From positions 1 through 64,000 of the forward strand of contig JAUXUL010000008.1 in NCBI GenBank assembly GCA_030680795.1: DNA of 64,000 nucleotides, in the 5' to 3' direction. The translations under genes and the position numbers were made by a program. Shown here piece by piece: positions 1 to 64,000 of this stretch (positions are counted from its first letter, which is position 1; every line of letters begins with the position of its first letter). Under the pieces are notes generated by a model. That model did no database searches. It had not been told where the DNA came from and saw only the letters and a list, made by a program, of their open reading frames with translations. Origin of the DNA: Anaerolineales bacterium (GTDB lineage Bacteria; Chloroflexota; Anaerolineae; Anaerolineales; Villigracilaceae).

Positions 1-1143
1 AAGGTGATCGTCAACAGGCGCTCGTTCTCCATAAAGCCAGGGAGTGAAGATCAATTTGCCGCTGCCTGCAGGAGTGTGTTCTGCGATCTGGTCAAATAGC
101 TGATAGGCATTTGAAGGATTTGCACCCGTGGACAATTCATCTTGCGCGAACAGAATATGGTTACGCAGATATTGAAGGCATCCGCCGGCGCATTCCTGTT
201 CATTGGTGAGAAGATAACGTCCAGGTATGCCTGAAGGAAGCGCAGCCAGATTGTGGAACAGGTCGGTTTTTTTATATGGGACATGACAGGTCAGCCATCC
301 AGACGTTCCAATATAAAGATGGGGTTCAAAATCCCGCACCGCGCCGGACCCGACGGCGGCTGAGTGCACATCCGGCGAACCCATCAGCACCTTAACATCT
401 TCGCGTAAACCCCAGGCGCGTGCAATGTCGGGGCGTAGATGCCCCAGAATCGCATTCGCAGGTTTCAACTCAGGTAGTTTCGCACGGTTTATTGTCGAAA
501 GTTTGATCAAGCCATCATGATATGTCACATTCTCGATGTTGCGGTTGTCCGTCAACCAATTCAAAGTGATCGAGTTGAACGACGCGGCAAATTTACCGGT
601 CAGGCGCAGCCCGATGTAATCTATCGGCTCCAAAAATTTATATGCGCGTTGATAGATTTCAGGATGAACATGTTTGAGATATAGAATGTGCGCGATTGGA
701 TCCTTGCCTGAAATACCAGGAGCGCCGCCCGTCAGTTGAATCCACTTCAGGATTTTTGCCAGCCCATACCCCTCCACCTTGAACGGGCCATCCGCCACTT
801 TTTGGATATAAGGAGCGCCGCGCGAATCCATCCAGATGATTGCGTTACCCAGCGCGTTGCCATCTTGATCCACCGCGACAGTGCCTGACCATTGAGCAGT
901 GGATGCAATTGCGACGATATCATCATTGTTCACCAGACCTTTGGCAAGCAGACGCTTGCCCGCTGTCTCGATTGCATCCCACCAAACTTCTGGTGATTGT
1001 TCAGCCCCGCCACCGGGTGGAAGCAACACAGGCGTTTCTTCGAATTCACTGCTGATCAATTCTCCTTGCGTTGAGAATATTGCAACCTTGGGCCCTGATG
1101 TGCCGAGGTCAATTGCGAGAATGAATTTGTCTATGGATGACAT
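1..1143 (-). CDS. FGGY-family carbohydrate kinase (xylulokinase-like), 3' end cut by window
   Basis: An open frame of 381 codons runs from an ATG at 1141-1143 to the window edge without a stop, so the C-terminus is missing. The N-terminus contains the FGGY ATPase phosphate-1 segment (LAIDLGTSGPK, about residues 9-19), followed by SPEVWWDAIE and a TAQWSG segment. Later come LMGSPDVHSAAVGSGAV and, close to the edge, FTPWLYGERAPVDDHL, which matches the xylulokinase-type P-W-x-x-G-E-R-x-P block. Such enzymes phosphorylate a pentulose or related polyol with ATP in the cytoplasm. Substrate cannot be set from sequence; xylulose is the default in this family. A purine-rich GAGGCGGA lies just upstream of the ATG. 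Downstream on the same strand is the unseen remainder of a probable sugar catabolic cluster. Confidence 0.85.
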   Translation of the reverse strand, partial: MSSIDKFILAIDLGTSGPKVAIFSTQGELISSEFEETPVLLPPGGGAEQSPEVWWDAIETAGKRLLAKGLVNNDDIVAIASTAQWSGTVAVDQDGNALGNAIIWMDSRGAPYIQKVADGPFKVEGYGLAKILKWIQLTGGAPGISGKDPIAHILYLKHVHPEIYQRAYKFLEPIDYIGLRLTGKFAASFNSITLNWLTDNRNIENVTYHDGLIKLSTINRAKLPELKPANAILGHLRPDIARAWGLREDVKVLMGSPDVHSAAVGSGAVRDFEPHLYIGTSGWLTCHVPYKKTDLFHNLAALPSGIPGRYLLTNEQECAGGCLQYLRNHILFAQDELSTGANPSNAYQLFDQIAEHTPAGSGKLIFTPWLYGERAPVDDHL

Positions 1144-1253
1144 CGTCCGCCTCGATTTGAAGAGTTTTTATGAGAAACAAGGAGATGATACCCCAACATG
1201 AATTAAAAACCAACGTGGAAATAAAACCCAGACATACACCACCCCCTGATAAT

Positions 1254-1769
1254 TTATTCACTGAACAAAACCTGCAGCTTTCCCTCCGTATCATAAAATG
1301 AACGCGCAGAAAAAGGAGGATCACTGCGTTTCATTTGATGAATTCGATCAAGCAGGATGGGCAGATCTTCAACCACCGGAAGATAAAGAACCGCTTCCTT
1401 CTTAACCCATTCAACTGCTCCCTCCCCACCGGCCTTGATCTCACCCCGGGCACGCGAAGCGTCTCCACAAAATACAAACAGACAGATTCCTGCCTCTCCG
1501 GCATCTACAATGACCGTGCCGCACAACCATAGATCAGCTGTAATACCAGCTTCTTCGAGCAACTCACGCTTCGCCGCGGAGATCACATCCTCGCCGCGTT
1601 CCACGTGACCCCCAAGCCCATTATATTTGCCCGCCCATAATCTTTTTGTGGGTGCGCCTTTAATCAATAAATACTCACCCGCAGAGCCGCGCCCCCTTCG
1701 GGCAAAAATCGCCGTGCGGGGAATGAGCATGTATCTATCATTCGTTATGCCTTGATCAGATTTGGGCAT
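1254..1769 (-). CDS. Nudix hydrolase, 8-oxo-dGTPase-like
   Basis: This 171-residue protein carries a complete Nudix box: G-x5-E-x7-R-E-L-x-E-E-x-G-I, visible as GHVERGEDVISAAKRELLEE followed by AGI. The segment before it, LWAGKYNGLGGHVERGE, is typical of MutT-like nucleotide pyrophosphatases. The family hydrolyses nucleoside diphosphates linked to another moiety, with Mg bound by the EE pair. The start is uncertain: the ATG at 1769 lies only 9 bases from a palindromic repeat, and an internal Met (residue 14, MLIPRTAIF) at 1730 would fit the family start better. It stands alone, with the FGGY kinase downstream on the same strand and a repeat cluster upstream. Confidence 0.85.
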   Translation of the reverse strand: MPKSDQGITNDRYMLIPRTAIFARRGRGSAGEYLLIKGAPTKRLWAGKYNGLGGHVERGEDVISAAKRELLEEAGITADLWLCGTVIVDAGEAGICLFVFCGDASRARGEIKAGGEGAVEWVKKEAVLYLPVVEDLPILLDRIHQMKRSDPPFSARSFYDTEGKLQVLFSE

Positions 1770-1778
1770 GGCTGGTTC

Positions 1779-1826
1779 GTCCTGAGCGGAGCGACGAGTG
1801 CACTTCGAGGAGCGCAGTCGAAGGAC
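1779..1826. repeat. GC-rich TCGAAG-type intergenic repeat, copy 1
   Basis: The segment reads through GAGCGGAGCGACGAG then CTTCGAGGAGCGCAGTCG. Its near-exact reverse complement occurs at 4223-4266, on the other side of the GH10-like gene. It lies 9 bases upstream of the Nudix start. No function is evident. Confidence 0.7.
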
Positions 1827-1830
1827 GCGT

Positions 1831-1872
1831 GGCTTGTAAACTAAAACTTATCATGCGGACCTGTCCTTCGAC
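1831..1872. repeat. 42-bp direct repeat flanking the GH10-like gene, left copy
   Basis: About 38 of 42 bases match the copy at 4191-4232 in the same orientation (core ACTTATCAT then CGGACCTGTCCTTCGAC). The two copies enclose the AT-rich GH10-like gene, which suggests recombination between or insertion beside repeats. Confidence 0.7.
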
Positions 1873-1906
1873 GACACCGCACAAAAACAAGAGCGCAAGA
1901 TTTACC

Positions 1907-1942
1907 CTGCAAACGCCGCCGGGGACGGCGGCTGGAGCATGG
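1907..1942. repeat. GCCGCCGTC-type palindromic repeat, copy 1
   Basis: It contains AAACGCCGCC and GGACGGCGGCTGGAGCAT. The inverse orientation of the same sequence, with a longer loop, is found at 28046-28098. Both copies lie near TCGAAG-type repeats. Confidence 0.65.
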
Positions 1943-1972
1943 GAGAATTTATGCAATAGTAGAGGGTATTTC

Positions 1973-4063
1973 TTATACTGAAAGTAAGTAGTTGAATATT
2001 GACTCAGTTAGTGCGTAATATGATTGTTTTCTCTTGAGATTGTCATCAAAAATTGTTGCATCTGCATCTTTTGATCCATAATCTGGATCTGATGACTCCA
2101 TTCGTTCAAGCCAATTGTTTTTGTCCCCAATACCTTCCCAAAAATCAAAGTGATTAGTGCATACGCCCGAATCCACGGTCGCCTCAAAAATTATCCTCAT
2201 GATTTCTGCCTGTTTCTGAAATCTCTCAAATTGAGTCCCGCTCACCCTATGCAAATCAATATCTATTGAAGAAACAACAATGGGGATACCGTAACTCTTA
2301 AGAGTTTTTATTATTTCATCTTTTGTAGGAATTCTTGCCTGGTCAGCTGGACCAAATCCAATATGCATTTCCACACCTAATGCATCAATTAGAGGTTTAC
2401 CATCAACCTGTTTATTCTTTAGGCGATTAACTATATTCTTTGATTTTTGGTAGTTCCATCCGTCAAAAGTTTGATTAAATGCTTCGTTATAATAAAGAAA
2501 TGCGTCAGGATTTGTCTCTCGGGCAATTTGGAAAGCTATATCCATCCAATCTTCTCCGATTGTATCATTGAAGAAATCATTAATGCCCCACACTTCCACG
2601 CAAACTACCCATCTATCTATTTTTCCCTTATATCGAGTCATTAGTCCCTCAATGTGATCTCTCATAAAACCTATTACATCTTTTCTTATTTGATCTTTAG
2701 GTGTTCCTTTTTTTAGGGCGTCTTCTTTGTATGTGGTAAGCCACGGCACAGATTGGTTTGCCCAAGGAGTAATCAAGTTGTTGCCTTCTGTAGCCATGTT
2801 GTTTGCTAGGGCAATATCAAGTCTGTTGTCGGCTATAGAAAAATCAAATTGTTTATTTCCTCTCTTTTCTGAGAGCCACCATTCAAGACCTTCTATCAAT
2901 CCAAAATTGAATTCTTTAATCACTAATTTTTCCGTAGCTAGACGTGTACTATCATCTAAATACGGAATTGATATTTGTGTCCCTATAAATATACCTTGTA
3001 GGTTGGCAAGTGTTTTAACATTCACGTCATTCCACATCCCATCAACCTCCTTTACAAACAGTGGGACAAATTGACCTTTTTCATTGGTGATCCCAACAAA
3101 GTCAGTCTCTATCCCATTATTGTTAATCTCCATATGATATCCTTGTTCACCGCTAAGGATCTTTGACTTGATGTCATTTATCCCTAGTTTTTCTCCTCCC
3201 AATACGGTGATTGTTCCCTCAAATGCATTGGTAAATTCGGTAAGAGCACTGGTAAGTTTTTTATCGACCTCCTTGTCAATTAGGTTATCATTTTTGAGTT
3301 CATTAAGGAATGCTCCTGCAAAAATAGGAACTTCAGTCCCCGCTGCAGTCTTGGTATATGCAATAAGGTTTCCTCTCTCATTTAAATCTACTCTTGAGAT
3401 GCTTTTAGGATCACCGGTAAATCCATATTGCTTTGCGATTTCTCCCGGCGTCTCAAATAAGGCTCGTTTTGACTCAACTATTCCCTGATCGTTTACTGAG
3501 TAAATAAAGTCACCAGCTCCATCTTCTCTTCCCATGATAGGAATTAATTGCCTATTGTTGATAAGTTGATATGGATTGAGCGTCCTTCCATCGTCAAGCC
3601 TAGCAAATCCAGTTCTTTTGTCAAGTCGAATACCTTGGGTTATACCCGTAATTGGATCTGTATAGGTCTTCTTATCAAATGTCTCTTTGATATTGTTATC
3701 AAAGCTATTTTCGACATAAGTTATATCAACCTTCATTGCAACCTGTTGAGATTCTCCCTTAATAATGCGATATAAGGCATTAACTTCAGTATTATTTAGA
3801 TCTTTATTCTTACCCATTCCATAGGCGGTAGTTATATCGTTAAAACCAACAGTTCCATAATAAATATCAGTAAATCCAGCTGATACTGTTGTGCTGGGAA
3901 GAAGTTCTGCAGGAGTAGGGGCTACCTGTGTTATTATTTCTGTTGGAACACCTGTTGGAGTGGGTTTGATACCAATCGCTTTGGCACAACCAGCTAATAT
4001 CTCACCACCCACCACTATAGCTCCCAATTTCAAAAAATCTCTTCGTGAAGGTTTTTTAGACAT
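1973..4063 (-). CDS. GH10-like (xylanase-fold) Tat lipoprotein, probably catalytically altered
   Basis: The 696-residue product starts with a twin-arginine motif (SRRDFLK, residues 6-12) and a lipobox ILAGC with Cys26, so it is predicted to be exported by Tat and lipidated. A Thr/Pro-rich linker follows, then about 300 residues I do not recognise. Residues 357-695 resemble glycoside hydrolase family 10: EFNFGLIEGLEWW at the start, IGEDWMDIAFQIARE, LYYNE, and FDFWEGIGDKNNWL near the end. The acid/base Glu appears kept (E490 in VVCVEVWG, where VNE is usual). The strand that normally holds the nucleophile (ITELD) reads VVSSIDID, giving Ser599 at the Glu position. The usual H-x-x-x-W-H loop is also altered. 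The gene is visibly AT-richer than its neighbours and is bracketed by repeats, which suggests transfer. It may bind rather than cut glycan. Confidence 0.7.
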   Translation of the reverse strand: MSKKPSRRDFLKLGAIVVGGEILAGCAKAIGIKPTPTGVPTEIITQVAPTPAELLPSTTVSAGFTDIYYGTVGFNDITTAYGMGKNKDLNNTEVNALYRIIKGESQQVAMKVDITYVENSFDNNIKETFDKKTYTDPITGITQGIRLDKRTGFARLDDGRTLNPYQLINNRQLIPIMGREDGAGDFIYSVNDQGIVESKRALFETPGEIAKQYGFTGDPKSISRVDLNERGNLIAYTKTAAGTEVPIFAGAFLNELKNDNLIDKEVDKKLTSALTEFTNAFEGTITVLGGEKLGINDIKSKILSGEQGYHMEINNNGIETDFVGITNEKGQFVPLFVKEVDGMWNDVNVKTLANLQGIFIGTQISIPYLDDSTRLATEKLVIKEFNFGLIEGLEWWLSEKRGNKQFDFSIADNRLDIALANNMATEGNNLITPWANQSVPWLTTYKEDALKKGTPKDQIRKDVIGFMRDHIEGLMTRYKGKIDRWVVCVEVWGINDFFNDTIGEDWMDIAFQIARETNPDAFLYYNEAFNQTFDGWNYQKSKNIVNRLKNKQVDGKPLIDALGVEMHIGFGPADQARIPTKDEIIKTLKSYGIPIVVSSIDIDLHRVSGTQFERFQKQAEIMRIIFEATVDSGVCTNHFDFWEGIGDKNNWLERMESSDPDYGSKDADATIFDDNLKRKQSYYALTESIFNYLLSV

Positions 4064-4190
4064 AATCAGAATTATACCTATATTAATTGGTTTTTCTTGA
4101 CGAATTATGCCTCACGAAGTAAGTTATAGAATTAAGTAATAGTTGCGCCAAGATTGGTATTAGTCACTGCCCGCCATAAAAAAAGGGTGT

Positions 4191-4275
4191 GGCATGTAAA
4201 CTTACACTTATCATACGGACCTGTCCTTCGACTGCGCTCCTCGAAGTACCCTCGTCGCTCCGCTCACACTGTCCC
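4191..4275. repeat. Repeat cluster upstream of the GH10-like gene, right copies
   Basis: 4191-4232 is the right copy of the 42-bp direct repeat. It runs straight into TCCTTCGACTGCGCTCC and CTCGTCGCTCCGCTCAC, the inverted counterpart of 1779-1826. Together with the left cluster it encloses about 2.3 kb. Confidence 0.7.
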
Positions 4276-4300
4276 GATGGTCTTTCGGGAGGACGGAGAA

Positions 4301-5719
4301 TCAATCCGACAGATCGCTTACATCTTCTGACTCAACGGCATCTTTCACATAGTTGGAGAGTTTGGGGGCGACTTTTACGGTCGTGATAAATTGATCCACA
4401 ACCTGCTTTGTGTCCTTCATACCCAGCAGGTTGAAGAGTTTGTCAAATTGCGCTTCCCATGCTGCGCCGAGTTTGGCTAATTCCGCCTCAGGCAAAGCAT
4501 AGGATTTTGCCTTGAATGGACCAATGGCATTCTTGCGTGCCTTGTAATAGAACTGCTCGTCGGTCATGCCGGGCTTGCGGTCGCCCGCAGAGTTAACATC
4601 CAGCCACGCGTACATTTCCTTTTTGAAATCGGCGGGGATATTATCGAAGAACATGGTCATAAAATTCGTGGCGAGATGCACTTCAATGGCTTCGTTCTGA
4701 ACGAATTTGTTGAAGTTTTCTTCAGCTACAGTGGACGCGCCGTGTTGAACCGTGCCACCCATGCCGTACTCCTTGCGCGCAACTCGGCTGAGGTCTCGCA
4801 GGACATCGAAAGCAATGGTCACTTTGGCGAGCGATCCATCCGCAAGCACCGTGCCGCCATGGGATGTGCCAGTTAAAACGCTGATCTTGCTTAAGCCAGG
4901 CATGCCGTGTGCAAGTTTTTTCATTTCCACATTGTAGCCATCCATGTATGCACGCAGTTCGGGTTCTGTGGAATTGTTCGTGCCTACCTCACCGATTTCA
5001 CCGCCAATGGAAATGGTCACACCCTGTGGCTCATGCTCGCGAATAAAAGCGGAGAGTTGCGCCGAAAGTTCGCAATTCAATTTTTGTTGTTCGGGGACAG
5101 TTGGCAGGTTAATATCCACCAGCGTGGAAGTATCCACGTCAATATTGAAGAAGCCTGCCCCAATGGATTCGATGGACAGGTCACGCACAGTCTGTAACTC
5201 AGCCTGCGGGTCAGCCATATATTTCTTCGCGGAGATTTGGAAGTGGTCACCCTGAATAAAAACGGGACCGACAAATCCCTCGGAAATTGCCGCGGCAAGA
5301 ATATTCGTGGCATATTCAGCGGGACGTTGCCCGGTGTAGCCAATCTCAGAGCGCGCAATTTCAAAGATGAACGCGCCGGCGTTGATCTTCTTCGCGGAGC
5401 GGAACATGGCGCGCGCGGCATGGTAGGACAATGCCCGCAAATTAAACGCGGGAACAGTAAATGTCATGGGCGCTTCGCCGCGACCACGGGCGAGGTATAG
5501 TTCGTGGATGGATGCGGGGATGACACCCAATTCCAAAGCGGCAGAGCGGATCAGGTAACGGGACCAGCCCGCAGTTGAGTCAGATGCGAGCGCGGAGCAT
5601 TCCACCAGTTTGCAAATGTTCTTCCTGAATTTCGCCGCGTCCAGTACTTTTACGTTCGCCCCCTCAACAGATAGACTGTTATCAACGGTTTTCAATAGTT
5701 CTTTGACTAGATCCGACAT
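4301..5719 (-). CDS. Class II (zinc) aldolase family protein, fructose/tagatose-bisphosphate aldolase-like
   Basis: A 472-residue protein with class II aldolase features: FTVPAFNLRALSYHAARA near residue 90, IQGDHFQIS (first metal/active-site region), GGEIGEVGTNNST, LTGTSHGGTVLADGS, and MGGTVQHGAST with a further metal His. The family cleaves or forms ketose 1,6-bisphosphates with a Zn ion. It is longer than typical FbaA or GatY/KbaY (about 285-350 residues), with roughly 85 extra N-terminal residues and a long C-terminal tail ending in an acidic stretch. A sugar-bisphosphate aldolase role fits the FGGY kinase on the same strand, but the exact substrate is unknown. The start ATG has a GGAGCG sequence upstream. 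Confidence 0.8.
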   Translation of the reverse strand: MSDLVKELLKTVDNSLSVEGANVKVLDAAKFRKNICKLVECSALASDSTAGWSRYLIRSAALELGVIPASIHELYLARGRGEAPMTFTVPAFNLRALSYHAARAMFRSAKKINAGAFIFEIARSEIGYTGQRPAEYATNILAAAISEGFVGPVFIQGDHFQISAKKYMADPQAELQTVRDLSIESIGAGFFNIDVDTSTLVDINLPTVPEQQKLNCELSAQLSAFIREHEPQGVTISIGGEIGEVGTNNSTEPELRAYMDGYNVEMKKLAHGMPGLSKISVLTGTSHGGTVLADGSLAKVTIAFDVLRDLSRVARKEYGMGGTVQHGASTVAEENFNKFVQNEAIEVHLATNFMTMFFDNIPADFKKEMYAWLDVNSAGDRKPGMTDEQFYYKARKNAIGPFKAKSYALPEAELAKLGAAWEAQFDKLFNLLGMKDTKQVVDQFITTVKVAPKLSNYVKDAVESEDVSDLSD

Positions 5720-5747
5720 ATTACGCTCCTAAGAAAAAGGGGATAAC

Positions 5748-5777
5748 TTGATTATAACTGGAAATAAACGATATAAT
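5748..5777 (+). promoter_or_regulatory. Sigma70-like promoter for the 5834 gene
   Basis: TTGATT at 5748-5753 and TATAAT at 5772-5777 are separated by 18 bases, pointing right. The gene starts about 56 bases downstream after a strong AGGAGG (5824-5829). Confidence 0.6.
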
Positions 5778-5833
5778 GGGAAAGTCGCGAGGCGATTGGA
5801 ATATTCGCGCGTATATTATGGCAGGAGGCTCAC

Positions 5834-6358
5834 ATGAGTGATTTCTTTGAAAAAGTAAGTAGTCAGGCAGACCCGTTCAAGAAACTTCTTTCGTACATCC
5901 CCGGTTTCAGCGGCTATATTGAAAGACAGAACCGCCGCGACGCAGACAAGATTCTGCGCGATACAGTGGCACGCCGTTTTGAAGAACATTGGGGGCGCGC
6001 ATCGAATTTGCAGGTTGAGCTGGTCAGCGGCGGCATGATCAAATATGTGGATGATATGGAAAAGGCGGCGCTGGCTCTGCGCACCTTTATCGATAAGATC
6101 ACCACAGCCGCGCGCGGTTACTCCGGATTATTTGATGCCGTGAAGATCAATGAAAAGGAACTCGAGGCGATCTATCAATTCGATGTGGCTTTCTTTGATC
6201 TCGGTGACCAGGTCGGCAACGCGCTTAATAATGTTGAAGCCAGTCTCGGCGACGAAGAAGCCCTGCCAGCCGCCATTCGCAATCTAACCACACTCGCCCG
6301 CCTTGCGGTTGAAACCTTCGAGCGCCGCTCGGAAGTTGTCACGGGCAGCGGGCAATAA
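5834..6358 (+). CDS. Conserved hypothetical protein, helical, cytoplasmic
   Basis: I do not recognise this 174-residue protein. It has no signal peptide or membrane segment, and its sequence (IPGFSGYIERQNRRDADKIL near residues 22-41, later alternating charged and hydrophobic residues) predicts mostly alpha helix. The ATG is well supported by AGGAGG 5 bases upstream and by a strong promoter-like sequence at 5748-5777. It is followed by a MITE-like inverted repeat and then the molybdenum hydroxylase operon, so it is probably its own transcription unit. A scaffold or regulatory role is possible, but nothing in the sequence shows it. Confidence 0.7.
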   Translation: MSDFFEKVSSQADPFKKLLSYIPGFSGYIERQNRRDADKILRDTVARRFEEHWGRASNLQVELVSGGMIKYVDDMEKAALALRTFIDKITTAARGYSGLFDAVKINEKELEAIYQFDVAFFDLGDQVGNALNNVEASLGDEEALPAAIRNLTTLARLAVETFERRSEVVTGSGQ

Positions 6359-6366
6359 ACTATAAA

Positions 6367-6458
6367 TGTCGTTGCAAGGGCAGCGTTCTTCCGCCCGAAG
6401 CAATCTCCTGCTCGATGAGGGGATTGCTTCGTCGCAAAGAACGCTCCTCGCAATGACA
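6367..6458. repeat. MITE-like inverted repeat, copy A (92 bp)
   Basis: The terminal arms are inverted: TGTCGTTGCAAGGG at the left and the complement of TGTCATTGCGAGGA at the right, with GAAGCAATCTCC and GGGGATTGCTTCG as an inner inverted pair. Related copies lie at 10558-10683 and 54413-54515. It has no coding capacity. It sits 12 bases before the Mo hydroxylase start codon. Confidence 0.8.
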
Positions 6459-6470
6459 TAATCCAATCTT

Positions 6471-7907
6471 ATGTGGCACGAATATATTAACGCAACATCC
6501 ACCACTGAGGTCATAAGAATATTAGGGGAAAAGAAAGAACGCGCCCGCGTTGTTGCCGGCGGCACTGACCTTATCCTCGAACTCGAGCGCGGCCTCCGTA
6601 AGGGCATTGAGACCCTTATTGACGTGACGCGCATCTACACTCTTCAACAGATCACAATTGACGAAGATGACGTTATCCACCTTGGGCCGCTCGTTACACA
6701 CAATGATTGTGCCGCATCCAAATTGATCCGCGGGAGGGCTTATCCACTTGCGCGCGCCGCCTGGGAAGTTGGCGCACCGCAAATCCGCAACCGCGGCACG
6801 ATTGCAGGCAACCTGATCACAGCTTCGCCTGCAAACGACACCATTACGCCCTTGATGGCGCTCGGTGCTAGCGTGACTTTAATTTCCACACGCGGCGAAC
6901 GAACAATTTCCTTAAAAGAATTCTACACAGGCGTTCGCAAAACGGTCATGCAGGCAGATGAAATGCTGGTGGATATTTCCTTTCCCGCATTGACAAAGAC
7001 ACAGCGCGGAACATTCATCAAACTGGCCTTGCGGCGCGCCCAAGCCATCTCTTTGGTAAACGCAGCGATCATCCTCAACCTGAAAGTGGATACTGTCCAA
7101 TCGGCAGTAATCACACTCGGAGCAGTGACCCCCATCATCGTTCACGCGGAGGCAGCGGAAAAATTCCTCTCCAGGAAAAAACTGACGGCTAAAAACATTG
7201 CCCAAGCCGCAGAACTCGCCGTGCAAGCCGCGCATCCCATTGACGATGTCCGAGGCTCTGCAAATTATCGCCGCGAAATGGTGCGCGTCATAACCGCCCG
7301 CGGGCTGCGCGCCATCCGCGATGGTAATGAGCAGGCAGGAATGCCGAAGAAACCCATTTTGTTGCAGGCTAAAGAGACCGCAAACCATAGACCACAGACA
7401 GCAAGTGAATTTCCATCTTCGCCAATTGAAACGACAATTAATGGAAAAAAATATTCCTTCAAGAGCGGTTACAACAAAACCTTACTTCGCCTGCTCCGTG
7501 AAGAAGGTCTGTTGACAGGCACAAAAGAAGGCTGTGCCGAAGGGGAATGCGGCGCTTGCACAGTATTTTTGGACGGCAATGCGGTCATGTCCTGCCTCGT
7601 CCCTGCGCCGCGAGCGCATGGCGGTGAGATCATCACGGTGGAAGGCCTCAAGAACCTCACCCCCGCCCTCTCTCCTTCAGGAGAGGGGAGACTCCACCCT
7701 GTGCAGGAAGCCTTCATTGAACATGGCGCAGTCCAATGCGGATATTGCACGCCCGGCTTCATTATGTCTGGCGCAAAACTGTTGGAGGAAAAATCCAACC
7801 CAACCCGGGACGAGATCGAGCAAGCCATCACCGGCAACCTGTGCCGCTGTACCGGCTATTACAAGATCGTAAAAGCACTCGAAGATGCAAGCAAAACAAA
7901 AGTATAA
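6471..7907 (+). CDS. Xanthine-dehydrogenase-family FAD and 2Fe-2S subunits fused in one protein
   Basis: This 478-residue protein joins two electron-transfer modules of a molybdenum hydroxylase. Residues 1-285 are the FAD domain (VVAGGTDL at 27-34, RNRGTIAGNLITASPANDT around 107-123). Residues 320-475 are the two-cluster iron-sulfur domain: plant-type ligands C355, C360, C363, C375, then the helical cluster C423, C426 and C458, C460 (CGYCTPG and CRCTGY). Classical XdhA-type proteins have the Fe-S part first, so this order is reversed. The linker (about 300-316) and residues 394-406 (NLTPALSPSGEGR) look repeat-derived. No good ribosome binding site precedes the ATG, which directly follows a repeat. 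Electrons from the Mo subunit at 8346 would pass through Fe-S to FAD. Confidence 0.9.
   Translation: MWHEYINATSTTEVIRILGEKKERARVVAGGTDLILELERGLRKGIETLIDVTRIYTLQQITIDEDDVIHLGPLVTHNDCAASKLIRGRAYPLARAAWEVGAPQIRNRGTIAGNLITASPANDTITPLMALGASVTLISTRGERTISLKEFYTGVRKTVMQADEMLVDISFPALTKTQRGTFIKLALRRAQAISLVNAAIILNLKVDTVQSAVITLGAVTPIIVHAEAAEKFLSRKKLTAKNIAQAAELAVQAAHPIDDVRGSANYRREMVRVITARGLRAIRDGNEQAGMPKKPILLQAKETANHRPQTASEFPSSPIETTINGKKYSFKSGYNKTLLRLLREEGLLTGTKEGCAEGECGACTVFLDGNAVMSCLVPAPRAHGGEIITVEGLKNLTPALSPSGEGRLHPVQEAFIEHGAVQCGYCTPGFIMSGAKLLEEKSNPTRDEIEQAITGNLCRCTGYYKIVKALEDASKTKV
7655..7690. repeat. Palindromic repeat inserted in frame in the 2Fe-2S domain
   Basis: CCTCACCCCCGCCCTCTC followed by CTTCAGGAGAGGGGAG forms a hairpin. 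It codes for LTPALSPSGEGR between the EGL and LHPVQEAF blocks, which are nearly adjacent in normal 2Fe-2S subunits. Confidence 0.65.
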
Positions 7908-7916
7908 GAGGTATGT

Positions 7917-8339
7917 ATGGGTAAATACGCAAGTTCGGTGGTAAAACGATCCAAACCTAAATATGACGGCCCGCATGTGATCTGGCGCGGCATAGGATGT
8001 TTGATGATGTTGCTCATCCCAGCGATCTCGATTGCCGCCGGTATCGAGACCATTAAGTACGGATTCGACAACGACTGGACGATCCCATATCAATTACTGG
8101 GCTATCCAACCCTGCCCGATCTGTTTTACCAATCAAGCGGATTACGAATGATTTTCGGGCCCATCACCAGGGTTAATCATCTCTATGCATACACAGCCGC
8201 CAGTATTTTATACATGATCACAATCGGCGGTACTATATCTTTACTATATGGGGTTGCGTATCGGATCGTTGGACCCTCCCGCTATGGGCCCATGGATGAG
8301 CCTCCTCCAAAGATCAAAACCAAAAAATACACACGCTAG
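7917..8339 (+). CDS. Small membrane protein embedded in the Mo hydroxylase operon
   Basis: I do not recognise the family of this 140-residue protein. Two hydrophobic segments are visible, about residues 27-45 (GCLMMLLIPAISIAAGIE) and 88-112 (YAYTAASILYMITIGGTISL), with a basic N-terminus and a basic, Pro-rich C-terminus. It is placed between the FAD/Fe-S gene (9 bases upstream) and the Mo-cofactor gene (6 bases downstream), so it is almost certainly co-transcribed. It could anchor the otherwise soluble hydroxylase to the membrane or link it to a quinone acceptor; this is inference from position only. Confidence 0.75.
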   Translation: MGKYASSVVKRSKPKYDGPHVIWRGIGCLMMLLIPAISIAAGIETIKYGFDNDWTIPYQLLGYPTLPDLFYQSSGLRMIFGPITRVNHLYAYTAASILYMITIGGTISLLYGVAYRIVGPSRYGPMDEPPPKIKTKKYTR

Positions 8340-8345
8340 GACACC

Positions 8346-10553
8346 ATGTCAGAGAATTCTGTTGGAAAATCATATCCACGCATTGATGCGCGCGGCAAGG
8401 TGACGGGTGAAACACTGTACTCCGGTGACCTTGCCATGATTGGCATGCTACATTTAAAAACCCTCTTTGCCGAACGCCCCCATGCGCGCGTGAAAGCCAT
8501 CCACATTGAAAAAGCGCAAGCTGCAAACGGGGTCGCGGCGGTTTACACGGCAAGGGATGTGCCGATTAATGAATATGGTTTGCAAATCCCCGATCAACCC
8601 GTCTTGTGCGGACCCGGTTCAAGCAAACCACATACCGACATCGTCCGCTTTATCGGAGATCAAGTTGCAGTAGTGATTGCCAATTCCGAGGCCGAGGCGG
8701 ACGCGGCTCTTAAATTGATCGAAGTGGAGTACGAAGACCTGCCGCTTCTAATCGACCCGCTAACTGCCATGCGTCCCGATGCGCCCCTGCTCCATCCGGA
8801 CAGAGGCGATACGAACGTTTGTGTCCACTACAAAATCCGCAAAGGAAATGTGGACGAAGCCTTCGCCAAGGCCGATGTCATTGTCGAAAGCGAATATCAC
8901 ACCCCGGTCCAGGAACATGCCTACCTGCAGCCCGAAGCGGGCTTGGCTTATATAGACAGTGAAGGTCTTATCACAGTCGAATCTGGCGGGCAATGGACTC
9001 ACGCTGACCGTGAAACCATCGCGCACGCATTAGGACTTCCCAACGAAAAAATCCGCGTGATCTACCCAGCCATCGGCGGCGCATTCGGGGGTCGTGAGGA
9101 TATGTCGGTGCAAATCACGCTTGCGCTGGCAGCCATGAAATTGCGGAGGCCGGTCAAAACCATCTGGTCGCGCCGCGAGTCGATCATCGGACACGGTAAA
9201 CGCCACGCTGTTACATTGAAGGCAAAATGGGGCGCTAGCAAAGAAGGCAAGCTTGTCGCCGCTGAAATCGAATTGATTGGCGACGGGGGTGCGTATATGT
9301 ACACATCCAACAAAGTGCTTGGCAATTCGGCTATCACATCCACAGGCCCTTACTTCATCCCCAATGTAAAAACGGACGTATATGGCGTTTATACAAATAA
9401 TGTGCCGGGCGCAGCCTTTCGTGGTTTCGGTGCGCCGCAAGCCTTGTTCATGGCAGAATCACAAATGAACAAACTCGCTGAAAAACTTGGCCTGGATGCG
9501 GTTGAATTCCGTTTGAAAAATGCACTACGCGATGGCGACACAATGGGTGTAGGAACGCCTGCGCCGAACCCTGTCAGCATTATTCAATGTATTGAAGCTG
9601 CACGGGATAAATTCGGATGGAAGAAGAAAAGACTGAGGAACCAAGCCCGAGGACGAAAGAAAAACGGTCAATCGTCCATCGTCCGCGGTCACGGTTTTGC
9701 GGCCGGCTTCAAAAATGTCGGATTCTCATTTGGATATCAGGAGAACTGTTGGGCAAAGGTTGAAATTCACGGTAATGGAAAAATGGAACGCGTCGTCGTT
9801 CACCATGCCGGCGCAGAAGTTGGACAAGGCACTCACACTGTTATGGTGCAGATGGCAGCGCATGTTTTGGGCATATCCGCCGGCCTGGTGGAGTTAAAGA
9901 CCTCTGACTCAGCCACCCAGGGCAACCCAGGCTCGGCATCCGCTTCGCGCCTGACTTTTATGGCTGGCAACTCCATCAAAGGAGCGGCGGAGGCGGCTTT
10001 GGAAAAATGGAAAATGGAAGAGCGCCCTGCGATCGCGGAATTCAAATATCTCGCACCTCGTACCACGCCATTTGATAAAGAAACCGGCTACTCGATGCCC
10101 AACTTCCAATATGCCTATGTCGCACAGGCTGCAGAAGTGGAAGTGGATACCGAAACCGGTCAACTGCGCGTCATTCGTCTCGTCTCTGCAGATGACGTTG
10201 GTAAAGCGATCAACCCGGATCTCGTCATTGGCCAGATCGAAGGCGCGGTGGTACAGGCGCAGGGATATGCCATTCTCGAAGATTACAAAACAAAAGATGG
10301 CAAATTATTGACTGACCAGTTAAGCACGTATCTTATCCCCACCATTTTGGATATTCCTGATTCGGTCGAGTCGGTCATCGTTGAAGTGCCAGACCCGAAT
10401 GGGCCTTGGGGGGCGCGCGGATTGGGTGAATTGCCCTTCCTGCCGGTTGCGCCAGTCATTGCCGCCGCCATCCACGATGCCACCGGAGTGTGGATCAACG
10501 AATTCCCATTCACGCCTGAGCGTATCCTGCGGGCATTGGGAAAAATAAAATAA
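8346..10553 (+). CDS. Xanthine-dehydrogenase-family molybdopterin-binding subunit
   Basis: The 735-residue protein has the full architecture of the large molybdenum hydroxylase subunit: an N-terminal a/b hammerhead domain (GKVTGETLYSGD, GDQVAVV) and two Mo-cofactor binding domains. Cofactor-contact motifs are GGAFGGRE (244-251), AFRGFGAPQ (357-365) and GAEVGQGTHTV. Near the C-terminus GARGLGELPF supplies the Glu (about residue 695) expected to act as base in hydroxylation. The substrate is not clear: xanthine, aldehydes, CO and other small molecules are all used in the family, and the AYRGAG-type CO-dehydrogenase loop is absent, which argues against CoxL. A short basic stretch around residues 428-446 is partly encoded by a heptamer-like repeat. 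It pairs with the product of 6471. Confidence 0.9.
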   Translation: MSENSVGKSYPRIDARGKVTGETLYSGDLAMIGMLHLKTLFAERPHARVKAIHIEKAQAANGVAAVYTARDVPINEYGLQIPDQPVLCGPGSSKPHTDIVRFIGDQVAVVIANSEAEADAALKLIEVEYEDLPLLIDPLTAMRPDAPLLHPDRGDTNVCVHYKIRKGNVDEAFAKADVIVESEYHTPVQEHAYLQPEAGLAYIDSEGLITVESGGQWTHADRETIAHALGLPNEKIRVIYPAIGGAFGGREDMSVQITLALAAMKLRRPVKTIWSRRESIIGHGKRHAVTLKAKWGASKEGKLVAAEIELIGDGGAYMYTSNKVLGNSAITSTGPYFIPNVKTDVYGVYTNNVPGAAFRGFGAPQALFMAESQMNKLAEKLGLDAVEFRLKNALRDGDTMGVGTPAPNPVSIIQCIEAARDKFGWKKKRLRNQARGRKKNGQSSIVRGHGFAAGFKNVGFSFGYQENCWAKVEIHGNGKMERVVVHHAGAEVGQGTHTVMVQMAAHVLGISAGLVELKTSDSATQGNPGSASASRLTFMAGNSIKGAAEAALEKWKMEERPAIAEFKYLAPRTTPFDKETGYSMPNFQYAYVAQAAEVEVDTETGQLRVIRLVSADDVGKAINPDLVIGQIEGAVVQAQGYAILEDYKTKDGKLLTDQLSTYLIPTILDIPDSVESVIVEVPDPNGPWGARGLGELPFLPVAPVIAAAIHDATGVWINEFPFTPERILRALGKIK

Positions 10554-10557
10554 ATAA

Positions 10558-10683
10558 GTCGTTGCGAGGACTGCTGGTCAGGTAGAGCGAGTGCCTTTCT
10601 CGGTTATACCGAGACCCAGCCCATTGCAATCTTGAACATAATTGGAGATTGCTTCGTCGGAAAAACGCCCTCCTCACAATGAC
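10558..10683. repeat. MITE-like inverted repeat, copy B (126 bp)
   Basis: GTCGTTGCGAGGA at the left is inverted as TCCTCACAATGAC at the right, and GGAGATTGCTTCGTCGG matches the inner part of copy A. The middle differs (a TCTCGGTTATACCGAGA hairpin). It separates the Mo hydroxylase genes from the alpha/beta hydrolase. Confidence 0.75.
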
Positions 10684-10695
10684 GCATATCACAAA

Positions 10696-11571
10696 ATGCC
10701 CTTCCCTTATCTGAATGAAACCAAGGAATTAAACGAGGCAGTCCGCCGGGAAATTGGCGGATCGTTTGTCGCACTCGCGGATGGCGTTACACATTATGAA
10801 TTGAGTGGACCCAAAGATGGTCGGATTATTGTTCTTGTGCATGGCTTCTCCGTACCTTCCTTCATCTATGACCCTACCTTTGAGTTTTTGGTGACCGCAG
10901 GCTTTCGCGTTCTACGCTATGACCTGATCGGGCGCGGATACTCAGACAAGCCCCGTGCCTGTTATGATATCCACCTCTTTGTAAAACAACTTAAAGACTT
11001 GCTTGACGCCCTCGAAATGACCAAAGTGGATTTGGTCGGGCTCTCCATGGGCGGACCAGTCACCGCCGCCTTCATCGAAATATATCCGTACCATGTTCGC
11101 AGGCATGTGTTGATTGACCCATCTGGTATGAAACGCGTGCAATTATCGCTTCTGCTTAAATCTGCAAGACTGCCTCGCATTGGCGAACTGTTTCTCGGCC
11201 TGTTTGGACGCGATAACATGCTCAAAGGGATTGCATCTGATTTCTTCGACCCCACCCTCGTGGAAGTATTTCAGGAAAAATATAAGATCCAGATGCAATA
11301 CAAGGGTTTCAAACGCGCCATTTTATCCACCATACGCAACGGGATGTTGGAATCATTTCTCGATACATATCTAAAAATTGGTGTGTTGAAAAAACCAACC
11401 CTGATCTTTTGGGGCGAGAACGATAAGACCACACCCTTTGAAGACCATACCCTGCTCTTGCATGCCCTGCCGCACGCGGAGTTCCACGCGATTGAAAATT
11501 GCGGACACCTCCCGCATTATGAAAAAACAGAGATCGTCAACCCGATCCTGATGGAGTTTTTATCACGATGA
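10696..11571 (+). CDS. Alpha/beta hydrolase (lipase/esterase-like)
   Basis: A 291-residue alpha/beta hydrolase. The oxyanion-hole HGF is at 49-51, the nucleophile elbow GLSMGG places the catalytic Ser at 117, the acid is in WGENDKTTP, and the His is in CGHLPHYE near the C-terminus. I place the start at 10696 (MPFPYLNETKEL); an upstream in-frame ATG at 10642 would begin inside the MITE-like repeat and add 18 residues of repeat-derived sequence. The stop overlaps the next start by 4 bases (ATGA). Substrate unknown. Its operon position after the Mo hydroxylase may mean it processes the same metabolite. Confidence 0.85.
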   Translation: MPFPYLNETKELNEAVRREIGGSFVALADGVTHYELSGPKDGRIIVLVHGFSVPSFIYDPTFEFLVTAGFRVLRYDLIGRGYSDKPRACYDIHLFVKQLKDLLDALEMTKVDLVGLSMGGPVTAAFIEIYPYHVRRHVLIDPSGMKRVQLSLLLKSARLPRIGELFLGLFGRDNMLKGIASDFFDPTLVEVFQEKYKIQMQYKGFKRAILSTIRNGMLESFLDTYLKIGVLKKPTLIFWGENDKTTPFEDHTLLLHALPHAEFHAIENCGHLPHYEKTEIVNPILMEFLSR

Positions 11572-12062
11572 ACAAACAAGATATTCAATTACTTTACAAA
11601 TACAACAGCTGGGCGAACACCCGCATTTTGGATGCCGCTTCAATTGTGACCGGGGAACAATTCCTTGCGCCCGCCTCATATCCACATGGCGGATTACGCA
11701 GCACGCTCACTCACATACTCTTCGCTGAATGGATCTGGCGGTTGCGCTGGCAGGGCGATTCAGCTATTGCGTGGATCAAGCCTGAAGAATTCCCCACTTT
11801 CGATACCCTCCGCACACGCTGGATGGAGGAGGAAAAACCATTGAACGAATTCGTGGCATCCCTGACGGATGAAAAGCTGAACTCCGCTTTCCATTACAAA
11901 AACATCAAAGGGGACAAGTACGAAAGCATCCTCTGGCAGGCCATGGCACACCTCGTCAACCACGGCACTCAGCACCGTAGTGAAGCCGCCGTCATGCTGA
12001 CAGAGCTGGGGCATTCTCCCGGCGATATTGATTTGATCGTATACTTGCGTGAAGGATCGTAA
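11568..12062 (+). CDS. DinB-family protein
   Basis: The 164-residue protein has the DinB/YfiT four-helix pattern: YNSWANTRILDA at the N-terminus, a first metal-type His in LTHILFAEWIW, and the C-terminal HLVNHGTQHRSEA with two His, together giving the usual His3 metal site. DinB-fold proteins include thiol-dependent S-transferases (bacillithiol, mycothiol) and metal-binding proteins induced by DNA damage; which applies here is unknown. It is translationally coupled to the hydrolase upstream by an ATGA overlap, and its last base is the first base of the next gene. Confidence 0.8.
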   Translation: MNKQDIQLLYKYNSWANTRILDAASIVTGEQFLAPASYPHGGLRSTLTHILFAEWIWRLRWQGDSAIAWIKPEEFPTFDTLRTRWMEEEKPLNEFVASLTDEKLNSAFHYKNIKGDKYESILWQAMAHLVNHGTQHRSEAAVMLTELGHSPGDIDLIVYLREGS

Positions 12063-12811
12063 TGTTTCACAAACTAAAGAACTTCATCCACCGCAACAGG
12101 TATAACCTAGCCGTCTTTGTATTACTGAACATGGCCTGTTTGGTTTCCATTCTGCTGGTTGTGGCGCGGGTTGCCTATAGCGATTCAAACCGCCATACGG
12201 GTTTGATTAAGAATCTCTTCCTGGCCTGGATTCCCTTCATGCTGGCATACATCGCGCATGCTGTCTCATGGAGGCGCATCTGGTTGTACCTCGTCATCCC
12301 AGTCATTGCCTTCCTATGGTTGATCTTCTTCCCCAACGCCCCCTACATGCTGACCGACCTGCAGGACCTGGCGCGCCGCGCAAGCGATGCGCCGCTTTGG
12401 TACGACGTGCTCATCGTGGTTTGGTTCTCGTGGACAGGCATGCTGCTTGGCGTGATCTCACTCTATTTGATGCAGGATATTATTTTTCGCACCTTTGGTC
12501 GCGCGGCCGGCTGGGTCTTCGTTTTCGTGATCTCCGGCTTGAGCAGTTTCGGCCTTTACATTGGTCGTTTTATGCGCCTGAATTCATGGGATATTCTGCA
12601 AGACCCCGCAGAGACCGCCGTGGAAATCCTCGGTCTCGCGGTTGACCCAAGCAGGCGCCTGGCAGCCTTCACCCTTCTGTACACATTCTTCTTCCTGTTC
12701 GTCTTCCTGCTTTTATATTCCTTCAGCCACATGCTTCAGGAACATCATGTCAGAGCGCAGGCCACTCCCGAACAGCCGGACTCCACCCAACCTGCCAATG
12801 TCAATCAATAA
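12062..12811 (+). CDS. DUF1361 membrane protein
   Basis: A 249-residue polytopic membrane protein with about six hydrophobic segments. The block LFLAWIPFMLAYIAH and the following WLIFFPNAPYMLTDLQDL are hallmarks of DUF1361, whose function is not known. The C-terminus is a short hydrophilic Pro/Gln-rich tail. It overlaps the upstream DinB gene by one base and the downstream YqeB-family gene by 14 bases, so it belongs to the same transcript. Confidence 0.85.
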   Translation: MFHKLKNFIHRNRYNLAVFVLLNMACLVSILLVVARVAYSDSNRHTGLIKNLFLAWIPFMLAYIAHAVSWRRIWLYLVIPVIAFLWLIFFPNAPYMLTDLQDLARRASDAPLWYDVLIVVWFSWTGMLLGVISLYLMQDIIFRTFGRAAGWVFVFVISGLSSFGLYIGRFMRLNSWDILQDPAETAVEILGLAVDPSRRLAAFTLLYTFFFLFVFLLLYSFSHMLQEHHVRAQATPEQPDSTQPANVNQ

Positions 12812-13628
12812 CAGCCCGCTCATCCTCATTCGCGGCGGCGGTGACCTTGCCAGCGGCGTAGCCCTGCGCTTGCATCGCGTCGGTTTTCAAGTTGCCATCC
12901 TTGAACTGCCCGCCCCACTCGCTGTCCGCCGCACGGTTTGTTTTTCAGAGGCAGTCTACGAAGGCATGCACACTGTCGAGGCTGTCACCGCACGCCTCGT
13001 TTCGGCCGACCAATTTCAGGTCGCGTTGGAGGCGGGTGAAATCCCCGTGCTGATCGATCCCCAGGCAAACATCCTGCGCAATCAATTCCTGACGAGTCCT
13101 CAATCCACTTTTGTGGTAGATGCGCGACTCTTGAAGTCTGCTCCCGAACTGCTGGCTATGGATGTCCCGCTTCACATCGGGCTGGGGCCTGGTTTCTGCG
13201 CAGGTGACAATTGCCACGCTGTGATAGAGACCCGCCGCAGTCATACCCTCGGACGGGTGCTGTGGAGCGGAGAGACTCAACCCGATAGCGGACAACCCGA
13301 AGGCGGCGCGCGCCGTGTGCTGCGCGCGCCGATCTCGGGCTATGTAAAACCACTCAAACAAATTGGCGAGCATTGTGAAGAAGGCGAAGGTATTGCATTG
13401 ATCCCTCACGGGGACGATGTTAATGAGCAGGTTTCGGTGGTCAGCCCAATCAACGGCGTCCTGCGCGGACTCATCCATGCGCGTGTGGAAGTGACCGAGG
13501 GTATGAAGATCGGCGACATTGACTCGCGTGACGATCCCAGCATTTGCTCCCTTGTTTCAGATAAAGCCTTATCCGTCGGCGGCGGCGTGCTCGAAGCAAT
13601 CCTGGTCAAATTGAAAGAGGCGAAATAA
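12798..13628 (+). CDS. yqeB: YqeB/EF2563-family protein, associated with selenium-dependent molybdenum hydroxylases
   Basis: The product (276 residues from the chosen start) begins LILIRGGGDLASGVALRLHR, the characteristic nucleotide-binding-like N-terminus of the YqeB/EF2563 family. Other family blocks are HIGLGPGFCAGDNCHAVIET and the C-terminal VGGGVLEAILV. Comparative genomics by others ties this family to enzymes that carry a labile selenium atom at the Mo site; its biochemistry is not settled. I chose the ATG at 12798, which overlaps DUF1361; frame is open further upstream, but those residues (Cys/Ser-rich) are a shadow of DUF1361. Being last gene in the Mo hydroxylase operon fits a maturation role for that enzyme. 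Confidence 0.85.
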   Translation: MSINNSPLILIRGGGDLASGVALRLHRVGFQVAILELPAPLAVRRTVCFSEAVYEGMHTVEAVTARLVSADQFQVALEAGEIPVLIDPQANILRNQFLTSPQSTFVVDARLLKSAPELLAMDVPLHIGLGPGFCAGDNCHAVIETRRSHTLGRVLWSGETQPDSGQPEGGARRVLRAPISGYVKPLKQIGEHCEEGEGIALIPHGDDVNEQVSVVSPINGVLRGLIHARVEVTEGMKIGDIDSRDDPSICSLVSDKALSVGGGVLEAILVKLKEAK

Positions 13629-13632
13629 ACCA

Positions 13633-13799
13633 GGGGCTGTCCAATAAGAGAATCTCTCAACGTCAAAGTGGGAATCTAATAACAAAAAACATCTCCTTCC
13701 ATGATAATAATGGGACGAGATGTTCTCAAATAATTGATTTTCAAGGCAGGCGTGGGATATTTTTATGTCGCTTCTGCCTTTTTGGACACATCCCCTTTA
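13633..13799. mobile_element. Possible IS remnant or MITE, about 167 bp
   Basis: AGGGGCTGTCCAATAA at the left and the complement of AAGGGGATGTGTCCAAAA at the right form imperfect terminal inverted repeats of a kind seen at IS ends (GGGGCTGTCCAA). Inside is a hairpin (AACATCTC and GAGATGTT). No transposase is present. Between here and the gene at 13923 I see only AT-rich DNA and a ribosome binding site (AGGAG). Confidence 0.45.
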
Positions 13800-13922
13800 G
13801 AACAATGCGCCTGGAAGGCACGCACTTTCAGAAATAATTTTTAATCGAACAACTTTCCTGCAGAGCCTCAGTTTGCTTTTCTTGTCTCTCTTGCCATCTT
13901 CCATCCCTTTCATAGGAGCATC

Positions 13923-15983
13923 ATGATAACCTATCCAATTCCCCAAAAGCGGGAATTCAAACTCACACAGCACGGCCTCACCCGCAACGACGAATATTAC
14001 TGGATGCGCGAACGCAAAGACCCCGAGGTCATCAAGTATTTGCAGGCGGAAAATGAATATTTGGAAAAGGAACTAAAGCATATCAAACCGCTTCAGGAAA
14101 AACTTTTCCAGGAAATGAAAGCGCGCCTGCAGGAGGTGGACAGCAGTGTGCCTGAGAAATACAGGGATTATTTTTATTACACGCGCACGGAAGCCAACAA
14201 ACAGTATCCCATCTATTGTCGTAAAAAAAGTTCGCTGGATGCGCCGGAAGAAGTGTTGCTTGATCAAAACGTACTCGCCGAAGGCAGTGAATTTTGCAGT
14301 GTCAGCGCATTCAGCATCAGCCCTGACCAGACCAAGCTGGCCTACTCGGTTGACCTTGCAGGCGCGGAGGTTTACACGATCTACATCAAAGACTTAACCA
14401 GCGGGGGACTGTCTCCTGAAAAAATCGAGAGAACCTATGGCAGTGTTTACTTTCATACGGGTATAGAATGGGCCAACGACAATAAAACGCTCTACTATCT
14501 AACCCTCGATGAATTTCACCGCGCAGATAAACTCCTGCGCCACAGGCTCAACACAGACCCCAAACAGGATACCCTGCTCTTTCACGAAAAAGATGATACA
14601 TTTTCATTGTCCATATACAGACCGCGCAGTAAAAAATTTATTATGACCTATCATTACAACACAATTTCACAGGAGGTACGCTTCATCTCGACGGGCGAGC
14701 CTGATTCTGAACTAAAAGTTTTACAACCCCGCAGAAATAATCTTGAATATTACGCCACGCATCATAGCGATTCTTTTTTTGTGATCACAAATGACAATGC
14801 CCGCAATTATAAATTGGTCAAAACACCGGTCTCTGCACCGGGAATTGAAAACTGGCAGGATGTCATTCCGCATCGCGAAGATGTCCTTATCGAACACATT
14901 GATGCCTTTGAAGATCACATCGTCCTACACGAACGCAAAAACGGACTTAAGCAATTACGCGTGAGCAATGCCGATGGCACAGGCAATGCTCATTATGTGA
15001 AATTCCCCGACCCCACTTATGAGGCGGCAGCCGAACCCAACCTGGAATTCAAAACCAGCATTTTTCGGATCAAATACTCATCCCTGGTTACACCCAATTC
15101 AATCGTGGATATTCACATGGATACAGGCAAATGGGAATTGCTAAAAGAAGATCACATCCCCAATGGGTTTGATAAAACACATTACATTACCGAGTATATC
15201 CACGCCAAAGCCGCGGATGGAAAACTGGTGCCTATCTCCATTGCCTACAAAAAGGGCTTAAAGAAGAATGGACAAAACCCGACCCTGCTCTCCGGATATG
15301 GCGCTTATGGCTCATCCAGTGAAGCGCATTTTAATGCCAACCTGATCAGCATCCTTGACCGTGGATTCGTCTTTGCGATTGGGCATGTCCGCGGTGGAAT
15401 TGAACTGGGACGGGATTGGTACGACGAAGGCAAACTCTTCCACAAGAAAAATTCCTTCACAGATTTCATTGCCTGCGCCGAGCATCTGATCCAGGACTGT
15501 TTTTCCTCGCCCGACAAACTCGCCATGATTGGCAGCTCAGCAGGGGGGTTGTTGGTCGGCGCAAGCATGATCATACGGCCTGATCTATTCAAGGCGGTCA
15601 TCTGCAAAGTCCCGTTTCTGGATGTGGTCACCAGCATGAGTGACCTATCCATTCCCCTAACCACGCTCGAATACGATCAATGGGGCAACCCTGAAAACAA
15701 GGACGATTTTGAGTACATGCTTTCGTATTCACCTTACGACAACATCCAACCCGTTGAGTATCCTCACCTGCTTCTTACCACAGGCTTCAACGATCCGCGT
15801 GTGGCCTATTGGGAGCCCGCTAAATTTCTGGCAAGGTTGAGGTGTATAAAAAAGGGTGACAACCTCGCCATACTCCAAACCAACTTCAGCGCAGGCCATG
15901 CCGGCGCAAGCGGGCGCTATGATTCCCTGAATGAAAACGCCCTGGATTTTGCATTCCTGGTTGATAGGATTGGCCATAAATAA
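13923..15983 (+). CDS. ptrB: Oligopeptidase B-like S9A serine peptidase
   Basis: This 686-residue protein has the S9A prolyl-oligopeptidase architecture: an N-terminal segment (DEYYWMRER) leading to a seven-bladed beta propeller, then an alpha/beta hydrolase domain from about residue 430. The nucleophile is Ser539 in GSSAGGLLVG (GRSAGG is more usual), the acid lies in FNDPRVAYWEPAKF, and the His in AGHAGASGRYDSL; the AGASGRY block is typical of oligopeptidase B, which cleaves short peptides after basic residues in the cytoplasm. There is no signal peptide. The start follows AGGAGCATC. It is monocistronic, with an IS-like remnant upstream and a terminator hairpin directly after the stop. Confidence 0.88.
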   Translation: MITYPIPQKREFKLTQHGLTRNDEYYWMRERKDPEVIKYLQAENEYLEKELKHIKPLQEKLFQEMKARLQEVDSSVPEKYRDYFYYTRTEANKQYPIYCRKKSSLDAPEEVLLDQNVLAEGSEFCSVSAFSISPDQTKLAYSVDLAGAEVYTIYIKDLTSGGLSPEKIERTYGSVYFHTGIEWANDNKTLYYLTLDEFHRADKLLRHRLNTDPKQDTLLFHEKDDTFSLSIYRPRSKKFIMTYHYNTISQEVRFISTGEPDSELKVLQPRRNNLEYYATHHSDSFFVITNDNARNYKLVKTPVSAPGIENWQDVIPHREDVLIEHIDAFEDHIVLHERKNGLKQLRVSNADGTGNAHYVKFPDPTYEAAAEPNLEFKTSIFRIKYSSLVTPNSIVDIHMDTGKWELLKEDHIPNGFDKTHYITEYIHAKAADGKLVPISIAYKKGLKKNGQNPTLLSGYGAYGSSSEAHFNANLISILDRGFVFAIGHVRGGIELGRDWYDEGKLFHKKNSFTDFIACAEHLIQDCFSSPDKLAMIGSSAGGLLVGASMIIRPDLFKAVICKVPFLDVVTSMSDLSIPLTTLEYDQWGNPENKDDFEYMLSYSPYDNIQPVEYPHLLLTTGFNDPRVAYWEPAKFLARLRCIKKGDNLAILQTNFSAGHAGASGRYDSLNENALDFAFLVDRIGHK

Positions 15984-15989
15984 ACAATA

Positions 15990-16028
15990 AAAAACCCTCC
16001 GTTTAAATTTTCTCGGAGGATTTTTTAT
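15990..16028. terminator. Bidirectional rho-independent terminator
   Basis: An A-run, CCTCCG, a loop, CGGAGG and a T-run (ATTTTTTATT). It lies between the convergent ptrB and citrate synthase genes and can serve both. Confidence 0.8.
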
Positions 16029-16052
16029 TCAAACACTCTCTACCGTCACAGG

Positions 16053-17363
16053 CTAAACTCCCCTCTGCGCCACAACTTCTTCCAACATCTTTGTCGTCAG
16101 GGACTTCGGGCGCTCAATCGGCTGACCTAATGCACGCGCCCAGACATAGTTGGCTGTCACGCCAAGTGCGCGGCCAATACCGAACAAGACAGTGTAGAAA
16201 TCAAAATCGCGCACGCCATAGTAATACTGCAGTGCGCCGCTGATCGCATCCACATTGGGGGCTGGGTTCTTAGCTTTGCCCTGTTCTTTCAGCACCTGCG
16301 GCACAACGTCGAAAACCAGATCAGCAAGACGTACCAACTCATCACCCGGGAAGCGTTTCTTGGCAAATTCCATTTGCGCCGTGAAACGTGGATCGGGTAC
16401 GCGCAAAACCGCATGGCCATATCCAGGGATCACATGTCCACCATTGAGCGTATCCCACGCAAATTTATACAGGTCTTCGCGAGAAGGCACGCCGCCGAAT
16501 TTGTCCTTCACTTCGATCAACCAGCCAAGACACTCTTGATTTGCCAGACCATGTAAAGGTCCAGCAAGACCGTTGAGCGCGGCGGAGAAGGAAAGATACG
16601 GGTCAGAAAGAGCCGATCCCACCAGGTGCATGGTATGAGCGGAGACATTTCCAGACTCGTGATCGCTGTGTAAAATGAAATACAGGCGGGCAAGTTCGGT
16701 ATAACCCTTCCTGTCTGAAACCTTCATCATCTTCGCAAAGTTCGCGCCATAATCCAGTTTGGGATTGTATTTCGGTTTGGCGTTTTCGCCAAAATATTTC
16801 ATGCGATAAATATACGCAGCTACGATGGGAAGTTTCGCTGTCAGGTCAAGGCTGTCTTCCAGCGCGGCTTCCCAATACTGGTCTTTCTTCATCTCGTGAT
16901 ACCTTGCCGCAAAGACCGACTCATTCTGCAAGGCAAGCACAGCCTGTGAAAAGAGAGTCATTGGATGAGTCTCTTTCGGCATGGACTTGAGCATCTTATA
17001 AACATAATCAGGAACGGTGGCGCGCTGCGCCCATTCATCCTCCACTGACTGCGCTTCTTCATTGCTCGGCACTTCACCGATCATCAAAAGATAATACAAA
17101 GCGCCCACCAAAGGCATTTTACCGCCGCGCGCTCTGGGCAAAGCCTGGAGCACTTCAGGGATGGACATGCCGCGCAGCCGAATCCCCTCGGATGGGTCAA
17201 CGAATGAGACGTCTGAAAGCAGGGACTTGATATTACGCATTCCGCCAACAATCTGACCCACAGTCACATCATCCACTTTCACTTCAGCGTGTTCCTTTGC
17301 CAGGGACTTGATACGCTCGCGCCATGCAGGCAATTGAGCCGAGATTTTTTCATGCAAAATCAT
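16053..17363 (-). CDS. gltA: Citrate synthase, mitochondrial-like type
   Basis: A 436-residue citrate synthase condensing oxaloacetate and acetyl-CoA. The catalytic blocks are easily seen: LHSDHESGNVSAHTMHLVGS with the first His, GLAGPLHGLANQE with the second His, PGYGHAVLRVPDPR, and RDFDFYTVLFG with the Asp. The HSDHE-x-GNVSAHT form resembles eukaryotic mitochondrial synthases rather than the usual NADH-sensitive proteobacterial type, and it lacks the N-terminal zinc/NADH domain of the latter. It lies 86 bases downstream of mdh on the same strand, so the two adjacent TCA-cycle steps are probably co-transcribed. The start ATG follows AGGAGTCTC. Confidence 0.93.
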   Translation of the reverse strand: MILHEKISAQLPAWRERIKSLAKEHAEVKVDDVTVGQIVGGMRNIKSLLSDVSFVDPSEGIRLRGMSIPEVLQALPRARGGKMPLVGALYYLLMIGEVPSNEEAQSVEDEWAQRATVPDYVYKMLKSMPKETHPMTLFSQAVLALQNESVFAARYHEMKKDQYWEAALEDSLDLTAKLPIVAAYIYRMKYFGENAKPKYNPKLDYGANFAKMMKVSDRKGYTELARLYFILHSDHESGNVSAHTMHLVGSALSDPYLSFSAALNGLAGPLHGLANQECLGWLIEVKDKFGGVPSREDLYKFAWDTLNGGHVIPGYGHAVLRVPDPRFTAQMEFAKKRFPGDELVRLADLVFDVVPQVLKEQGKAKNPAPNVDAISGALQYYYGVRDFDFYTVLFGIGRALGVTANYVWARALGQPIERPKSLTTKMLEEVVAQRGV

Positions 17364-17395
17364 GAGAGACTCCTATCTATTTTTTCAAGTTGGAG

Positions 17396-17446
17396 GCCAA
17401 AGGTCAATAATCGGTCTTGCGACCTTTGACCTTCGACCTTCAACAG
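17396..17446. repeat. Degenerate heptamer-type tandem repeat between mdh and citrate synthase
   Basis: GACCTTTGACCTTCGACCTTC is a period-7 run, preceded by GGTCAATAATCGGTCTTGC. Similar short-period runs recur in this window, several within genes. Confidence 0.6.
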
Positions 17447-17449
17447 AAT

Positions 17450-18400
<951 letters not shown>

Positions 18401-18512
18401 TTAATCGGCGTCAGACGCCCTTATTTTTTCCAATTCTATCCGAAAGTATCACAGCTCAAAAGTACAAATGTCACATTTTTGGATACACATTCCTACTGAC
18501 ACAAACAAAAAG

Positions 18513-18550
18513 AAGGACTCCAGTTTACCGATTCAGTAAAGGCGTCCTTC
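18513..18550 (-). terminator. Rho-independent terminator after trxB
   Basis: On the minus strand GAAGGACGCC and GGAGTCCTTC pair imperfectly around a loop and are followed by TTTTTGTTTG. It lies just past the trxB stop and before mdh. Confidence 0.65.
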
Positions 18551-18570
18551 GCCCGCTTCATTCTTAATCT

Positions 18571-19518
18571 CTAGCTTGATTCCCCATAGGGAACTGTGCT
18601 TGCTTCGAGGAACCTCGTCGCCTGAATAGCCGCCGCCGCCCCCATTCCCGCGGAAGTGATGACCTGCCTGAAGTGCGGATCAGCCACCTCCCCAGCGGCA
18701 AACACACCAGGGACATTGGTTTCCATCTTGTTGTTAACTTTGATATAACCGAGCTCACTCATTTCCAACTTGCCTGCGAACATTTGTGTGTTCGGCGTGT
18801 GACCGATGAAAATGAACAAGCCATCCGTTTCAAAGGTCGTTTCAGCGCCTGTCTTTACATTCTTTAATTTTAAGGCTTTTAGTTTATCCGAGCCCACCGC
18901 TTCAGTTACAACTGTGTCAAGGATAAAGTTCATCTTAGGATGTTCTTTCGCGCGTTTCTGTAAAATTGCGCCCGCACGGAATTCATCACGACGATGGATC
19001 ACGGTAACGCTGGAGGCGTAGCGCGTGATGAAGAGACCCTCTTCGAGCGCGCTATCTCCGCCGCCCACGATCACAACCTTCTTTTCCTTGAAGAACCAGC
19101 CGTCACAAGTTGCACAGTACGAAACGCCGCGCCCGGTCAACTCCACTTCACCAGGGATGTTGAGGTGATTCGGATCCGCTCCTGTGGAAATGATAACCGT
19201 ATCCGCTTTGTATTCACCGCTGTCTGTCATCACCTTATATGGACGCTTCGAAAAATCCACCTCATGCGCTGTATCAAACTCAACCTGCGCGCCAAAGTTT
19301 TCGGCTTGCTTTTGGAACAACTCACCCAACTCCGGTCCACCCACACCTGTTGGAAAACCAGGGTAATTCTCAATGGTAAAAGTCAACGCGGCTTGACCGC
19401 CCAACTGCATACCCGTCAACACAACAGGAGCCAACTCAGCGCGTGCCGCATACAATGCCGCAGATAATCCCGCGGGACCCGACCCCAATATCAAAACTTT
19501 TACATGTCTGTCTGTCAT
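18571..19518 (-). CDS. trxB: Thioredoxin reductase
   Basis: 315 residues with the low-molecular-weight TrxB layout: FAD-binding LILGSGPAGLSAALYAAR near the N-terminus, redox-active CATCDG with Cys135 and Cys138, NADPH-binding VGGGDSALEEGLF, and the C-terminal GVFAAGEVADPHFRQ with a final FAD contact. The enzyme passes electrons from NADPH to thioredoxin in the cytoplasm. The VADPHFRQ variant of the usual GDV-D-x-x-x-RQ end is normal for non-enterobacterial forms. It appears to be transcribed alone because a terminator follows it. Confidence 0.93.
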   Translation of the reverse strand: MTDRHVKVLILGSGPAGLSAALYAARAELAPVVLTGMQLGGQAALTFTIENYPGFPTGVGGPELGELFQKQAENFGAQVEFDTAHEVDFSKRPYKVMTDSGEYKADTVIISTGADPNHLNIPGEVELTGRGVSYCATCDGWFFKEKKVVIVGGGDSALEEGLFITRYASSVTVIHRRDEFRAGAILQKRAKEHPKMNFILDTVVTEAVGSDKLKALKLKNVKTGAETTFETDGLFIFIGHTPNTQMFAGKLEMSELGYIKVNNKMETNVPGVFAAGEVADPHFRQVITSAGMGAAAAIQATRFLEASTVPYGESS

Positions 19519-19774
19519 TTTATTTTCCTATTTTCAGGGGCTTGTCACCCGCATCAACTTTTATTTTCATTCATCGTCAAGACGATGTTTTTGTTCATAT
19601 TATTACCGTCCAGCATTTTATCATCATCCTGATCCATCGAGGTCTGGCCGATCCTTATATTTCTCTTATACAACCTCCACAAACCCTCCCGCGCTCATCC
19701 ACAATTCCTCCATAATGGCTTGATAAAGTAAGGGCGAAAGAACAAACCAAATCAATCACCTACTGGAGGTAAAA

Positions 19775-20233
19775 ATGTCTCGTACAGGTCCTTTCATTGT
19801 TTTTAGAGTTATCGGTTTTCTGCTCCTCGTCGCTCTGATCGTTGGCGGCGGAGCAATGACCTTCAAAGCTGGCGTTGCGCAGGGAATCTCGCAGGCTCCC
19901 GCAGTGGCAGCCGCCATCGAAAAAGCCGCTGAAAATGGACAAGCTGCGCCCGTCCCGCCCATGATGTATGGCTACGGTAATCCTCACGGATATGGGTACG
20001 GCTATGGCACGCACGGTTTTGGAGGCCACCTGTTTGGCTTCTTCCCGCTGGGCGTCATCTGCTTCTCCATCCTCTTCCTATTCCTGTTCTTCGGGTTGAT
20101 GAAGATGATCTTCTTCCGTGGAATGAGCTGGGGGCATCATGGTCATCACCACGGCCCACCCTGGATGAGGCACGATGGTGAGGAAGAAAATATAGAAGGC
20201 GATAAGAAAGAAGACCAGGGTAAAAAGGAATAA
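19775..20233 (+). CDS. His/Gly/Tyr-rich two-span membrane protein
   Basis: I do not recognise a named family. The 152-residue protein has two hydrophobic segments, about residues 8-27 (IVFRVIGFLLLVALIVGGGA) and 88-110 (FPLGVICFSILFLFLFFG). Between them is a YGYGNPHGYGYGYGTHG stretch, and after the second is HHGHHHGPPWMRH followed by an acidic/basic tail. The His clusters suggest metal binding. The ATG is set by a strong GGAGGT. It lies about 150 bases upstream of a response regulator and histidine kinase on the same strand, so it may be a target or accessory of that system, perhaps in metal or envelope stress. The 256 bases upstream hold no gene. Confidence 0.7.
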   Translation: MSRTGPFIVFRVIGFLLLVALIVGGGAMTFKAGVAQGISQAPAVAAAIEKAAENGQAAPVPPMMYGYGNPHGYGYGYGTHGFGGHLFGFFPLGVICFSILFLFLFFGLMKMIFFRGMSWGHHGHHHGPPWMRHDGEEENIEGDKKEDQGKKE

Positions 20234-20380
20234 GTGCGAAGAGCGACAAGTAAAAAGTGATCAGTGAGAAGTTCTGGCTGCGGTTGCACTCTTGCCAGAA
20301 CTTCTCATATCGTCTCTTACTTCTCAACCCTTCATCTTTCCATCCTTCAAAAATCATCCTTATTCCTTTATACTCCCCCC

Positions 20381-21082
20381 ATGCAAGAACTCATCCTCAT
20401 CGTTGATGACGAACCCAAGATCGTCCGCCTCGCGCGTGACTATTTGGAGAAGAACGGCTTCCGCGTCGTCACCGCCGCAGACGGTCCCTCCGCGCTGACA
20501 ACTGCCCGCCGCGAAAAACCAGACCTGATCGTCCTCGACCTCATGCTCCCCGTCATGGATGGACGCGAAGTGTGTAAAATCCTACGCCGCGAGAGTGACC
20601 TGCCAATTATCATGCTCACCGCCCTCGCCGAAGAAGTGGATCAGGTCACCGGCCTCGAAATCGGCGCGGACGATTACATCACCAAACCATTCTCACCTCG
20701 CGCACTGGTTGCTCGAGTGCGTGCGCTTCTGCGCAGAACCCGCGGAGAAGTGAAAGCGCCAAGCATCATCCGCGCTGGCTCTCTCGAAATTGACGCGGAC
20801 AAATATTCTGCCACACTCAATAACAACCCTATCAAACTCACACCCAATGAATTCAAGCTGCTCTACATCCTCGCCAACCGCCCTGGTCAAACTTTCACCC
20901 GCGAACAACTGCTCGACGATCTGCACGGAGGCGCCTCCAGCATTGACCGCAGCGTGGACTCGCACATCAAAAATCTGCGCCGCAAACTCGAGGCTGAGTC
21001 AAAACAAAACTTGATCGAAACTGTATATGGAATCGGATATCGTTATATAAACGTTGAACCCTTCGACAAACTCAGGACATAG
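20381..21082 (+). CDS. OmpR/PhoB-family response regulator
   Basis: 233 residues. The receiver domain has acidic Asp9 and Asp10, phospho-acceptor Asp53 in LIVLDLMLPVMDG, and Lys in DDYITKPF. The C-terminal winged helix runs from about residue 135 to GYRYIN and includes LTPNEFKLLYILANRPGQTFTREQLL. An upstream in-frame start at 20264 would add 39 non-receiver residues and is rejected. The last nine residues (VEPFDKLRT) are encoded by a dispersed repeat that supplies the stop region. Partner kinase follows 20 bases downstream. Confidence 0.92.
   Translation: MQELILIVDDEPKIVRLARDYLEKNGFRVVTAADGPSALTTARREKPDLIVLDLMLPVMDGREVCKILRRESDLPIIMLTALAEEVDQVTGLEIGADDYITKPFSPRALVARVRALLRRTRGEVKAPSIIRAGSLEIDADKYSATLNNNPIKLTPNEFKLLYILANRPGQTFTREQLLDDLHGGASSIDRSVDSHIKNLRRKLEAESKQNLIETVYGIGYRYINVEPFDKLRT
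21056..21080. repeat. CTTCGACAAACTCAGG-type dispersed repeat forming the regulator C-terminus
   Basis: GAACCCTTCGACAAACTCAG is the complement of CTGAGTTTGTCGAAGGG. Relatives: 27536-27557 inside prmC, 28013-28032 and 43344-43361 in intergenic DNA. Confidence 0.7.
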
Positions 21083-21102
21083 CGTTAAACGTTCCAACCA
21101 CC

Positions 21103-22191
21103 ATGCACCCACACAACCATCGCCCCCCGCACTGGCATAGTCGCCGCCGCTTCTTTTTTTGGCGCGTGGCGCTTGTCTTTGGCGCAATGATTTTCTTCAT
21201 CATCGCCGCCATTGCAATCGCCATATATTTCATCGCCACAAAAACACAATCTGGTTTTCACAGCGGCATTTTGATTCCACTGTGCGGGCTTCCTTTGCTT
21301 TTCACATTCATTGCGTCGCTGATTGGTCGTTGGGGATTCCACCGCTTTGGCACACCGATGGCGGATGTCATGTCTGCGATTGACGCGGTTGCCGAGGGCG
21401 ATTTAAGTATTCGTGTGCGTGAAAATTTTCCTGGTGAGCTTGGTCAACTTGCGCGGCGATTCAATCGCATGATCGTCGAACTCGAACGCGCCGACCAACA
21501 GCGCCGCAATCTCACCGCCGATATCGCCCACGAGCTCCGCACGCCTCTTCATATTATCCACGGTAATCTCGAAGGCATCATTGACGGCGTCTATCAACCG
21601 ACGCCCGAACACATCAACAACACATTGGATGAGACCAAACTGCTCGCCCGCCTCGTGAACGACTTGCAGACTCTCTCCCTCGCCGAAGCGGGACAACTTC
21701 CGCTTCACCCTTCCCGTTTCATGCTCGCTGAACTTTTGCAAGATCTCACTTCAAGTTTTTCATCCCAAGCCGCGTCCCTTAACATTCACCTGACCACAAA
21801 AATGTCTGGCACTTCGCGAGAGCTCACAGCCGATTATGACAGGCTCAATCAAGTATTATCGAACTTGATTTCAAACGCGCTCAGACACACACCCAACGGT
21901 GGAACGATTTCTCTCGAAACGGAATCAGGTATCAGCGGACGCGAAGCGAGAGGCGCACGGATCACGGTCAAAGATACAGGCGCGGGAATTCCGTCCGATG
22001 ATCTTCCATTCATCTTTGACAGGTTCTGGCGCGGCGATAAATCCCGCACAGCCCGCACCAACAGCGGATTGGGACTCGCTATTGCAAAACAACTCATCCA
22101 GGCTCACGGTGGAGAGATCAGCGTTGAGAGTGAAGTTGGCAATGGCACAAGTTTTATTATTGAGTTACCTGATTCTCCACCGTACATCTAA
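21103..22191 (+). CDS. Sensor histidine kinase (BaeS/CpxA-like)
   Basis: 362 residues: a His-rich cytoplasmic N-terminus, two membrane spans (about 19-46 and 57-76) with only a very short extracytoplasmic loop, a HAMP domain (TPMADVMSAIDAVAEGDLSIRV), the HisKA box DIAHELRTPLH with His143, and an HATPase domain with N box NLISNALRHTPNGG, G1 DTGAGIP and G2 NSGLGLAIAKQ. The tiny sensor loop suggests sensing within the membrane or through a partner; the His-rich membrane protein at 19775 is a candidate. Signals to the response regulator 20 bases upstream. Confidence 0.9.
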   Translation: MHPHNHRPPHWHSRRRFFFWRVALVFGAMIFFIIAAIAIAIYFIATKTQSGFHSGILIPLCGLPLLFTFIASLIGRWGFHRFGTPMADVMSAIDAVAEGDLSIRVRENFPGELGQLARRFNRMIVELERADQQRRNLTADIAHELRTPLHIIHGNLEGIIDGVYQPTPEHINNTLDETKLLARLVNDLQTLSLAEAGQLPLHPSRFMLAELLQDLTSSFSSQAASLNIHLTTKMSGTSRELTADYDRLNQVLSNLISNALRHTPNGGTISLETESGISGREARGARITVKDTGAGIPSDDLPFIFDRFWRGDKSRTARTNSGLGLAIAKQLIQAHGGEISVESEVGNGTSFIIELPDSPPYI

Positions 22192-22269
22192 AAAAAGGGA
22201 CGCAGATTACACATGGGTTTTGTACGTTAGAGAATTCCCTGAACAAATATTTGTGAGGCTATTTTATAA

Positions 22270-22366
22270 TTGACCTCTTGCATAAGTATTCGTAGCGTGG
22301 GTTTGCATTCACCAAAGCCTGTGTTTTCAACAAAGGTCAGGTTACAAGCCTGACCTATTGCATAAT
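22270..22366. repeat. Pair of GACCTMTTGCATAA direct repeats with a hairpin
   Basis: GACCTCTTGCATAAGTATTC at 22272 and GACCTATTGCATAATCATCC at 22353 are direct repeats, and AGGTCAGGTT with AGCCTGACCT (22336-22358) forms a hairpin. The sequence resembles IS ends. The rest of the 197-base gap before uvrC shows nothing else. Confidence 0.45.
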
Positions 22367-22388
22367 CATCCGAATTGAAAAAGGGGAC

Positions 22389-24278
22389 ATGTTAGAATTG
22401 CCACCAATGGAAATTGCAGAGAAATTACAGGGCATTCTTGCCACATTGCCTGCCAAACCAGGCTGTTATATTTATCGCAATGCAGAAGGGACGATCATTT
22501 ATATCGGCAAAGCCATCAGTCTGAAAAACCGTGTGCGTTCGTACTTCCACGCTGATTCAAGCCACGATGTAAAAACCCGCCGCCTCGTCCGCGAGGTTGC
22601 TGAAATTGAATGGATCGTCGTTGGCTCGGAACTTGAGGCGCTCATCCTTGAGATGAACCTGATCAAGAAGCATCGCCCAAAATACAATATCCGTTTTAAG
22701 GACGACAAGCGCTACCCATATATAAAAATCCACTGGCATGAGCCATATCCCAAAGTGACTGTGACGCGGCAAATGGCCGAAGATGGCTCGCGTTATTTTG
22801 GTCCGTATACCTCCGCGTGGGCAGTCTATCAAACTCTGGATGCGCTTCGCAGAATTTTCCCTTACCTGACCTGCGACCGCGAGATCACGGGACTGGATAA
22901 ACGCGCGTGCCTTTACTTCGACATAAAACTTTGCAATGCTCCCTGCATTGGAGCAACCACTCAGGCAGGCTACCGCCAAATGATCTCCGACCTGATGGAT
23001 TTTCTTAGCGGACACAGTGAAGAAATTGTGACGCGCCTTGAAGCCGAGATGCAAAAAGCCTCCGAAGAAATGCGTTTCGAGAAAGCCGCCGCAGTGCGAG
23101 ATCAATTGAAAGCTGTTGGCTCCATCATTGAAAGACAGAAAGTTGTTTTTGCAACCGATTACAAAGATTCAGATGTGTTAGCCATGGCGCGCACAGACGG
23201 TGAAGCCTGTGTACAGATATTCTTCATCCGCGGCGGAAAATTGATCGGGCGGGAATATTTCATCCTCGAAGGTACGGAAGATACAGCCGACCAGGAAGTA
23301 ATGACAGAGTTCGTCAAACAGTTCTACACCGAAGCCGCGAACATTCCAGAGCAGGTAATGTTGCCGCAGGAGATCGAAGAGAGGATTATCATCTCACAAT
23401 GGCTGCGCTCGAAACGAGGGGGTAAAAAGGTTGAGTTGCTTGTGCCGAAGGAGGGTCAACCACTTGAATTGGTGCAGATGGCGGCGGAGAACGCATCCGA
23501 AACTTTGCAAGCCTTGCGCGCCCAATGGCAGGCGGATGCACACAAGCAGGAACAGGCGCTCGGCGAAGTACAGATAGCATTGAACTTGCCCACTCCGCCA
23601 AACCGCATTGAATGTTATGATGTCAGTCACACGCAAGGCGTGGCAACGATCGGCGCGATGGTCGTGTTCGAGCAGGGTGTACCAGCCAAAAAACTGTATC
23701 GCAAATTCAACATTGACAGCACCAGCATTGGCGCACCTGATGACTTCGCTTCGATGGAGGAAATGCTCACGCGCCGCTTCCGCAGGTGGAAAGGCTCACA
23801 GGAAACAGAAGCAGGCCCAGGGTCGAAAAAAGATGCGTCCTTTTCCTTCCTGCCAGACTTGATCATTATTGATGGCGGCAAAGGTCAGCTAAGCCGCGTG
23901 GTCAAAGTCCTGGAGCAGTTTGAATTGTTCGATAAAGTGCCAGTGGTGGGACTGGCAAAACAGGATGAGGAAATTTTCTTTCCACATAACAGCCAGCCTT
24001 TATTATTGCCGCGTCATTCACAAGGACTTTATCTTGTGCAACGGATTCGCGATGAAGCCCATCGTTACGGAATTAGCGCGCATCGCAAAAAACGCTCAAA
24101 ACTGGGTCTGGCATCCCAGCTGGAATCAATCCCCGGCATTGGGCCTGCGAGAAGGAAGGCCCTCTTGAAAAATTTCGGTTCTGTGGATAAGATTAGAAAA
24201 GCAACGGTTGAAGAGTTAGCCATTGTAAAAGGTATGACCAGCAGCGCGGCGGAAAGTATCAAGGCGCATTTGGAATAG
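22389..24278 (+). CDS. uvrC: Excinuclease ABC subunit C
   Basis: 629 residues with every UvrC module: GIY-YIG nuclease (KPGCYIYRNAEGTIIYIGKA, about residues 22-41) for the 3' incision, a Cys-containing segment, a UVR domain (about 205-240) for UvrB contact, the RNase-H-like endonuclease core beginning IECYDVSHTQG for the 5' incision and including LIIIDGGKGQL, and two helix-hairpin-helix motifs at the C-terminus (SIPGIGPARRKALL and VKGMTSSAAESI). A short Ser/Gly/Lys-rich stretch (about 475-490) just before LPDLIIIDGG looks like an extra loop. Start is either 22389 or Met7. It acts in nucleotide excision repair with UvrA and UvrB. Confidence 0.95.
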   Translation: MLELPPMEIAEKLQGILATLPAKPGCYIYRNAEGTIIYIGKAISLKNRVRSYFHADSSHDVKTRRLVREVAEIEWIVVGSELEALILEMNLIKKHRPKYNIRFKDDKRYPYIKIHWHEPYPKVTVTRQMAEDGSRYFGPYTSAWAVYQTLDALRRIFPYLTCDREITGLDKRACLYFDIKLCNAPCIGATTQAGYRQMISDLMDFLSGHSEEIVTRLEAEMQKASEEMRFEKAAAVRDQLKAVGSIIERQKVVFATDYKDSDVLAMARTDGEACVQIFFIRGGKLIGREYFILEGTEDTADQEVMTEFVKQFYTEAANIPEQVMLPQEIEERIIISQWLRSKRGGKKVELLVPKEGQPLELVQMAAENASETLQALRAQWQADAHKQEQALGEVQIALNLPTPPNRIECYDVSHTQGVATIGAMVVFEQGVPAKKLYRKFNIDSTSIGAPDDFASMEEMLTRRFRRWKGSQETEAGPGSKKDASFSFLPDLIIIDGGKGQLSRVVKVLEQFELFDKVPVVGLAKQDEEIFFPHNSQPLLLPRHSQGLYLVQRIRDEAHRYGISAHRKKRSKLGLASQLESIPGIGPARRKALLKNFGSVDKIRKATVEELAIVKGMTSSAAESIKAHLE

Positions 24279-24286
24279 GAGTTAGT

Positions 24287-24601
24287 ATGGTTACAGAATT
24301 AGTAGTCCTTCCTAAGGGAACCCACAACATTTTACGAAGATTAACAGGTCAATCCCGTCCTGATGTCGCTTTGTCGCTTGCCATCAAACAACTTGTGCGA
24401 TTACGTGCCAAGGAAGCGAAGGAACAGATTAAAAGCTATGAAAACAAATACAATATGACATTTGTCGAGTTTGAAAAAGCCTGTGATGACGGCCGGATTG
24501 AAGATCCATTTTCCTATGAAGTAGAAAAAGACGATTTTGAGTGGGAAGCCACTATTACAGATCTCGCCGCTCTAGAGGAAATTTCACAATGGATCGTATG
24601 A
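24287..24601 (+). CDS. TumA-like antitoxin
   Basis: The 104-residue product resembles the antitoxin that accompanies TumE-family toxins: LVVLPKGTHNILRRLTG at the start, an Arg/Lys-rich helix, then YENKYNMTFVEFEKACDDGRI and the acidic DPFSYEVEKDDFEWEA. Antitoxins of this type bind and neutralise the partner and repress their own operon; that is family knowledge, not shown here. A Shine-Dalgarno AGGAG lies 5 bases before the ATG, 8 bases after the uvrC stop. The stop overlaps the next start (ATGA). Confidence 0.75.
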   Translation: MVTELVVLPKGTHNILRRLTGQSRPDVALSLAIKQLVRLRAKEAKEQIKSYENKYNMTFVEFEKACDDGRIEDPFSYEVEKDDFEWEATITDLAALEEISQWIV

Positions 24602-24924
24602 ATGTTGAAGAATTTGAAACATCCATTATATCCATCTGCTCAAAATCCCTTGCTGTTATAAGTACGGCGGTCTTAACTTTCAGCTTTACCTGGATCAAGA
24701 TACGGACATACTTAAGAGACGGAAGCTTTGTTGACATTTCCTACAATCAAGAAACAGGCAAAACTGCCTATGCCCAAATCCGTGATGACCGTCGCATATT
24801 TGGAGCGGATAACAAAAAAGGCTGGCATTGGCATCCACGTGAAGACCCTTCATTACATGTGAAAACTGACAAGGAAGTTACTTTTGAAGGATTTATGAAA
24901 GAACTGGAAGCAGATTTCAAATGA
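24598..24924 (+). CDS. TumE-family toxin (DUF6516)
   Basis: A 108-residue protein with the DUF6516/TumE signature: TYLRDGSFVDISYNQETGKT, AYAQIRDDRRIFGADN and GWHWHPREDPSLHV, ending with VTFEGFMKELE. The family is annotated as a type II toxin component; its molecular target is not known to me. I choose the ATG at 24598, which overlaps the antitoxin stop by 4 bases; another ATG at 24589 is possible. The toxin stop overlaps the next gene (a CheY-like regulator) by 4 bases too, so three genes are translationally coupled. Confidence 0.75.
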   Translation: MNVEEFETSIISICSKSLAVISTAVLTFSFTWIKIRTYLRDGSFVDISYNQETGKTAYAQIRDDRRIFGADNKKGWHWHPREDPSLHVKTDKEVTFEGFMKELEADFK

Positions 24925-25301
24925 AAGAAATATGGGTCGTTGACGATGATGACGAAATGAGACGCGCTATTAGTTTGATGCTTAAACTGCTGGGCTTTAA
25001 TACAAAGCATTACAATAATCCGCGCCCTGCCGCTGAAGCGCTGCTGGCGGGCGGCAGGCCCGACATGTTGATCCTGGATATCAACATGCCCGAGGTCACA
25101 GGGCTGGACATACTTGAATTTCTGCGCCGCCGCAAAGTTTGGAATGACCTGCCCGTGATCATGCTTTCCTCCGAAGCGGCAGATGTAATGGTGGATAAAG
25201 CCCTGAAATTGGGCGCGGATGGCTATGTGATGAAGCCTGTTACAATTGAAGAACTGGAAAAGGTGATTGAACAGGCCTTTTCTCATCACAAGATGAAATG
25301 A
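24921..25301 (+). CDS. CheY-like single-domain response regulator
   Basis: 126 residues comprising only a receiver domain: acidic DDDD at 8-11, phospho-acceptor Asp53 in LILDINMPEVTG, Ser/Thr switch in VIMLSSEAADV and Lys in GYVMKPVTIEEL. There is no output domain, so it acts through protein contact, for example in a phosphorelay. No kinase is next to it. Its ATG overlaps the toxin stop by 4 bases, an odd coupling given the unrelated role. Confidence 0.88.
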   Translation: MKEIWVVDDDDEMRRAISLMLKLLGFNTKHYNNPRPAAEALLAGGRPDMLILDINMPEVTGLDILEFLRRRKVWNDLPVIMLSSEAADVMVDKALKLGADGYVMKPVTIEELEKVIEQAFSHHKMK

Positions 25302-25308
25302 GTGAAAG

Positions 25309-25458
25309 ATGGCTGGAAAAAATTCGAAAAACAAGAAACCAATAAAAACCGGTGAAAATAAATCAACAAATCAAAACAGGTCTGCTCAGATTTTGTTTGC
25401 AATATTTGCGATCATTTTGATCCTTTCGATGGTGCTTTCGGCAGTTTCGAATTTTTAG
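25309..25458 (+). CDS. Small single-span membrane protein (49 residues)
   Basis: A short frame starting ATG GCT GGA, 7 bases after the CheY-like stop, encodes a basic Lys/Asn-rich N-terminus and one hydrophobic helix (AQILFAIFAIILILSMVLSA, residues 26-45), ending SNF and TAG. The composition (positive-inside N-tail plus clean helix) argues for a real protein. The family has no function I know. A GTGAAAG sequence precedes the ATG, a weak ribosome binding site. Confidence 0.6.
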   Translation: MAGKNSKNKKPIKTGENKSTNQNRSAQILFAIFAIILILSMVLSAVSNF

Positions 25459-25577
25459 TTAAATCCGAAATAGTATCGGATCATCCGCACGGCAGACTGC
25501 TGTGCTTTATTTTGCAATAAGCAGTCCAAATCAAATCCATAATCTTGGATGATGCGCCCTCAGAAACTCCACGAAAA

Positions 25578-25671
25578 GACCCTAAAGGTTTCCTTTGCAA
25601 TCAAAAAGGCGTGTTAAACGGGCTTTTCTTGCAAAACATAACGCTGGTTTACCAGAAAAACCTTTAGGGTC
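25578..25671. repeat. Inverted GACCCTAAAGGTTT repeat pair
   Basis: GACCCTAAAGGTTT at 25578-25591 is inverted as AAACCTTTAGGGTC at 25658-25671. The same GACCCTAAAGGT core occurs inside the gene at 38975 (40385-40425). Together with the next element it fills the 409-base gene-free stretch 25459-25867. Confidence 0.65.
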
Positions 25672-25725
25672 TGGGTTTTCAGACCGTCTCTCAGAGGAAT
25701 TAATTTTTCCACCATCCACATTCAT

Positions 25726-25853
25726 AACCCACCTTACGCACCAAGCATGATTCCCTGAGCGACTGCGAAGGGTCTCTGAGATAGTCGTAGAGATCCTTCG
25801 TTGTCGCTCAGGGCGACATCCGTATAAAAGTGTGAAAGTGCGCAAGGTGAGTT
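25726..25853. mobile_element. MITE-like element upstream of prfA (about 128 bp)
   Basis: Terminal inverted repeats AACCCACCTTACGCAC (25726-25741) and the complement of AACTCACCTTGCGCAC (25838-25853) match at 14 of 16 positions. Nested inside is a second inverted pair, CCCTGAGCGAC and GTCGCTCAGGG (25753-25813). It has no coding capacity and ends 14 bases before the prfA ATG. Confidence 0.6.
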
Positions 25854-25867
25854 AATAAGGAAATTAC

Positions 25868-26944
25868 ATGCTCGACAAATTACAAGCAATTGAAGAAAAA
25901 TATGAACAGCTTGGCCAGGAACTGCTGGAGGTTGGCAGTAACTATCAACGCGCCAGTGAGATCAACAAAGAGCGTGTGGACCTGGAAGCCATCTATGCAA
26001 AGGTGCGTAAATACCGTCAGGCCAAGAAAAGCTTCGAGGAAGCCAAAGCCCTCATCATTTCTGAAAATGACGCGGAGTTGATCGCGCTGGCAAAAACGGA
26101 TGTGGATGATCTCGGTCCAAAGATCGAAGCCCTTGAAAAAGAGATCAGGGGCATGCTCGTCCCCAAAGACCCGCGCGATGACAGGAATGTCATCTTCGAA
26201 ATTCGCGCAGGCGCAGGCGGTGATGAAGCCGCCATCTTTGCCGCCGATCTGTTCCGCATGTACACGCGTTATGCCGATAATAAAAAATGGAAAACCGAGA
26301 TCATGTCTGAGAGCTCCATCGGCGTGGGCGGATACAAGGAAGTGATCTTTGAGCTCAAAGGCAAAGGTGCGTATTCGAAATTGAAATACGAATCAGGCGT
26401 GCATCGCGTACAACGCGTGCCGGCCACAGAATCACAGGGACGAATTCATACATCCACGGCAACAGTGACCGTGCTTGCAGAAGTGGATGATGTGGAAGTT
26501 GACATTCCCGAAAGCGATATCGAAGTTGAAGTGTATCGTTCATCAGGCGCGGGCGGACAGAACGTGCAGAAGAACTCCACCGCGGTACGTTTGTATCACA
26601 AGCCAACAGGCATGATCGTGACCTGTCAGGATGAACGCTCGCAATTGCAAAATAAATTACGCGCCCTGAGCATTCTGCGCGCACGCCTGTATGATATTGA
26701 AGAACAGAAACGACGCGCAGAACTCGAAGCAGACCGCCGTTCGCAGGTTGGATCGGGTGATCGTTCGGAAAAAATTCGCACGTATAATTATCCGCAAAGC
26801 CGCGTGACGGATCATCGCATTGGATATTCAAGTTACAACCTGTCCGTGGTAATGGACGGCGCGATAGATCAATTCATTGACCAGCTCTCCACCCAGGATG
26901 AAGCCGACAAACTTGCTTCTTCCGGTATGGATGACAATGAATAA
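25868..26944 (+). CDS. prfA: Peptide chain release factor 1
   Basis: 358 residues with the class I release factor layout: an N-terminal coiled-coil helical domain, the PxT-type recognition motif in [13 protein letters not shown] (P-A-T reads UAG/UAA, hence RF1 not RF2), and the catalytic GGQ in [13 protein letters not shown] that triggers peptidyl-tRNA hydrolysis. The Gln is the usual methylation site for PrmC, encoded next downstream. An AAGGAAATTAC ribosome binding site precedes the ATG. Confidence 0.96.
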
Positions 26945-26949
26945 ATACC

Positions 26950-26982
26950 AAGTGACAGTCACCTGCGAGGTGACTGTCACTT
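26950..26982. repeat. Perfect 33-bp palindrome between prfA and prmC
   Basis: AAGTGACAGTCACCT, a GCG loop, and AGGTGACTGTCACTT pair over 15 perfect bases. Part of it (TGACAGTCACTTTAA) recurs at 43032-43046. It could act as attenuator, processing site or repeat; there is no following T-run. Confidence 0.8.
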
Positions 26983-26992
26983 TAAACGTTGT

Positions 26993-27895
26993 ATGAATCT
27001 CAAAGACCTGCTCGAAGAAAGCATTACGCGCATAACTCCATTGAGCGCTACGCCGCGGTTGGACGCGCAGGTTCTGATTGCGCACATCCTCAATCAGCCG
27101 CGCACATGGGTTTTGGCGCACCTTGAATATGATCTAACCGAAGAAGAACAAGATCAAATTGATCATGCGCTAAAAAAATTGAAAGCAGGCGAACCGCTTC
27201 CCTACGTGTTGGGGAAATGGGAATTTTACGGACTTGAATTCGATATCACAAAAGATGTCCTCATCCCCCGCCCCGAAACGGAATTACTCGTTGAAAAAGC
27301 GATTGCCTGGCTAAATGTTTCACCCGAACGTAGAACCGTTGCCGATATCGGGACAGGCTCCGGCGCAATCGCTGTTTCCATCGCTAGGCACGTGCCAGAT
27401 GCACACATACTGGGGACTGATATTTCTCCAGCCGCCCTTGAAGTGGGGCGCAGAAATGCAATCAAATTTAATGTGATCGACCAAATTGATTTTGTGGAAT
27501 GTGATCTATTGCCAGAGTCAAAAGTCAAAAGCAATGCCCTGAGCTTGTCGAAGGGTCAAAAGTCAGACCTTCGACCTACAACCTTCGACCTAATTTGCGC
27601 CAACCTGCCCTACATCCCCACTCAAACAATGCGCCGCCTTCCTATTTACGGGCGCGAACCGACTCTAGCATTGGATGGCGGAAGCGACGGATTTGACCTG
27701 TATCGTCGCTTGTTCAAACTTATACCTGATTGGCTCGCTCCGCATGGCATGATCCTGCTTGAAATAGAATCGTCGCTCGGCGCGCAAACCATGGACCTCG
27801 CATCGAAAATTTTTCCTAATGCTGCAATTAATTTATATCAAGACCTCGCGGGCAAAGATCGTTTGCTCTCCATCGAATTGCACTCCTCTTCGTGA
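26993..27895 (+). CDS. prmC: Peptide chain release factor N5-glutamine methyltransferase
   Basis: 300 residues with an N-terminal helical substrate-binding domain and a Rossmann methyltransferase domain. SAM motif I is VADIGTGSGAIAV, and motif IV, normally NPPY, reads ANLPYIPT, an accepted variant. It methylates the GGQ glutamine of release factors; prfA lies directly upstream. Between the FVECDLLP strand and motif IV there are about 20 extra residues (SKVKSNALSLSKGQKSD and more) encoded by nested dispersed repeats. Confidence 0.92.
   Translation: MNLKDLLEESITRITPLSATPRLDAQVLIAHILNQPRTWVLAHLEYDLTEEEQDQIDHALKKLKAGEPLPYVLGKWEFYGLEFDITKDVLIPRPETELLVEKAIAWLNVSPERRTVADIGTGSGAIAVSIARHVPDAHILGTDISPAALEVGRRNAIKFNVIDQIDFVECDLLPESKVKSNALSLSKGQKSDLRPTTFDLICANLPYIPTQTMRRLPIYGREPTLALDGGSDGFDLYRRLFKLIPDWLAPHGMILLEIESSLGAQTMDLASKIFPNAAINLYQDLAGKDRLLSIELHSSS
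27519..27588. repeat. Nested repeat insertion inside prmC
   Basis: A CTGAGCTTGTCGAAGGG repeat (27536-27557) is flanked by period-7 runs (CAAAAGTCAAAAG and CCTTCGACCTACAACCTTCG). Length stays in frame. Confidence 0.7.
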
Positions 27896-28012
27896 ATATC
27901 TAACTCACTTGAAACACATCCGAATGATTTCAAAATAATTTCAAAAAATGGGGAGGGGCGCAGATTCAAATCAGCGCACCCTCATAGTTAGTCTGTGTGC
28001 ACGCAAAGGCTT

Positions 28013-28098
28013 GGACTGAGCCTGTCGAAGCCTTGTCAGTAACTTATGCTCCAGCCGCCGTCCCTTGCGAAGCATCCTGTGGACGGCGGCGTTTGCAG
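28013..28098. repeat. Repeat cluster in the prmC-sensor gap
   Basis: It holds an ACTGAGCCTGTCGAAG repeat (28013-28032) and the second copy of the GCCGCCGTC palindrome (28046-28098; ATGCTCCAGCCGCCGTC and GGACGGCGGCGTTTGCAG). The rest of the 434-base gap shows only a promoter at 28210. Confidence 0.65.
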
Positions 28099-28209
28099 AG
28101 CAACTTGCAGTCTCGCTCTGCAGCTCACCCTATCGAAGTGGCGAGGGAAAGCATTTTGGGTAAGTCCTGTCAGATTGACTGAGCCATTGTGTTCCGCCAG
28201 CCATTCTGA

Positions 28210-28238
28210 TTGACATGAATTTAGTTCATTCGTAGAAT
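28210..28238 (+). promoter_or_regulatory. Strong sigma70-like promoter
   Basis: TTGACA (28210-28215), 17-base spacer, TAGAAT (28233-28238), pointing to the small gene at 28330 and the HD-GYP sensor after it. Confidence 0.6.
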
Positions 28239-28329
28239 TGCCGGAGATTCTACCTGTAATTTTGTTATAATTCCTGAATAATATAAATATATTTCATCGC
28301 TTCATTTTCTCTGACTTAAGGATCAAAAC

Positions 28330-28539
28330 ATGAAAGCGGATCGCAAAACCACGAAACTGATCGGGCGGGGGAAATCGAAAACACAAAAAGCGCAGACAAC
28401 GCATCAAGTAACCGCGCCCAAGCATCCTGAAAAAATGATCGTTCACAAAAATAAGCTGACAACTTCATCGCAAATCGAAAATATCCTCGAGCGGGTCAGC
28501 GACGGCTTTGTAGCCTTCGATGCTGAGGTGACCGTATGA
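28330..28539 (+). pseudogene. Truncated 5' fragment of a PAS sensor gene
   Basis: A 69-residue frame with a basic Lys/Thr-rich N-terminus ending IENILERVSDGFVAFDAE, which reads like the first strand of a PAS domain as found at the start of PAS histidine kinases, then stops. The stop overlaps the start of the HD-GYP sensor (ATGA). I infer that this is the leader of another sensor gene whose body was replaced by recombination. It could still be translated and serve to couple translation of the downstream gene. Confidence 0.5.
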
Positions 28540-31500
28540 CATCGAAAATGCCTGCCCGCAACGCAAAGTCGACCGCTCGCGCGCTGCCCATCGCCGCCAC
28601 CTTCCTGGCGATGACAGTGATCTCGTCCGGGGACCTGATCGAGATCATCCCCGTCTTCGCTCCCTTCGTCGCCGGCCCGCTGTTCCCTTTTGCGCACGAG
28701 CCGCACGACATTCTGGCAGTGATGCTGGCTCTCTATGTAGCCCACAAACTCACTCCGGCGGTCGGGACGAGGGCTATGCTGTGGTACCTCGCTCTGCATC
28801 TGCCGTACGCTTACCTCACATTCCCGGCGGCACTGCCGGAGTTAGTCCGGATTGCGCTAATAGGGGCAGCCGCTTTCTTTGGCATCTACATCATCTCGTT
28901 GCGCAAACGGGCTGAAGATAGACTGCGGCTGCAAGCCACCGCGCTGGACGCAGCCGCCAATGCCGTCTTTATCACCGACCGGCAGGGCATCATCGAGTGG
29001 GTCAATCCTGCGTTCAGCCAGATCACGGGCTATACTCTCGAAGAGGCTGTGGGCCGCACGCCGCGGATCCTCAAGTCCGGGCAATACACCCGCGCGTTCT
29101 ACAAAACGCTGTGGGACACGATCCTCGCCGGCGAGGTCTGGCAGGCCGAGATGGTCAATCGCCGTCCGGACGGCGGCCTGTTCACCGTCCAGCAGACCAT
29201 CACCCCGCTGCGAAATGCACAGGGCGAAATCACCCACTTCATCGCCATCCAGCAGGACATCACCGAGCGCAAACAGGCGGAAGCTGCTTTACGCGAAAGC
29301 GAGGACCGCTATCGCGATCTGGTGGAGAACAGCCAAGACCTGATCTGTACCCACGACTTGAACGGGCAAATCCTTTCGTTTAATCCATCGGCAGAAAAAA
29401 TGTTGGGCTATCCCGTCGAGACCTTGAAGCAGATGAACATCCGCGACATTATTGTTCCGAGTGCACGTCCAGTGTTTGAAACATATATTGCCATCCTTAA
29501 GCGCCGGGGAAAGGCGCACGGAATCATGCACATCCAGACCGGCAACGGCGAACAGCGTTTCTGGGAATATAACAATACACTGCGCACCGAGGGCGTTTCT
29601 GTTCCAATCGTGCGCGGCATGGCGCGCGATGTCACCGAGCGCCAGCAAGCCGAAAAGGCGCTGCGCGCGAGCGAGAAGCGCTTCCGCGCGTTGATCGAGA
29701 ACGGACGAGACCAAATTACCCTGCTGGCGGCGGATGGCGCCTTGCTGTGGGAAAGCCCATCGGCAGTCAGCATACTGGGTTACGCGCCGAATCAGTTTGT
29801 GGGGCGCAACATCTTCGAGCTCATGCACCCCGACGATCAGGCGTGGACCCGCAACATGTACGCGCAAGTTGTTCAAACAGCCGGGAGCATTCAGGAGGGT
29901 GTCTTTCGCCTGTTACATGCCGATGGTTCCTGGCGCTGGATCGAAGCCACAGCTACCAACCTGCTCGATGAACCGAGTGTGCAGGCAATTGTGATCAATT
30001 ATCGCGATATCACCGAGCGCAAGCGCGCAGAAGAAGAACTATATCAGAGCGAAGAAAAATATCGCTTCCTGTTTGAGCATAACCCTCATCCCATGTGGGC
30101 CTATGATTTGAAAACGCTCGCATTTCTGGCCGTCAATGATTCGGCAGTGGAAAAATACGGACACACGCGCGAAGAATTCCTGCGCATGACAATCGCCGAC
30201 ATCCGCCCCGTGGAAGATGTGCCCCGCTTGATGGAAGACCTCGCACAGCAACGGCCGGCCCTGCAACATGCTGGTGAGTGGCGTCATCGCCTCAAAGACG
30301 GAACCATCATTGACGTTGAAATTACGTCCCATACCCTGCGAATGGGTGAACACAACGCGTCCCTGGTTGTAGCGCAGGATATCACCGAGCGCAAGCGCGC
30401 GGAAGAAGAGATTCATCGCCGCGCCGACGAGTTCACATCGCTGTACGAAACCAGCCGCGATATCAATTCCCAGCAAGATTTGCAGATGTTGCTCATCGCG
30501 ATTGTCGAACGCGCCACCAAACTACTCTCTGCGCCGCGAGGTTTGTGTTATCTGTATGATGCTGCAACGGATGAACTGGAACTTGTAGTGGAACATGGTT
30601 CACTACTCCCGATCGGCGCACGCCTGAAAATGGATGAAGGAGCGGCGGGAGTAGTGATGCGCACGCGCGAGCCGTTCATTGTAGACAACTACACCGTTTG
30701 GGAAGGTCGCGCCGCGCAATATAAAGGAATTGAGATTGCCGCCGTGCTCGAGGTGCCCATGCTTTATCACGGCGAAATGATCGGCGTTTTGGGTGTCAGT
30801 GAAGTGGGTTCTTCAACGCGCCAATTCTTCGACGCGGATGCGCACCTCCTTTCCCTGTTTGCTTCCTCAGCCGCCGGTGCAGTCCACAACACGCGCCTGC
30901 TCGAAGAGACCGCGCGGCAACTGAGCCGTATGGAGGCACTGCACCACATAGACCTGGCCATCAGCGCCAGCATGGATTTGCGCGTGACGCTCGATATCAT
31001 TTTGAAGCATGTCACCACCCAACTGAAAGTAGACGCCGCTGACGTGCTCCTGTTCAACCCGCACATGCAAATGCTGGAATACGCCGCCGGATGTGGCTTT
31101 CGAAGTCGGGCTGTTGAGCGTACCCGCTTTCGGATAGGGGAGGGCCAGGCCGGTCTGGCCGCGCTCGAACGCCGCTTGATTCAACACCCCGATTTCGCCG
31201 CGAGCGGGAACACCTTCGCACAAGCTGAACTTCTGGCGGCGGAAAACGTAGCCGCCTATTTTGCCCTGCCTCTTATCTCCAAAGGCGAAGTCAAAGGCGT
31301 GTTGGAGGTCTTTCACCGTTCAGTTTTCCACCCAGGATTGGAATGGATCAACTTCTTAGAGACGTTGGCCGGGCAAGCCGCCATTGCCATTGACAGCGCG
31401 CAACTCTTTGAAAACCTGCAAATCTCCAACACGGATCTGATAAACGCGTACGACAGAACCATCGAGGGTTGGTCGAACGCGCTCGACCTGCGTGACGAGG

Positions 31501-32018
31501 AAACTGAGGGACATTCCCAACGTGTGACAGCGCTGACCTTGAAACTCGCCCGCGCATCCGGCATGACCGAAGCAGAATTGGTACACGTGCGGCGCGGTGC
31601 GCTCCTGCATGACATCGGCAAGATGGGCGTGCCAGATCACATTCTTCTTAAACCGGATAAACTTACGGATGAAGAATGGGTTGCCATGCGTAAGCATCCC
31701 ACTTTTGCGCATGAATTACTCCTGCCGATTGCGTACTTACGCCCCGCTTTAGACATTCCCTACTGTCACCACGAAAAATGGGACGGCACAGGTTACCCAC
31801 GCGGTCTGAAAGGCGAGCAAATTCCACTGGCGGCGCGTCTCTTCGCAATTGTAGACGTATGGGATGCCCTGCGCTCTGACCGTCCCTATCGTCAAGGTTG
31901 GCCCAATGAGAAAGCAATCAACCACATCAAATCGCTTTCTGGAACACACTTTGACCCAAAAGCAGTGGATTTGTTTTTGAATATGGTGCCGGAATTATCC
32001 AAAGACCAAGCCGAATGA
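28536..32018 (+). CDS. Membrane multi-PAS/GAF HD-GYP phosphodiesterase sensor
   Basis: 1160 residues. The N-terminus (about 20-120) has three or four membrane helices. Then come four PAS domains (about 125-245, 255-370, 378-495, 505-625; the junctions carry repeated ITERKQAE / ITERKRAEEE motifs), two GAF domains (about 640-790 and 810-960), and a C-terminal HD-GYP domain: HSQRV at 993, HDIGKMGVPD with HD at 1025-1026, and HHEKWDGTGYP with GYP at 1086-1088. All metal and signature residues are present, so c-di-GMP hydrolysis is likely. The first 260 residues are coded by clearly GC-richer DNA than the rest, suggesting a mosaic origin. tsaC overlaps its stop by 4 bases. Confidence 0.9.
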   Translation: MTSKMPARNAKSTARALPIAATFLAMTVISSGDLIEIIPVFAPFVAGPLFPFAHEPHDILAVMLALYVAHKLTPAVGTRAMLWYLALHLPYAYLTFPAALPELVRIALIGAAAFFGIYIISLRKRAEDRLRLQATALDAAANAVFITDRQGIIEWVNPAFSQITGYTLEEAVGRTPRILKSGQYTRAFYKTLWDTILAGEVWQAEMVNRRPDGGLFTVQQTITPLRNAQGEITHFIAIQQDITERKQAEAALRESEDRYRDLVENSQDLICTHDLNGQILSFNPSAEKMLGYPVETLKQMNIRDIIVPSARPVFETYIAILKRRGKAHGIMHIQTGNGEQRFWEYNNTLRTEGVSVPIVRGMARDVTERQQAEKALRASEKRFRALIENGRDQITLLAADGALLWESPSAVSILGYAPNQFVGRNIFELMHPDDQAWTRNMYAQVVQTAGSIQEGVFRLLHADGSWRWIEATATNLLDEPSVQAIVINYRDITERKRAEEELYQSEEKYRFLFEHNPHPMWAYDLKTLAFLAVNDSAVEKYGHTREEFLRMTIADIRPVEDVPRLMEDLAQQRPALQHAGEWRHRLKDGTIIDVEITSHTLRMGEHNASLVVAQDITERKRAEEEIHRRADEFTSLYETSRDINSQQDLQMLLIAIVERATKLLSAPRGLCYLYDAATDELELVVEHGSLLPIGARLKMDEGAAGVVMRTREPFIVDNYTVWEGRAAQYKGIEIAAVLEVPMLYHGEMIGVLGVSEVGSSTRQFFDADAHLLSLFASSAAGAVHNTRLLEETARQLSRMEALHHIDLAISASMDLRVTLDIILKHVTTQLKVDAADVLLFNPHMQMLEYAAGCGFRSRAVERTRFRIGEGQAGLAALERRLIQHPDFAASGNTFAQAELLAAENVAAYFALPLISKGEVKGVLEVFHRSVFHPGLEWINFLETLAGQAAIAIDSAQLFENLQISNTDLINAYDRTIEGWSNALDLRDEETEGHSQRVTALTLKLARASGMTEAELVHVRRGALLHDIGKMGVPDHILLKPDKLTDEEWVAMRKHPTFAHELLLPIAYLRPALDIPYCHHEKWDGTGYPRGLKGEQIPLAARLFAIVDVWDALRSDRPYRQGWPNEKAINHIKSLSGTHFDPKAVDLFLNMVPELSKDQAE

Positions 32019-32632
32019 AAACGAAGGTTCTCCCCGCCAATCATTCAGAAGCGCTGCCCTCCGCCCTGAAAATCCTGCGCGCCGGCGGGTTGGTCGCTTT
32101 TCCCACCGATACCGTCTACGGACTCGGCGCGCTTGCATTTGATAATGCTGCCATCGAAAGCATTTACAAGGCAAAAGATCGTCCCGTTGAAAAAGCCATT
32201 CCCATTTTGATCGGAGATTTGAGCGACCTCGATAAAGTTGCAGACGACATCTCAAACATGGCGCTCCGTTTCGCCGCCCGCTTCTGGCCCGGACCTCTCA
32301 CCTGCATTCTCCCCAAGAAGCAGACTCTCCCACCAGCCGTTTCTGCCACTGCCACCGTCGCTGTCCGCATTCCAGACCATCCCGATGCCCGCGCTTTACT
32401 ACGCATCGCTGGCCCCATGGCAGTGACTTCAGCAAACATCTCCGGGCAGACAAACCCCTCCACTGCGCAGGAAGTGTACAACCAACTCCACGGGCGCATC
32501 CCACTCATTCTGGATGGCGGCAGGACGTCGGGCGGAGTGCCATCCACATTGGTGGATTGCACAGGGAACGACCCCATCGTTCTGCGCGAAGGACCCATAT
32601 CATTAACAAAACTTTTATCGGCCATTGAATAA
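32015..32632 (+). CDS. tsaC: L-threonylcarbamoyladenylate synthase
   Basis: 205 residues of the YrdC/Sua5 family without the extra Sua5 C-terminal domain. Visible motifs are GGLVAFPTDTVYGLG, YKAKDRPVEKAIPILI (the K-x-R and basic contacts), FWPGPLT and VTSANISG. It makes threonylcarbamoyl-AMP from Thr, bicarbonate and ATP, the first step of tRNA t6A37 formation. It overlaps the HD-GYP gene by ATGA. The next pathway enzyme gene, tsaD, faces it across a terminator. Confidence 0.92.
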   Translation: MKTKVLPANHSEALPSALKILRAGGLVAFPTDTVYGLGALAFDNAAIESIYKAKDRPVEKAIPILIGDLSDLDKVADDISNMALRFAARFWPGPLTCILPKKQTLPPAVSATATVAVRIPDHPDARALLRIAGPMAVTSANISGQTNPSTAQEVYNQLHGRIPLILDGGRTSGGVPSTLVDCTGNDPIVLREGPISLTKLLSAIE

Positions 32633-32759
32633 TTCACCTTAGGAACTGTAAGTAAATAACCTCCCTCCATATAAATATTCTCATCCAACGTTTATATTAT
32701 GCTCAGGTTATTTTTATGTCCATACATATAATTGGAATTACATTCTCCCTTAATCAAAC

Positions 32760-32787
32760 CGCCGTTGACTTGGGCAAGTCAGCGGCG
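32760..32787. terminator. Hairpin terminator between tsaC and tsaD
   Basis: CGCCGTTGACTT and AAGTCAGCGGCG form a 12-bp stem with one G-T pair and a 4-base loop, with AAACC before and ATTTGATTTTA after; it fits both convergent genes. Confidence 0.7.
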
Positions 32788-32831
32788 ATTTGATTTTAAG
32801 GGATAAGTATGGGCAGGTACACAGCACCCAC

Positions 32832-33881
32832 CTATGAAAGCGGCCAGGTCGGCAGAACATCCATCTCCAACCCGGAGACATGTCCGAGGGCATAGCGCTG
32901 GTATCCGGCCGCTGCGATCATGGCGGCATTATCCGTGCATAAAGATAACGGGGGAATATGGACGGGAAATTCCGTCTGTGCTTTGAATATCTGGCGCAAT
33001 GGACGATTGGCAGAGACTCCGCCCGCGACCAGGATTTCTTTCGCGCCAAATTCACGCGCGGCATTGATCGTTTTCTTGAACAGCACATCTATCACAGCCT
33101 GTTGGAAGGAAGCAGCCAGGTCGGGGATCGGCAGGGAAATGCTTTTCTTCCGCAATTCGCGTACTTCATACAATACAGATGTTTTCAACCCGCTGAATGA
33201 AAAATCCCATGTGCCTTCGAGCCATGCGCGCGGAAAGTGGAATCGATTCGAGTCACCTCCTTCTGCGGTTTTTTGAATGGCAGGCCCGCCGGGGTAGCCA
33301 AGCTCCAACAGGCGGGCAACTTTGTCGAAAGCTTCACCAGCCGCATCGTCCAGTGTGGAACCGAGCCGTTTGTACGTCAAATGATCGGTCATGAGATTCA
33401 GTTCGGTATGTCCGCCAGAGACGAGCAAAGCCATCAAAGGGAATTGCGGCTCAGGTGGGACAGGTTCTCCCGCATCGCCCCGCCGTACGGGACTGTCGTA
33501 AACCCATGCCGAATAAATGTGTCCTTCGAGATGATTAACGCCAACGAGCGGCAGACCCGAGCCGAGCGCAAGTCCCTTGGCCATGTTCATACCCACAACC
33601 AACGACCCAGCCAAACCAGGACCTTGCGTGACGGCCAGCGCGTCAATATCTTTAAGCGTGAGATGCGCCTGCACAAGCGCCTGCGCAACAACCGGTGTTA
33701 TGCTCAAGACATGCTGGCGTGAAGCTACCTCAGGAAAGACGCCGCCGTAACGGGCATGGATTTCCATTTGCGAGGCAACCACAGAGGAAAGAAGAGTGCG
33801 TCCGTTTTCAATAATGGCACAAGCGGTTTCATCGCAGGAGGTTTCAACGGCGAGGATGCGGGCGGGTTTGAGGTCAGTCAT
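32832..33881 (-). CDS. tsaD: tRNA N6-adenosine threonylcarbamoyltransferase
   Basis: 349 residues of the Kae1/TsaD family: ILAVETSCDETACAI at the N-terminus, metal-binding His117 and His121 in VNHLEGHIYSA, ATPase-fold LLVSGGHTEL, and the C-terminal CTDNAAMIAAAG with the third metal ligand. It transfers the threonylcarbamoyl group to A37 of ANN-decoding tRNAs together with TsaB and TsaE, which are not in this window. A short Pro-rich insertion (VRRGDAGEPVPPEP) follows the His motif. Convergent with tsaC. Confidence 0.95.
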   Translation of the reverse strand: MTDLKPARILAVETSCDETACAIIENGRTLLSSVVASQMEIHARYGGVFPEVASRQHVLSITPVVAQALVQAHLTLKDIDALAVTQGPGLAGSLVVGMNMAKGLALGSGLPLVGVNHLEGHIYSAWVYDSPVRRGDAGEPVPPEPQFPLMALLVSGGHTELNLMTDHLTYKRLGSTLDDAAGEAFDKVARLLELGYPGGPAIQKTAEGGDSNRFHFPRAWLEGTWDFSFSGLKTSVLYEVRELRKKSISLPIPDLAASFQQAVIDVLFKKTINAAREFGAKEILVAGGVSANRPLRQIFKAQTEFPVHIPPLSLCTDNAAMIAAAGYQRYALGHVSGLEMDVLPTWPLS

Positions 33882-33978
33882 TGGGTTCCAGTTGTCAGTT
33901 ATCAGTTAAGAGACAGTGCGCGGACTTCAGTTCGCTTTGCCTGCAAAATAGCGGACTGAAGGCTTCATTCCGTAGCTC

Positions 33979-35232
33979 TTATTCTTTCTTCCACTTCTTC
34001 ATTGGCAGAACAAAATCGTATGGATATTCAGCAAGTTTTTCAATGGTTCCATTTGGGTTAACCCAAAGCGTATCTTCGATGCGGAAGCCCATGCCTTTTT
34101 CAGGATAATACAAACCAGGCTCCGAAGTGATCACCACACCGGGCCTAAGCCGTTGGTCATCTCCCGAGGTAAAACTGCTGAACGGTCTTTCATGAATATT
34201 TAATCCAACACCGTGGCCGAGGCTGTGGACATAGCCCTCCACGGGCGCTTTTGTATTGAGCGGCGTCTGGTGTCCCTTAGATTCAAAATATTCACAGGTC
34301 ATTTGATGGTAATGTTTGAAGGGCGTGTTCAAGTCAAAATTATCCATCAACTTTTCGTAAATATCCCTGACCTGATCGTACAGTTCCTGAGCCTCTGGAG
34401 TGGCATATCCCAAACTCCAGGTGCGCGTGAAATCGTAATAATAACCACCGCCCGCCTCGGCAGGATAAATATCAAACACAATAGTCTGACCAAGTTTCAT
34501 TAGATCTGTGGGGTTGCCTGCGGAATGCGGCACGCCCGCATCTCGTCCGATCGCAAAAATAAAACCAGAGGGCAATTCCGCGCCCTGCTCCGAAACCCAT
34601 AAACGAATCCTGGAATGCACCTCCCCCACAGTTAGCGGACTGCCATCTTCTTTCAATAAGACTTCATCCGCGCGGACATCACAAGCTGTAAGATACTCAC
34701 GTACTTTGCTAACCACAGATGTCGTCACCTGACCCATTTTGCGGATACGCGCAACTTCATTTTCATCCTTTGTTTCCATCGCGCGCATAAAAAGAGAATC
34801 CTCACGGGCTTCACCCACGAATTCGATTTCAGGCATTAGTTTTTGCAGGAAGGCTAACATCCCAAATACCGCGCTCACGTCATACGTGCCGTAGAGGCCG
34901 ACGCGTCCCTTCGTAACTCCCACTTCTGCAAACATCAATTGACTGCGCATCGCGCCGGCCAGCAGAAGATTTCCATCCGCTTTTTTCAAAAGCGCTTCGT
35001 AATCGTATTTGCTGTAGGGGATCAACTTCAACCCACTTTTGGCGGCTTCATCACGTTCCATGTCATTATGGAAATATGCCGCCTGCACGCCGCGTTTTTT
35101 GATCACGGTGGCATGGCTGACGTGCCCGCCGCCTGTCAAATAATACATGGGCGGGTTATGTCCGGCATTCCCAAACACAACAATTGCATCAAAATTGCGG
35201 GATTTCATAATGACATCGAACTCTGATTTCAT
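33979..35232 (-). CDS. M24-family Xaa-Pro aminopeptidase-like protein
   Basis: 417 residues with an N-terminal creatinase/prolidase-like domain and a C-terminal pita-bread domain. All five metal ligands can be placed: Asp in IVFDIYPAE, Asp in YYYDFTRTW, His in HSLGHGVGL, Glu in ITSEPGLYYP and Glu in FRIEDTLWV. The family removes N-terminal residues before proline or cleaves X-Pro dipeptides. Strong ribosome binding site AAGGAGAAGC before the ATG. The 68 bases upstream are filled by degenerate repeats belonging to the GxxExxY unit. Confidence 0.88.
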   Translation of the reverse strand: MKSEFDVIMKSRNFDAIVVFGNAGHNPPMYYLTGGGHVSHATVIKKRGVQAAYFHNDMERDEAAKSGLKLIPYSKYDYEALLKKADGNLLLAGAMRSQLMFAEVGVTKGRVGLYGTYDVSAVFGMLAFLQKLMPEIEFVGEAREDSLFMRAMETKDENEVARIRKMGQVTTSVVSKVREYLTACDVRADEVLLKEDGSPLTVGEVHSRIRLWVSEQGAELPSGFIFAIGRDAGVPHSAGNPTDLMKLGQTIVFDIYPAEAGGGYYYDFTRTWSLGYATPEAQELYDQVRDIYEKLMDNFDLNTPFKHYHQMTCEYFESKGHQTPLNTKAPVEGYVHSLGHGVGLNIHERPFSSFTSGDDQRLRPGVVITSEPGLYYPEKGMGFRIEDTLWVNPNGTIEKLAEYPYDFVLPMKKWKKE

Positions 35233-35237
35233 TGCTT

Positions 35238-35300
35238 CTCCTTTTTAACGCAAAAGTCTTTAACGCGAATGTCTCGAATGAACAAATGGCGCGAATGTTT
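35238..35300. repeat. Degenerate GCGAATG repeat, left flank of GxxExxY gene
   Basis: On the plus strand AACGCGAATGTCTCGAATG and GGCGCGAATG recur as short degenerate units. The opposite flank (35746-35790) carries ATTCGC and AATTCG units in the inverted sense. Confidence 0.6.
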
Positions 35301-35741
35301 TCAATCGTTTTGAAGAGGATTACGGGGCCGCGGAATGCGTGACGGAAAATTGGCCATTCCTTTTTTATAAACCACGCGGCTGGATTGGACTCGCGCTGCG
35401 CCAAAATTGATAACAATCGCCAATTCAAGACCTGTTGCTTTCAAATAGGATAATGCCTGCTGCTCATAAATTTTTGCAATTTCGCTCACGGCTTTGTATT
35501 CAAGAATTACACGTCCATGTGCCACATTGTCAAGGATAAATTCGCCAATCGGTTCATCCTTGTAAAATACTTTGACCCGTTTTTGCCGTTCCAGATCGAC
35601 CCCCCGTCTTGCAAGTTCACGGTTCATGGCTTCTTCATAAATCGCCTCGGGAAAACCTGGACCAAGAGCATTATGCACCTCAAACGCTGCTTGCATAACG
35701 AGATATGATAATTCTTTTTCAACAATATAAATCTCAGACAT
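35301..35741 (-). CDS. GxxExxY protein, nuclease-fold-like
   Basis: The product (146 residues from Met5) belongs to the family named after its motif, here GFPEAIYEEA (G-x-x-E-x-x-Y). Other blocks are LSYLVMQAAFEVHNALGPG, GEFILDN and VILEYKAVSEI with an acidic/Lys pair, which is compatible with a PD-(D/E)XK-like nuclease fold; activity has not been established to my knowledge. The upstream Met at 35753 lies in repeat-like sequence, so I prefer 35741. No good ribosome binding site is seen. The gene is bracketed by degenerate GCGAATT-type repeats in inverted orientation and lies between an M24 peptidase and selA, which it does not resemble. Confidence 0.8.
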   Translation of the reverse strand: MSEIYIVEKELSYLVMQAAFEVHNALGPGFPEAIYEEAMNRELARRGVDLERQKRVKVFYKDEPIGEFILDNVAHGRVILEYKAVSEIAKIYEQQALSYLKATGLELAIVINFGAARVQSSRVVYKKGMANFPSRIPRPRNPLQND

Positions 35742-35745
35742 CTCA

Positions 35746-35790
35746 GTACCCATTCGCTTTATTCGAAAATTCGCGTAATTCGAGTTAAAG
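35746..35790. repeat. Degenerate ATTCGCG repeat, right flank of GxxExxY gene
   Basis: CATTCGCTTTATTCGAAAAT then TCGCGTAATTCGAGTTAAAG, the inverse sense of 35238-35300. The outer edge reaches the selA stop region. Confidence 0.6.
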
Positions 35791-37146
35791 CTCGCGGATT
35801 ACGTTTTTTATCCCAACTAACAGCGCGCCTTCCTGTTCCGGCAGGACAGTGCGCGGGTCGAGCAATACTTTATCATTTTCCGTGCGCGCGATCACGGGCG
35901 GGTTATTTTTTCGCAAGCCGTGTAAAAACTTTTCTGCAGATCTCACTTCGAGTGACAGTAGAAAGGTCGGCATGGACTCGCCTGGGAGGGATCCGCCGCC
36001 GACTGTGGATTCACCCGCCACAACCTCGCCCTGACCCAACTCCGCCGCCCACGCTTCCGCCCGACCCCGAACCTGCTTCAGCGTCAGGGACATCATCCTC
36101 ACGATCGGCACTTCACGCTCCGCTTCGTCCTTGAGGTAATGCAAGAGCGTGGCAGAAAGCCCAGCCAAACAGGCCTTATCCGCGCGGACTGCCCTTGCGA
36201 GTGGATGCTTCTTGATCTTTGCGATCAAATCCGCCCTGCCAATGATGATGCCGGCCTGCGGACCGCCAAGCAGTTTATCACCGGAGAAGCAAACAATATC
36301 AACTCCCGCCTGCATGGACTCCTGTACAGTGGGTTCATGCGTGAGCCCGTATTTGGCCGTGTCGTATAACGCGCCAGAGCCGAGGTCATCTACAACGGGC
36401 ACCTCAAATCCATGCGCGGCTGTGACAATATCCTTCAACTCAGGTTCTTCTGTAAAACCGACCAGTTTGAAATTAGAGCGATGTGCGTGCATGACAAGGC
36501 CAGCCGCTTCAATCAGGGCTTCTTCATAGTCTGATATGTGAACTTTGTTGGTTGTGCCCACTTCCACCAGTTTTGCGCCTGATTGCTTCATTACATCAGG
36601 CACGCGGAATCCGCCGCCGATCTCCACAAGTTGAGAGCGGGAAATAACCACCCGCTTTTTATTTGCCAATGCCGATAAAACCAACAATACAGCCGCGGCA
36701 TTGTTATTGACAATGACCGCTGATTCTGCACCCGTCAATTTTTGTAAAAGAGATTCAGCGTGAATTAATCGTGAGCCGCGCTGGCCTTTTTCAAGGTCGT
36801 ATTCAAGCGTGGAATAGCCGCGTGAAACCACGTCCATGGCGTGGATGGCAGCGTTGCTCATGGGGGCGCGTCCCAGGTTGGTATGCAGGATCACGCCCGA
36901 AGCGTTGATAACTTGGACCAGAGTCGGTTTTGTCCACGCGGTTAAGCTGGATTCTGTTTGGGCGAGGATCAAATCTGTTAATGGCAGAGCAGTTAGCCCT
37001 CCAGATTTGAAGCGGGCCCTGGTCTCATCCAAAACAAAGCGGATGGCGTCCAGAGTCAAAGGTCTGCCGAATCTCGCAATTAAATGGGCGGCAGTTTTGG
37101 TTTGTAGAATTTGTTCCACGGAGGGAAGGTTACGGAGAGTCATCAT
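35785..37146 (-). CDS. selA: L-seryl-tRNA(Sec) selenium transferase
   Basis: 453 residues of the SelA family: INASGVILHTNLGRAPM, the PLP site Lys291 in CFSGDKLLGGPQAG, and IVVDDLGSGAL-type region (VPVVDDLGSGAL). It converts seryl-tRNA(Sec) to selenocysteinyl-tRNA(Sec) using selenophosphate, so this organism should make selenoproteins. No selB, selC or selD is seen nearby, and no in-frame TGA selenoprotein was recognised in the window. It overlaps the upstream membrane-protein gene by 17 bases. Confidence 0.93.
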   Translation of the reverse strand: MMTLRNLPSVEQILQTKTAAHLIARFGRPLTLDAIRFVLDETRARFKSGGLTALPLTDLILAQTESSLTAWTKPTLVQVINASGVILHTNLGRAPMSNAAIHAMDVVSRGYSTLEYDLEKGQRGSRLIHAESLLQKLTGAESAVIVNNNAAAVLLVLSALANKKRVVISRSQLVEIGGGFRVPDVMKQSGAKLVEVGTTNKVHISDYEEALIEAAGLVMHAHRSNFKLVGFTEEPELKDIVTAAHGFEVPVVDDLGSGALYDTAKYGLTHEPTVQESMQAGVDIVCFSGDKLLGGPQAGIIIGRADLIAKIKKHPLARAVRADKACLAGLSATLLHYLKDEAEREVPIVRMMSLTLKQVRGRAEAWAAELGQGEVVAGESTVGGGSLPGESMPTFLLSLEVRSAEKFLHGLRKNNPPVIARTENDKVLLDPRTVLPEQEGALLVGIKNVIREL

Positions 37147-37546
37147 CTGTAAAGTCAGGCAGACGGCGGTTTGCTTTTTCGCGAATGCGGATGAAATACT
37201 CCGCCGCGATCAGCCCGCCCGCCAGACCGAGGATCACATAAAGGGTAACGAGTCGCCCAAGTTGAAGCCAGGCCAGCGCTGCGCCGTAGACACCCACCCA
37301 CAATGCCTGCCGCACAATGACATTTGATTCTGAGGGTGGTTCAGCTGGAAACCGGCGATGCAGGAAATATACGATGGGCAAGGCAATGCCTGTGAGCGCC
37401 ATGATCACGAATACGAAAAATCCCCAGCGCGCCCAGACAAAGGGTAATGAAAGATAAAGGACAGTGAACAACCCGCCCCAGCCGATGAGAATGAGCATGA
37501 TCGTGGAGGCAAGGTAATTATGAAAGGTGTTTTGCTGCGAATCCAT
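37130..37546 (-). CDS. Small membrane protein upstream of selA
   Basis: 138 residues from the ATG at 37546 (MDSQQNTFHNYLAS). Three to four hydrophobic segments are visible: IMLILIGWGGLFTVLYLSL, FFVFVIMALTGIALPIVYFL and a third around LVTLYVILGLAGGLI, with a charged C-terminus. I do not recognise the family. A longer frame reaching 37657 includes repeat-like, low-complexity DNA and is rejected. The 3' end overlaps selA by 17 bases, so the two are co-transcribed; a link to selenium is not implied by sequence. Confidence 0.7.
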   Translation of the reverse strand: MDSQQNTFHNYLASTIMLILIGWGGLFTVLYLSLPFVWARWGFFVFVIMALTGIALPIVYFLHRRFPAEPPSESNVIVRQALWVGVYGAALAWLQLGRLVTLYVILGLAGGLIAAEYFIRIREKANRRLPDFTDDDSP

Positions 37547-37561
37547 GACATGAATTATACT

Positions 37562-37620
37562 GTGGAAAGGGATGAAGGCTGAATGATGAATGATGAAGGT
37601 TAAAGTTGGAAATTGAAGGA
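37562..37620. repeat. Period-7 degenerate repeat between divergent genes
   Basis: GATGAAGGCTGAATGATGAA then TGATGAAGG is a short heptamer-like run; it occupies the promoter region between the small membrane protein gene and the nitroreductase gene. Confidence 0.55.
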
Positions 37621-37628
37621 GGCAGGAG

Positions 37629-38141
37629 ATGAAGATCTCAGAAGCAATCCGCACCAAACGCGCCGTGAGAAAATTTTTAGATAAGTCATTACCCGATGAT
37701 GTTGTGAAAACTATTTTGAATTCAGGGCGCAGGTCGCAGTCCTCAAAAAATAATCAAGCATGGCAATTCATTGCGATACGAGATAAAGAAACATTAAAGG
37801 CATTATCGCAATGCGGCGAGTGGGCGGGACATATCGCAGGCGCGGCTTTGTGCATTGCCATCCTGACACCCGATCCAAACGAAAAATTTCAGATCATGTT
37901 TGACGCAGGTCAGGCCGCAGCATTTATGCAGCTGGCCGCGTGGGAGCTGGGAGTCGGCTCATGCCCCGCATCCATTTATGAAGCAGAAAAGGCACGCGAG
38001 ATTTTAGGCTTCCCCGCTGAATGGCATTTGCGGATCGCGCTGTCGTTTGGATACGCGTTGGATGAAGAAAAAATATCCGCCCCACCAAAAAAGGGCGGAC
38101 GGATGTCACTGGATAAAGTGGTGCATTGGGACAAATGGTAA
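37629..38141 (+). CDS. Nitroreductase-family flavoprotein
   Basis: 170 residues with the nitroreductase FMN fold: KISEAIRTKRAVRKFLDK near the start (the R-x-x-R-x-F FMN contact), ILNSGRRSQSSKNNQAWQF and a C-terminal LRIALSFGYALDEE. Proteins of this family reduce nitro groups, quinones or other acceptors with NAD(P)H, or have lost that role in specific pathways. Substrate unknown. A GGAGGCAGGAG sequence precedes the ATG. It is monocistronic, followed by a repeat-rich gene-poor gap. Confidence 0.87.
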   Translation: MKISEAIRTKRAVRKFLDKSLPDDVVKTILNSGRRSQSSKNNQAWQFIAIRDKETLKALSQCGEWAGHIAGAALCIAILTPDPNEKFQIMFDAGQAAAFMQLAAWELGVGSCPASIYEAEKAREILGFPAEWHLRIALSFGYALDEEKISAPPKKGGRMSLDKVVHWDKW

Positions 38142-38192
38142 AATGCATTAACAAGCATTAACAAGTAAAATGCATTAACAAGCATTAACAAG
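38139..38192. repeat. 27-bp tandem repeat, two copies
   Basis: TAAAATGCATTAACAAGCAT plus TAACAAG, twice in a row without mismatch. The first copy includes the nitroreductase stop codon. Within each unit CATTAACAAG itself is doubled. Confidence 0.85.
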
Positions 38193-38229
38193 TGAAGATC
38201 GAGCGGGGCTGAAGCCACCTGCTCAGTTC

Positions 38230-38439
38230 ATGGAAGCCCTTCGGGCTGGTGCGACGAGTCCATTTCATGAAATTTCACGAACTGAGGCAGGAATTCATTC
38301 CGCCGAATCATACGCACAAGCTCGCGCCACATGCGGGCGCGAAGCGGTCAAGTCCGTGCTGAGGTTGTTTGATGAACTGGTCAAGTGTGATGATGAGGGG
38401 ATGTTGAAAGGGGTGAGAGAGGTAATTGCGGGTTCTTGA
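38230..38439 (+). pseudogene. Possible gene remnant, 69 codons
   Basis: The first third overlaps a palindromic repeat (CTCAGTTC at 38222 and GAACTGAG at 38279, with GAAGCCCTTCGGGCT inside) and is unlikely to be protein. The last part (REAVKSVLRLFDELVKCDDE) looks helical and protein-like, and its stop TGA overlaps the edge of the DUF559-linked element. I infer a truncated gene of unknown kind; it may also be chance. Confidence 0.25.
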
Positions 38440-38592
38440 CCCCCTTCCCGTCCTTCCCCCATTCAAAACCATGAATGGGGGAAGGGGAATGTGCTGTACC
38501 TATAAAAATTTTAATTTCTTCACATCATGAGATTTATTCTCCCCCAATTGTGATCTTCAATTGGGGGAGGTGTCCGAAGGACGGAGGGGGTC
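38438..38592. mobile_element. 155-bp double-hairpin element abutting the DUF559 gene
   Basis: Outer inverted arms: GACCCCCTTCCCGTCCTTC at the left and the complement of GACCCCCTCCGTCCTTCGG at the right. Inside are two perfect hairpins, CCTTCCCCCATTCA/TGAATGGGGGAAGG (38452-38485) and CTCCCCCAATTG/CAATTGGGGGAG (38539-38569). The right arm contains GGAGG 8 bases before the DUF559 start and so seems to supply its ribosome binding site. With the tandem and palindromic repeats to its left it fills the gap 38142-38595. Confidence 0.75.
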
Positions 38593-38595
38593 TCA

Positions 38596-38952
38596 TTGCA
38601 TAAACGCATCACGCCAAAATTCTTCGGGCGAGCGAAACAACTTCATAGCGAAATGACACCTGCCGAAGCCAAGCTCTGGGCGCATCTGCGTGCGCATCGA
38701 ATGGGAGATGTCCACTTTAGAAATCAACATGCCATTGGCAACTACATTGTAGATTTCTGTGCACCGCGCAAGAAACTCATCATTGAACTGGATGGAAGTC
38801 AACATCTTGAACAGAAAGAATATGATAAGGAAAGAAGTGTTTTTCTAAAATCTAAAGGCTATCAAATCCTACGCTTCTGGAACAAAGAAGTGCTGAACAA
38901 TACGGATTCGGTCTTAACTGTGATTTGGGATACCTTGAAAGAAGAAAACTAG
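38596..38952 (+). CDS. DUF559 protein, very-short-patch-repair-like endonuclease fold
   Basis: 118 residues of the DUF559 family, distantly related to Vsr and other PD-(D/E)XK nucleases: MTPAEAKLWAHLRAHRMG, FRNQHAIGNYIVDFCAPRKK and LIIELDGSQH, where the D in VDF and the E-L-D form the expected acidic catalytic set. The start is probably the TTG at 38596, which follows GGAGG provided by the adjacent palindromic element; Met21 is the alternative. Function in the family is not established; DNA cleavage is inference from fold. The gene ends 22 bases before the acyl-CoA synthetase and does not relate to it. Confidence 0.8.
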   Translation: MHKRITPKFFGRAKQLHSEMTPAEAKLWAHLRAHRMGDVHFRNQHAIGNYIVDFCAPRKKLIIELDGSQHLEQKEYDKERSVFLKSKGYQILRFWNKEVLNNTDSVLTVIWDTLKEEN

Positions 38953-38974
38953 GCGAATAGGCAGATATAACTAC

Positions 38975-41068
38975 ATGGACTCATCTCTCACTCCCTTCTT
39001 CCGCCCTCGCGGCGTCGTCGTTGTCGGCGCATCAACGTCACCTGAAAAACTTGGTTATGGCGTCGCGCGCAACCTCATCGCCAGCGGATATCAAGGCGCG
39101 ATCCATTTTGTCAGCCAGAAAAGCGGCGAGTTGTTCGAGCGTCCGTTATATACAAACTTGAGCGACGTGCCCGATCCCGTAGACCTTGCAATCATCATCG
39201 TGCCGACCCAGTCCACACCGCAGACAATTGAAGATTGTGGGAAGCGTGGCATCAAAGCCGCGGTCATTGTCTCATCTGGATTTCGCGAAGTGGGCGCGCA
39301 GGGCGCGGCGCTTGAACTGCTGTGCGTTGAAGTTGCGCGCAGCCATGGCGTCCGCTTGCTTGGGCCAAATTGCATCGGCACGCTCGATACGCATCTCCCG
39401 CTCGATACGACATTTCTCCAGCCGCCCATGCCCGAACAGGGCGGCATCGCTTTTGTCTCGCACTCAGGCGCATTCTGCGCGGCGATCATTGATTGGGCGC
39501 GCGGGCAGGGTTTCGGTTTTTCGCAGATCGTCAGCCTCGGCAATCAGGCGGATGTCAACGAGACGGATATGCTGCCCGAAGTTGCGAAGGATGAGCACAC
39601 GCGCGTCATCGTGCTTTATATGGAAAGCGTTTCGGATGGGGTCCATTTCGTGCAGGCGGCGCGCGAGGTCACAAAACATAAACCTGTCATTGCGTTGAAA
39701 GTCGGTCGCTCCGAATCGGGACAAAAAGCCGCGGCATCCCACACGGGCGCGCTGGCTGGCTCCGAGGTGGCATTCGACGTGGCTTTTGCGAAGGCTGGCG
39801 TTTTTCGCGCCGACACCGCCGAACAGATGTTTGACTGGGCGCGGGCGTTGGAGAATTGTCCACTGCCTCGCGGAAAAAACATGGCAATATTAACCAACGC
39901 AGGCGGACCTGGCGTCATCGCCGCCGATTCACTCGCAATGAACGGTCTGCTTCTCGCCAAATTGAATGAGTTTACACTGAAAGCATTATCTTCCTACCTG
40001 CCCCCCTCTGCCAGTGTCCACAACCCAGTAGATATGCTCGCCTCCGCATCGCCTGAGGCATACGCAACCTGCCTGAAAATTTTGCTCGAAGATGAAAACG
40101 TGAACGGCGTGATGGTGATACTCCCTCCGCCGCCGATGTTCAAAACAGAAGAAGTCGCAGAGAAATTGATTGAGATCATCTCTGCGCAAGCCGCCGTCCT
40201 CGGCGGCGGGGACGCCGCATTGAGCAGAGGGAAACCCGTTGCGATTGCGTTGATGGGATCTACGCTTGTTGAAGAAGCCAGAAAAATGTTTCAACGTTCA
40301 AACGTTCCAACGTACCCATTTCCCGAAAGAGCGGCATCGGCTTTGGGCGCTTTGGCAAAACGTGCAGAATATCTTGAAAGAAAACAGACCCTAAAGGTCT
40401 CAGAGACCTTAAAGGTCTCGGAACCAAAAGATAATAGTGTTGAACAGCTCCTCACTGCTTATGGAATCCAAACCACTCCAATCAAACTCGCTCGCAATGC
40501 AGACGAAGCAGCGTTCATTGCAAACGAACTCGGCTTCCCTGTTGTGATGAAGATCGCGTCACCTGATATTTTGCATAAGTCGGATGTGGGCGGTGTGTTG
40601 CTCAACATCAAAGATATGCTCTCTCTCCAGAATGGCTACGCGCAAATGATGAAACACATCAAATCTTTGAAGCCTGATGCAAGGATCGAAGGTGTGCATG
40701 TGCAGCGTCAAATCCCTGAGGGGCAGGAAGTCATCATCGGCGCGGTGCGAGATCCGCTGTTTGGCGCATTGATGATGTTCGGCTCAGGCGGCATCGAGGT
40801 GGAAGGACTCAAGGATGTAGCGTTTGCCCTAGCACCGCTGAATCAGGCTGAGGCGCGGGAAATGATCCGTAAAACATGGGCTGGGAGAAAGTTAAAAGGC
40901 TTCCGCAGCATCCCGCCCGTTGACGAGGAGTCTGTCATTGATGTATTGATCAAATTATCCTGCCTCGCCTATGAACACCCCGAAGTGGAAGAGATCGAGA
41001 TTAATCCGTTGCGGGTGTTGAGCAGGGGCGTGGTGGCTGTGGATGTGAGAATGAAATCTGTTGTGTAG
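38975..41068 (+). CDS. NDP-forming acyl-CoA synthetase, alpha and beta parts fused
   Basis: 697 residues. The N-terminal half is the succinyl-CoA-synthetase-alpha-like part: VVVVGASTSPEKLGYGV (CoA-binding), LLGPNCIGT, and the phospho-His loop AAASHTGALAGS. The C-terminal half from about residue 490 is an ATP-grasp domain (VVMKIASPDILHKSDVGG, later EVEEIEINPL). The family interconverts acyl-CoA and free acid with ADP or ATP, for example acetate formation in fermenters. The hinge between halves (about residues 470-486) contains a duplicated TLKVSE peptide from a repeat insertion, and a heptamer-like run encodes residues near 440-446. Substrate not predictable. Confidence 0.9.
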   Translation: MDSSLTPFFRPRGVVVVGASTSPEKLGYGVARNLIASGYQGAIHFVSQKSGELFERPLYTNLSDVPDPVDLAIIIVPTQSTPQTIEDCGKRGIKAAVIVSSGFREVGAQGAALELLCVEVARSHGVRLLGPNCIGTLDTHLPLDTTFLQPPMPEQGGIAFVSHSGAFCAAIIDWARGQGFGFSQIVSLGNQADVNETDMLPEVAKDEHTRVIVLYMESVSDGVHFVQAAREVTKHKPVIALKVGRSESGQKAAASHTGALAGSEVAFDVAFAKAGVFRADTAEQMFDWARALENCPLPRGKNMAILTNAGGPGVIAADSLAMNGLLLAKLNEFTLKALSSYLPPSASVHNPVDMLASASPEAYATCLKILLEDENVNGVMVILPPPPMFKTEEVAEKLIEIISAQAAVLGGGDAALSRGKPVAIALMGSTLVEEARKMFQRSNVPTYPFPERAASALGALAKRAEYLERKQTLKVSETLKVSEPKDNSVEQLLTAYGIQTTPIKLARNADEAAFIANELGFPVVMKIASPDILHKSDVGGVLLNIKDMLSLQNGYAQMMKHIKSLKPDARIEGVHVQRQIPEGQEVIIGAVRDPLFGALMMFGSGGIEVEGLKDVAFALAPLNQAEAREMIRKTWAGRKLKGFRSIPPVDEESVIDVLIKLSCLAYEHPEVEEIEINPLRVLSRGVVAVDVRMKSVV
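40385..40425. repeat. GACCTTAAAGGTCTC tandem/palindromic repeat inside the acyl-CoA synthetase gene
   Basis: AGACCCTAAAGGTCTCAG and AGACCTTAAAGGTCTCGG are tandem, each palindromic, encoding TLKVSE twice. The core matches the intergenic pair at 25578-25671. Confidence 0.75.
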
Positions 41069-41089
41069 CTCGAAGAAATGTTGTATAGT
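41061..41089 (+). promoter_or_regulatory. Promoter-like sequence for dodecin
   Basis: TTGTGT, 17 bases, TATAGT; starts at the 3' end of the preceding gene, about 36 bases before the dodecin ATG. Confidence 0.45.
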
Positions 41090-41125
41090 ATTTAAGCAAT
41101 CTTAAATTCAAAAAGGAGAATTACC

Positions 41126-41338
41126 ATGGCAGACAATGTTTATAAAGTGATCGAGTTGATCGGCACGAGTACGGAGTCATGGGAGAAGGCCGCGGCCGCG
41201 GCAGTGGAACGCGCGTCGCAATCCCTGCGGGATCTGCGCGTGGCTGAAGTCGTTGAATTGGATATGGTTCTGGATGATGGCAAGATCACGGCTTATCGTG
41301 CCAAGATCAAGGTCTCATTTAAATACGAAGGCGGATAA
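41126..41338 (+). CDS. Dodecin family protein
   Basis: 70 residues, the normal dodecin length, with VYKVIELIGTSTESWEKAAA, the conserved REAVE-like central helix, LRVAEVVELDMVLDDGKITA and YRAKIKVSFKYE. Dodecins form hollow dodecamers that bind flavin or CoA and are thought to store or buffer FMN/riboflavin. The Trp in ESWEKA is the residue that sandwiches the flavin in known members. Strong ribosome binding site AAAGGAGAATTACC. Confidence 0.92.
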   Translation: MADNVYKVIELIGTSTESWEKAAAAAVERASQSLRDLRVAEVVELDMVLDDGKITAYRAKIKVSFKYEGG

Positions 41339-41420
41339 CTCTACATACATTACGGGGGCAAGAATAATCACTCTCTCTCAAATTACACCCACGAGGCGCA
41401 ATACGGTAAAATTGCGGCCG

Positions 41421-42239
41421 ATGTTTCAACTCGAATCTTTTATCTCGCAATTCAAAGACATATCAGTATCCATAGCGGTGTATGACCTGCAAACGCAAAA
41501 GGAACTTCTCATCCACGCCGATGAGATCATGCACCCTGCCAGCACGATGAAAGTACCAGTGATGATGGAAGTGTTCCGTCAGGCGCATGAAGGTTTGCTT
41601 TCGTTTGATGAGCATTTGAAAATTTTCAATTCGTTCAAAAGCCTCGTGGATGAAAGCGGTTTCTCGCTTGAAGTTGCCGATGATTCAGAAACGACTTTGT
41701 ACAAGCGCATTGGAGAAACAGAAAGCATCCGTGAATTAATGCGTTTGATGATCGTGCTTAGCAGTAACCTCGCCACCAACCTGTTAATCGAAAAAGTTGG
41801 TGCTGCGCGCGTGAATGCTTTTATTAAAGAACTTGGCATTCGAGACATGACGGTCATTCGCGGATTGGAAGACAAAAAAGCATTTCAACTGAATCTCAAT
41901 AATTCAGCCAGCGCTCGCAGCTCAACAACCATGATGCGCTTGATCACGGAAGGAAAAGTTGTTTCAAAAGAAGCCTGCGATAAAATGATCCAGATAATGC
42001 TCGGTCAGGAATTCAACGAAAGCATTCCTGCGTTACTGCCTGGCTCGGTTAAAGTGGCGCACAAAACTGGTTGGACGGGTTCATTCTTTCACGACACAGG
42101 CATTGTCTTTCCGCATCCGCAGGACCGCAAGCCATACGCCATCTCGCTTTTTACGCACGGATTCCCCGAAGATAACGAAAACGAAGCGCACGCCTGCATG
42201 GCGCAAATCTCAAAAATCATCTACGAAGAATTGATATGA
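41421..42239 (+). CDS. Class A beta-lactamase-like serine hydrolase
   Basis: 272 residues from the ATG at 41421; the open frame extends upstream but would overlap dodecin with non-homologous residues. The serine-acylase motifs are present: S-x-x-K with Ser41 and Lys44 (HPASTMKVPVM), the SDN-like VLSSNLATN, and KTG in VAHKTGWTG. No signal peptide is visible, which is unusual for a beta-lactamase and argues for a cytoplasmic esterase or amidase, or a different start. The Glu of the omega loop is not obvious. The stop overlaps the MOSC gene by ATGA. Confidence 0.8.
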   Translation: MFQLESFISQFKDISVSIAVYDLQTQKELLIHADEIMHPASTMKVPVMMEVFRQAHEGLLSFDEHLKIFNSFKSLVDESGFSLEVADDSETTLYKRIGETESIRELMRLMIVLSSNLATNLLIEKVGAARVNAFIKELGIRDMTVIRGLEDKKAFQLNLNNSASARSSTTMMRLITEGKVVSKEACDKMIQIMLGQEFNESIPALLPGSVKVAHKTGWTGSFFHDTGIVFPHPQDRKPYAISLFTHGFPEDNENEAHACMAQISKIIYEELI

Positions 42240-43033
42240 TCACAATATCCTCCCTCACATACTATCCCATCAAAGCCTGCCGCGGATTCGATGTTCAAAC
42301 ATCCAACGTCCAACGCATGGGTCTTGAGCACGACCGCCGCATGATGGCCGTCACGCCCGAAGGTGAATTTCTCACCCAACGCGAATATCCAAAACTTGCG
42401 CTCATCACCCCCGCGTTGAAAAACGATTCGGTTACGCTCTCCGCGCCTAATTTTAATTCGATCCAATTTGGGATTCAAAAATCAGGCACGCCCACGCCTG
42501 TCAATATTTGGAAAAGCAAAGGCGTCAGCGCCATTGATCAGGGCGATGAAGCCGCGGGATGGTTTTCTGATTGGCTCGGCAGATCGGTTCGCCTCGTGCA
42601 TATCGCTGATGGAATTCAACGCATACTCAACCCAGGTTATGCCGTCAACGCAGATGACCACACTGGATTCGCAGACGACTACCCGATCCTGATCATTTCA
42701 GAAGAATCGCTTCAAGACCTAAACTCGAAGCTGGATAATCCATTACCAATGAATCGATTCCGCCCAAACATTATCCTGAAAAATTGTGAACCCTTCGCAG
42801 AAGACACATGGAAGCGCGTCAGGATCGGTGAGATTGAAATGGGCCTCGTCAAACCGTGTGCGCGTTGCGTAGTGACGACGATTGACAAAGAAACCCTTGA
42901 GCAAAACAAAGAGCCGCTTAAGACATTAAGCACCTATCGCAAGCAAAAAGGCGGAGCGATGTTTGGCATGAACGTCATTCCACTGAATGAAGGTGAAATC
43001 AAAGTTGGCATGAGCGTGGAGATTATCAGATGA
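42236..43033 (+). CDS. MOSC-domain protein with N-terminal beta-barrel
   Basis: 265 residues: MOSC_N (SSLTYYPIKACRGFDVQ, LEHDRRMMAVTPEGEFLTQR) followed by the MOSC domain with its conserved Cys pair in LVKPCARCVVTT and the C-terminal MFGMNVIPL. MOSC proteins bind molybdopterin cofactor and include mARC/YcbX-type reductases and cofactor sulfurases. YcbX-like N-hydroxylated-compound reduction or cofactor transfer are both possible; there is no ferredoxin domain. A functional link to the Mo hydroxylase at 6-10 kb is plausible but not shown. The TGA stop is created inside a GATGACAGTCAC repeat-like sequence. Confidence 0.88.
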   Translation: MITISSLTYYPIKACRGFDVQTSNVQRMGLEHDRRMMAVTPEGEFLTQREYPKLALITPALKNDSVTLSAPNFNSIQFGIQKSGTPTPVNIWKSKGVSAIDQGDEAAGWFSDWLGRSVRLVHIADGIQRILNPGYAVNADDHTGFADDYPILIISEESLQDLNSKLDNPLPMNRFRPNIILKNCEPFAEDTWKRVRIGEIEMGLVKPCARCVVTTIDKETLEQNKEPLKTLSTYRKQKGGAMFGMNVIPLNEGEIKVGMSVEIIR

Positions 43034-43053
43034 CAGTCACTTTAAGGTAAACT

Positions 43054-43302
43054 ATGGAAAGAATTATTATTGATATCCTCGGCTGGGCTGGAACGATACT
43101 TTTTCTCATTGCCTATGGATTGGTCTCCTCGAAAAAAGTGGAGGGCGATTCGTGGTGGTACCAAGGATTAAATATCGTCGCAGGGACTTTGCTCATCATC
43201 AACACTTTTTATTTGCGGGCGTATCCATCCGCAGGCTTGAACATCGCCTGGGTTGGAATTGCAGTGCTGACATTGGGACGCAAAGTTTGGATGAAGAACT
43301 AA
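43054..43302 (+). CDS. Small CBU_0592-like membrane protein
   Basis: 82 residues with three hydrophobic helices: ILGWAGTILFLIAYGLVSS, GLNIVAGTLLIINTFYL and AWVGIAVLTLG. The first helix with GW-x-G and the following WWYQGLN match the CBU_0592 family of small membrane proteins of unknown role. It follows the MOSC gene by 20 bases, which contain TGACAGTCACTTTAA, a partial copy of the palindrome at 26950. The 97 bases after it hold a CTGAGTCTGTCGAAG repeat. Confidence 0.75.
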   Translation: MERIIIDILGWAGTILFLIAYGLVSSKKVEGDSWWYQGLNIVAGTLLIINTFYLRAYPSAGLNIAWVGIAVLTLGRKVWMKN

Positions 43303-43399
43303 CTATAAAAAGAAACTCGGTGGTCGAGTGGTCCCGAGCAGTATACTGAGTCTGTCGAAGTGTATTTTCCGAAGAACGTATGGAGTCAATCAGATTTAT

Positions 43400-44368
43400 T
43401 TATAAAAGAGAATTTGAGTATTTATCCGCAAACAAAGCGGGTTGACCACCTGTATGCCAGAATAATACGGTTTCATCCTTCGTGAAGAATCCCTTGCGGA
43501 TCAGATCAATCATCCCAGCAGCGGCGCGGCCTGTGTAGACGGGGTCGAGCAACAAGCCTTCCTTGTTGGCAAATAGATGAATTGCTTCCCGCTCCCCTGC
43601 CCCAAAGACCCCATAACCCGCCTGACAATAATCTTCATTTGCAAGGACATCATCACGCGTGAAATTGATTCTTTCACCAAGTTTTTCACTGGCTTGTGAA
43701 GCCAATTCAGAAACATGGGATTTTAATTTCTCTTCGGGCTCGTCAATGCTAATTCCCAACACCTTGCCTTTGAAAGCAAACATACGTTGACCCAGGACAA
43801 GTCCCGCGTGCGTGCCGCCTGAGGATGTGCCGAAGACGATCCAATCCACTTTCATGTTTTGATTCATAAATTCTTCCATAGCGAATATATATCCCAGCGA
43901 GCCCGTTGGGCTTGATCCGCCGTAGGGTACCAGATAGGGTTTCCTTCCCGCCGCAACGGCATTATCAAAAGTTTCCTGCAAAATGCGGTCGCGGTCTTTG
44001 CGGTCTGCCACGGTAATTATTTCCGCGCCGAAGAGTTGGTCAAGTAGAAAGTTTGCGGATGCTTGTTTCGGTTTCTCGCCTGTTAGGACGAGCGTGCAAT
44101 CAAAGCCAAATCGCGCCGCGGCGGCGACTGTCTGGCGGCAATGATTCGATTGAATCGCGCCCGCAGAGATAAGCGTCTTCGCGCCCTGCTCGCGCGCTTC
44201 CGCTACAAGGAATTCCAACTTGCGGGTTTTATTCCCCCCGAAGGCAAGCCCTGTCTGGTCATCGCGTTTGATGAGGATGCGAGGCCCGCTAAGGGCTTCG
44301 GTCAGGCGCGGCAGTTCTTCAATTGGGGTTGGCAGATGGGCGAAATGTAATCGGGCATTTGCTTTCAT
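43400..44368 (-). CDS. PLP-dependent D-cysteine desulfhydrase / ACC deaminase family
   Basis: 322 residues of the fold-type II family: LPTPIEELPRLTEAL, the PLP Lys in FGGNKTRKLEFL, SAGAIQSNHCRQTVAAAARFG, and FGTSSGGTHAGLVLG for phosphate binding. Related enzymes deaminate 1-aminocyclopropane-1-carboxylate, D-cysteine or other D-amino acids; these cannot be separated by eye. Start at 44368 is set by AAGGAGGTGTGCC; a longer frame to 44434 runs into a repeat. Encoded after the FemAB-like genes. Confidence 0.85.
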   Translation of the reverse strand: MKANARLHFAHLPTPIEELPRLTEALSGPRILIKRDDQTGLAFGGNKTRKLEFLVAEAREQGAKTLISAGAIQSNHCRQTVAAAARFGFDCTLVLTGEKPKQASANFLLDQLFGAEIITVADRKDRDRILQETFDNAVAAGRKPYLVPYGGSSPTGSLGYIFAMEEFMNQNMKVDWIVFGTSSGGTHAGLVLGQRMFAFKGKVLGISIDEPEEKLKSHVSELASQASEKLGERINFTRDDVLANEDYCQAGYGVFGAGEREAIHLFANKEGLLLDPVYTGRAAAGMIDLIRKGFFTKDETVLFWHTGGQPALFADKYSNSLL

Positions 44369-44390
44369 GGCACACCTCCTTAATTTTCGT

Positions 44391-44463
44391 GATCCGTAAT
44401 CCGTGATCCGTAAGAAGCCTCCCAGCGTAATCACAATTACGAATTACGCAACACGGATTACGC
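44391..44463. repeat. ATCCGTA-type degenerate tandem and inverted repeat
   Basis: GTGATCCGTAATCCGTGATC then, 20 bases on, the inverted ACGCAACACGGATTACGCAC. It reaches into the last codons of the FemAB-like gene at 44458. Confidence 0.6.
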
Positions 44464-45627
44464 ACTTAATCCCTGCTTCGTCTTTTGTTTCCCGCGTAAC
44501 CGCATCATATCCAACACACGCGGCATGACTTCGGTGTATAGTTTATACCAGAGTTTATTTGGAACAAAATCATATGCGCCGAGAGTCCGTACCACTTCAC
44601 CGCCCAAACCTTCCTTGAAGCGGTAGACCCCCCACATCGAGTCGCTTTCGTCAAAGGTCTCAGGCGCGCCCCACAGGTCATAGGCGCTGCAGCCATTTGC
44701 TTTTGCACGCTTCATGGCTTCCCATTGCAAAAGATAGGTCGGCATCTTTTCACGATTAAGAATGCGTGACATGCCATACACATAATACGCACGCCCAGCA
44801 AACATATACAGGAAAATCGCAGCCACAGGTTCGCCGTCCACTTCGGCGATTAATGGGACGCAGGCTGGAAGGTTTGAAAGTTTCCAAGTTTCAAGGTTGG
44901 ACATAAACAATTTCCAAACGCCCATGTAATAATTTTCATCGCGGATCACAAAACCGTCACGCACCGAGGTTTCGGCATACATTTTATAGAGCATGGGCAG
45001 ATCGTCAACTGTGCCAGCGCGCACGCCCACGCCTTTTTTCTCTGCGAGGCGGATGTTGTAGCGCGTCTTCGGTTTCATGCGCATGAGGATCTCATCCTCG
45101 GTTGCAATCAAGTCAACGAGGACTGTATTCCTAAATTGGATCTGATCCGACGAATAGACCCAACCCCTGCGCTTCAAATCGGACCTCACAGTCTGCCCGT
45201 TGTTTTCTGTGACGTCTCCCTCGCTGTGAGAGACTCCGCGTCCCAACACCACATCGGGGTCAATTTTTAGGAGGATGGCGCCCTGTTTTTTAGCGAACGA
45301 TTGTAGGTCATTCAGCACACGAGTCCGCAAGGCTGTGTCCTTCCAATCCAATAGCGGACCTTTCGGCGTATAGAGAATGGACAGCCGAGCGGCGAATCCG
45401 CGGCTGATGATTTGCTTCTTGAGCACGAGGCACGCAGCCTGACAGTTTTCAGTTTTCAGTGACCAGTTGTCAGTGGTTTGAGAAATGTGAAATTTTCCGT
45501 CATCCGTCCAGATGGCGTAGAACGGAGTCCAACCGTACTTCGCCTTAACCTGTTCCCACTCATAGGTTTGGAGGAAGTGCGGGTTGGGTAAGTTTGAAAT
45601 AATTGAATTCCAAACAGATGAGCTCAT
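44458..45627 (-). CDS. FemAB-like aminoacyltransferase, paralogue 1
   Basis: 389 residues with two GNAT-like halves of the FemAB/FemX family: LPNPHFLQTYEWEQVKAKYGW at the N-terminus, MKPKTRYNIRLAEKKGV in the middle, and YLLQWEAMKRAKANGCSAYDLWGAPE with MWGVYRFKEGLGG toward the end. Family members add amino acids from aminoacyl-tRNA to lipid II or act in polysaccharide-linked pathways. Residues 49-63 (SQTTDNWSLKTENCQ) and about 242-253 (SNLETWKLSNLP) are coded by heptamer-like repeats. The Met at 45627 is preferred to one at 45648. A close paralogue is encoded at 46564 with an FRG gene between. Confidence 0.88.
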   Translation of the reverse strand: MSSSVWNSIISNLPNPHFLQTYEWEQVKAKYGWTPFYAIWTDDGKFHISQTTDNWSLKTENCQAACLVLKKQIISRGFAARLSILYTPKGPLLDWKDTALRTRVLNDLQSFAKKQGAILLKIDPDVVLGRGVSHSEGDVTENNGQTVRSDLKRRGWVYSSDQIQFRNTVLVDLIATEDEILMRMKPKTRYNIRLAEKKGVGVRAGTVDDLPMLYKMYAETSVRDGFVIRDENYYMGVWKLFMSNLETWKLSNLPACVPLIAEVDGEPVAAIFLYMFAGRAYYVYGMSRILNREKMPTYLLQWEAMKRAKANGCSAYDLWGAPETFDESDSMWGVYRFKEGLGGEVVRTLGAYDFVPNKLWYKLYTEVMPRVLDMMRLRGKQKTKQGLSA

Positions 45628-45632
45628 TATAG

Positions 45633-46571
45633 TTAAGGAACTCCCCAACTTTTTCTATTTTGAATGTCAGCAACAATACTATGATAGCCAGGATAAATTG
45701 ATGATGGTGAAACATCCAATTGAGCTAACAAACGAAGCAAATCACCCGCCTTAGTTACTGGCAATGTAAACTTTAGGAGTTTACAGCTACTAACATCTCG
45801 GCTTCGAGAACTGGAAGCTATTTTCTCCAAGATTACGTCAAATGGTAAAAAATCACCATCTCTTTCGTTAGTGTAATCGGGATGCACTAATGTAAACACC
45901 CCCTGTTGCGCCTTTAAGTTTGGATTGCTTGCCCCTGGAGCGGTAATACCTCTTAATGAGTATGAATTTTTCACCATGGATGTCCGAAGACCAAACCATG
46001 GATAATAAAAACCCCAAACTACAATTGGGGATTCATTGTCGCTGTTTTTTCCATTATTTTCACGTTTAATTCCACCTTCGGCGGCGAAATAAGCTGCGCA
46101 CAAGGAAGACAGAGTCCAATCTAACAATCGAGTTGGCACACCGTAATGCTGTGCTAAAGCGGTTAAAGACAAAACCTTTCCTAATGTAATCCATTCTACT
46201 GGATACTTATTAACAACATAGTGATCCATTCTAGCGTCATTGAGATTGGAACGCAATTCTTGGGAATCGTCAGGAATCGGAAAACCGCGTTTATCGGCAA
46301 TAGAAAAAAAGTCAAGCAGAAAATTTTTCTCAACTACAAGCAAATCCTTATAAGAGTCTATATTGTGCCTTGTCATAGATTTAATTTTAACTTCTCCATT
46401 TTTATCTTTACGGAAAAGCGAAGGTACTAATTTCCAATCCTGTCCTTGTCCCCTAAATAGCCAAGTAGGAGTTAATATATCACCTTGAAAATATTTCTCC
46501 GTAGGCAAAATGGCATACAAAAATTCACGCGCTGTTAAATAATTTTCCTCAACATACTCAATTTCAGCCAT
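45633..46571 (-). CDS. FRG-domain protein, AT-rich insertion
   Basis: 312 residues. The FRG domain is shown by TWLFRGQGQDWKLVPSLFR near residue 36 and by LSLTALAQHYGVPTRLLDWT in the middle, both signatures of that family; the enzymatic function of FRG proteins is not known to me, though they often occur in variable or defence-associated loci. The gene is visibly AT-richer than both neighbours and uses different codons. It lies 5 bases before one FemAB-like gene and overlaps the other by 8 bases, so it was placed into, or grew within, a tight operon. It is transcribed with it. Confidence 0.85.
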   Translation of the reverse strand: MAEIEYVEENYLTAREFLYAILPTEKYFQGDILTPTWLFRGQGQDWKLVPSLFRKDKNGEVKIKSMTRHNIDSYKDLLVVEKNFLLDFFSIADKRGFPIPDDSQELRSNLNDARMDHYVVNKYPVEWITLGKVLSLTALAQHYGVPTRLLDWTLSSLCAAYFAAEGGIKRENNGKNSDNESPIVVWGFYYPWFGLRTSMVKNSYSLRGITAPGASNPNLKAQQGVFTLVHPDYTNERDGDFLPFDVILEKIASSSRSRDVSSCKLLKFTLPVTKAGDLLRLLAQLDVSPSSIYPGYHSIVADIQNRKSWGVP

Positions 46572-47562
46572 GATTACCTGCTCTATTTACATACCAAGTA
46601 TAAGCCCAATACAACAACGGATTACAGACGCGGTCCAATGCTTGCGCGGCGCGTTTCAACTGTCCGCCGAAGCCTCGTTTGAAGCGGTAGACGCCCCAGA
46701 GTCCGTCGTGGCGGGTTTCGAAATTGGCTTCGAGTGTTTCTTCGTTTTCGTCGGGGACGCCCCAGAGATCGTATTCGTCACAGCCGCGCGCTTTTGCCCA
46801 GCGGATGGCTTCCCATTGCAAGAGATAGGTCGGCATGCGATTGCGTTCCTGGTCATTCGATGCGCCATAGACATACCACGCGCGTTTGCCATTTGCAAAG
46901 ACCATCAACGCAGCGAGAGGTTTGCCTTCGTATTCAGCGACCAATAACTCACATGTCCCTTTTGGATGGAACAAGTTGTATGCGCGTTGATAGTATTCCA
47001 GTGAATGCACGCCGAAGTTATCTCGCCCGCCTGTGACGGCCATCATTTCATGGAAGGCATGGATATCCTCCCATTTACGAACTGTCACCCCTTTTTTTTC
47101 AGCAAGGCGGATGTTGTAGCGGCATTTTGGTTTCATGCGTGCAAGAATTTGTTCTTCATCCTCTTTGGTGGAAACGATAATTGTACAGGGAGGCTGGATG
47201 TTATGAGGTGAAGGTTTGAAGGTTGAAAGTCGAAGATGAAATTCTTCAGTCCAGGCGTCGGGCTCAACTTTGAGGAAGATGGCATGATTCTTTTTACAAA
47301 TCGAATCCACCGCCTTCCAAAACTCTCCATCGTTCACTTTCCACTGTCCACCATCCACGGGTTTTGGCATGTAGCCGAGAGTCAAGCCCAAGGGCAGGCG
47401 GCGGAAGAGGATTTGTGCACCAACTTCGTTGTTTAGCATGAAGCGCACGGGTTTCCATCCAAAGCCTGCTTTAAGTTCGCCCCATTCGCCCATCTGAAGT
47501 AAATGTGCGTTGGGATGATGCTCTAAAAATTCATTCCAACCTGCGAGGGAAATTTGTGACAT
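46564..47562 (-). CDS. FemAB-like aminoacyltransferase, paralogue 2
   Basis: 332 residues, clearly homologous to the product of 44458: HPNAHLLQMGEWGELKAGFGW, MKPKCRYNIRLAEKKGV, YLLQWEAIRWAKARGCDEYDLWGVPDE and LWGVYRFKRGFGGQL. It is about 55 residues shorter. A heptamer-like repeat (47205-47240) encodes HLRLSTFKPSPHN. Both paralogues belong downstream of the exopolysaccharide genes, so they may modify cell-wall peptides or glycans during envelope assembly; role inferred from family and context. Fifteen bases separate it from the FlaA1-like gene. Confidence 0.88.
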   Translation of the reverse strand: MSQISLAGWNEFLEHHPNAHLLQMGEWGELKAGFGWKPVRFMLNNEVGAQILFRRLPLGLTLGYMPKPVDGGQWKVNDGEFWKAVDSICKKNHAIFLKVEPDAWTEEFHLRLSTFKPSPHNIQPPCTIIVSTKEDEEQILARMKPKCRYNIRLAEKKGVTVRKWEDIHAFHEMMAVTGGRDNFGVHSLEYYQRAYNLFHPKGTCELLVAEYEGKPLAALMVFANGKRAWYVYGASNDQERNRMPTYLLQWEAIRWAKARGCDEYDLWGVPDENEETLEANFETRHDGLWGVYRFKRGFGGQLKRAAQALDRVCNPLLYWAYTWYVNRAGNHG

Positions 47563-47576
47563 GATCTAGATCACCA

Positions 47577-49457
47577 TCAAAGCACGGATGTCATATCAGG
47601 TGGCAGAGTGGAGCGAATGGAACTGGAGGGGAGAAAATCATTGAGTGCGCGAATGAGATCATCGGTCTCGGAGTGAAGCGCAAATTGCGTAAGTTCTTCA
47701 ACGACACGGTCAAGGGCTTCGCCATCCACTTTTTCCTCCTCAGCGGCGCGAAAAATTTCCGCATGCTGCGTCGGCTTGAATCGCATGCCTTCCTCCCAAA
47801 GGTCTTCCCTTAGTTTTTCTCCTGGACGAATCCCTGTAAAGGCAATATCGATATCACGATGCGGTTCCAAACCAGAAAGTTTTATCAGGTCTTCGGCAAG
47901 ATCAAGAATGCGAACTTGCTGACCCATATTGAGCATGAATACTTCACCGCCCTGCCCCATCGAAGCGGCTTGCAATACAAGATGCACCGCTTCGGGAATG
48001 GTCATAAAATAACGATGCATTTCAGGATGTGTGACCGTGACGGGTCCACCGCGCGCAATTTGATTTTTGAAAAGCGGCACCACGCTGCCACGGCTGCCGA
48101 GCACATTTCCAAAACGAACCACCGAATACGCGCGCTTCGTGCGCTGAGCGGTATCGAGGACGATCATCTCCGCAAGGCGCTTGGTGGCGCCCATGATGCT
48201 GACGGGACGAACGGCTTTATCTGTGGAAATGAGCACGAGTCTTTCGACCCCATACCTGTTCGCTGTTTCGACGATATTTCTCGTGCCGAGGATATTGTTC
48301 GTGACCGCCTCTGCGACATTCACTTCCATCAAAGGGACATGCTTATGTGCGGCGGCATGAAAGACCACCTGCGGCTGGTGCAGTTTAAACATCTCGCCGA
48401 TGCGGCTCGCATCGCGCACATCGGCAATGACAGGATGAACGGACAGGGAAGGCATATCTTCATTGAGTTCGAGCAGCGATTCAAAAATGCTGTTCTCCCC
48501 ATGCCCGAGCAAGATAAGCTCCGCTGGTGACCAGCGCGCCACCTGATGGCAAATCTCACGTCCGATGGAACCACCTGCGCCCGTGACCAGGACGCGTTTG
48601 CCGCCCAGGATCGAACCCACCAAATGATCATCAATTGTGACGGGCTCGCGGCGCAGCAGGTCGGTGATATCCACTTCCCGCAATCGATTGACGCTGACCT
48701 TGCCGCCAATCAGTTCATACATACCCGGCATGGTACGCGAGGAGATTCCTTTTTGCCGGCAAGCGTCGTTAACCGAACGAATGATACGCCCGGGCGCGGA
48801 TGGAATGGCGATGATGACTTCGTCCACCTGCTGATTATCGAGAACATCCGCAAGTTTATTTACCCTGCCGATGACAGAGACGCCGTAGATCTGATGATTC
48901 TGCTTGGCAGGGTCGTCATCGAGAAAGCCGACGGGAACCAGATTCAACTGGGACGATTTTTGCAATTCGCGTACAACCAGCGCGCCCGCATCTCCAGCGC
49001 CAATGATGAGAGCGCGCCTGGCTTTTCCCTTGCGTGACGGAGTGTTCTGCTCTGCGAGGATGCGCAAAGCAAAGCGTGAGCCGCCGATCAGGACAAGTGA
49101 CAGGAGCCAGTCAATGCCGAGCGCGGAGCGAGGCATGCCGGGTTGAATCCATCCAAAACTGATGAGTAAAAGCATCACGCCAGAGGTCAAGACGGAAGCA
49201 GCCGTCACAGCAACTGTGATCAAGCGAAGTTCGCTGGTGCTCGCATAGACCCACAAGCGGCGATACAAACCGAAATAATAATAAACCGTGATTTTAACGA
49301 GTAATGCGACTGCGCACATTACAAGGGCGGCAGGGAAATAAAACGGCAGCTCTTTAACATCCAGGCGCAGGGCAAAACTACCCAGCACCGATACGATGAT
49401 GAGGGCTATATCGCCAATTAAGACAAAGCGGTTACGAATGTGAGAGCTGGATGACAT
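47577..49457 (-). CDS. Membrane NDP-sugar 4,6-dehydratase/epimerase, FlaA1/CapD/WbpM family
   Basis: 626 residues: four N-terminal membrane helices (about 12-125), a first Rossmann domain (LIIGAGDAGALVVREL), and a C-terminal extended SDR domain starting VLVTGAGGSIGREICHQ. The active site reads STDKAVRPVSIMGATKR, with Met where most SDRs have Tyr before x-x-x-Lys, as in other WbpM-type enzymes. These convert UDP-GlcNAc-type sugars into 4-keto-6-deoxy intermediates for surface polysaccharides. Encoded between an epimerase and the FemAB-like genes. Confidence 0.9.
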   Translation of the reverse strand: MSSSSHIRNRFVLIGDIALIIVSVLGSFALRLDVKELPFYFPAALVMCAVALLVKITVYYYFGLYRRLWVYASTSELRLITVAVTAASVLTSGVMLLLISFGWIQPGMPRSALGIDWLLSLVLIGGSRFALRILAEQNTPSRKGKARRALIIGAGDAGALVVRELQKSSQLNLVPVGFLDDDPAKQNHQIYGVSVIGRVNKLADVLDNQQVDEVIIAIPSAPGRIIRSVNDACRQKGISSRTMPGMYELIGGKVSVNRLREVDITDLLRREPVTIDDHLVGSILGGKRVLVTGAGGSIGREICHQVARWSPAELILLGHGENSIFESLLELNEDMPSLSVHPVIADVRDASRIGEMFKLHQPQVVFHAAAHKHVPLMEVNVAEAVTNNILGTRNIVETANRYGVERLVLISTDKAVRPVSIMGATKRLAEMIVLDTAQRTKRAYSVVRFGNVLGSRGSVVPLFKNQIARGGPVTVTHPEMHRYFMTIPEAVHLVLQAASMGQGGEVFMLNMGQQVRILDLAEDLIKLSGLEPHRDIDIAFTGIRPGEKLREDLWEEGMRFKPTQHAEIFRAAEEEKVDGEALDRVVEELTQFALHSETDDLIRALNDFLPSSSIRSTLPPDMTSVL

Positions 49458-49564
49458 TTGAAAGGGTGAGTGATGAATTGCAAAGGATGAAAGAAATTTA
49501 AAACGTAATATGAATTGCGCAGAATATGTTTACGCACTTAGGTATTTGCAAACCCGTGCATAGA

Positions 49565-50488
49565 TTAACCACCACGCATCTCTTTCACCGCTTCTTTCAC
49601 ACCTTCGGCCAAATTGACTTGAGGTTTGAAGCCGAGGACATCCATTATTTTCCCTGGTGCGCCAAGGGAACGATAGATATCGCCTGTACGCGGTTCGGCG
49701 TGAATAGGTTTGGGAGCATCGGGAAAGATTTCATAAAGAATGTCAACCAGGTCAAGCAGCCGAGTCTCGACACCAGTGCAGACGTTGAAGATCTGCCCCG
49801 CTGCGGCGGGATGTTCGGATGCGAGCAAATTCGCCTGCACCACGTCACGAACATTGACGAGGTCACGAGTCTGGCCGCCGTCACCGAAGATCGTGATCGG
49901 TTTATTGTCCAGCATACGGCGGATGAAGATCGGCACTGCCGCGGCATACATGGAGTCGGGTCGCTGGCGCGGGCCATAGACATTGAAATACCGCAAAGCA
50001 GCCACTTCCAGTCCGAATTGATGGGTGAATAATTCAGCGTACATTTCAGCCACTCGTTTTGAGATGGCATAAGGCGATAGCTGACGAAGCGGGGTTTCTT
50101 CTACGAGGGGCATGGCATCCGAGTCACCATAGACTGCCGCGCTGGATGCGATCACAACGCGCCTGACGCCTGCCTTGCGCGCCGCGTCAAACAATAAAGA
50201 TGTGCCTGTAATGTTCACATCAAAACATTCCTGCGGCTTTTCCATCGATTCAGGAACGGAGACGAACGCCGCTTCATGGAAGATGATCTCGACACCTTTG
50301 ACAGCCTGCGTAACTTTGGATACATCACGCAGATCACCTTCGAGAATTTCAATATCCAAATCTTTCAAATTCTCACGTTTGCCTGATGAGAAGTTATCTA
50401 ATACGCGAACCTGGCCGCCTCCCTGCAGCAGAGTAGACGCAACATGAGATCCAATAAACCCTGCGCCGCCTGTCACCAAATATTTCAT
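49565..50488 (-). CDS. NDP-sugar epimerase (UDP-glucose 4-epimerase-like)
   Basis: 307 residues of the extended SDR family: LVTGGAGFIGSHVAS at residues 4-18, the DNFSSGK NAD loop, SSAAVYGD with the catalytic Ser region, and SPYAISKRVAE with the Tyr-x-x-x-Lys. ALRYFNVYGPRQRPDSMYAA is typical of WbpP/GalE-like epimerases acting on UDP-GlcNAc or UDP-Glc. The start abuts the sugar transferase stop with no gap, so both are co-translated. The 107 bases after it hold only AT-rich repeat-like DNA. Confidence 0.9.
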   Translation of the reverse strand: MKYLVTGGAGFIGSHVASTLLQGGGQVRVLDNFSSGKRENLKDLDIEILEGDLRDVSKVTQAVKGVEIIFHEAAFVSVPESMEKPQECFDVNITGTSLLFDAARKAGVRRVVIASSAAVYGDSDAMPLVEETPLRQLSPYAISKRVAEMYAELFTHQFGLEVAALRYFNVYGPRQRPDSMYAAAVPIFIRRMLDNKPITIFGDGGQTRDLVNVRDVVQANLLASEHPAAAGQIFNVCTGVETRLLDLVDILYEIFPDAPKPIHAEPRTGDIYRSLGAPGKIMDVLGFKPQVNLAEGVKEAVKEMRGG

Positions 50489-51931
50489 TTATCTGCCTGT
50501 CCTTCTTAAGACCGTACCAATCGTACGCAGGACAGTATTGAAATCCAGGCTAAGGGTACGATGCTTAATATAATACAGGTCGTATTCAAGTTTTACAACG
50601 GTCTCTCTTACAGTGGCAACGTATCCATAATTGATCTGCGCCCAGCCCGTGAGGCCGGGTTTTACAAGCAGACGCGCACGGTAAAACGGAATTTTCTTTT
50701 GATACTCAGCCACCAATTCAGGACGTTCAGCGCGCGGACCTACCAGGCTGATCTCGCCGCGCAAGACACTCAAAAATTGAGGCATTTCATCCAGGCGTGT
50801 GTGCCGCAAAAAATTACCGACTCGAGTCACACGCGGATCATTATCCACGGCTATTTTAACTTCGCCATACTCCTCTGCGTTTTGCTTCATGGTGCGGAAC
50901 TTGAGAATTCTAAAAACCTTGCCTCCCCTGCCAAGCCTGGGTTGGGAATAGAAGATCGGGAATCCGCTTTCCAAGAGGATGGCAAGCGATATGAATGGGA
51001 AAATAAAAGCGAAGATCAGACATCCAAAAGCGCCGCCCAAAATATCCATCAACCTCTTGGAAAGTTCATACATGCCGCTGACTCGCACCTGATCCACAAA
51101 AGAGCGGATGACCCAGTCCGACTCGAGATGCTCAATCGGCACGCGCTGGGTCAACTCTTCATACATAATCGGCATGCGTGATACTTCCACACCGCGCTCC
51201 TGCGTATCCAGGATGGTTTGAAAAGTTTCGCCCTTGATCTCGCCGTTTATCGCCACCACAATATCTGAAACGCGATAATCTTCCACAAGGTCCAAAAGGT
51301 GCTCGCTGGTTCCAAGCACAGCAAAACCATAATAGGATTTGCTCTTCTTTATTAAATCATCATCTATGAATCCAAGCAAAAGAAAAGGCGGCGGGCTGAG
51401 TTTGCGATAAATATCCGCCAGGGAGTGACCTGCCTTGCCCGCGCCCACGATCAGCACACGGCGCATTAACCCTGACGAGGTGTAGAGTCGAATATAGATG
51501 GCGCGCCAGCCCAGAGTTAAGATCGAGGCGATGACAAGGAATGCGCCAACTGCAATACGCGGGAGAGAGTTCGGGTCGAGATTGATCGTAAAGAGCAGGG
51601 AATACGCCAGTAAACCAACGATCGGCGCCACCGCAATTCCGCGCAGTGTCTTCCTCCAATTTGCCGCGGAGTGCGGGTCGTATGATTCCACCATCAACAA
51701 AAGCCAGACAAGAGGAAGCAGGTAAAACCAAAGTGGAACTTCGATTGTGAGAAGGCGTTCGGCTCGGCCTGGCGCTATCCCGCTTTCGATCAGTTTATAA
51801 AGAGAATACTGATACCAAAAATAAATTGCGCCGCCCATGGCGCTAACAGATGCAATAAAATCTCCCACCATCAAAATGGTACGCTGCTCGCTTGGTCTTA
51901 AACGTAAAGAAGGACGATAGATATCAGCCAT
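50489..51931 (-). CDS. Undecaprenyl-phosphate sugar transferase (WbaP/EpsE-like)
   Basis: 480 residues: several N-terminal membrane helices (about 20-160), a CoA-binding-like Rossmann segment (VLIVGAGKAGHSLADIY), another membrane helix near 300, and the catalytic polyprenyl glycosylphosphotransferase domain with KRLMDILGG, VFRILKFRTMKQNAEEYG, RHTRLDEMPQFLSVLRGE and LVGPRAERPE. It transfers the first sugar phosphate to undecaprenyl phosphate, starting exopolysaccharide repeat-unit assembly. It overlaps the GT2 gene by 8 bases. Confidence 0.93.
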   Translation of the reverse strand: MADIYRPSLRLRPSEQRTILMVGDFIASVSAMGGAIYFWYQYSLYKLIESGIAPGRAERLLTIEVPLWFYLLPLVWLLLMVESYDPHSAANWRKTLRGIAVAPIVGLLAYSLLFTINLDPNSLPRIAVGAFLVIASILTLGWRAIYIRLYTSSGLMRRVLIVGAGKAGHSLADIYRKLSPPPFLLLGFIDDDLIKKSKSYYGFAVLGTSEHLLDLVEDYRVSDIVVAINGEIKGETFQTILDTQERGVEVSRMPIMYEELTQRVPIEHLESDWVIRSFVDQVRVSGMYELSKRLMDILGGAFGCLIFAFIFPFISLAILLESGFPIFYSQPRLGRGGKVFRILKFRTMKQNAEEYGEVKIAVDNDPRVTRVGNFLRHTRLDEMPQFLSVLRGEISLVGPRAERPELVAEYQKKIPFYRARLLVKPGLTGWAQINYGYVATVRETVVKLEYDLYYIKHRTLSLDFNTVLRTIGTVLRRTGR

Positions 51932-52934
51932 TTTTATTAAACAAATTTATGATGCCGCTCCACAAAAAACCCGCACCCCAGGCTAAATGCATAGTTGAGA
52001 TCGCAAGCGGCAACCCCAAAAGAAGAAAGCCTTTCCGTTTCTTAATTGCCAGTTTCAAACCAGCCAAACTCAGCGAAGCAAAATAAATGAATACCTGCGC
52101 CGCGAGTACAGACCGCATCAACACAACCCAGAAGGATAACACAATCAAGACAATCAAACTGAACACGAAGACAGGCGGTAAAGCCTGCCGCCAGCGCAAA
52201 GTGTGCGGATAACGCCTGAGCATTTTAAATTTCCAATAACCGTAACGCCAGTATTGGAGTGCAAGTTTTCCAAATGTACTGCGCGAAAAATAAATACAGC
52301 GAATGGACGGCTCCAGCCAGACCGTTCCGCCTGATTCACGCACGCGTGTGTTGAACTCGTAATCTTCATTCGCGAGCAAGGTTTCATCAAAGCCGCCAAT
52401 CTTATCGATCAACGCACGGCTGAAGGAACCAAAAGGCACAGTATCCACTGCGCCCGCTTTTGCATTGAGGCGATACAGCGCGTCCCCCACTCCCAAAGGA
52501 TGCGCCGCCGCAAAGGAAATAGATTCAGCCACCCAGGTTTCAGCGCTCGCACGGATCTCCCACACACCGCCCACGTTATCCCCTTTGCCTGATTGATGAG
52601 CCGAGACGCAACGCTCCACATATTCAGGAATGGGCATGGAATGCGCATCCAAACGGATAATGATCTCGCCTCTTGACTCACGAATGGCCTGATTCAATCC
52701 CGAGGGAATCGTCCGCACCGAATTCTCAACCACGCGCACAACCAGATCGGCATGCTCCTTTTGGAATGCAGCGATCACCTCCCGCGTACGGTCCGTGGAC
52801 AAGCCATCAGAGATGATCAATTCCATCTGCTCACGCGCATAAGTCTGCGCGAGAATGGAATCCAACAAATGGCGGATCGTGGCTTGCTCGTTGTAGCACG
52901 GAACAATGATGGAGACAAAAGGCAAGATGGTCAT
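51924..52934 (-). CDS. Family 2 glycosyltransferase
   Basis: 336 residues: N-terminal GT-A domain (VSIIVPCYNEQATIRHLLDS; nucleotide-binding IIRLDAHSMP with DxD-like D-A-H; FDETLLANEDYEFNTRVRESGG) and one or two C-terminal membrane helices (FVFSLIVLIVLSFWVVLM). It resembles ExoA-type transferases that extend lipid-linked oligosaccharides at the cytoplasmic face. First gene of the exopolysaccharide block after the two-component pair. Confidence 0.9.
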   Translation of the reverse strand: MTILPFVSIIVPCYNEQATIRHLLDSILAQTYAREQMELIISDGLSTDRTREVIAAFQKEHADLVVRVVENSVRTIPSGLNQAIRESRGEIIIRLDAHSMPIPEYVERCVSAHQSGKGDNVGGVWEIRASAETWVAESISFAAAHPLGVGDALYRLNAKAGAVDTVPFGSFSRALIDKIGGFDETLLANEDYEFNTRVRESGGTVWLEPSIRCIYFSRSTFGKLALQYWRYGYWKFKMLRRYPHTLRWRQALPPVFVFSLIVLIVLSFWVVLMRSVLAAQVFIYFASLSLAGLKLAIKKRKGFLLLGLPLAISTMHLAWGAGFLWSGIINLFNKNG

Positions 52935-52987
52935 TCTTGTGATTTAGGCATGGATTCGCAGCCAAAAGAAAGGCGGCGGGAAGGTAA

Positions 52988-54418
52988 TTATTTACGAAGA
53001 GTAATTGCATCCGCAGATCTGGGAACAAGAGGCAAAAAAACATCAAAGGTTGTTCCCTCCCCCAACCTGCTGCGGACGCTAATTCTACCACCATGAGCCT
53101 GCACAATTTCATATGCAATCGCCAGCCCCAGGCCTGCACCATGTTTCTCGCCGCCCCTGCGGGCAGGGTCAGCCTGATAAAACCGTTCAAAGATCTGCGC
53201 TTGGCTCTCCTCTGGAATCCCTGCACCTGTATCAATAACCGAGATGAGCATTTCATTATTTTCAACCGAAGCCCGCAACGAGATCAACCCTGCGCGCGGA
53301 GTGAACTTAAGCGCATTATCCACCAGGTTGGTAAAGACCTGCGCCATGCGGTCACCATCCGCAGGCACGGCTGGCAAATTTGATGGAACATTCACTTCAA
53401 TATTCACACCCGTCCTCTGCAATTGCGGTGAAAATTTTTCTGCAATAGCATTTAACAAAGCGGGCATATTCACAGGTGTCATTGTGATATCTGCTGTGCC
53501 TGCGTCCAGCCGCGCAAGATCAAGCAAATCCAGCACCATGCGGTGCATCCGCCCCGACTCGGTATAGATCACCTGCGCGGCTTGCTGGCGCGATTCGTTC
53601 GCATCGGCTGTGCCATCCAGGATCGCCTGGGCGAATCCCTGGACGGAAGTGAGCGGCGTTTTCAATTCATGCGAGACATTCGCCACAAATTCGCGCTGTG
53701 ACTTTTGACCCGCCTGCATGCGCGCAATCATGGCATTGAAGGCCCGCGTCAATTCCTGGACCTCGTGCGGGCCGCTCGTTTCAACAGGCTTGATCTCCTC
53801 TGAGGGTAGCAGACGCGCCACCAGCACTACTTTTTGCAGCGGATCTGCGATCCAGCGCGCAAAAAAGAAAGCAACCACAAGCGAAAGCAACAGTGCGATC
53901 AGGCCGCCTTGCAGGATGAGAGGCAAAAATTCCTCTCTAAAAACATTCAAAATTGATATACGCGGACGTGGAGCTGCCACCATCAAAAAGGAACCGTCTG
54001 GCAGTTTCTCAACCGTATAAAGCCAGGATGCACCGTTTTCATCGCGCGCAAGGGGTATCGTATTGCGAGTCAAAATTCTTCTTTCGGGGAAGGGGAGCAC
54101 AACTTCCCTGTCAGCGTATGTATCCAAAATAATTTGTCTATCCTGGGAATACAACAAAATTCGGACGTTAAAAGTATGCGAGGCTCTTACTGCCGTTGTG
54201 GAAATAGACTGGGATTGCGGCGCATTCCCACGCTCCATAACAACTGCCTGCACGGCCCGCAACCGTTCCAGAGTTTGACGATAAAGGATGGGATTGCGGA
54301 TCAGGGACACAAACATAATCATCGCCACAACACCTAAGGCTGTAACAATGATGAGTGCATAACTTAACCAGAGACGGGAGCGAAGGGAGGAAAACATGGG
54401 GAGAAGAAATTGTGTCAT
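52988..54418 (-). CDS. PhoR-like sensor histidine kinase
   Basis: 476 residues: a membrane helix (about 18-40), an extracytoplasmic domain (about 41-165) that may sense the signal, a second helix (168-190), HAMP, the HisKA box FVANVSHELKTPL with His250, and the HATPase domain with NLVDNALKFTPRAG, DTGAGIPEE and HGAGLGLAIAYEI. The first ATG lies inside the end of a MITE-like repeat, so Met8 at 54397 is an alternative start; no clear ribosome binding site is seen for either. Placed between its response regulator and exopolysaccharide genes. Confidence 0.9.
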   Translation of the reverse strand: MTQFLLPMFSSLRSRLWLSYALIIVTALGVVAMIMFVSLIRNPILYRQTLERLRAVQAVVMERGNAPQSQSISTTAVRASHTFNVRILLYSQDRQIILDTYADREVVLPFPERRILTRNTIPLARDENGASWLYTVEKLPDGSFLMVAAPRPRISILNVFREEFLPLILQGGLIALLLSLVVAFFFARWIADPLQKVVLVARLLPSEEIKPVETSGPHEVQELTRAFNAMIARMQAGQKSQREFVANVSHELKTPLTSVQGFAQAILDGTADANESRQQAAQVIYTESGRMHRMVLDLLDLARLDAGTADITMTPVNMPALLNAIAEKFSPQLQRTGVNIEVNVPSNLPAVPADGDRMAQVFTNLVDNALKFTPRAGLISLRASVENNEMLISVIDTGAGIPEESQAQIFERFYQADPARRGGEKHGAGLGLAIAYEIVQAHGGRISVRSRLGEGTTFDVFLPLVPRSADAITLRK

Positions 54419-54515
54419 TGCGAGCCGCCGTTCTTGTACATTGGTGGCGAAGCAATCTCAGTGTCGTTAAGGGAGATTGCTTCAGGCTAAGCGCAAGAGC
54501 GCCCTCGCAATGACA
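54413..54515. repeat. MITE-like inverted repeat, copy C, between regulator and kinase
   Basis: TGTCATTGCGAG at the left is inverted as CTCGCAATGACA at the right, with GAAGCAATCTC and GAGATTGCTTC inside. It begins directly after the regulator stop codon, and its AATGACA end provides the first kinase ATG. Confidence 0.85.
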
Positions 54516-55196
54516 TTATGTTACCAGTTTATACCCAACACCTGTCACTGTTTCTATCTTAACACTCCCGCCGTCCAGTTTCTTGCGGAGGTGGGCAATA
54601 TGCACATCAACAGTGCGGGTTTGACCGTAATAATCAAATCCCCAGGCTAGTTGTAGTAATTGTTCGCGGGTAAACACCCGCCCGGGTTGTTCTGCCAGGG
54701 TGAGTAAAAGGTCAAATTCCTGGGTACGCAGGTCGAGGGTATGCGAAGCGAGGCGGGCTTCCCGTGTGACAGGGTCAATGGTCAAATCGCCGCGCTGTAC
54801 CGCTTTGCCATCCCCATGCATCTTGTTATCGCCCCTGCGTAAAATGGCTTTGACGCGCGCAACCAATTCACGCGGATTGAAAGGCTTGGTGAGGTAGTCA
54901 TCCGCGCCGAGTTCCAGGCCGAGTATCTTATCAATATCCTCATCCCGCGCGGTCAACATGATGATCGGGGTTTGATCTCCGCTGGCGCGCAATTTTTTGC
55001 AAACTTCAAAACCATCCAGTTTTGGGAGCATCACATCCAACACGATCAAGGCAGGATGGTGTTTTGCAACTGCTGCAAGCGCGGATTCACCATCTGAAAT
55101 TCCCTGCACGCGAAAGCCCTCGCGCTCGAAATACATCCGCGCAAGTTGAATAATGGAGGGTTCGTCATCAACCAGCAGGATCAATTCAGACGACAT
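54516..55196 (-). CDS. PhoB/OmpR-family response regulator
   Basis: 226 residues: receiver domain with Asp10/Asp11, phospho-acceptor Asp54 in LIVLDVMLPKLDG and Lys in DDYLTKPFNPREL; winged-helix output domain with RTQEFDLLLTLAEQPGRVFT and TVDVHIAHLRKKL, ending GYKLVT. Starts 3 bases after the ridA stop. The cognate kinase gene follows after an inserted repeat. Its targets may include the exopolysaccharide genes downstream, by position only. Confidence 0.93.
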   Translation of the reverse strand: MSSELILLVDDEPSIIQLARMYFEREGFRVQGISDGESALAAVAKHHPALIVLDVMLPKLDGFEVCKKLRASGDQTPIIMLTARDEDIDKILGLELGADDYLTKPFNPRELVARVKAILRRGDNKMHGDGKAVQRGDLTIDPVTREARLASHTLDLRTQEFDLLLTLAEQPGRVFTREQLLQLAWGFDYYGQTRTVDVHIAHLRKKLDGGSVKIETVTGVGYKLVT

Positions 55197-55199
55197 GGT

Positions 55200-55583
55200 T
55201 CAGGCCATTAATGCGACGGCTTCAATTTCAACCAAACCGCCTTTGGGCAAAGCGGCAACGGCAACCGTACTACGCGCAGGCGGGTTTTCGCCAAAGTATC
55301 CGGCATAGATCGAATTCATTTTGGGGAAGTCATTCATGTCTTTAAGAAAGACGGTCGTCTTAACGACATGCTCAAGGCTGGAACCGGCCGCTTCCAATAC
55401 GCTGCGGAGGTTGTTGAGTACTTGCCGCGTTTGCTCTTCAACACCGCCTGCAACCAACTCCCCTGTGTCGGGCTCAAGACCGATCTGTCCGGCCGTGTAA
55501 ATCATCGATTCAGTACGGATGGCTTGAGAATATGGACCAATGGCCCTGGGGGCTTTATCGGTTTGGATGACTTTCTTTTTCAT
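55200..55583 (-). CDS. ridA: RidA-family reactive intermediate deaminase
   Basis: 127 residues, full RidA length: IQTDKAPRAIGPYSQAI at the start, the trimer-cleft NLRSVLEAAGSSLEHVVKTTVFL, and the substrate-binding Arg in ENPPARSTVAVAALPKGGLVEIEAVA. It hydrolyses 2-aminoacrylate and related imines made by PLP enzymes. It is directly upstream (3 bases) of the two-component genes. Upstream 190 bases contain AT-rich DNA and a terminator of the next unit. Confidence 0.93.
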   Translation of the reverse strand: MKKKVIQTDKAPRAIGPYSQAIRTESMIYTAGQIGLEPDTGELVAGGVEEQTRQVLNNLRSVLEAAGSSLEHVVKTTVFLKDMNDFPKMNSIYAGYFGENPPARSTVAVAALPKGGLVEIEAVALMA

Positions 55584-55726
55584 GTTTACCTCATTCTAAT
55601 AATGTAAATGCGCAAATCAATCGTTTGACAGCGCATTATTGGAATTTCTATTTTACCGCTTGTTGCATAAATTACTAAACTTTTTTTATCTGTCAAATTG
55701 AAAGTTTTTGAGGAAACCATTCATTA

Positions 55727-55767
55727 AAACACAGACAGGCACGGACTATCTGCGCCTGTCTGTGTTT
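55727..55767 (-). terminator. Long-stem hairpin after the secreted helical protein gene
   Basis: AAACACAGACAGGC and GCCTGTCTGTGTTT form a perfect 14-bp stem around a 13-base loop, 5 bases beyond the stop of the gene at 55773. On the minus strand it is followed by TAATGAATGG, so the T-tract is partly within the stem. Confidence 0.65.
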
Positions 55768-55772
55768 AGGAA

Positions 55773-56315
55773 TTATCTTTCGCGTTCTTTCGGCACCTCA
55801 GCAGGTTTATTTGCTTCACGGAATGCTTTCAAGGCCTCACGCAAAGCCTTGAATGAATCACCCACCGTGGATTTGATCTCCTGCATCTTCGTGCGCATTT
55901 GCTCGACTGTGGATTTTGCCTGTTCGGCATCCGTCACCTTGCCGTTCTCGTCAAAGCCCTGGTGTGAAGTGACAATGCCGTTAATGCTGTTGTATGTCGG
56001 TTTCGCGGCTTTCAATGCGGATTCATAAGCGTCCAGGGCAGCCTGCAAGGCAGAGACGTCCTTGCCATTTTCAGCGGCTTTGTCGATCCTTTCCTGAAAT
56101 TTGGCAATATGAGCGTCAGTATCTTCAAACGCCTTGCCAAGACGTTCATACATCCGCAACTGACGCGCCCAAATCCGTTCCAATCTTTCCGTCGTCAACT
56201 CACCTTTTGCAGGGGGTGGATCGTCTGCGGCAAAAGCGCTGGTCACAGGGAATGCCGCGAAAACCAGGGCAGCGGTTACAACCGCCAATACCAATTTTTT
56301 GAATATGTTTTTCAT
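55773..56315 (-). CDS. Secreted helical protein of unknown function
   Basis: 180 residues with a Sec signal peptide (KKLVLAVVTAALVFAAFPVT, cut likely after SAFA-A near residue 29). The mature part is charged and helical (LERIWARQLRMYERLGKAFE, FQERIDKAAENGKDV and so on), compatible with coiled coil in the periplasm or outside. I do not recognise a family. The ATG is set by a strong TAAGGAGGCTTACG. Monocistronic: its own hairpin follows, and a CapA-like gene lies upstream on the same strand. Confidence 0.75.
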   Translation of the reverse strand: MKNIFKKLVLAVVTAALVFAAFPVTSAFAADDPPPAKGELTTERLERIWARQLRMYERLGKAFEDTDAHIAKFQERIDKAAENGKDVSALQAALDAYESALKAAKPTYNSINGIVTSHQGFDENGKVTDAEQAKSTVEQMRTKMQEIKSTVGDSFKALREALKAFREANKPAEVPKERER

Positions 56316-56398
56316 CGTAAGCCTCCTTATAGGTTACGATGAAATTTTAGGGGAGGCAGGTTAAGTCGGTGTGGCGTGGATGTAAAAAGGTTGTAAAT

Positions 56399-58060
56399 TT
56401 ACGGCAACACAATCGGCGTGAGTGTGACAGTAGGTTGAGGAATGGGTGTTGGCAGAAGTGGAACCCAGCCGCTGAAATAGAAATAATTCGAGAGGAAGGC
56501 AGTCCGCTCGCGCTCATTCATCGGACGTGGACGTGAAAAATCCTCCAGCATCGCTGTCAGCAGTTCCACGCCGAGGTAACGACCATCATAAAAGACATGG
56601 CGGTCTATAAACTCGCGGCGGGTTCCATCTATGACACTGCCGTCAGGGAGGATGTACATCATCTGGTCAAAGAAAAGATTGCCCAAGCCGTAATGGATGA
56701 AGGAATCGCCGCGAAACTCCATCAAATGTGGAAAATGTGCCTGACTGCCGCTCACAACTACCGCGCCCGCATCCGCCATGCTGCGAAAATCCTCACCATG
56801 CGCATAACACGGGCCGGAGTGATAACACTCTTCATGCTGAAAAGTGAAGATGACCATATATCCCTGCGCCTTTAACTCATTGATCTGCTTTGTAAAAAAG
56901 TCATAATCACAATCCGCCGCGCCGGGCGAGGTCGCCGTTGCCTTTACAAAAACATACGACTTCTTGCCGTTGCAGCCCATGAACGCGAGTTTATTGCCGT
57001 TGACTTCCATCAAGACAGGCAGGCGCGCTTCTTCTGCATTTGCGCCGCCGCCGTAATACGGCAGGTTGTTTTGCTTGTAGATCTCCAATGTATCCAGCAT
57101 GGCTTGAGTGCCGCGATCTGTAAAGTGATCGCCCGTCAATTCGACAATATCCGTCCCGACATATTTCAGCAATTCAAAATATTTCGGGTCACTGCACAAA
57201 ATGAAATTGGTGTACCCGGGCGTGGGGTACGGACAGCGCTTATCGAAAGCCACTTCATTGCTGATATGCGTCACATCCGCGTTGTACAACCAATCATGGA
57301 TCAACTCGCCGGGGCGCGTCACGCCTTTTGTTTCCATGGTAAATGCAGTGGCGCGTACCAATGCCGTGACGCCTGTTAAAACGACTGTGGCCAATTTTGA
57401 AGCATCCCGATTCGATTCAGGCAATGCAAATGATTCACTATCTGACAATCCAAAATTTATTTTGAGCGGATATAACTCCGTATCAAAATCCTTGTGAAGG
57501 GGAGATTGACCATCCAGGCTCAACACCTTCCACTTTGGATTGATCTCCTCGAACGGGATGACCGCCCAATCAGACATTTCCAGCCATGCAAGATCCAACA
57601 ACTCATCTGATGGAATGCTTCGCGCCACGCCCGCTGCTGGTTCACCCCACAGGGCAGTAAACGCCTCCAGAGTGGATTCAGCCATTAGTAAACCGCGCCC
57701 AGCCAACGGTCCGGAAGAGGCGCCGTTCCAGGCGGAGATCAAATCCTCGTAAGCCACGTCATCTGTTACTGTGGGAAACGGCGCAACCAGGGCATAAATC
57801 CACAATGCGCCTGACTCGGATAGATCCAGTTTTTGCGTGGCGAGCGCGGAATCATCAACAAGTGGAATATCCCTTGATTGCGCGATGAGGCGCAAATCAT
57901 TTGGCACAGCAGGGCTGACCCACAAAGCAGCGGGCATGGGCGTAGTTGTGACAGTTCGAGTCGGCTCTGGCAAAGCTGCTGTCTCAATCGGCACAGCCGT
58001 TGCAGGGAAGCAAGCCGCAAGAATGAACATGCAAATTAGATATATAAAAGTTTGTTTCAT
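56399..58060 (-). CDS. CapA-family lipoprotein (PGA_cap metallophosphatase-like)
   Basis: 553 residues with a lipoprotein signal (IYLICMFILAAC, Cys17). About 250 N-terminal residues with a Thr/Pro-rich start show no clear domain. From about residue 260 it resembles CapA (poly-gamma-glutamate biosynthesis, a metallophosphatase fold): VELTGDHFTDRGTQAMLDTL, LAFMGCNGKKSY, IFTFQHEECY, VVVSGSQAHFPHLMEF and SFIHYGLGNLFFDQ. The usual N-terminal GD metal motif appears displaced, so the active site may differ. No other polyglutamate genes are near. Role unknown. Confidence 0.78.
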   Translation of the reverse strand: MKQTFIYLICMFILAACFPATAVPIETAALPEPTRTVTTTPMPAALWVSPAVPNDLRLIAQSRDIPLVDDSALATQKLDLSESGALWIYALVAPFPTVTDDVAYEDLISAWNGASSGPLAGRGLLMAESTLEAFTALWGEPAAGVARSIPSDELLDLAWLEMSDWAVIPFEEINPKWKVLSLDGQSPLHKDFDTELYPLKINFGLSDSESFALPESNRDASKLATVVLTGVTALVRATAFTMETKGVTRPGELIHDWLYNADVTHISNEVAFDKRCPYPTPGYTNFILCSDPKYFELLKYVGTDIVELTGDHFTDRGTQAMLDTLEIYKQNNLPYYGGGANAEEARLPVLMEVNGNKLAFMGCNGKKSYVFVKATATSPGAADCDYDFFTKQINELKAQGYMVIFTFQHEECYHSGPCYAHGEDFRSMADAGAVVVSGSQAHFPHLMEFRGDSFIHYGLGNLFFDQMMYILPDGSVIDGTRREFIDRHVFYDGRYLGVELLTAMLEDFSRPRPMNERERTAFLSNYFYFSGWVPLLPTPIPQPTVTLTPIVLP

Positions 58061-58157
58061 GAAAATCTCAATACCGCTTCAAAATAAAAGCACGAAGCAA
58101 ATTGCGTCATGCTTTAGAAATCATATCCATCAGCGAGCTGATGGACTCCAGAGGATA

Positions 58158-59261
58158 CTATAAAGTTATTTGAGCCAATGAAAAGGACTTCAGCGCCTCT
58201 TCATCAATCGTCACGCCCAGGCCTGCGGCGTGGGGCACGTCAATGGTTGAGTCTGAATTCAACACAAAGCGTTCGTTGGTAATATCGCGCGCATAATAAC
58301 GATCCGAGGCAGAGACATCACCGGGTAAGACAAAGTTGGGCAGTGAGGCCAGTGCGAGGTTCGACGCGCGCCCTATGCCGGTCTCCAACATGCCACCGCA
58401 CCAAACGGGCATCTGATGCCCCTGGCACAGGTCATGCACCATCACGCCCTGACTCAAGCCGCCCAATCTGCCAGCTTTGATGTTGATGATCCTGCAGGCC
58501 ATCATTTCAATGGCATAGCGCGCATGACGCGGCGTGAGGATGCTTTCATCCAAACAAACCGGCGTTTCAAACTGCGCCTGAAATTTATGATGATCCCAAA
58601 TATCGTCTTCAAACAACGGCTGTTCGATCAGCAGCAAGTTCAATTTGTCCAACGGTTTGAGTCTCGGCGCGTCATCCATTGAATAGGCGGAGTTCGCATC
58701 CACTTGCAAGCGCAGGCTTGGAAATTCCCTGCGAACGGCGGCTGTATCCTCGACATCCCTGCCCGGCTTGATCTTGATCTTCACGCGCGCATAGCCCTGC
58801 TCGACAAAATCCGCCGCGCTTCGTACCAGGCTTTGAGTTGATTCCTGAATCCCGATCGAGACCCCCACCTCAACCTTTTCACGCACGCCTCCCAGCAGCT
58901 GGCGCAGTGACTTGCCGGCCCGCTTGCCAAGCAGATCCCAGATCGCCATTTCAAGGCCTGCTTTGGCAAGGTGATGCCCGCGAATGCCAGCGACTCGTTC
59001 CTGGAAATCAAGCGCATCTTTAACATCTTTGCCAAGAATTGACGGGGCAATAAAATCCTTGAGAATGTGCATGGACGTGCCAGTCGTTTCGTAGTTATAG
59101 CCCGGGTCACGGGTGGCGACACACTCGCCATACCCGGCAAGTCCCTCGGAATGAATTTTAATTATGACACACTGCCGATCGGTCTCGCGCCCAAAGGAGG
59201 TTTCAAAGGGCGCGATCAAAGGCATTGAAACATGCTGGAGGGTAATCGATTCAATTTTCAT
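58158..59261 (-). CDS. menC: o-Succinylbenzoate synthase type 2 / N-acylamino acid racemase
   Basis: 367 residues of the enolase superfamily: N-terminal capping domain (PLIAPFETSFGRETDRQ), catalytic K-x-K in YARVKIKIKPG, metal ligands in LQVDANSAYS, LLIEQPLFEDD and VCLDESILT, and a second Lys in NIKAGRLGG. Sequence is MenC type 2, as in Gram-positive bacteria, some of which racemise N-acylamino acids instead. No other menaquinone gene is nearby. Last residues reach 58158, and the zinc-ribbon gene ends 8 bases upstream of the ATG. Confidence 0.85.
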   Translation of the reverse strand: MKIESITLQHVSMPLIAPFETSFGRETDRQCVIIKIHSEGLAGYGECVATRDPGYNYETTGTSMHILKDFIAPSILGKDVKDALDFQERVAGIRGHHLAKAGLEMAIWDLLGKRAGKSLRQLLGGVREKVEVGVSIGIQESTQSLVRSAADFVEQGYARVKIKIKPGRDVEDTAAVRREFPSLRLQVDANSAYSMDDAPRLKPLDKLNLLLIEQPLFEDDIWDHHKFQAQFETPVCLDESILTPRHARYAIEMMACRIINIKAGRLGGLSQGVMVHDLCQGHQMPVWCGGMLETGIGRASNLALASLPNFVLPGDVSASDRYYARDITNERFVLNSDSTIDVPHAAGLGVTIDEEALKSFSLAQITL

Positions 59262-59269
59262 GTTAATAC

Positions 59270-59791
59270 TTATTCAACCTTTACATCACCGGTATCTTCA
59301 TTCATCTTCATGCCGCGCAAAGCCTCATCCATGCTGGTGGATTCCAACCGCATGCCCGGCGCAGGTGTGCCGCAATACGGGCAGAGGTTCCAGGATAATT
59401 CCATGAACTTCGAGCAGTTATGGCAGGTCTTCTTTAACTTGGTATGACAATTCGGGCAAACCTGCCAGTCTTCTTTGACACGTCGTTCACAGCCCGGGCA
59501 AAGCGGCAGGTCTTCCAGCGCTTGAAGCAAGGCTTCCTCTTCCAGCGTGCGTTGATATTCCTCCTCCAAGGTACGCGGTGGACGCAAGATGAGATAAACT
59601 AACACACCTGGCAAATTCATGATCGCCACAAGCAAAGCCGCCAGTGTTTTCACCAACGGGTCTCTCGCACGCGCGCGGATGTCACGATACGTCCACACCA
59701 CCAGGCTGATCCACAACGCGGCCAGAAATGCGCCGCCGAATGCGGTCAACACGAGGGTTAAACTGCTGATAAAAACAGGATCAAAGGTCAT
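59270..59791 (-). CDS. Double zinc-ribbon membrane protein
   Basis: 173 residues: two N-terminal hydrophobic helices (about 8-33 and 50-68), a Glu-rich helix (EEEYQRTLEEEALLQALEDL), then four C-x-x-C knuckles (CPGC, CPNC, CHNC, CPYC) forming two zinc ribbons. The arrangement suggests a membrane-anchored scaffold; no specific function is known to me. Probably co-transcribed with menC, 8 bases downstream. Confidence 0.8.
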   Translation of the reverse strand: MTFDPVFISSLTLVLTAFGGAFLAALWISLVVWTYRDIRARARDPLVKTLAALLVAIMNLPGVLVYLILRPPRTLEEEYQRTLEEEALLQALEDLPLCPGCERRVKEDWQVCPNCHTKLKKTCHNCSKFMELSWNLCPYCGTPAPGMRLESTSMDEALRGMKMNEDTGDVKVE

Positions 59792-59844
59792 GGGAAACTC
59801 CGGTTAAAGCAGGGATTTCAATATATTAACCATTATCTCATGTC

Positions 59845-61134
59845 TTATGGGGTTTGGAACACAAAACGCCAGTTCGTTCCATCCTGTGTGTAAGTGGAGG
59901 TTGTACCCATAACCTGATAAAAGGTGCGTCCCGGGCTCAGATAGATCGGGGCTCCATCCAGATAGGTTAGCGTGATCGGTTGGTCTCGTTCAATCCGATT
60001 CCAATAAGCGGGTAACACCACTCCATCGCGGAAGACAATCGCATTTCCAAAGTCAACTAAATCAATGTGGAATACCTCGTCTTCCGCGTTATTAGGATTT
60101 GCAAAAATATGCGGGACGAACAAAACAACCACGTTTGCGGCAGTGACTGGCAATCCCGTCTGCGCATCTGAAAGCGGAGCGTACGCTTCGGGCTTTCCCT
60201 TTATCATGTCATTCGCTTCCGAATAGCGGATGTAGTTATTCGTGGCGGAATCATATTCCCAATAGTTATAGCTATAAACCGAGTAGAAAGAATATATCCG
60301 CGTTGCCTGCAATTGGCTCTCAGGCACGTCCGCAGTAAAAAATCCACCACTGATGATTTGCGGCGAATTATCCAGGCCCTTTTTTTCAGCACAGGCCGGC
60401 CATTTTGTTGAATTGAAAAACACATTATTATAGGATTCGCGTTTATACGGACCAATAAAATAGGGCGGGCAGGAGCCAATTCCCACGGTAATGAGGAATT
60501 GGCTGATGTCGGTTCCCTGCAAATAGTTCAGTTCACGCGGATCAGCTCCTTTGAACATCAGGAAGGCATGATACATGCGGGAAATGTGCTCATCCAAGAA
60601 CCTGCCTGAACGCACAGGCCCCACACGAGATGAATCGTTGCTGTAAAAGACTGCAATAAAACGCGTATCGCCCCATTCAATGTAATATTCATAGACTACA
60701 TCCGCCAGGGTCAACCCGGATTGCGGGCGGACATAATCCGGCGAATTGCCAATCTTAATTGCAAGCGGCCTGCGCTGCAGCAAGGACGGGTCATTGACTG
60801 GTAAGCCTGTCAATGGATTGTTGATAACAAGTGGGTTGATCTCCGGGGAAGGAGAAAGTTGAACGAATGCAGAAAGATTCTCAACAACAACATATTTTGT
60901 TGGATAGGGCGTATAGGTCGGTGCGGGCTGCGGGGTTGTGATCGTAAAGTAAATACCCGGAGAATTTTCAGGGGCGGGCTGGAATGGCGTCAGCGTTGGA
61001 AGAATGTTTGGGAAAACAAGGGCAGGCATCGGTGCAGGCGTTGAGGCAGGGACGGCACATGAAGCACTGAGTAGGCTGATCAATGTCCAGTATATTATTT
61101 TATATCCAATGAGTCTGTGTCGTTGAAAAGTCAT
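59845..61134 (-). CDS. DUF3048 lipoprotein (YerB-like)
   Basis: 429 residues. The N-terminus has a hydrophobic segment ending LLSASC, a plausible lipobox, followed by a long Pro/Thr-rich linker (TPAPMPALVF, TITTPQPAPTYTPYPT). The folded part from about residue 100 carries DUF3048 marks: NPLTGLPV, RRPLAIKIGNSPDYVRPQSG, DVVYEYYIEWGDTRFIAVFY, VGPVRSGRFLD, and in the second half PLSDAQTGLPVTAANVVVLF. The family (YerB of Bacillus) is extracytoplasmic and of unknown role. It is divergent from the antiporter-like genes; 80 bases lie between. Confidence 0.88.
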   Translation of the reverse strand: MTFQRHRLIGYKIIYWTLISLLSASCAVPASTPAPMPALVFPNILPTLTPFQPAPENSPGIYFTITTPQPAPTYTPYPTKYVVVENLSAFVQLSPSPEINPLVINNPLTGLPVNDPSLLQRRPLAIKIGNSPDYVRPQSGLTLADVVYEYYIEWGDTRFIAVFYSNDSSRVGPVRSGRFLDEHISRMYHAFLMFKGADPRELNYLQGTDISQFLITVGIGSCPPYFIGPYKRESYNNVFFNSTKWPACAEKKGLDNSPQIISGGFFTADVPESQLQATRIYSFYSVYSYNYWEYDSATNNYIRYSEANDMIKGKPEAYAPLSDAQTGLPVTAANVVVLFVPHIFANPNNAEDEVFHIDLVDFGNAIVFRDGVVLPAYWNRIERDQPITLTYLDGAPIYLSPGRTFYQVMGTTSTYTQDGTNWRFVFQTP

Positions 61135-61214
61135 GATGGTGATTGTACCAAAAGCAAAAGGAGTTAAAGGGGCAAAGCCCCTCAGGGATAAAACTGATAC
61201 AATTGCATTCTCCC

Positions 61215-62768
61215 ATGTTGATCTTGATCTCCTGCCTTTTACTTTTTGTCACTGCGCTGACATTGATTGTACTGCGCGTGGTACAACCCAATGCGCGTTA
61301 CACGTGGCTGGTGGCGGTCGGGGGCGCAATGCTGGCGCTGGTCAGTGTCTTCATCTGGCTGGCGCAAACGCCTTTTGACTTTGTACTGCCTGCATGGCAG
61401 CCGGTCACGTTATTTGCATCGCCGATCCTGTTTCGGGCAGATGGTATATCATGGCCCTTTGCGTTTGGCATTACTGCCTTGACCCTGTCCATGTTGTTGA
61501 CCACGGTAACCAGGCCGGTCTTCGTAAATTCCTTCGCCTGGGTCGGGACACTTGCGCTGGGCGGGCTTGGCGTTCTGGCTGTTACGGCAAATAACCCGCT
61601 CACCCTTTTATTGGTGTGGGCGGCATTGGATATCACCGAATTATTAACCCAGCTGGGCTCTGTGGATGGATCTGCGAATAACGAAAAAGTTGTGATATCT
61701 TTTTCAATGCGCGCCTCGGGAATCGGTGTATTGTTGTGGGCCACCATTGTCAGTATTGCGGAAGGAAGCGCATTTGATTTCCAATCCATGTCGGCAGCGT
61801 CGGGCTTATACCTGGTAGTCGCGGCAGGCTTACGGCTGGGTGTGCTTCCATTACATTTGCCTTATTCATCTGAATCCATCTTGAGGCGCGGTTTTGGAAC
61901 AGTGCTGCGCTTAATTTCTGCGGCATCCAGCCTGATCTTGTTAGGGCGCATTCCTGCCGGAGGGTTGAACTCCTTAGCCACACCATTCCTGCTGATGCTT
62001 GCAACGATGGCCGCGATCTATGGCGGCTGGATGTGGTTACGTGCACCTGATGAATTAATTGGCCGTCCTTATTGGATCATCAGTCTCGCTTCACTTTCTG
62101 TGATTGCCTCGCTGAGCGGTAATCCACTCGGGGCTGTTGCCTGGGGATGCGCATTGCTCCTCGTTGGCGGGGGTCTCTTCCTTGCATCCGTTCAACATGT
62201 CTGGTTAAACCGCATCATGCTGCTCGGCGCATGGAGTCTTTCCTCTTTACCTTTTTCATTGACAGCCAGCGCCTGGCTTGGCAGTTTGGGATTCTTCATT
62301 CCGTTCGTCATCATCGCGCAAGCCCTGGTCATCGCAGGATTTATCCGCCATGCCCTCCGCCCCGCGGGGCGTGACACACTCGATGCGCAGCCAGGCTGGA
62401 CGCGCACTGTCTATCCATCTGGAATTATCCTGCTCATTACTCTTCAATTCCTATTGGGATGGATCGGCTGGGACGGGGCCTACCAGGTCGGCGCCTGGCT
62501 GCAAGCCGTCATCGCTTCCCTCCTGACCTTTGGGCTGGTTTGGGCGACACCGCGTTTTCGCATCCTCAACCCCATCCGCGCCCACTGGGTCACAGCCTCC
62601 ACTACCTCACGCTTGAACGACATGGTTGAGGGGCTAGGGTCGCTATACCGCGTACTTGAAAGGATCAGTCAAGCCATCACTGTAACGCTCGAAGGCGAAG
62701 GCGGCATCATGTGGACATTGCTCTTCCTGGTCTTATTCGTTTCATTACTTGCACAGGGAACTCCATAA
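61215..62768 (+). CDS. Proton-antiporter-like membrane subunit (NuoL/M/N-related), divergent
   Basis: 517 residues from the ATG at 61215 (frame is open to 61143 but that stretch is hydrophilic). About 14 hydrophobic helices with the NuoL/M/N layout: FRADGISWPFAFGITALTLS, NPLTLLLVWAALDITELLTQ and later YSSESILRRGFGT. At the place where NuoM-type proteins have the essential helix-5 Glu (FWEL) this protein has VWAAL, with Asp and Glu a few residues later, so its proton path may differ. Followed by two more membrane genes; likely part of a complex-I-like or MBH/Mrp-like module continuing beyond the window. Confidence 0.7.
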   Translation: MLILISCLLLFVTALTLIVLRVVQPNARYTWLVAVGGAMLALVSVFIWLAQTPFDFVLPAWQPVTLFASPILFRADGISWPFAFGITALTLSMLLTTVTRPVFVNSFAWVGTLALGGLGVLAVTANNPLTLLLVWAALDITELLTQLGSVDGSANNEKVVISFSMRASGIGVLLWATIVSIAEGSAFDFQSMSAASGLYLVVAAGLRLGVLPLHLPYSSESILRRGFGTVLRLISAASSLILLGRIPAGGLNSLATPFLLMLATMAAIYGGWMWLRAPDELIGRPYWIISLASLSVIASLSGNPLGAVAWGCALLLVGGGLFLASVQHVWLNRIMLLGAWSLSSLPFSLTASAWLGSLGFFIPFVIIAQALVIAGFIRHALRPAGRDTLDAQPGWTRTVYPSGIILLITLQFLLGWIGWDGAYQVGAWLQAVIASLLTFGLVWATPRFRILNPIRAHWVTASTTSRLNDMVEGLGSLYRVLERISQAITVTLEGEGGIMWTLLFLVLFVSLLAQGTP

Positions 62769-62769
62769 C

Positions 62770-63378
62770 ATGATCACAGACATCGTCTCATGGATCGCTG
62801 TAGGGTTGATCCTTGCAACTACCACCACCATCCTTATTAATAGAGACTGGCGCGTGAGTCTCGGAGCACTGGCCCTGCAATACCTCGCGGCTTTCTGGCT
62901 GGTGACCCGTCATCTGCCCTTCGCAATGGGTTCTGCAAAATTGATCGCCGGCTGGATGGTGGTCGCCGCCCTCGGCATGACACGTCTGGGTTTAACCAAT
63001 TTAGAACACGAAGAAGACGCCTTCTGGCCGCGCGGGCAATGGTTCACGGCCATCCTGATGGGCATTGTCGCACTGATCACAGCAGGTTCCACACCGCGCA
63101 TCGAAGCAGCCATCCCTGGATTGGGATTGCCGGTAATCGCCGGAGGCATACTTTTGGTCGGGGCAGGCGTTGTACACCTCGGCGTAACATCTGATCTGCT
63201 GCGCGTGACGCTTGGCCTTCTTACCATGTTAGCGGGGTTTGAAGTTCTATACGCAGCAGTGGAAAGCTCGATCCTCGTGACCGGATTTCTTGCAATTATA
63301 AATTTAGGGCTTGGAATCAGCGGCTCCTATCTCCTGATCGCCGGGTCGTCTCCCCTTGAAACAGAGGAAGAAATATGA
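62770..63378 (+). CDS. Small polytopic subunit (HyfE/NuoK-like) of antiporter module
   Basis: 202 residues from the ATG at 62770, directly after the preceding stop. Six or seven hydrophobic helices; the C-terminal part (RVTLGLLTMLAGFEVLYAAV, then IINLGLGISGSYLLI) resembles the NuoK/HyfE/MrpC group with an acidic residue inside a helix. A frame beginning at 62749 exists but overlaps the previous gene and is less likely. The stop overlaps the next ATG (ATATGA). Confidence 0.65.
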   Translation: MITDIVSWIAVGLILATTTTILINRDWRVSLGALALQYLAAFWLVTRHLPFAMGSAKLIAGWMVVAALGMTRLGLTNLEHEEDAFWPRGQWFTAILMGIVALITAGSTPRIEAAIPGLGLPVIAGGILLVGAGVVHLGVTSDLLRVTLGLLTMLAGFEVLYAAVESSILVTGFLAIINLGLGISGSYLLIAGSSPLETEEEI

Positions 63379-64000
63379 GCGCCCCGATTTTATGGATAGC
63401 GATTCCATTCATTATGGGGGTCTTTATCTTATTCTTTTTACGCGAACGCTTCTCGGCGCTGATTGGCGGAGTCACGGCTGGTATTTTGGCGCTGGCTGCC
63501 CTGGTCTTCCCCATTGACACCGCGCTCCTGCTTGGTTTGATCTCATTAAAAATTGCGCCATCCATTCAATTCTTTGGGCGCAGTTTTGAACTCAACACAG
63601 CAGACGGCCCCTTGCTTGCCATCGTTTATGGACTGTCAGCATTATGGTTCCTAGGCACGGAAGCCTCAGGGACTTCCAACCGCTTCGCCTCCCTCGGATT
63701 AATGATTATTGCATTATTAACTGCATCCATCGCAGTCGAGCCGTTTCTATATGCGGCGCTGTTGCTCGAAATGGCGGCCATGCTGGCCATTCCATTGCTC
63801 GTGCCTCCTTATCAAAAGCCCGGGCGCGGCGCGGTTCGCTTTCTCATCTATCAAACGCTTGCCATGCCTTTCATTCTCTTCTCAGGATGGATGCTTGCCG
63901 GTGTGGAAGCCAGCCCCGGCGATCTGAGCACCACGACACAAGCAGGCACAATGCTTGGTTTGGGATTTGCCTTCCTGCTGGCTGTCTTCCCGCTCTACAA
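63375..64000 (+). CDS. Third antiporter-like membrane subunit, 3' end cut by window
   Basis: About 208 codons are visible from the ATG at 63375 to the edge with no stop. Hydrophobic helices throughout (LWIAIPFIMGVFILFFL at the start). The segment VEPFLYAALLLEMAAMLAIP matches the helix-5 region of NuoM/NuoN, with Glu in place. The following RFLIYQTLAMPFILF lacks the usual Lys. It overlaps the upstream gene by 4 bases. Confidence 0.65.
   Translation, partial: MSAPILWIAIPFIMGVFILFFLRERFSALIGGVTAGILALAALVFPIDTALLLGLISLKIAPSIQFFGRSFELNTADGPLLAIVYGLSALWFLGTEASGTSNRFASLGLMIIALLTASIAVEPFLYAALLLEMAAMLAIPLLVPPYQKPGRGAVRFLIYQTLAMPFILFSGWMLAGVEASPGDLSTTTQAGTMLGLGFAFLLAVFPLY

Follow-up and report, generated by a model that had tools for sequence, protein, structure and literature searches.

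Introduction

BoxC was first noted beside envM/fabI. A 2015 study described the same motif, earlier called BoxC or PIT, as an intrastrand triplex with 23 copies in Escherichia coli (PMC4666352). These copies are of two types, with either TTA or CCG as the second loop, and five inverted pairs each join one of both types. The triplex was reported to be stable in vitro for E. coli oligonucleotides, and its formation in vivo was unsupported. In the parts of that study available to us, the origin of the E. coli motifs is called unclear, transposase or integrase remnants were not found around them, and ycjD, fabI or a nuclease are not mentioned.

YcjD, a DUF559 protein of E. coli, had been assigned to the PD-(D/E)XK superfamily by 2005 (PMC1189080). 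VsrA of Caulobacter (CCNA_02930), also a DUF559 protein, is called Vsr-like and was examined for its effect in cells that lack a DNA methyltransferase (PMC12907096). Our partial survey of the literature on DUF559 and ycjD, with subscription papers and preprints outside it, turned up no link between the gene and a repeat.

Here we analyze a DUF559 gene and its upstream palindrome in a 64,000-nucleotide stretch of DNA from an Anaerolineales bacterium (hereafter the window). The original prediction, made from the letters of the window, was that the two form a mobile unit resembling IS200/IS605 or REP/RAYT, with a PD-(D/E)XK-like protein as partner.

Results

A compound foldback lies immediately upstream of a DUF559 gene

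The element is a 155-bp compound foldback (window 38438-38592, plus strand) immediately 5' of the DUF559 gene. Its outer stem pairs GACCCCC (38438-38444) with GGGGGTC (38586-38592), within 20-nt arms (38437-38456 and 38576-38595) that are 75% complementary. Hairpin 1 (38452-38485) has perfect 14-bp arms (38452-38465 and 38472-38485) around a 6-nt loop, and hairpin 2 (38539-38569) has perfect 12-bp arms (38539-38550 and 38558-38569) around a 7-nt loop. The double hairpin with inverted arms was therefore described correctly in the original prediction, including the perfect 14- and 12-bp arms; we add a mini-hairpin, GTCC-GAA-GGAC (38572-38582), visible in both sequence and fold. Hairpin 2 contains a pyrimidine block, CTCCCCC (38539-38545), and a purine block, GGGGGAG (38563-38569), which sequence and a triplex scan mark as a potential intrastrand triplex. 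The mini-hairpin separates this purine block from a third one, GAGGGGG, the mirror of GGGGGAG. The third block is part of the 3' arm GGAGGGGGTC (38583-38592, plus strand), which also serves as a strand of the outer stem. Because the GGAGG at 38583-38587 ends 8 nt before the TTG start codon at 38596, this last arm is likely to be the ribosome-binding site of the gene, as had been proposed.

Folding and compensatory changes both support this anatomy. When 38438-38595 was folded as DNA (z -5.7) or as RNA (z -5.9), 0/200 shuffles were equally stable in each case. Across 14 such elements adjoining DUF559 genes, the window copy included, 7 of the 23 consensus pairs have changed on both sides with pairing preserved. 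The element does not belong to a known RNA family as far as a search for one could tell: all five matches fell under the gathering score of their family, the best with an E value of 0.19. The sequence GACCCCCTCCGTCCTTCGGA occurs once in the window when up to 3 mismatches are allowed, and a 191-nt query finds 14 matches, the self-match counted, in its own 3.45-Mb genome.

On the left side, the TGA stop codon (38437-38439) of a 69-aa open reading frame overlaps the first two bases of the element, in keeping with the earlier description of a gene remnant that ends at the element edge. The DNA of this open reading frame and its surroundings (38201-38428) is also found in other genomes, which identifies it as a repeat or a remnant and not a clean host gene. 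We noted four matches to this dispersed sequence within one related locus (L170).

The gene encodes a small, predicted Vsr-like nuclease

The gene itself (38596-38952, plus strand, TTG start) encodes a protein of 118 aa that matches PF04480 with an E value of 4.7e-39. Its profile matches are DUF559 and MTES_1575, with none to Y1_Tnp. A profile search with DUF559 retrieved 3hrl (E 1.9e-38) and the homing endonuclease I-Bth0305I (E 7.2e-5); toxin B chains and other profile matches, with E > 0.2, were treated as chance. A structure model of the DUF559 protein (mean pLDDT 81.7) matches 3hrl and I-Bth0305I, and Vsr more weakly. D53, E64, D66, and H70 are among the residues that are invariant across 45 aligned DUF559 proteins (L094, which has a stop within its frame, was omitted). 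The predicted fold and the conserved acidic residues of the alignment together place the protein among the Vsr-like PD-(D/E)XK nucleases.

A second small PD-(D/E)XK gene, of the PDDEXK_3 kind, lies at 35301-35753 on the minus strand of the window. We looked for foldbacks around this gene and saw none.

Foldbacks flank DUF559 genes in several bacterial groups

The host genome of the window has five DUF559 matches and, by reading, a foldback near the gene start in 5/5. For a broader sample, we took the best 80 of 278 confirmed relatives, picked by protein similarity and not by repeats, and 29 further loci from the top matches in 142 genomes. Loci that were too short on one side were skipped in the upstream-motif, inverted-flank, foldback, and triplex counts. 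Among loci fetched by protein similarity alone, with L001-L014 excluded, 64/110 DUF559 domains have the motif no more than 180 nt upstream, compared with 1/277 upstream regions of other genes; at the same loci it was found in 34/109 regions downstream of DUF559 and in 2/346 random stretches.

In an orientation-aware test, a C-rich foldback was present on either side of 113/137 DUF559 genes vs 15/309 other genes of the same loci, these control genes being mostly from Chloroflexota (297/309). The outcome set against the original prediction, namely that DUF559 genes would be no commoner near the element than other genes, did not occur, and of all genes at the loci we examined, DUF559 is conspicuous for being flanked. 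The proportion was 74/90 in Chloroflexota, 19/21 in the Parasphingopyxis group, and 20/26 in 13 genomes of other groups, labelled Alphaproteobacteria, Pantoea, Deltaproteobacteria, Bacteroidota, a cyanobacterium, Bacillota, and Moranbacteria. A purine-first version of the test scored 15/137 DUF559 genes and 0/309 other genes. Inverted similarity between the two flanks reached a score of at least 16 at 43/140 DUF559 genes and at 0/804 control genes and random intervals. Such both-sided inverted flanks are a minority in Chloroflexota (18/93), and were found at 10/26 genes of the other groups and 15/21 of the Parasphingopyxis group.

C-rich foldbacks were also seen by eye near DUF559 genes in 12 plasmid or phage regions hand-picked from 50 matching records (Neisseria, Deinococcus, Sinorhizobium, Synechocystis, Pseudanabaena, Picosynechococcus, Azospirillum, Sphingomonas, E. 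coli, and one phage), 7/12 of which the triplex scan scores on at least one side.

A ribosome-binding site supplied by the element is not a general rule. A purine run precedes an in-frame start at only 57/138 loci, which argues that this role is not universal, and a complementary stretch lies upstream in 22 of the 57.

The element and gene recur as a unit and are absent from orthologous sites

The element and the gene align together at five other loci (L072, L073, L076, L077, and L117) with 70-76% DNA identity. The aligned unit starts at 38432-38455 (at 38318 in L073, which shares part of the left repeat) and ends at 38945-38957, and the flanks beyond do not align. One of these loci, L077, carries in its first 900 positions a tandem repeat of the element, the gene start, and ~70 bp of the neighboring gene, with one copy lacking most of DUF559. 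In the host genome of the window (L013, contig C45 near 6752), a DUF559-like gene is broken up by foldback elements, which seem to have taken the place of parts of it.

Empty sites, which the original prediction had asked for, were found. In a related genome (L163), the flanking genes of the window locus lie 15 bp apart vs ~830 bp in the window. The left portion of this ~830-bp stretch (38144-38437) consists of other repeats and the gene remnant; among the five aligned units, it is partly common to L073 only. The window copy offers an upstream end only, plus this one empty site.

The Parasphingopyxis group (10 genomes, 8 of which together hold 27 PF04480 matches) provides a fuller series, since the DUF559 gene can sit there between inverted foldbacks of ~35 bp. 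At a first locus, beside a gene read as nadB-like, the unit is present in 2 genomes and cleanly absent in 4; 3 genomes have other sequence, and the tenth has no match. At a second locus, between two genes read as acyl-CoA-dehydrogenase-like, 3 genomes are empty, 2 have a lone foldback, 2 a foldback doublet, 1 the full unit with a pair around DUF559, and 1 another repeat; the tenth again has no match. That other repeat (L298, genome G366) is a different inverted-repeat element, by eye like a CGTC-type REP pair, and its presence where relatives have DUF559-type foldbacks suggests a shared landing site. This group thus combines two features expected of an autonomous transposon: inverted repeats bound the gene at both ends, and empty sites exist. 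By eye, we saw no consistent target-site duplication at the compared sites, whose flanks are ~75-90% identical. This recurrence as a unit, together with the empty sites and the allelic series, supports the mobile unit that had been proposed.

From this group, we fetched 20 regions as foldback matches (12 from genome G370; L238 and L246 are one site in two genomes), and 19/20 have a doublet arrangement with at least 2 hairpins. The spacers of the doublets look unrelated to one another and to DUF559, so simple internal deletion of the unit does not account for the doublets, and we set that origin aside. One of the 20 regions (L253) has a DUF559 frame with a stop codon, and genome G368 has a doublet and a lone foldback with no DUF559 match.

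In a gene read as ileS (L238, L246, L280, L281, L284, and L287), different palindromic repeats of this group form in-frame insertions at one codon position: DUF559-type doublets in G370, G353, and G368, and a CTTCGACAAGCTCAG-type repeat in G363 and G369. G364, G365, G367, and G371 have no insertion at this site.

Many foldbacks have the arm order of BoxC repeats

Many of the foldbacks consist of a pyrimidine arm and a complementary purine arm, followed by a third arm, again of purines, that is a mirror image of the second. This Y-R-R' motif was found at 105/137 DUF559 loci, with the window element among those that score, vs 12/298 other genes (290/298 from Chloroflexota). When the third block was placed in direct orientation as a control, 71/137 DUF559 loci and 9/298 other genes still scored; the Y-R-R' test alone therefore does not prove a triplex design. 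The strict BoxC-type form, with a 3-nt second loop, was scored at DUF559 loci alone and was present at 72/146, the commonest second loops being CTA (16), TTA (15), and CCG (10). By reading, 12/19 doublets of the Parasphingopyxis group join a CTA/TTA half to a CCG/TCG half; none (0/19) join like with like, and 7/19 are degenerate or different. The window copy has a 14-nt insert with the mini-hairpin in place of a 3-nt TTA or CCG second loop. Since the mini-hairpin occupies the second loop, we regard this copy as a variant of the BoxC/PIT/TM form.

Genome-wide numbers and known transposases

Across 301 Chloroflexota genomes, the number of foldbacks rises with the number of DUF559 genes (rho 0.31; 0.10 for a reversed-pattern control). 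Foldback-rich genomes make up 17/24 of those with at least four DUF559 matches, 19/41 of those with two or three, 16/77 of those with one, and 19/159 of those with none; in the first of these classes, 6/24 genomes show no more than four pattern matches. Within families (258 of the 301 genomes), the trend is weak, being reached by 125/2000 permutations (922/2000 for the control), and relatedness explains much of the correlation. In many genomes, solo foldbacks outnumber DUF559 genes. For foldback-rich genomes that lack DUF559, something else must be invoked, for example that the gene was lost. Among the foldback-rich Chloroflexota without a PF04480 match are G017, G167, G183, G199, G103, G038, G086, G094, and G118; of the four that were tested (G017, G167, G094, and G086), 3/4 also lack a Y1_Tnp match.

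We searched 43 hand-picked genomes for PF01797 (Y1/RAYT) and found a match in 20, with five matches in the host genome of the window and one each in G369 and G370. G353, G363-G368, and G371 were without a PF01797 match, as were the foldback-rich Chloroflexota G198, G294, and G191. DUF559 and foldbacks occur together without a Y1_Tnp match in G353, G363, G365, and G366, and in the Chloroflexota G198, G294, G191, and G282. We therefore rejected RAYT/Y1 as the general mobilizer, given the many foldback-bearing genomes without a PF01797 match. A link of DUF559 to CGTC-type REPs was rejected as well, no such REP lying within 350 nt at any DUF559 locus (0/146).

A DUF559 gene of E. coli adjoins a BoxC-like repeat

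In E. coli, a DUF559 gene, ycjD, occupies a single locus between sapF and fabI; one place covers at least 80% of the ycjD region in 3362/5426 genomes. The ycjD-fabI interval contains sequence that is, by reading, nearly identical to type A motifs given in PMC4666352. This likeness rests on reading, and the repeat is scored by neither the Y-R-R' nor the strict triplex scan. We sampled 60 records at even steps down a ranking of 5386 and counted places matching a 241-nt query of the ycjD repeat region, which is not a strict count of BoxC copies. The 37 records with ycjD have 10-26 matching places (median 19) and the 23 that we counted as lacking it, because their best place spans no more than 26% of the query, have 1-14 (median 3), a difference that is confounded by phylogroup. 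We set aside a simple empty site in E. coli, as the three strains without ycjD that we fetched carry an efflux operon there. An efflux operon at the ycjD position is described in PMC12817139.

Discussion

We observed that foldbacks are associated with DUF559 genes, that the two recur as a unit, that orthologous sites are filled in some genomes and empty in others, and that the unit and the doublets have common ends. We suggest, with a probability of about 0.6, that the element and its DUF559 gene together make up a minimal mobile unit with BoxC/PIT/TM-type foldback ends on which a Vsr-like nuclease acts. The only gene of such a unit would be the small Vsr-like PD-(D/E)XK nuclease, its ends would be foldbacks of the intrastrand-triplex kind, and the dispersed solo foldbacks and inverted doublets would be its non-autonomous relatives. 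The nuclease might recognize the hairpin or triplex of its ends when these are single-stranded or extruded, and nick or cut there. Host repair or replication could then copy or paste the foldback, either alone or together with the gene, into a new site that would often lie just behind a stop codon.

Might the gene instead be a passenger that rides between or beside foldbacks moved by RAYT/Y1 or another enzyme? Solo foldbacks are more numerous than DUF559 genes in many genomes, foldback-rich genomes without the gene exist (19/159), and Y1_Tnp matches do occur in the host genome of the window (five) and in G370 (one), the source of 12/20 fetched regions. We nonetheless consider a passenger gene unlikely: the eight genomes listed above have DUF559 and foldbacks but no Y1_Tnp match, DUF559 is singled out as flanked among the genes of the examined loci, and transposase or integrase remnants were not found around the E. 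coli motifs in the accessible portion of PMC4666352.

The fold invites a different proposal, in which DUF559 would be an endonuclease of the homing type, cutting empty alleles, and the foldbacks would serve only as homology arms or as favored landing pads. The closest named fold of known role is indeed the homing endonuclease I-Bth0305I, and sites in the Parasphingopyxis group hold different repeats in different genomes, as a hot spot would. Yet the units occupy many sites among which we saw no shared target, and homing leaves the dispersed doublets with the same ends unexplained, which makes this proposal improbable. We give very little weight to the reading of the foldback as a regulatory leader or terminator that simply descends with DUF559. 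It would account for the stable RNA fold of the window element and for the likely ribosome-binding site that the foldback gives in the window and, by reading, in several relatives; it sits poorly with solo copies that have no gene, with foldbacks that also lie 3' of the gene, with presence and absence at orthologous sites, and with solo elements already polymorphic between species. The purine run before the start, too, is present at fewer than half of the loci (57/138, with a complementary stretch upstream in 22).

Because the DUF559 gene adjoins palindromic repeats in several phyla and comes and goes with them, we regard DUF559 (YcjD in E. coli) as a strong candidate, on comparative sequence evidence, for the missing enzyme that spreads BoxC/triplex repeats. 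This link to the BoxC/PIT/TM repeats of E. coli is an addition to the earlier reading of the window. We would lay even odds on the wider proposal that DUF559 proteins, YcjD included, are dedicated mobilizing nucleases of these repeats throughout bacteria, and that their units, at ~410-520 bp, are the smallest single-gene transposable elements known to us. A candidate enzyme makes the spread of BoxC repeats testable in E. coli K-12. If the proposal is true, a widespread protein family with no assigned function would gain one, and the association of BoxC-type repeats with genome instability could be seen in a new light.

How does the unit compare with known systems? Vsr is an enzyme of mismatch repair and I-Bth0305I one of intron homing. 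Both share a predicted fold and sequence profile with DUF559 and, to our knowledge, neither is bounded by foldback repeats. Caulobacter VsrA is, like the window protein, a Vsr-like protein with a DUF559 domain, but the account of VsrA, as far as it was available, leaves flanking repeats unmentioned, unlike the situation of the window gene (PMC12907096). Rickettsia palindromic elements are in-frame palindromes inside genes, like the insertions in the ileS-like gene of the Parasphingopyxis group; some are described as CGTC-tagged (PMC3733652), unlike DUF559-type foldbacks.

In appearance, REP/RAYT is the nearest analogue. As in REP/REPIN and RAYT, palindromes flank a small gene, inverted doublets are non-autonomous, and many copies lie just behind stop codons. 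The partner differs: it is a HUH/Y1 transposase in REP/RAYT and a PD-(D/E)XK nuclease (PF04480) in the DUF559 unit, and the transposase that defines REP/RAYT is absent from this unit and from many of the genomes. IS200/IS605 likewise has a Y1 transposase, whereas the protein of the window unit has no Y1_Tnp match. The analogy first drawn, REP/RAYT with a PD-(D/E)XK protein, thus holds for the architecture, with its inverted doublets, dispersed solo copies, and foldback-bearing genomes without a Y1_Tnp match. We know of no mobile element that relies on a lone PD-(D/E)XK nuclease.

The repeats themselves most resemble BoxC/PIT/TM (TMECO). In the available text of PMC4666352, these have pyrimidine-purine-purine arms and TTA or CCG second loops and are dispersed in many bacteria, like the DUF559 foldbacks, and their inverted pairs join both types, as do 12/19 doublets of the Parasphingopyxis group. 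Unlike for the DUF559 units, a partner gene is not named in that text, and no function in mobility is reported close to the motif. Beside BoxC/PIT/TM, the window copy is a longer, compound form in which the mini-hairpin replaces the 3-nt second loop.
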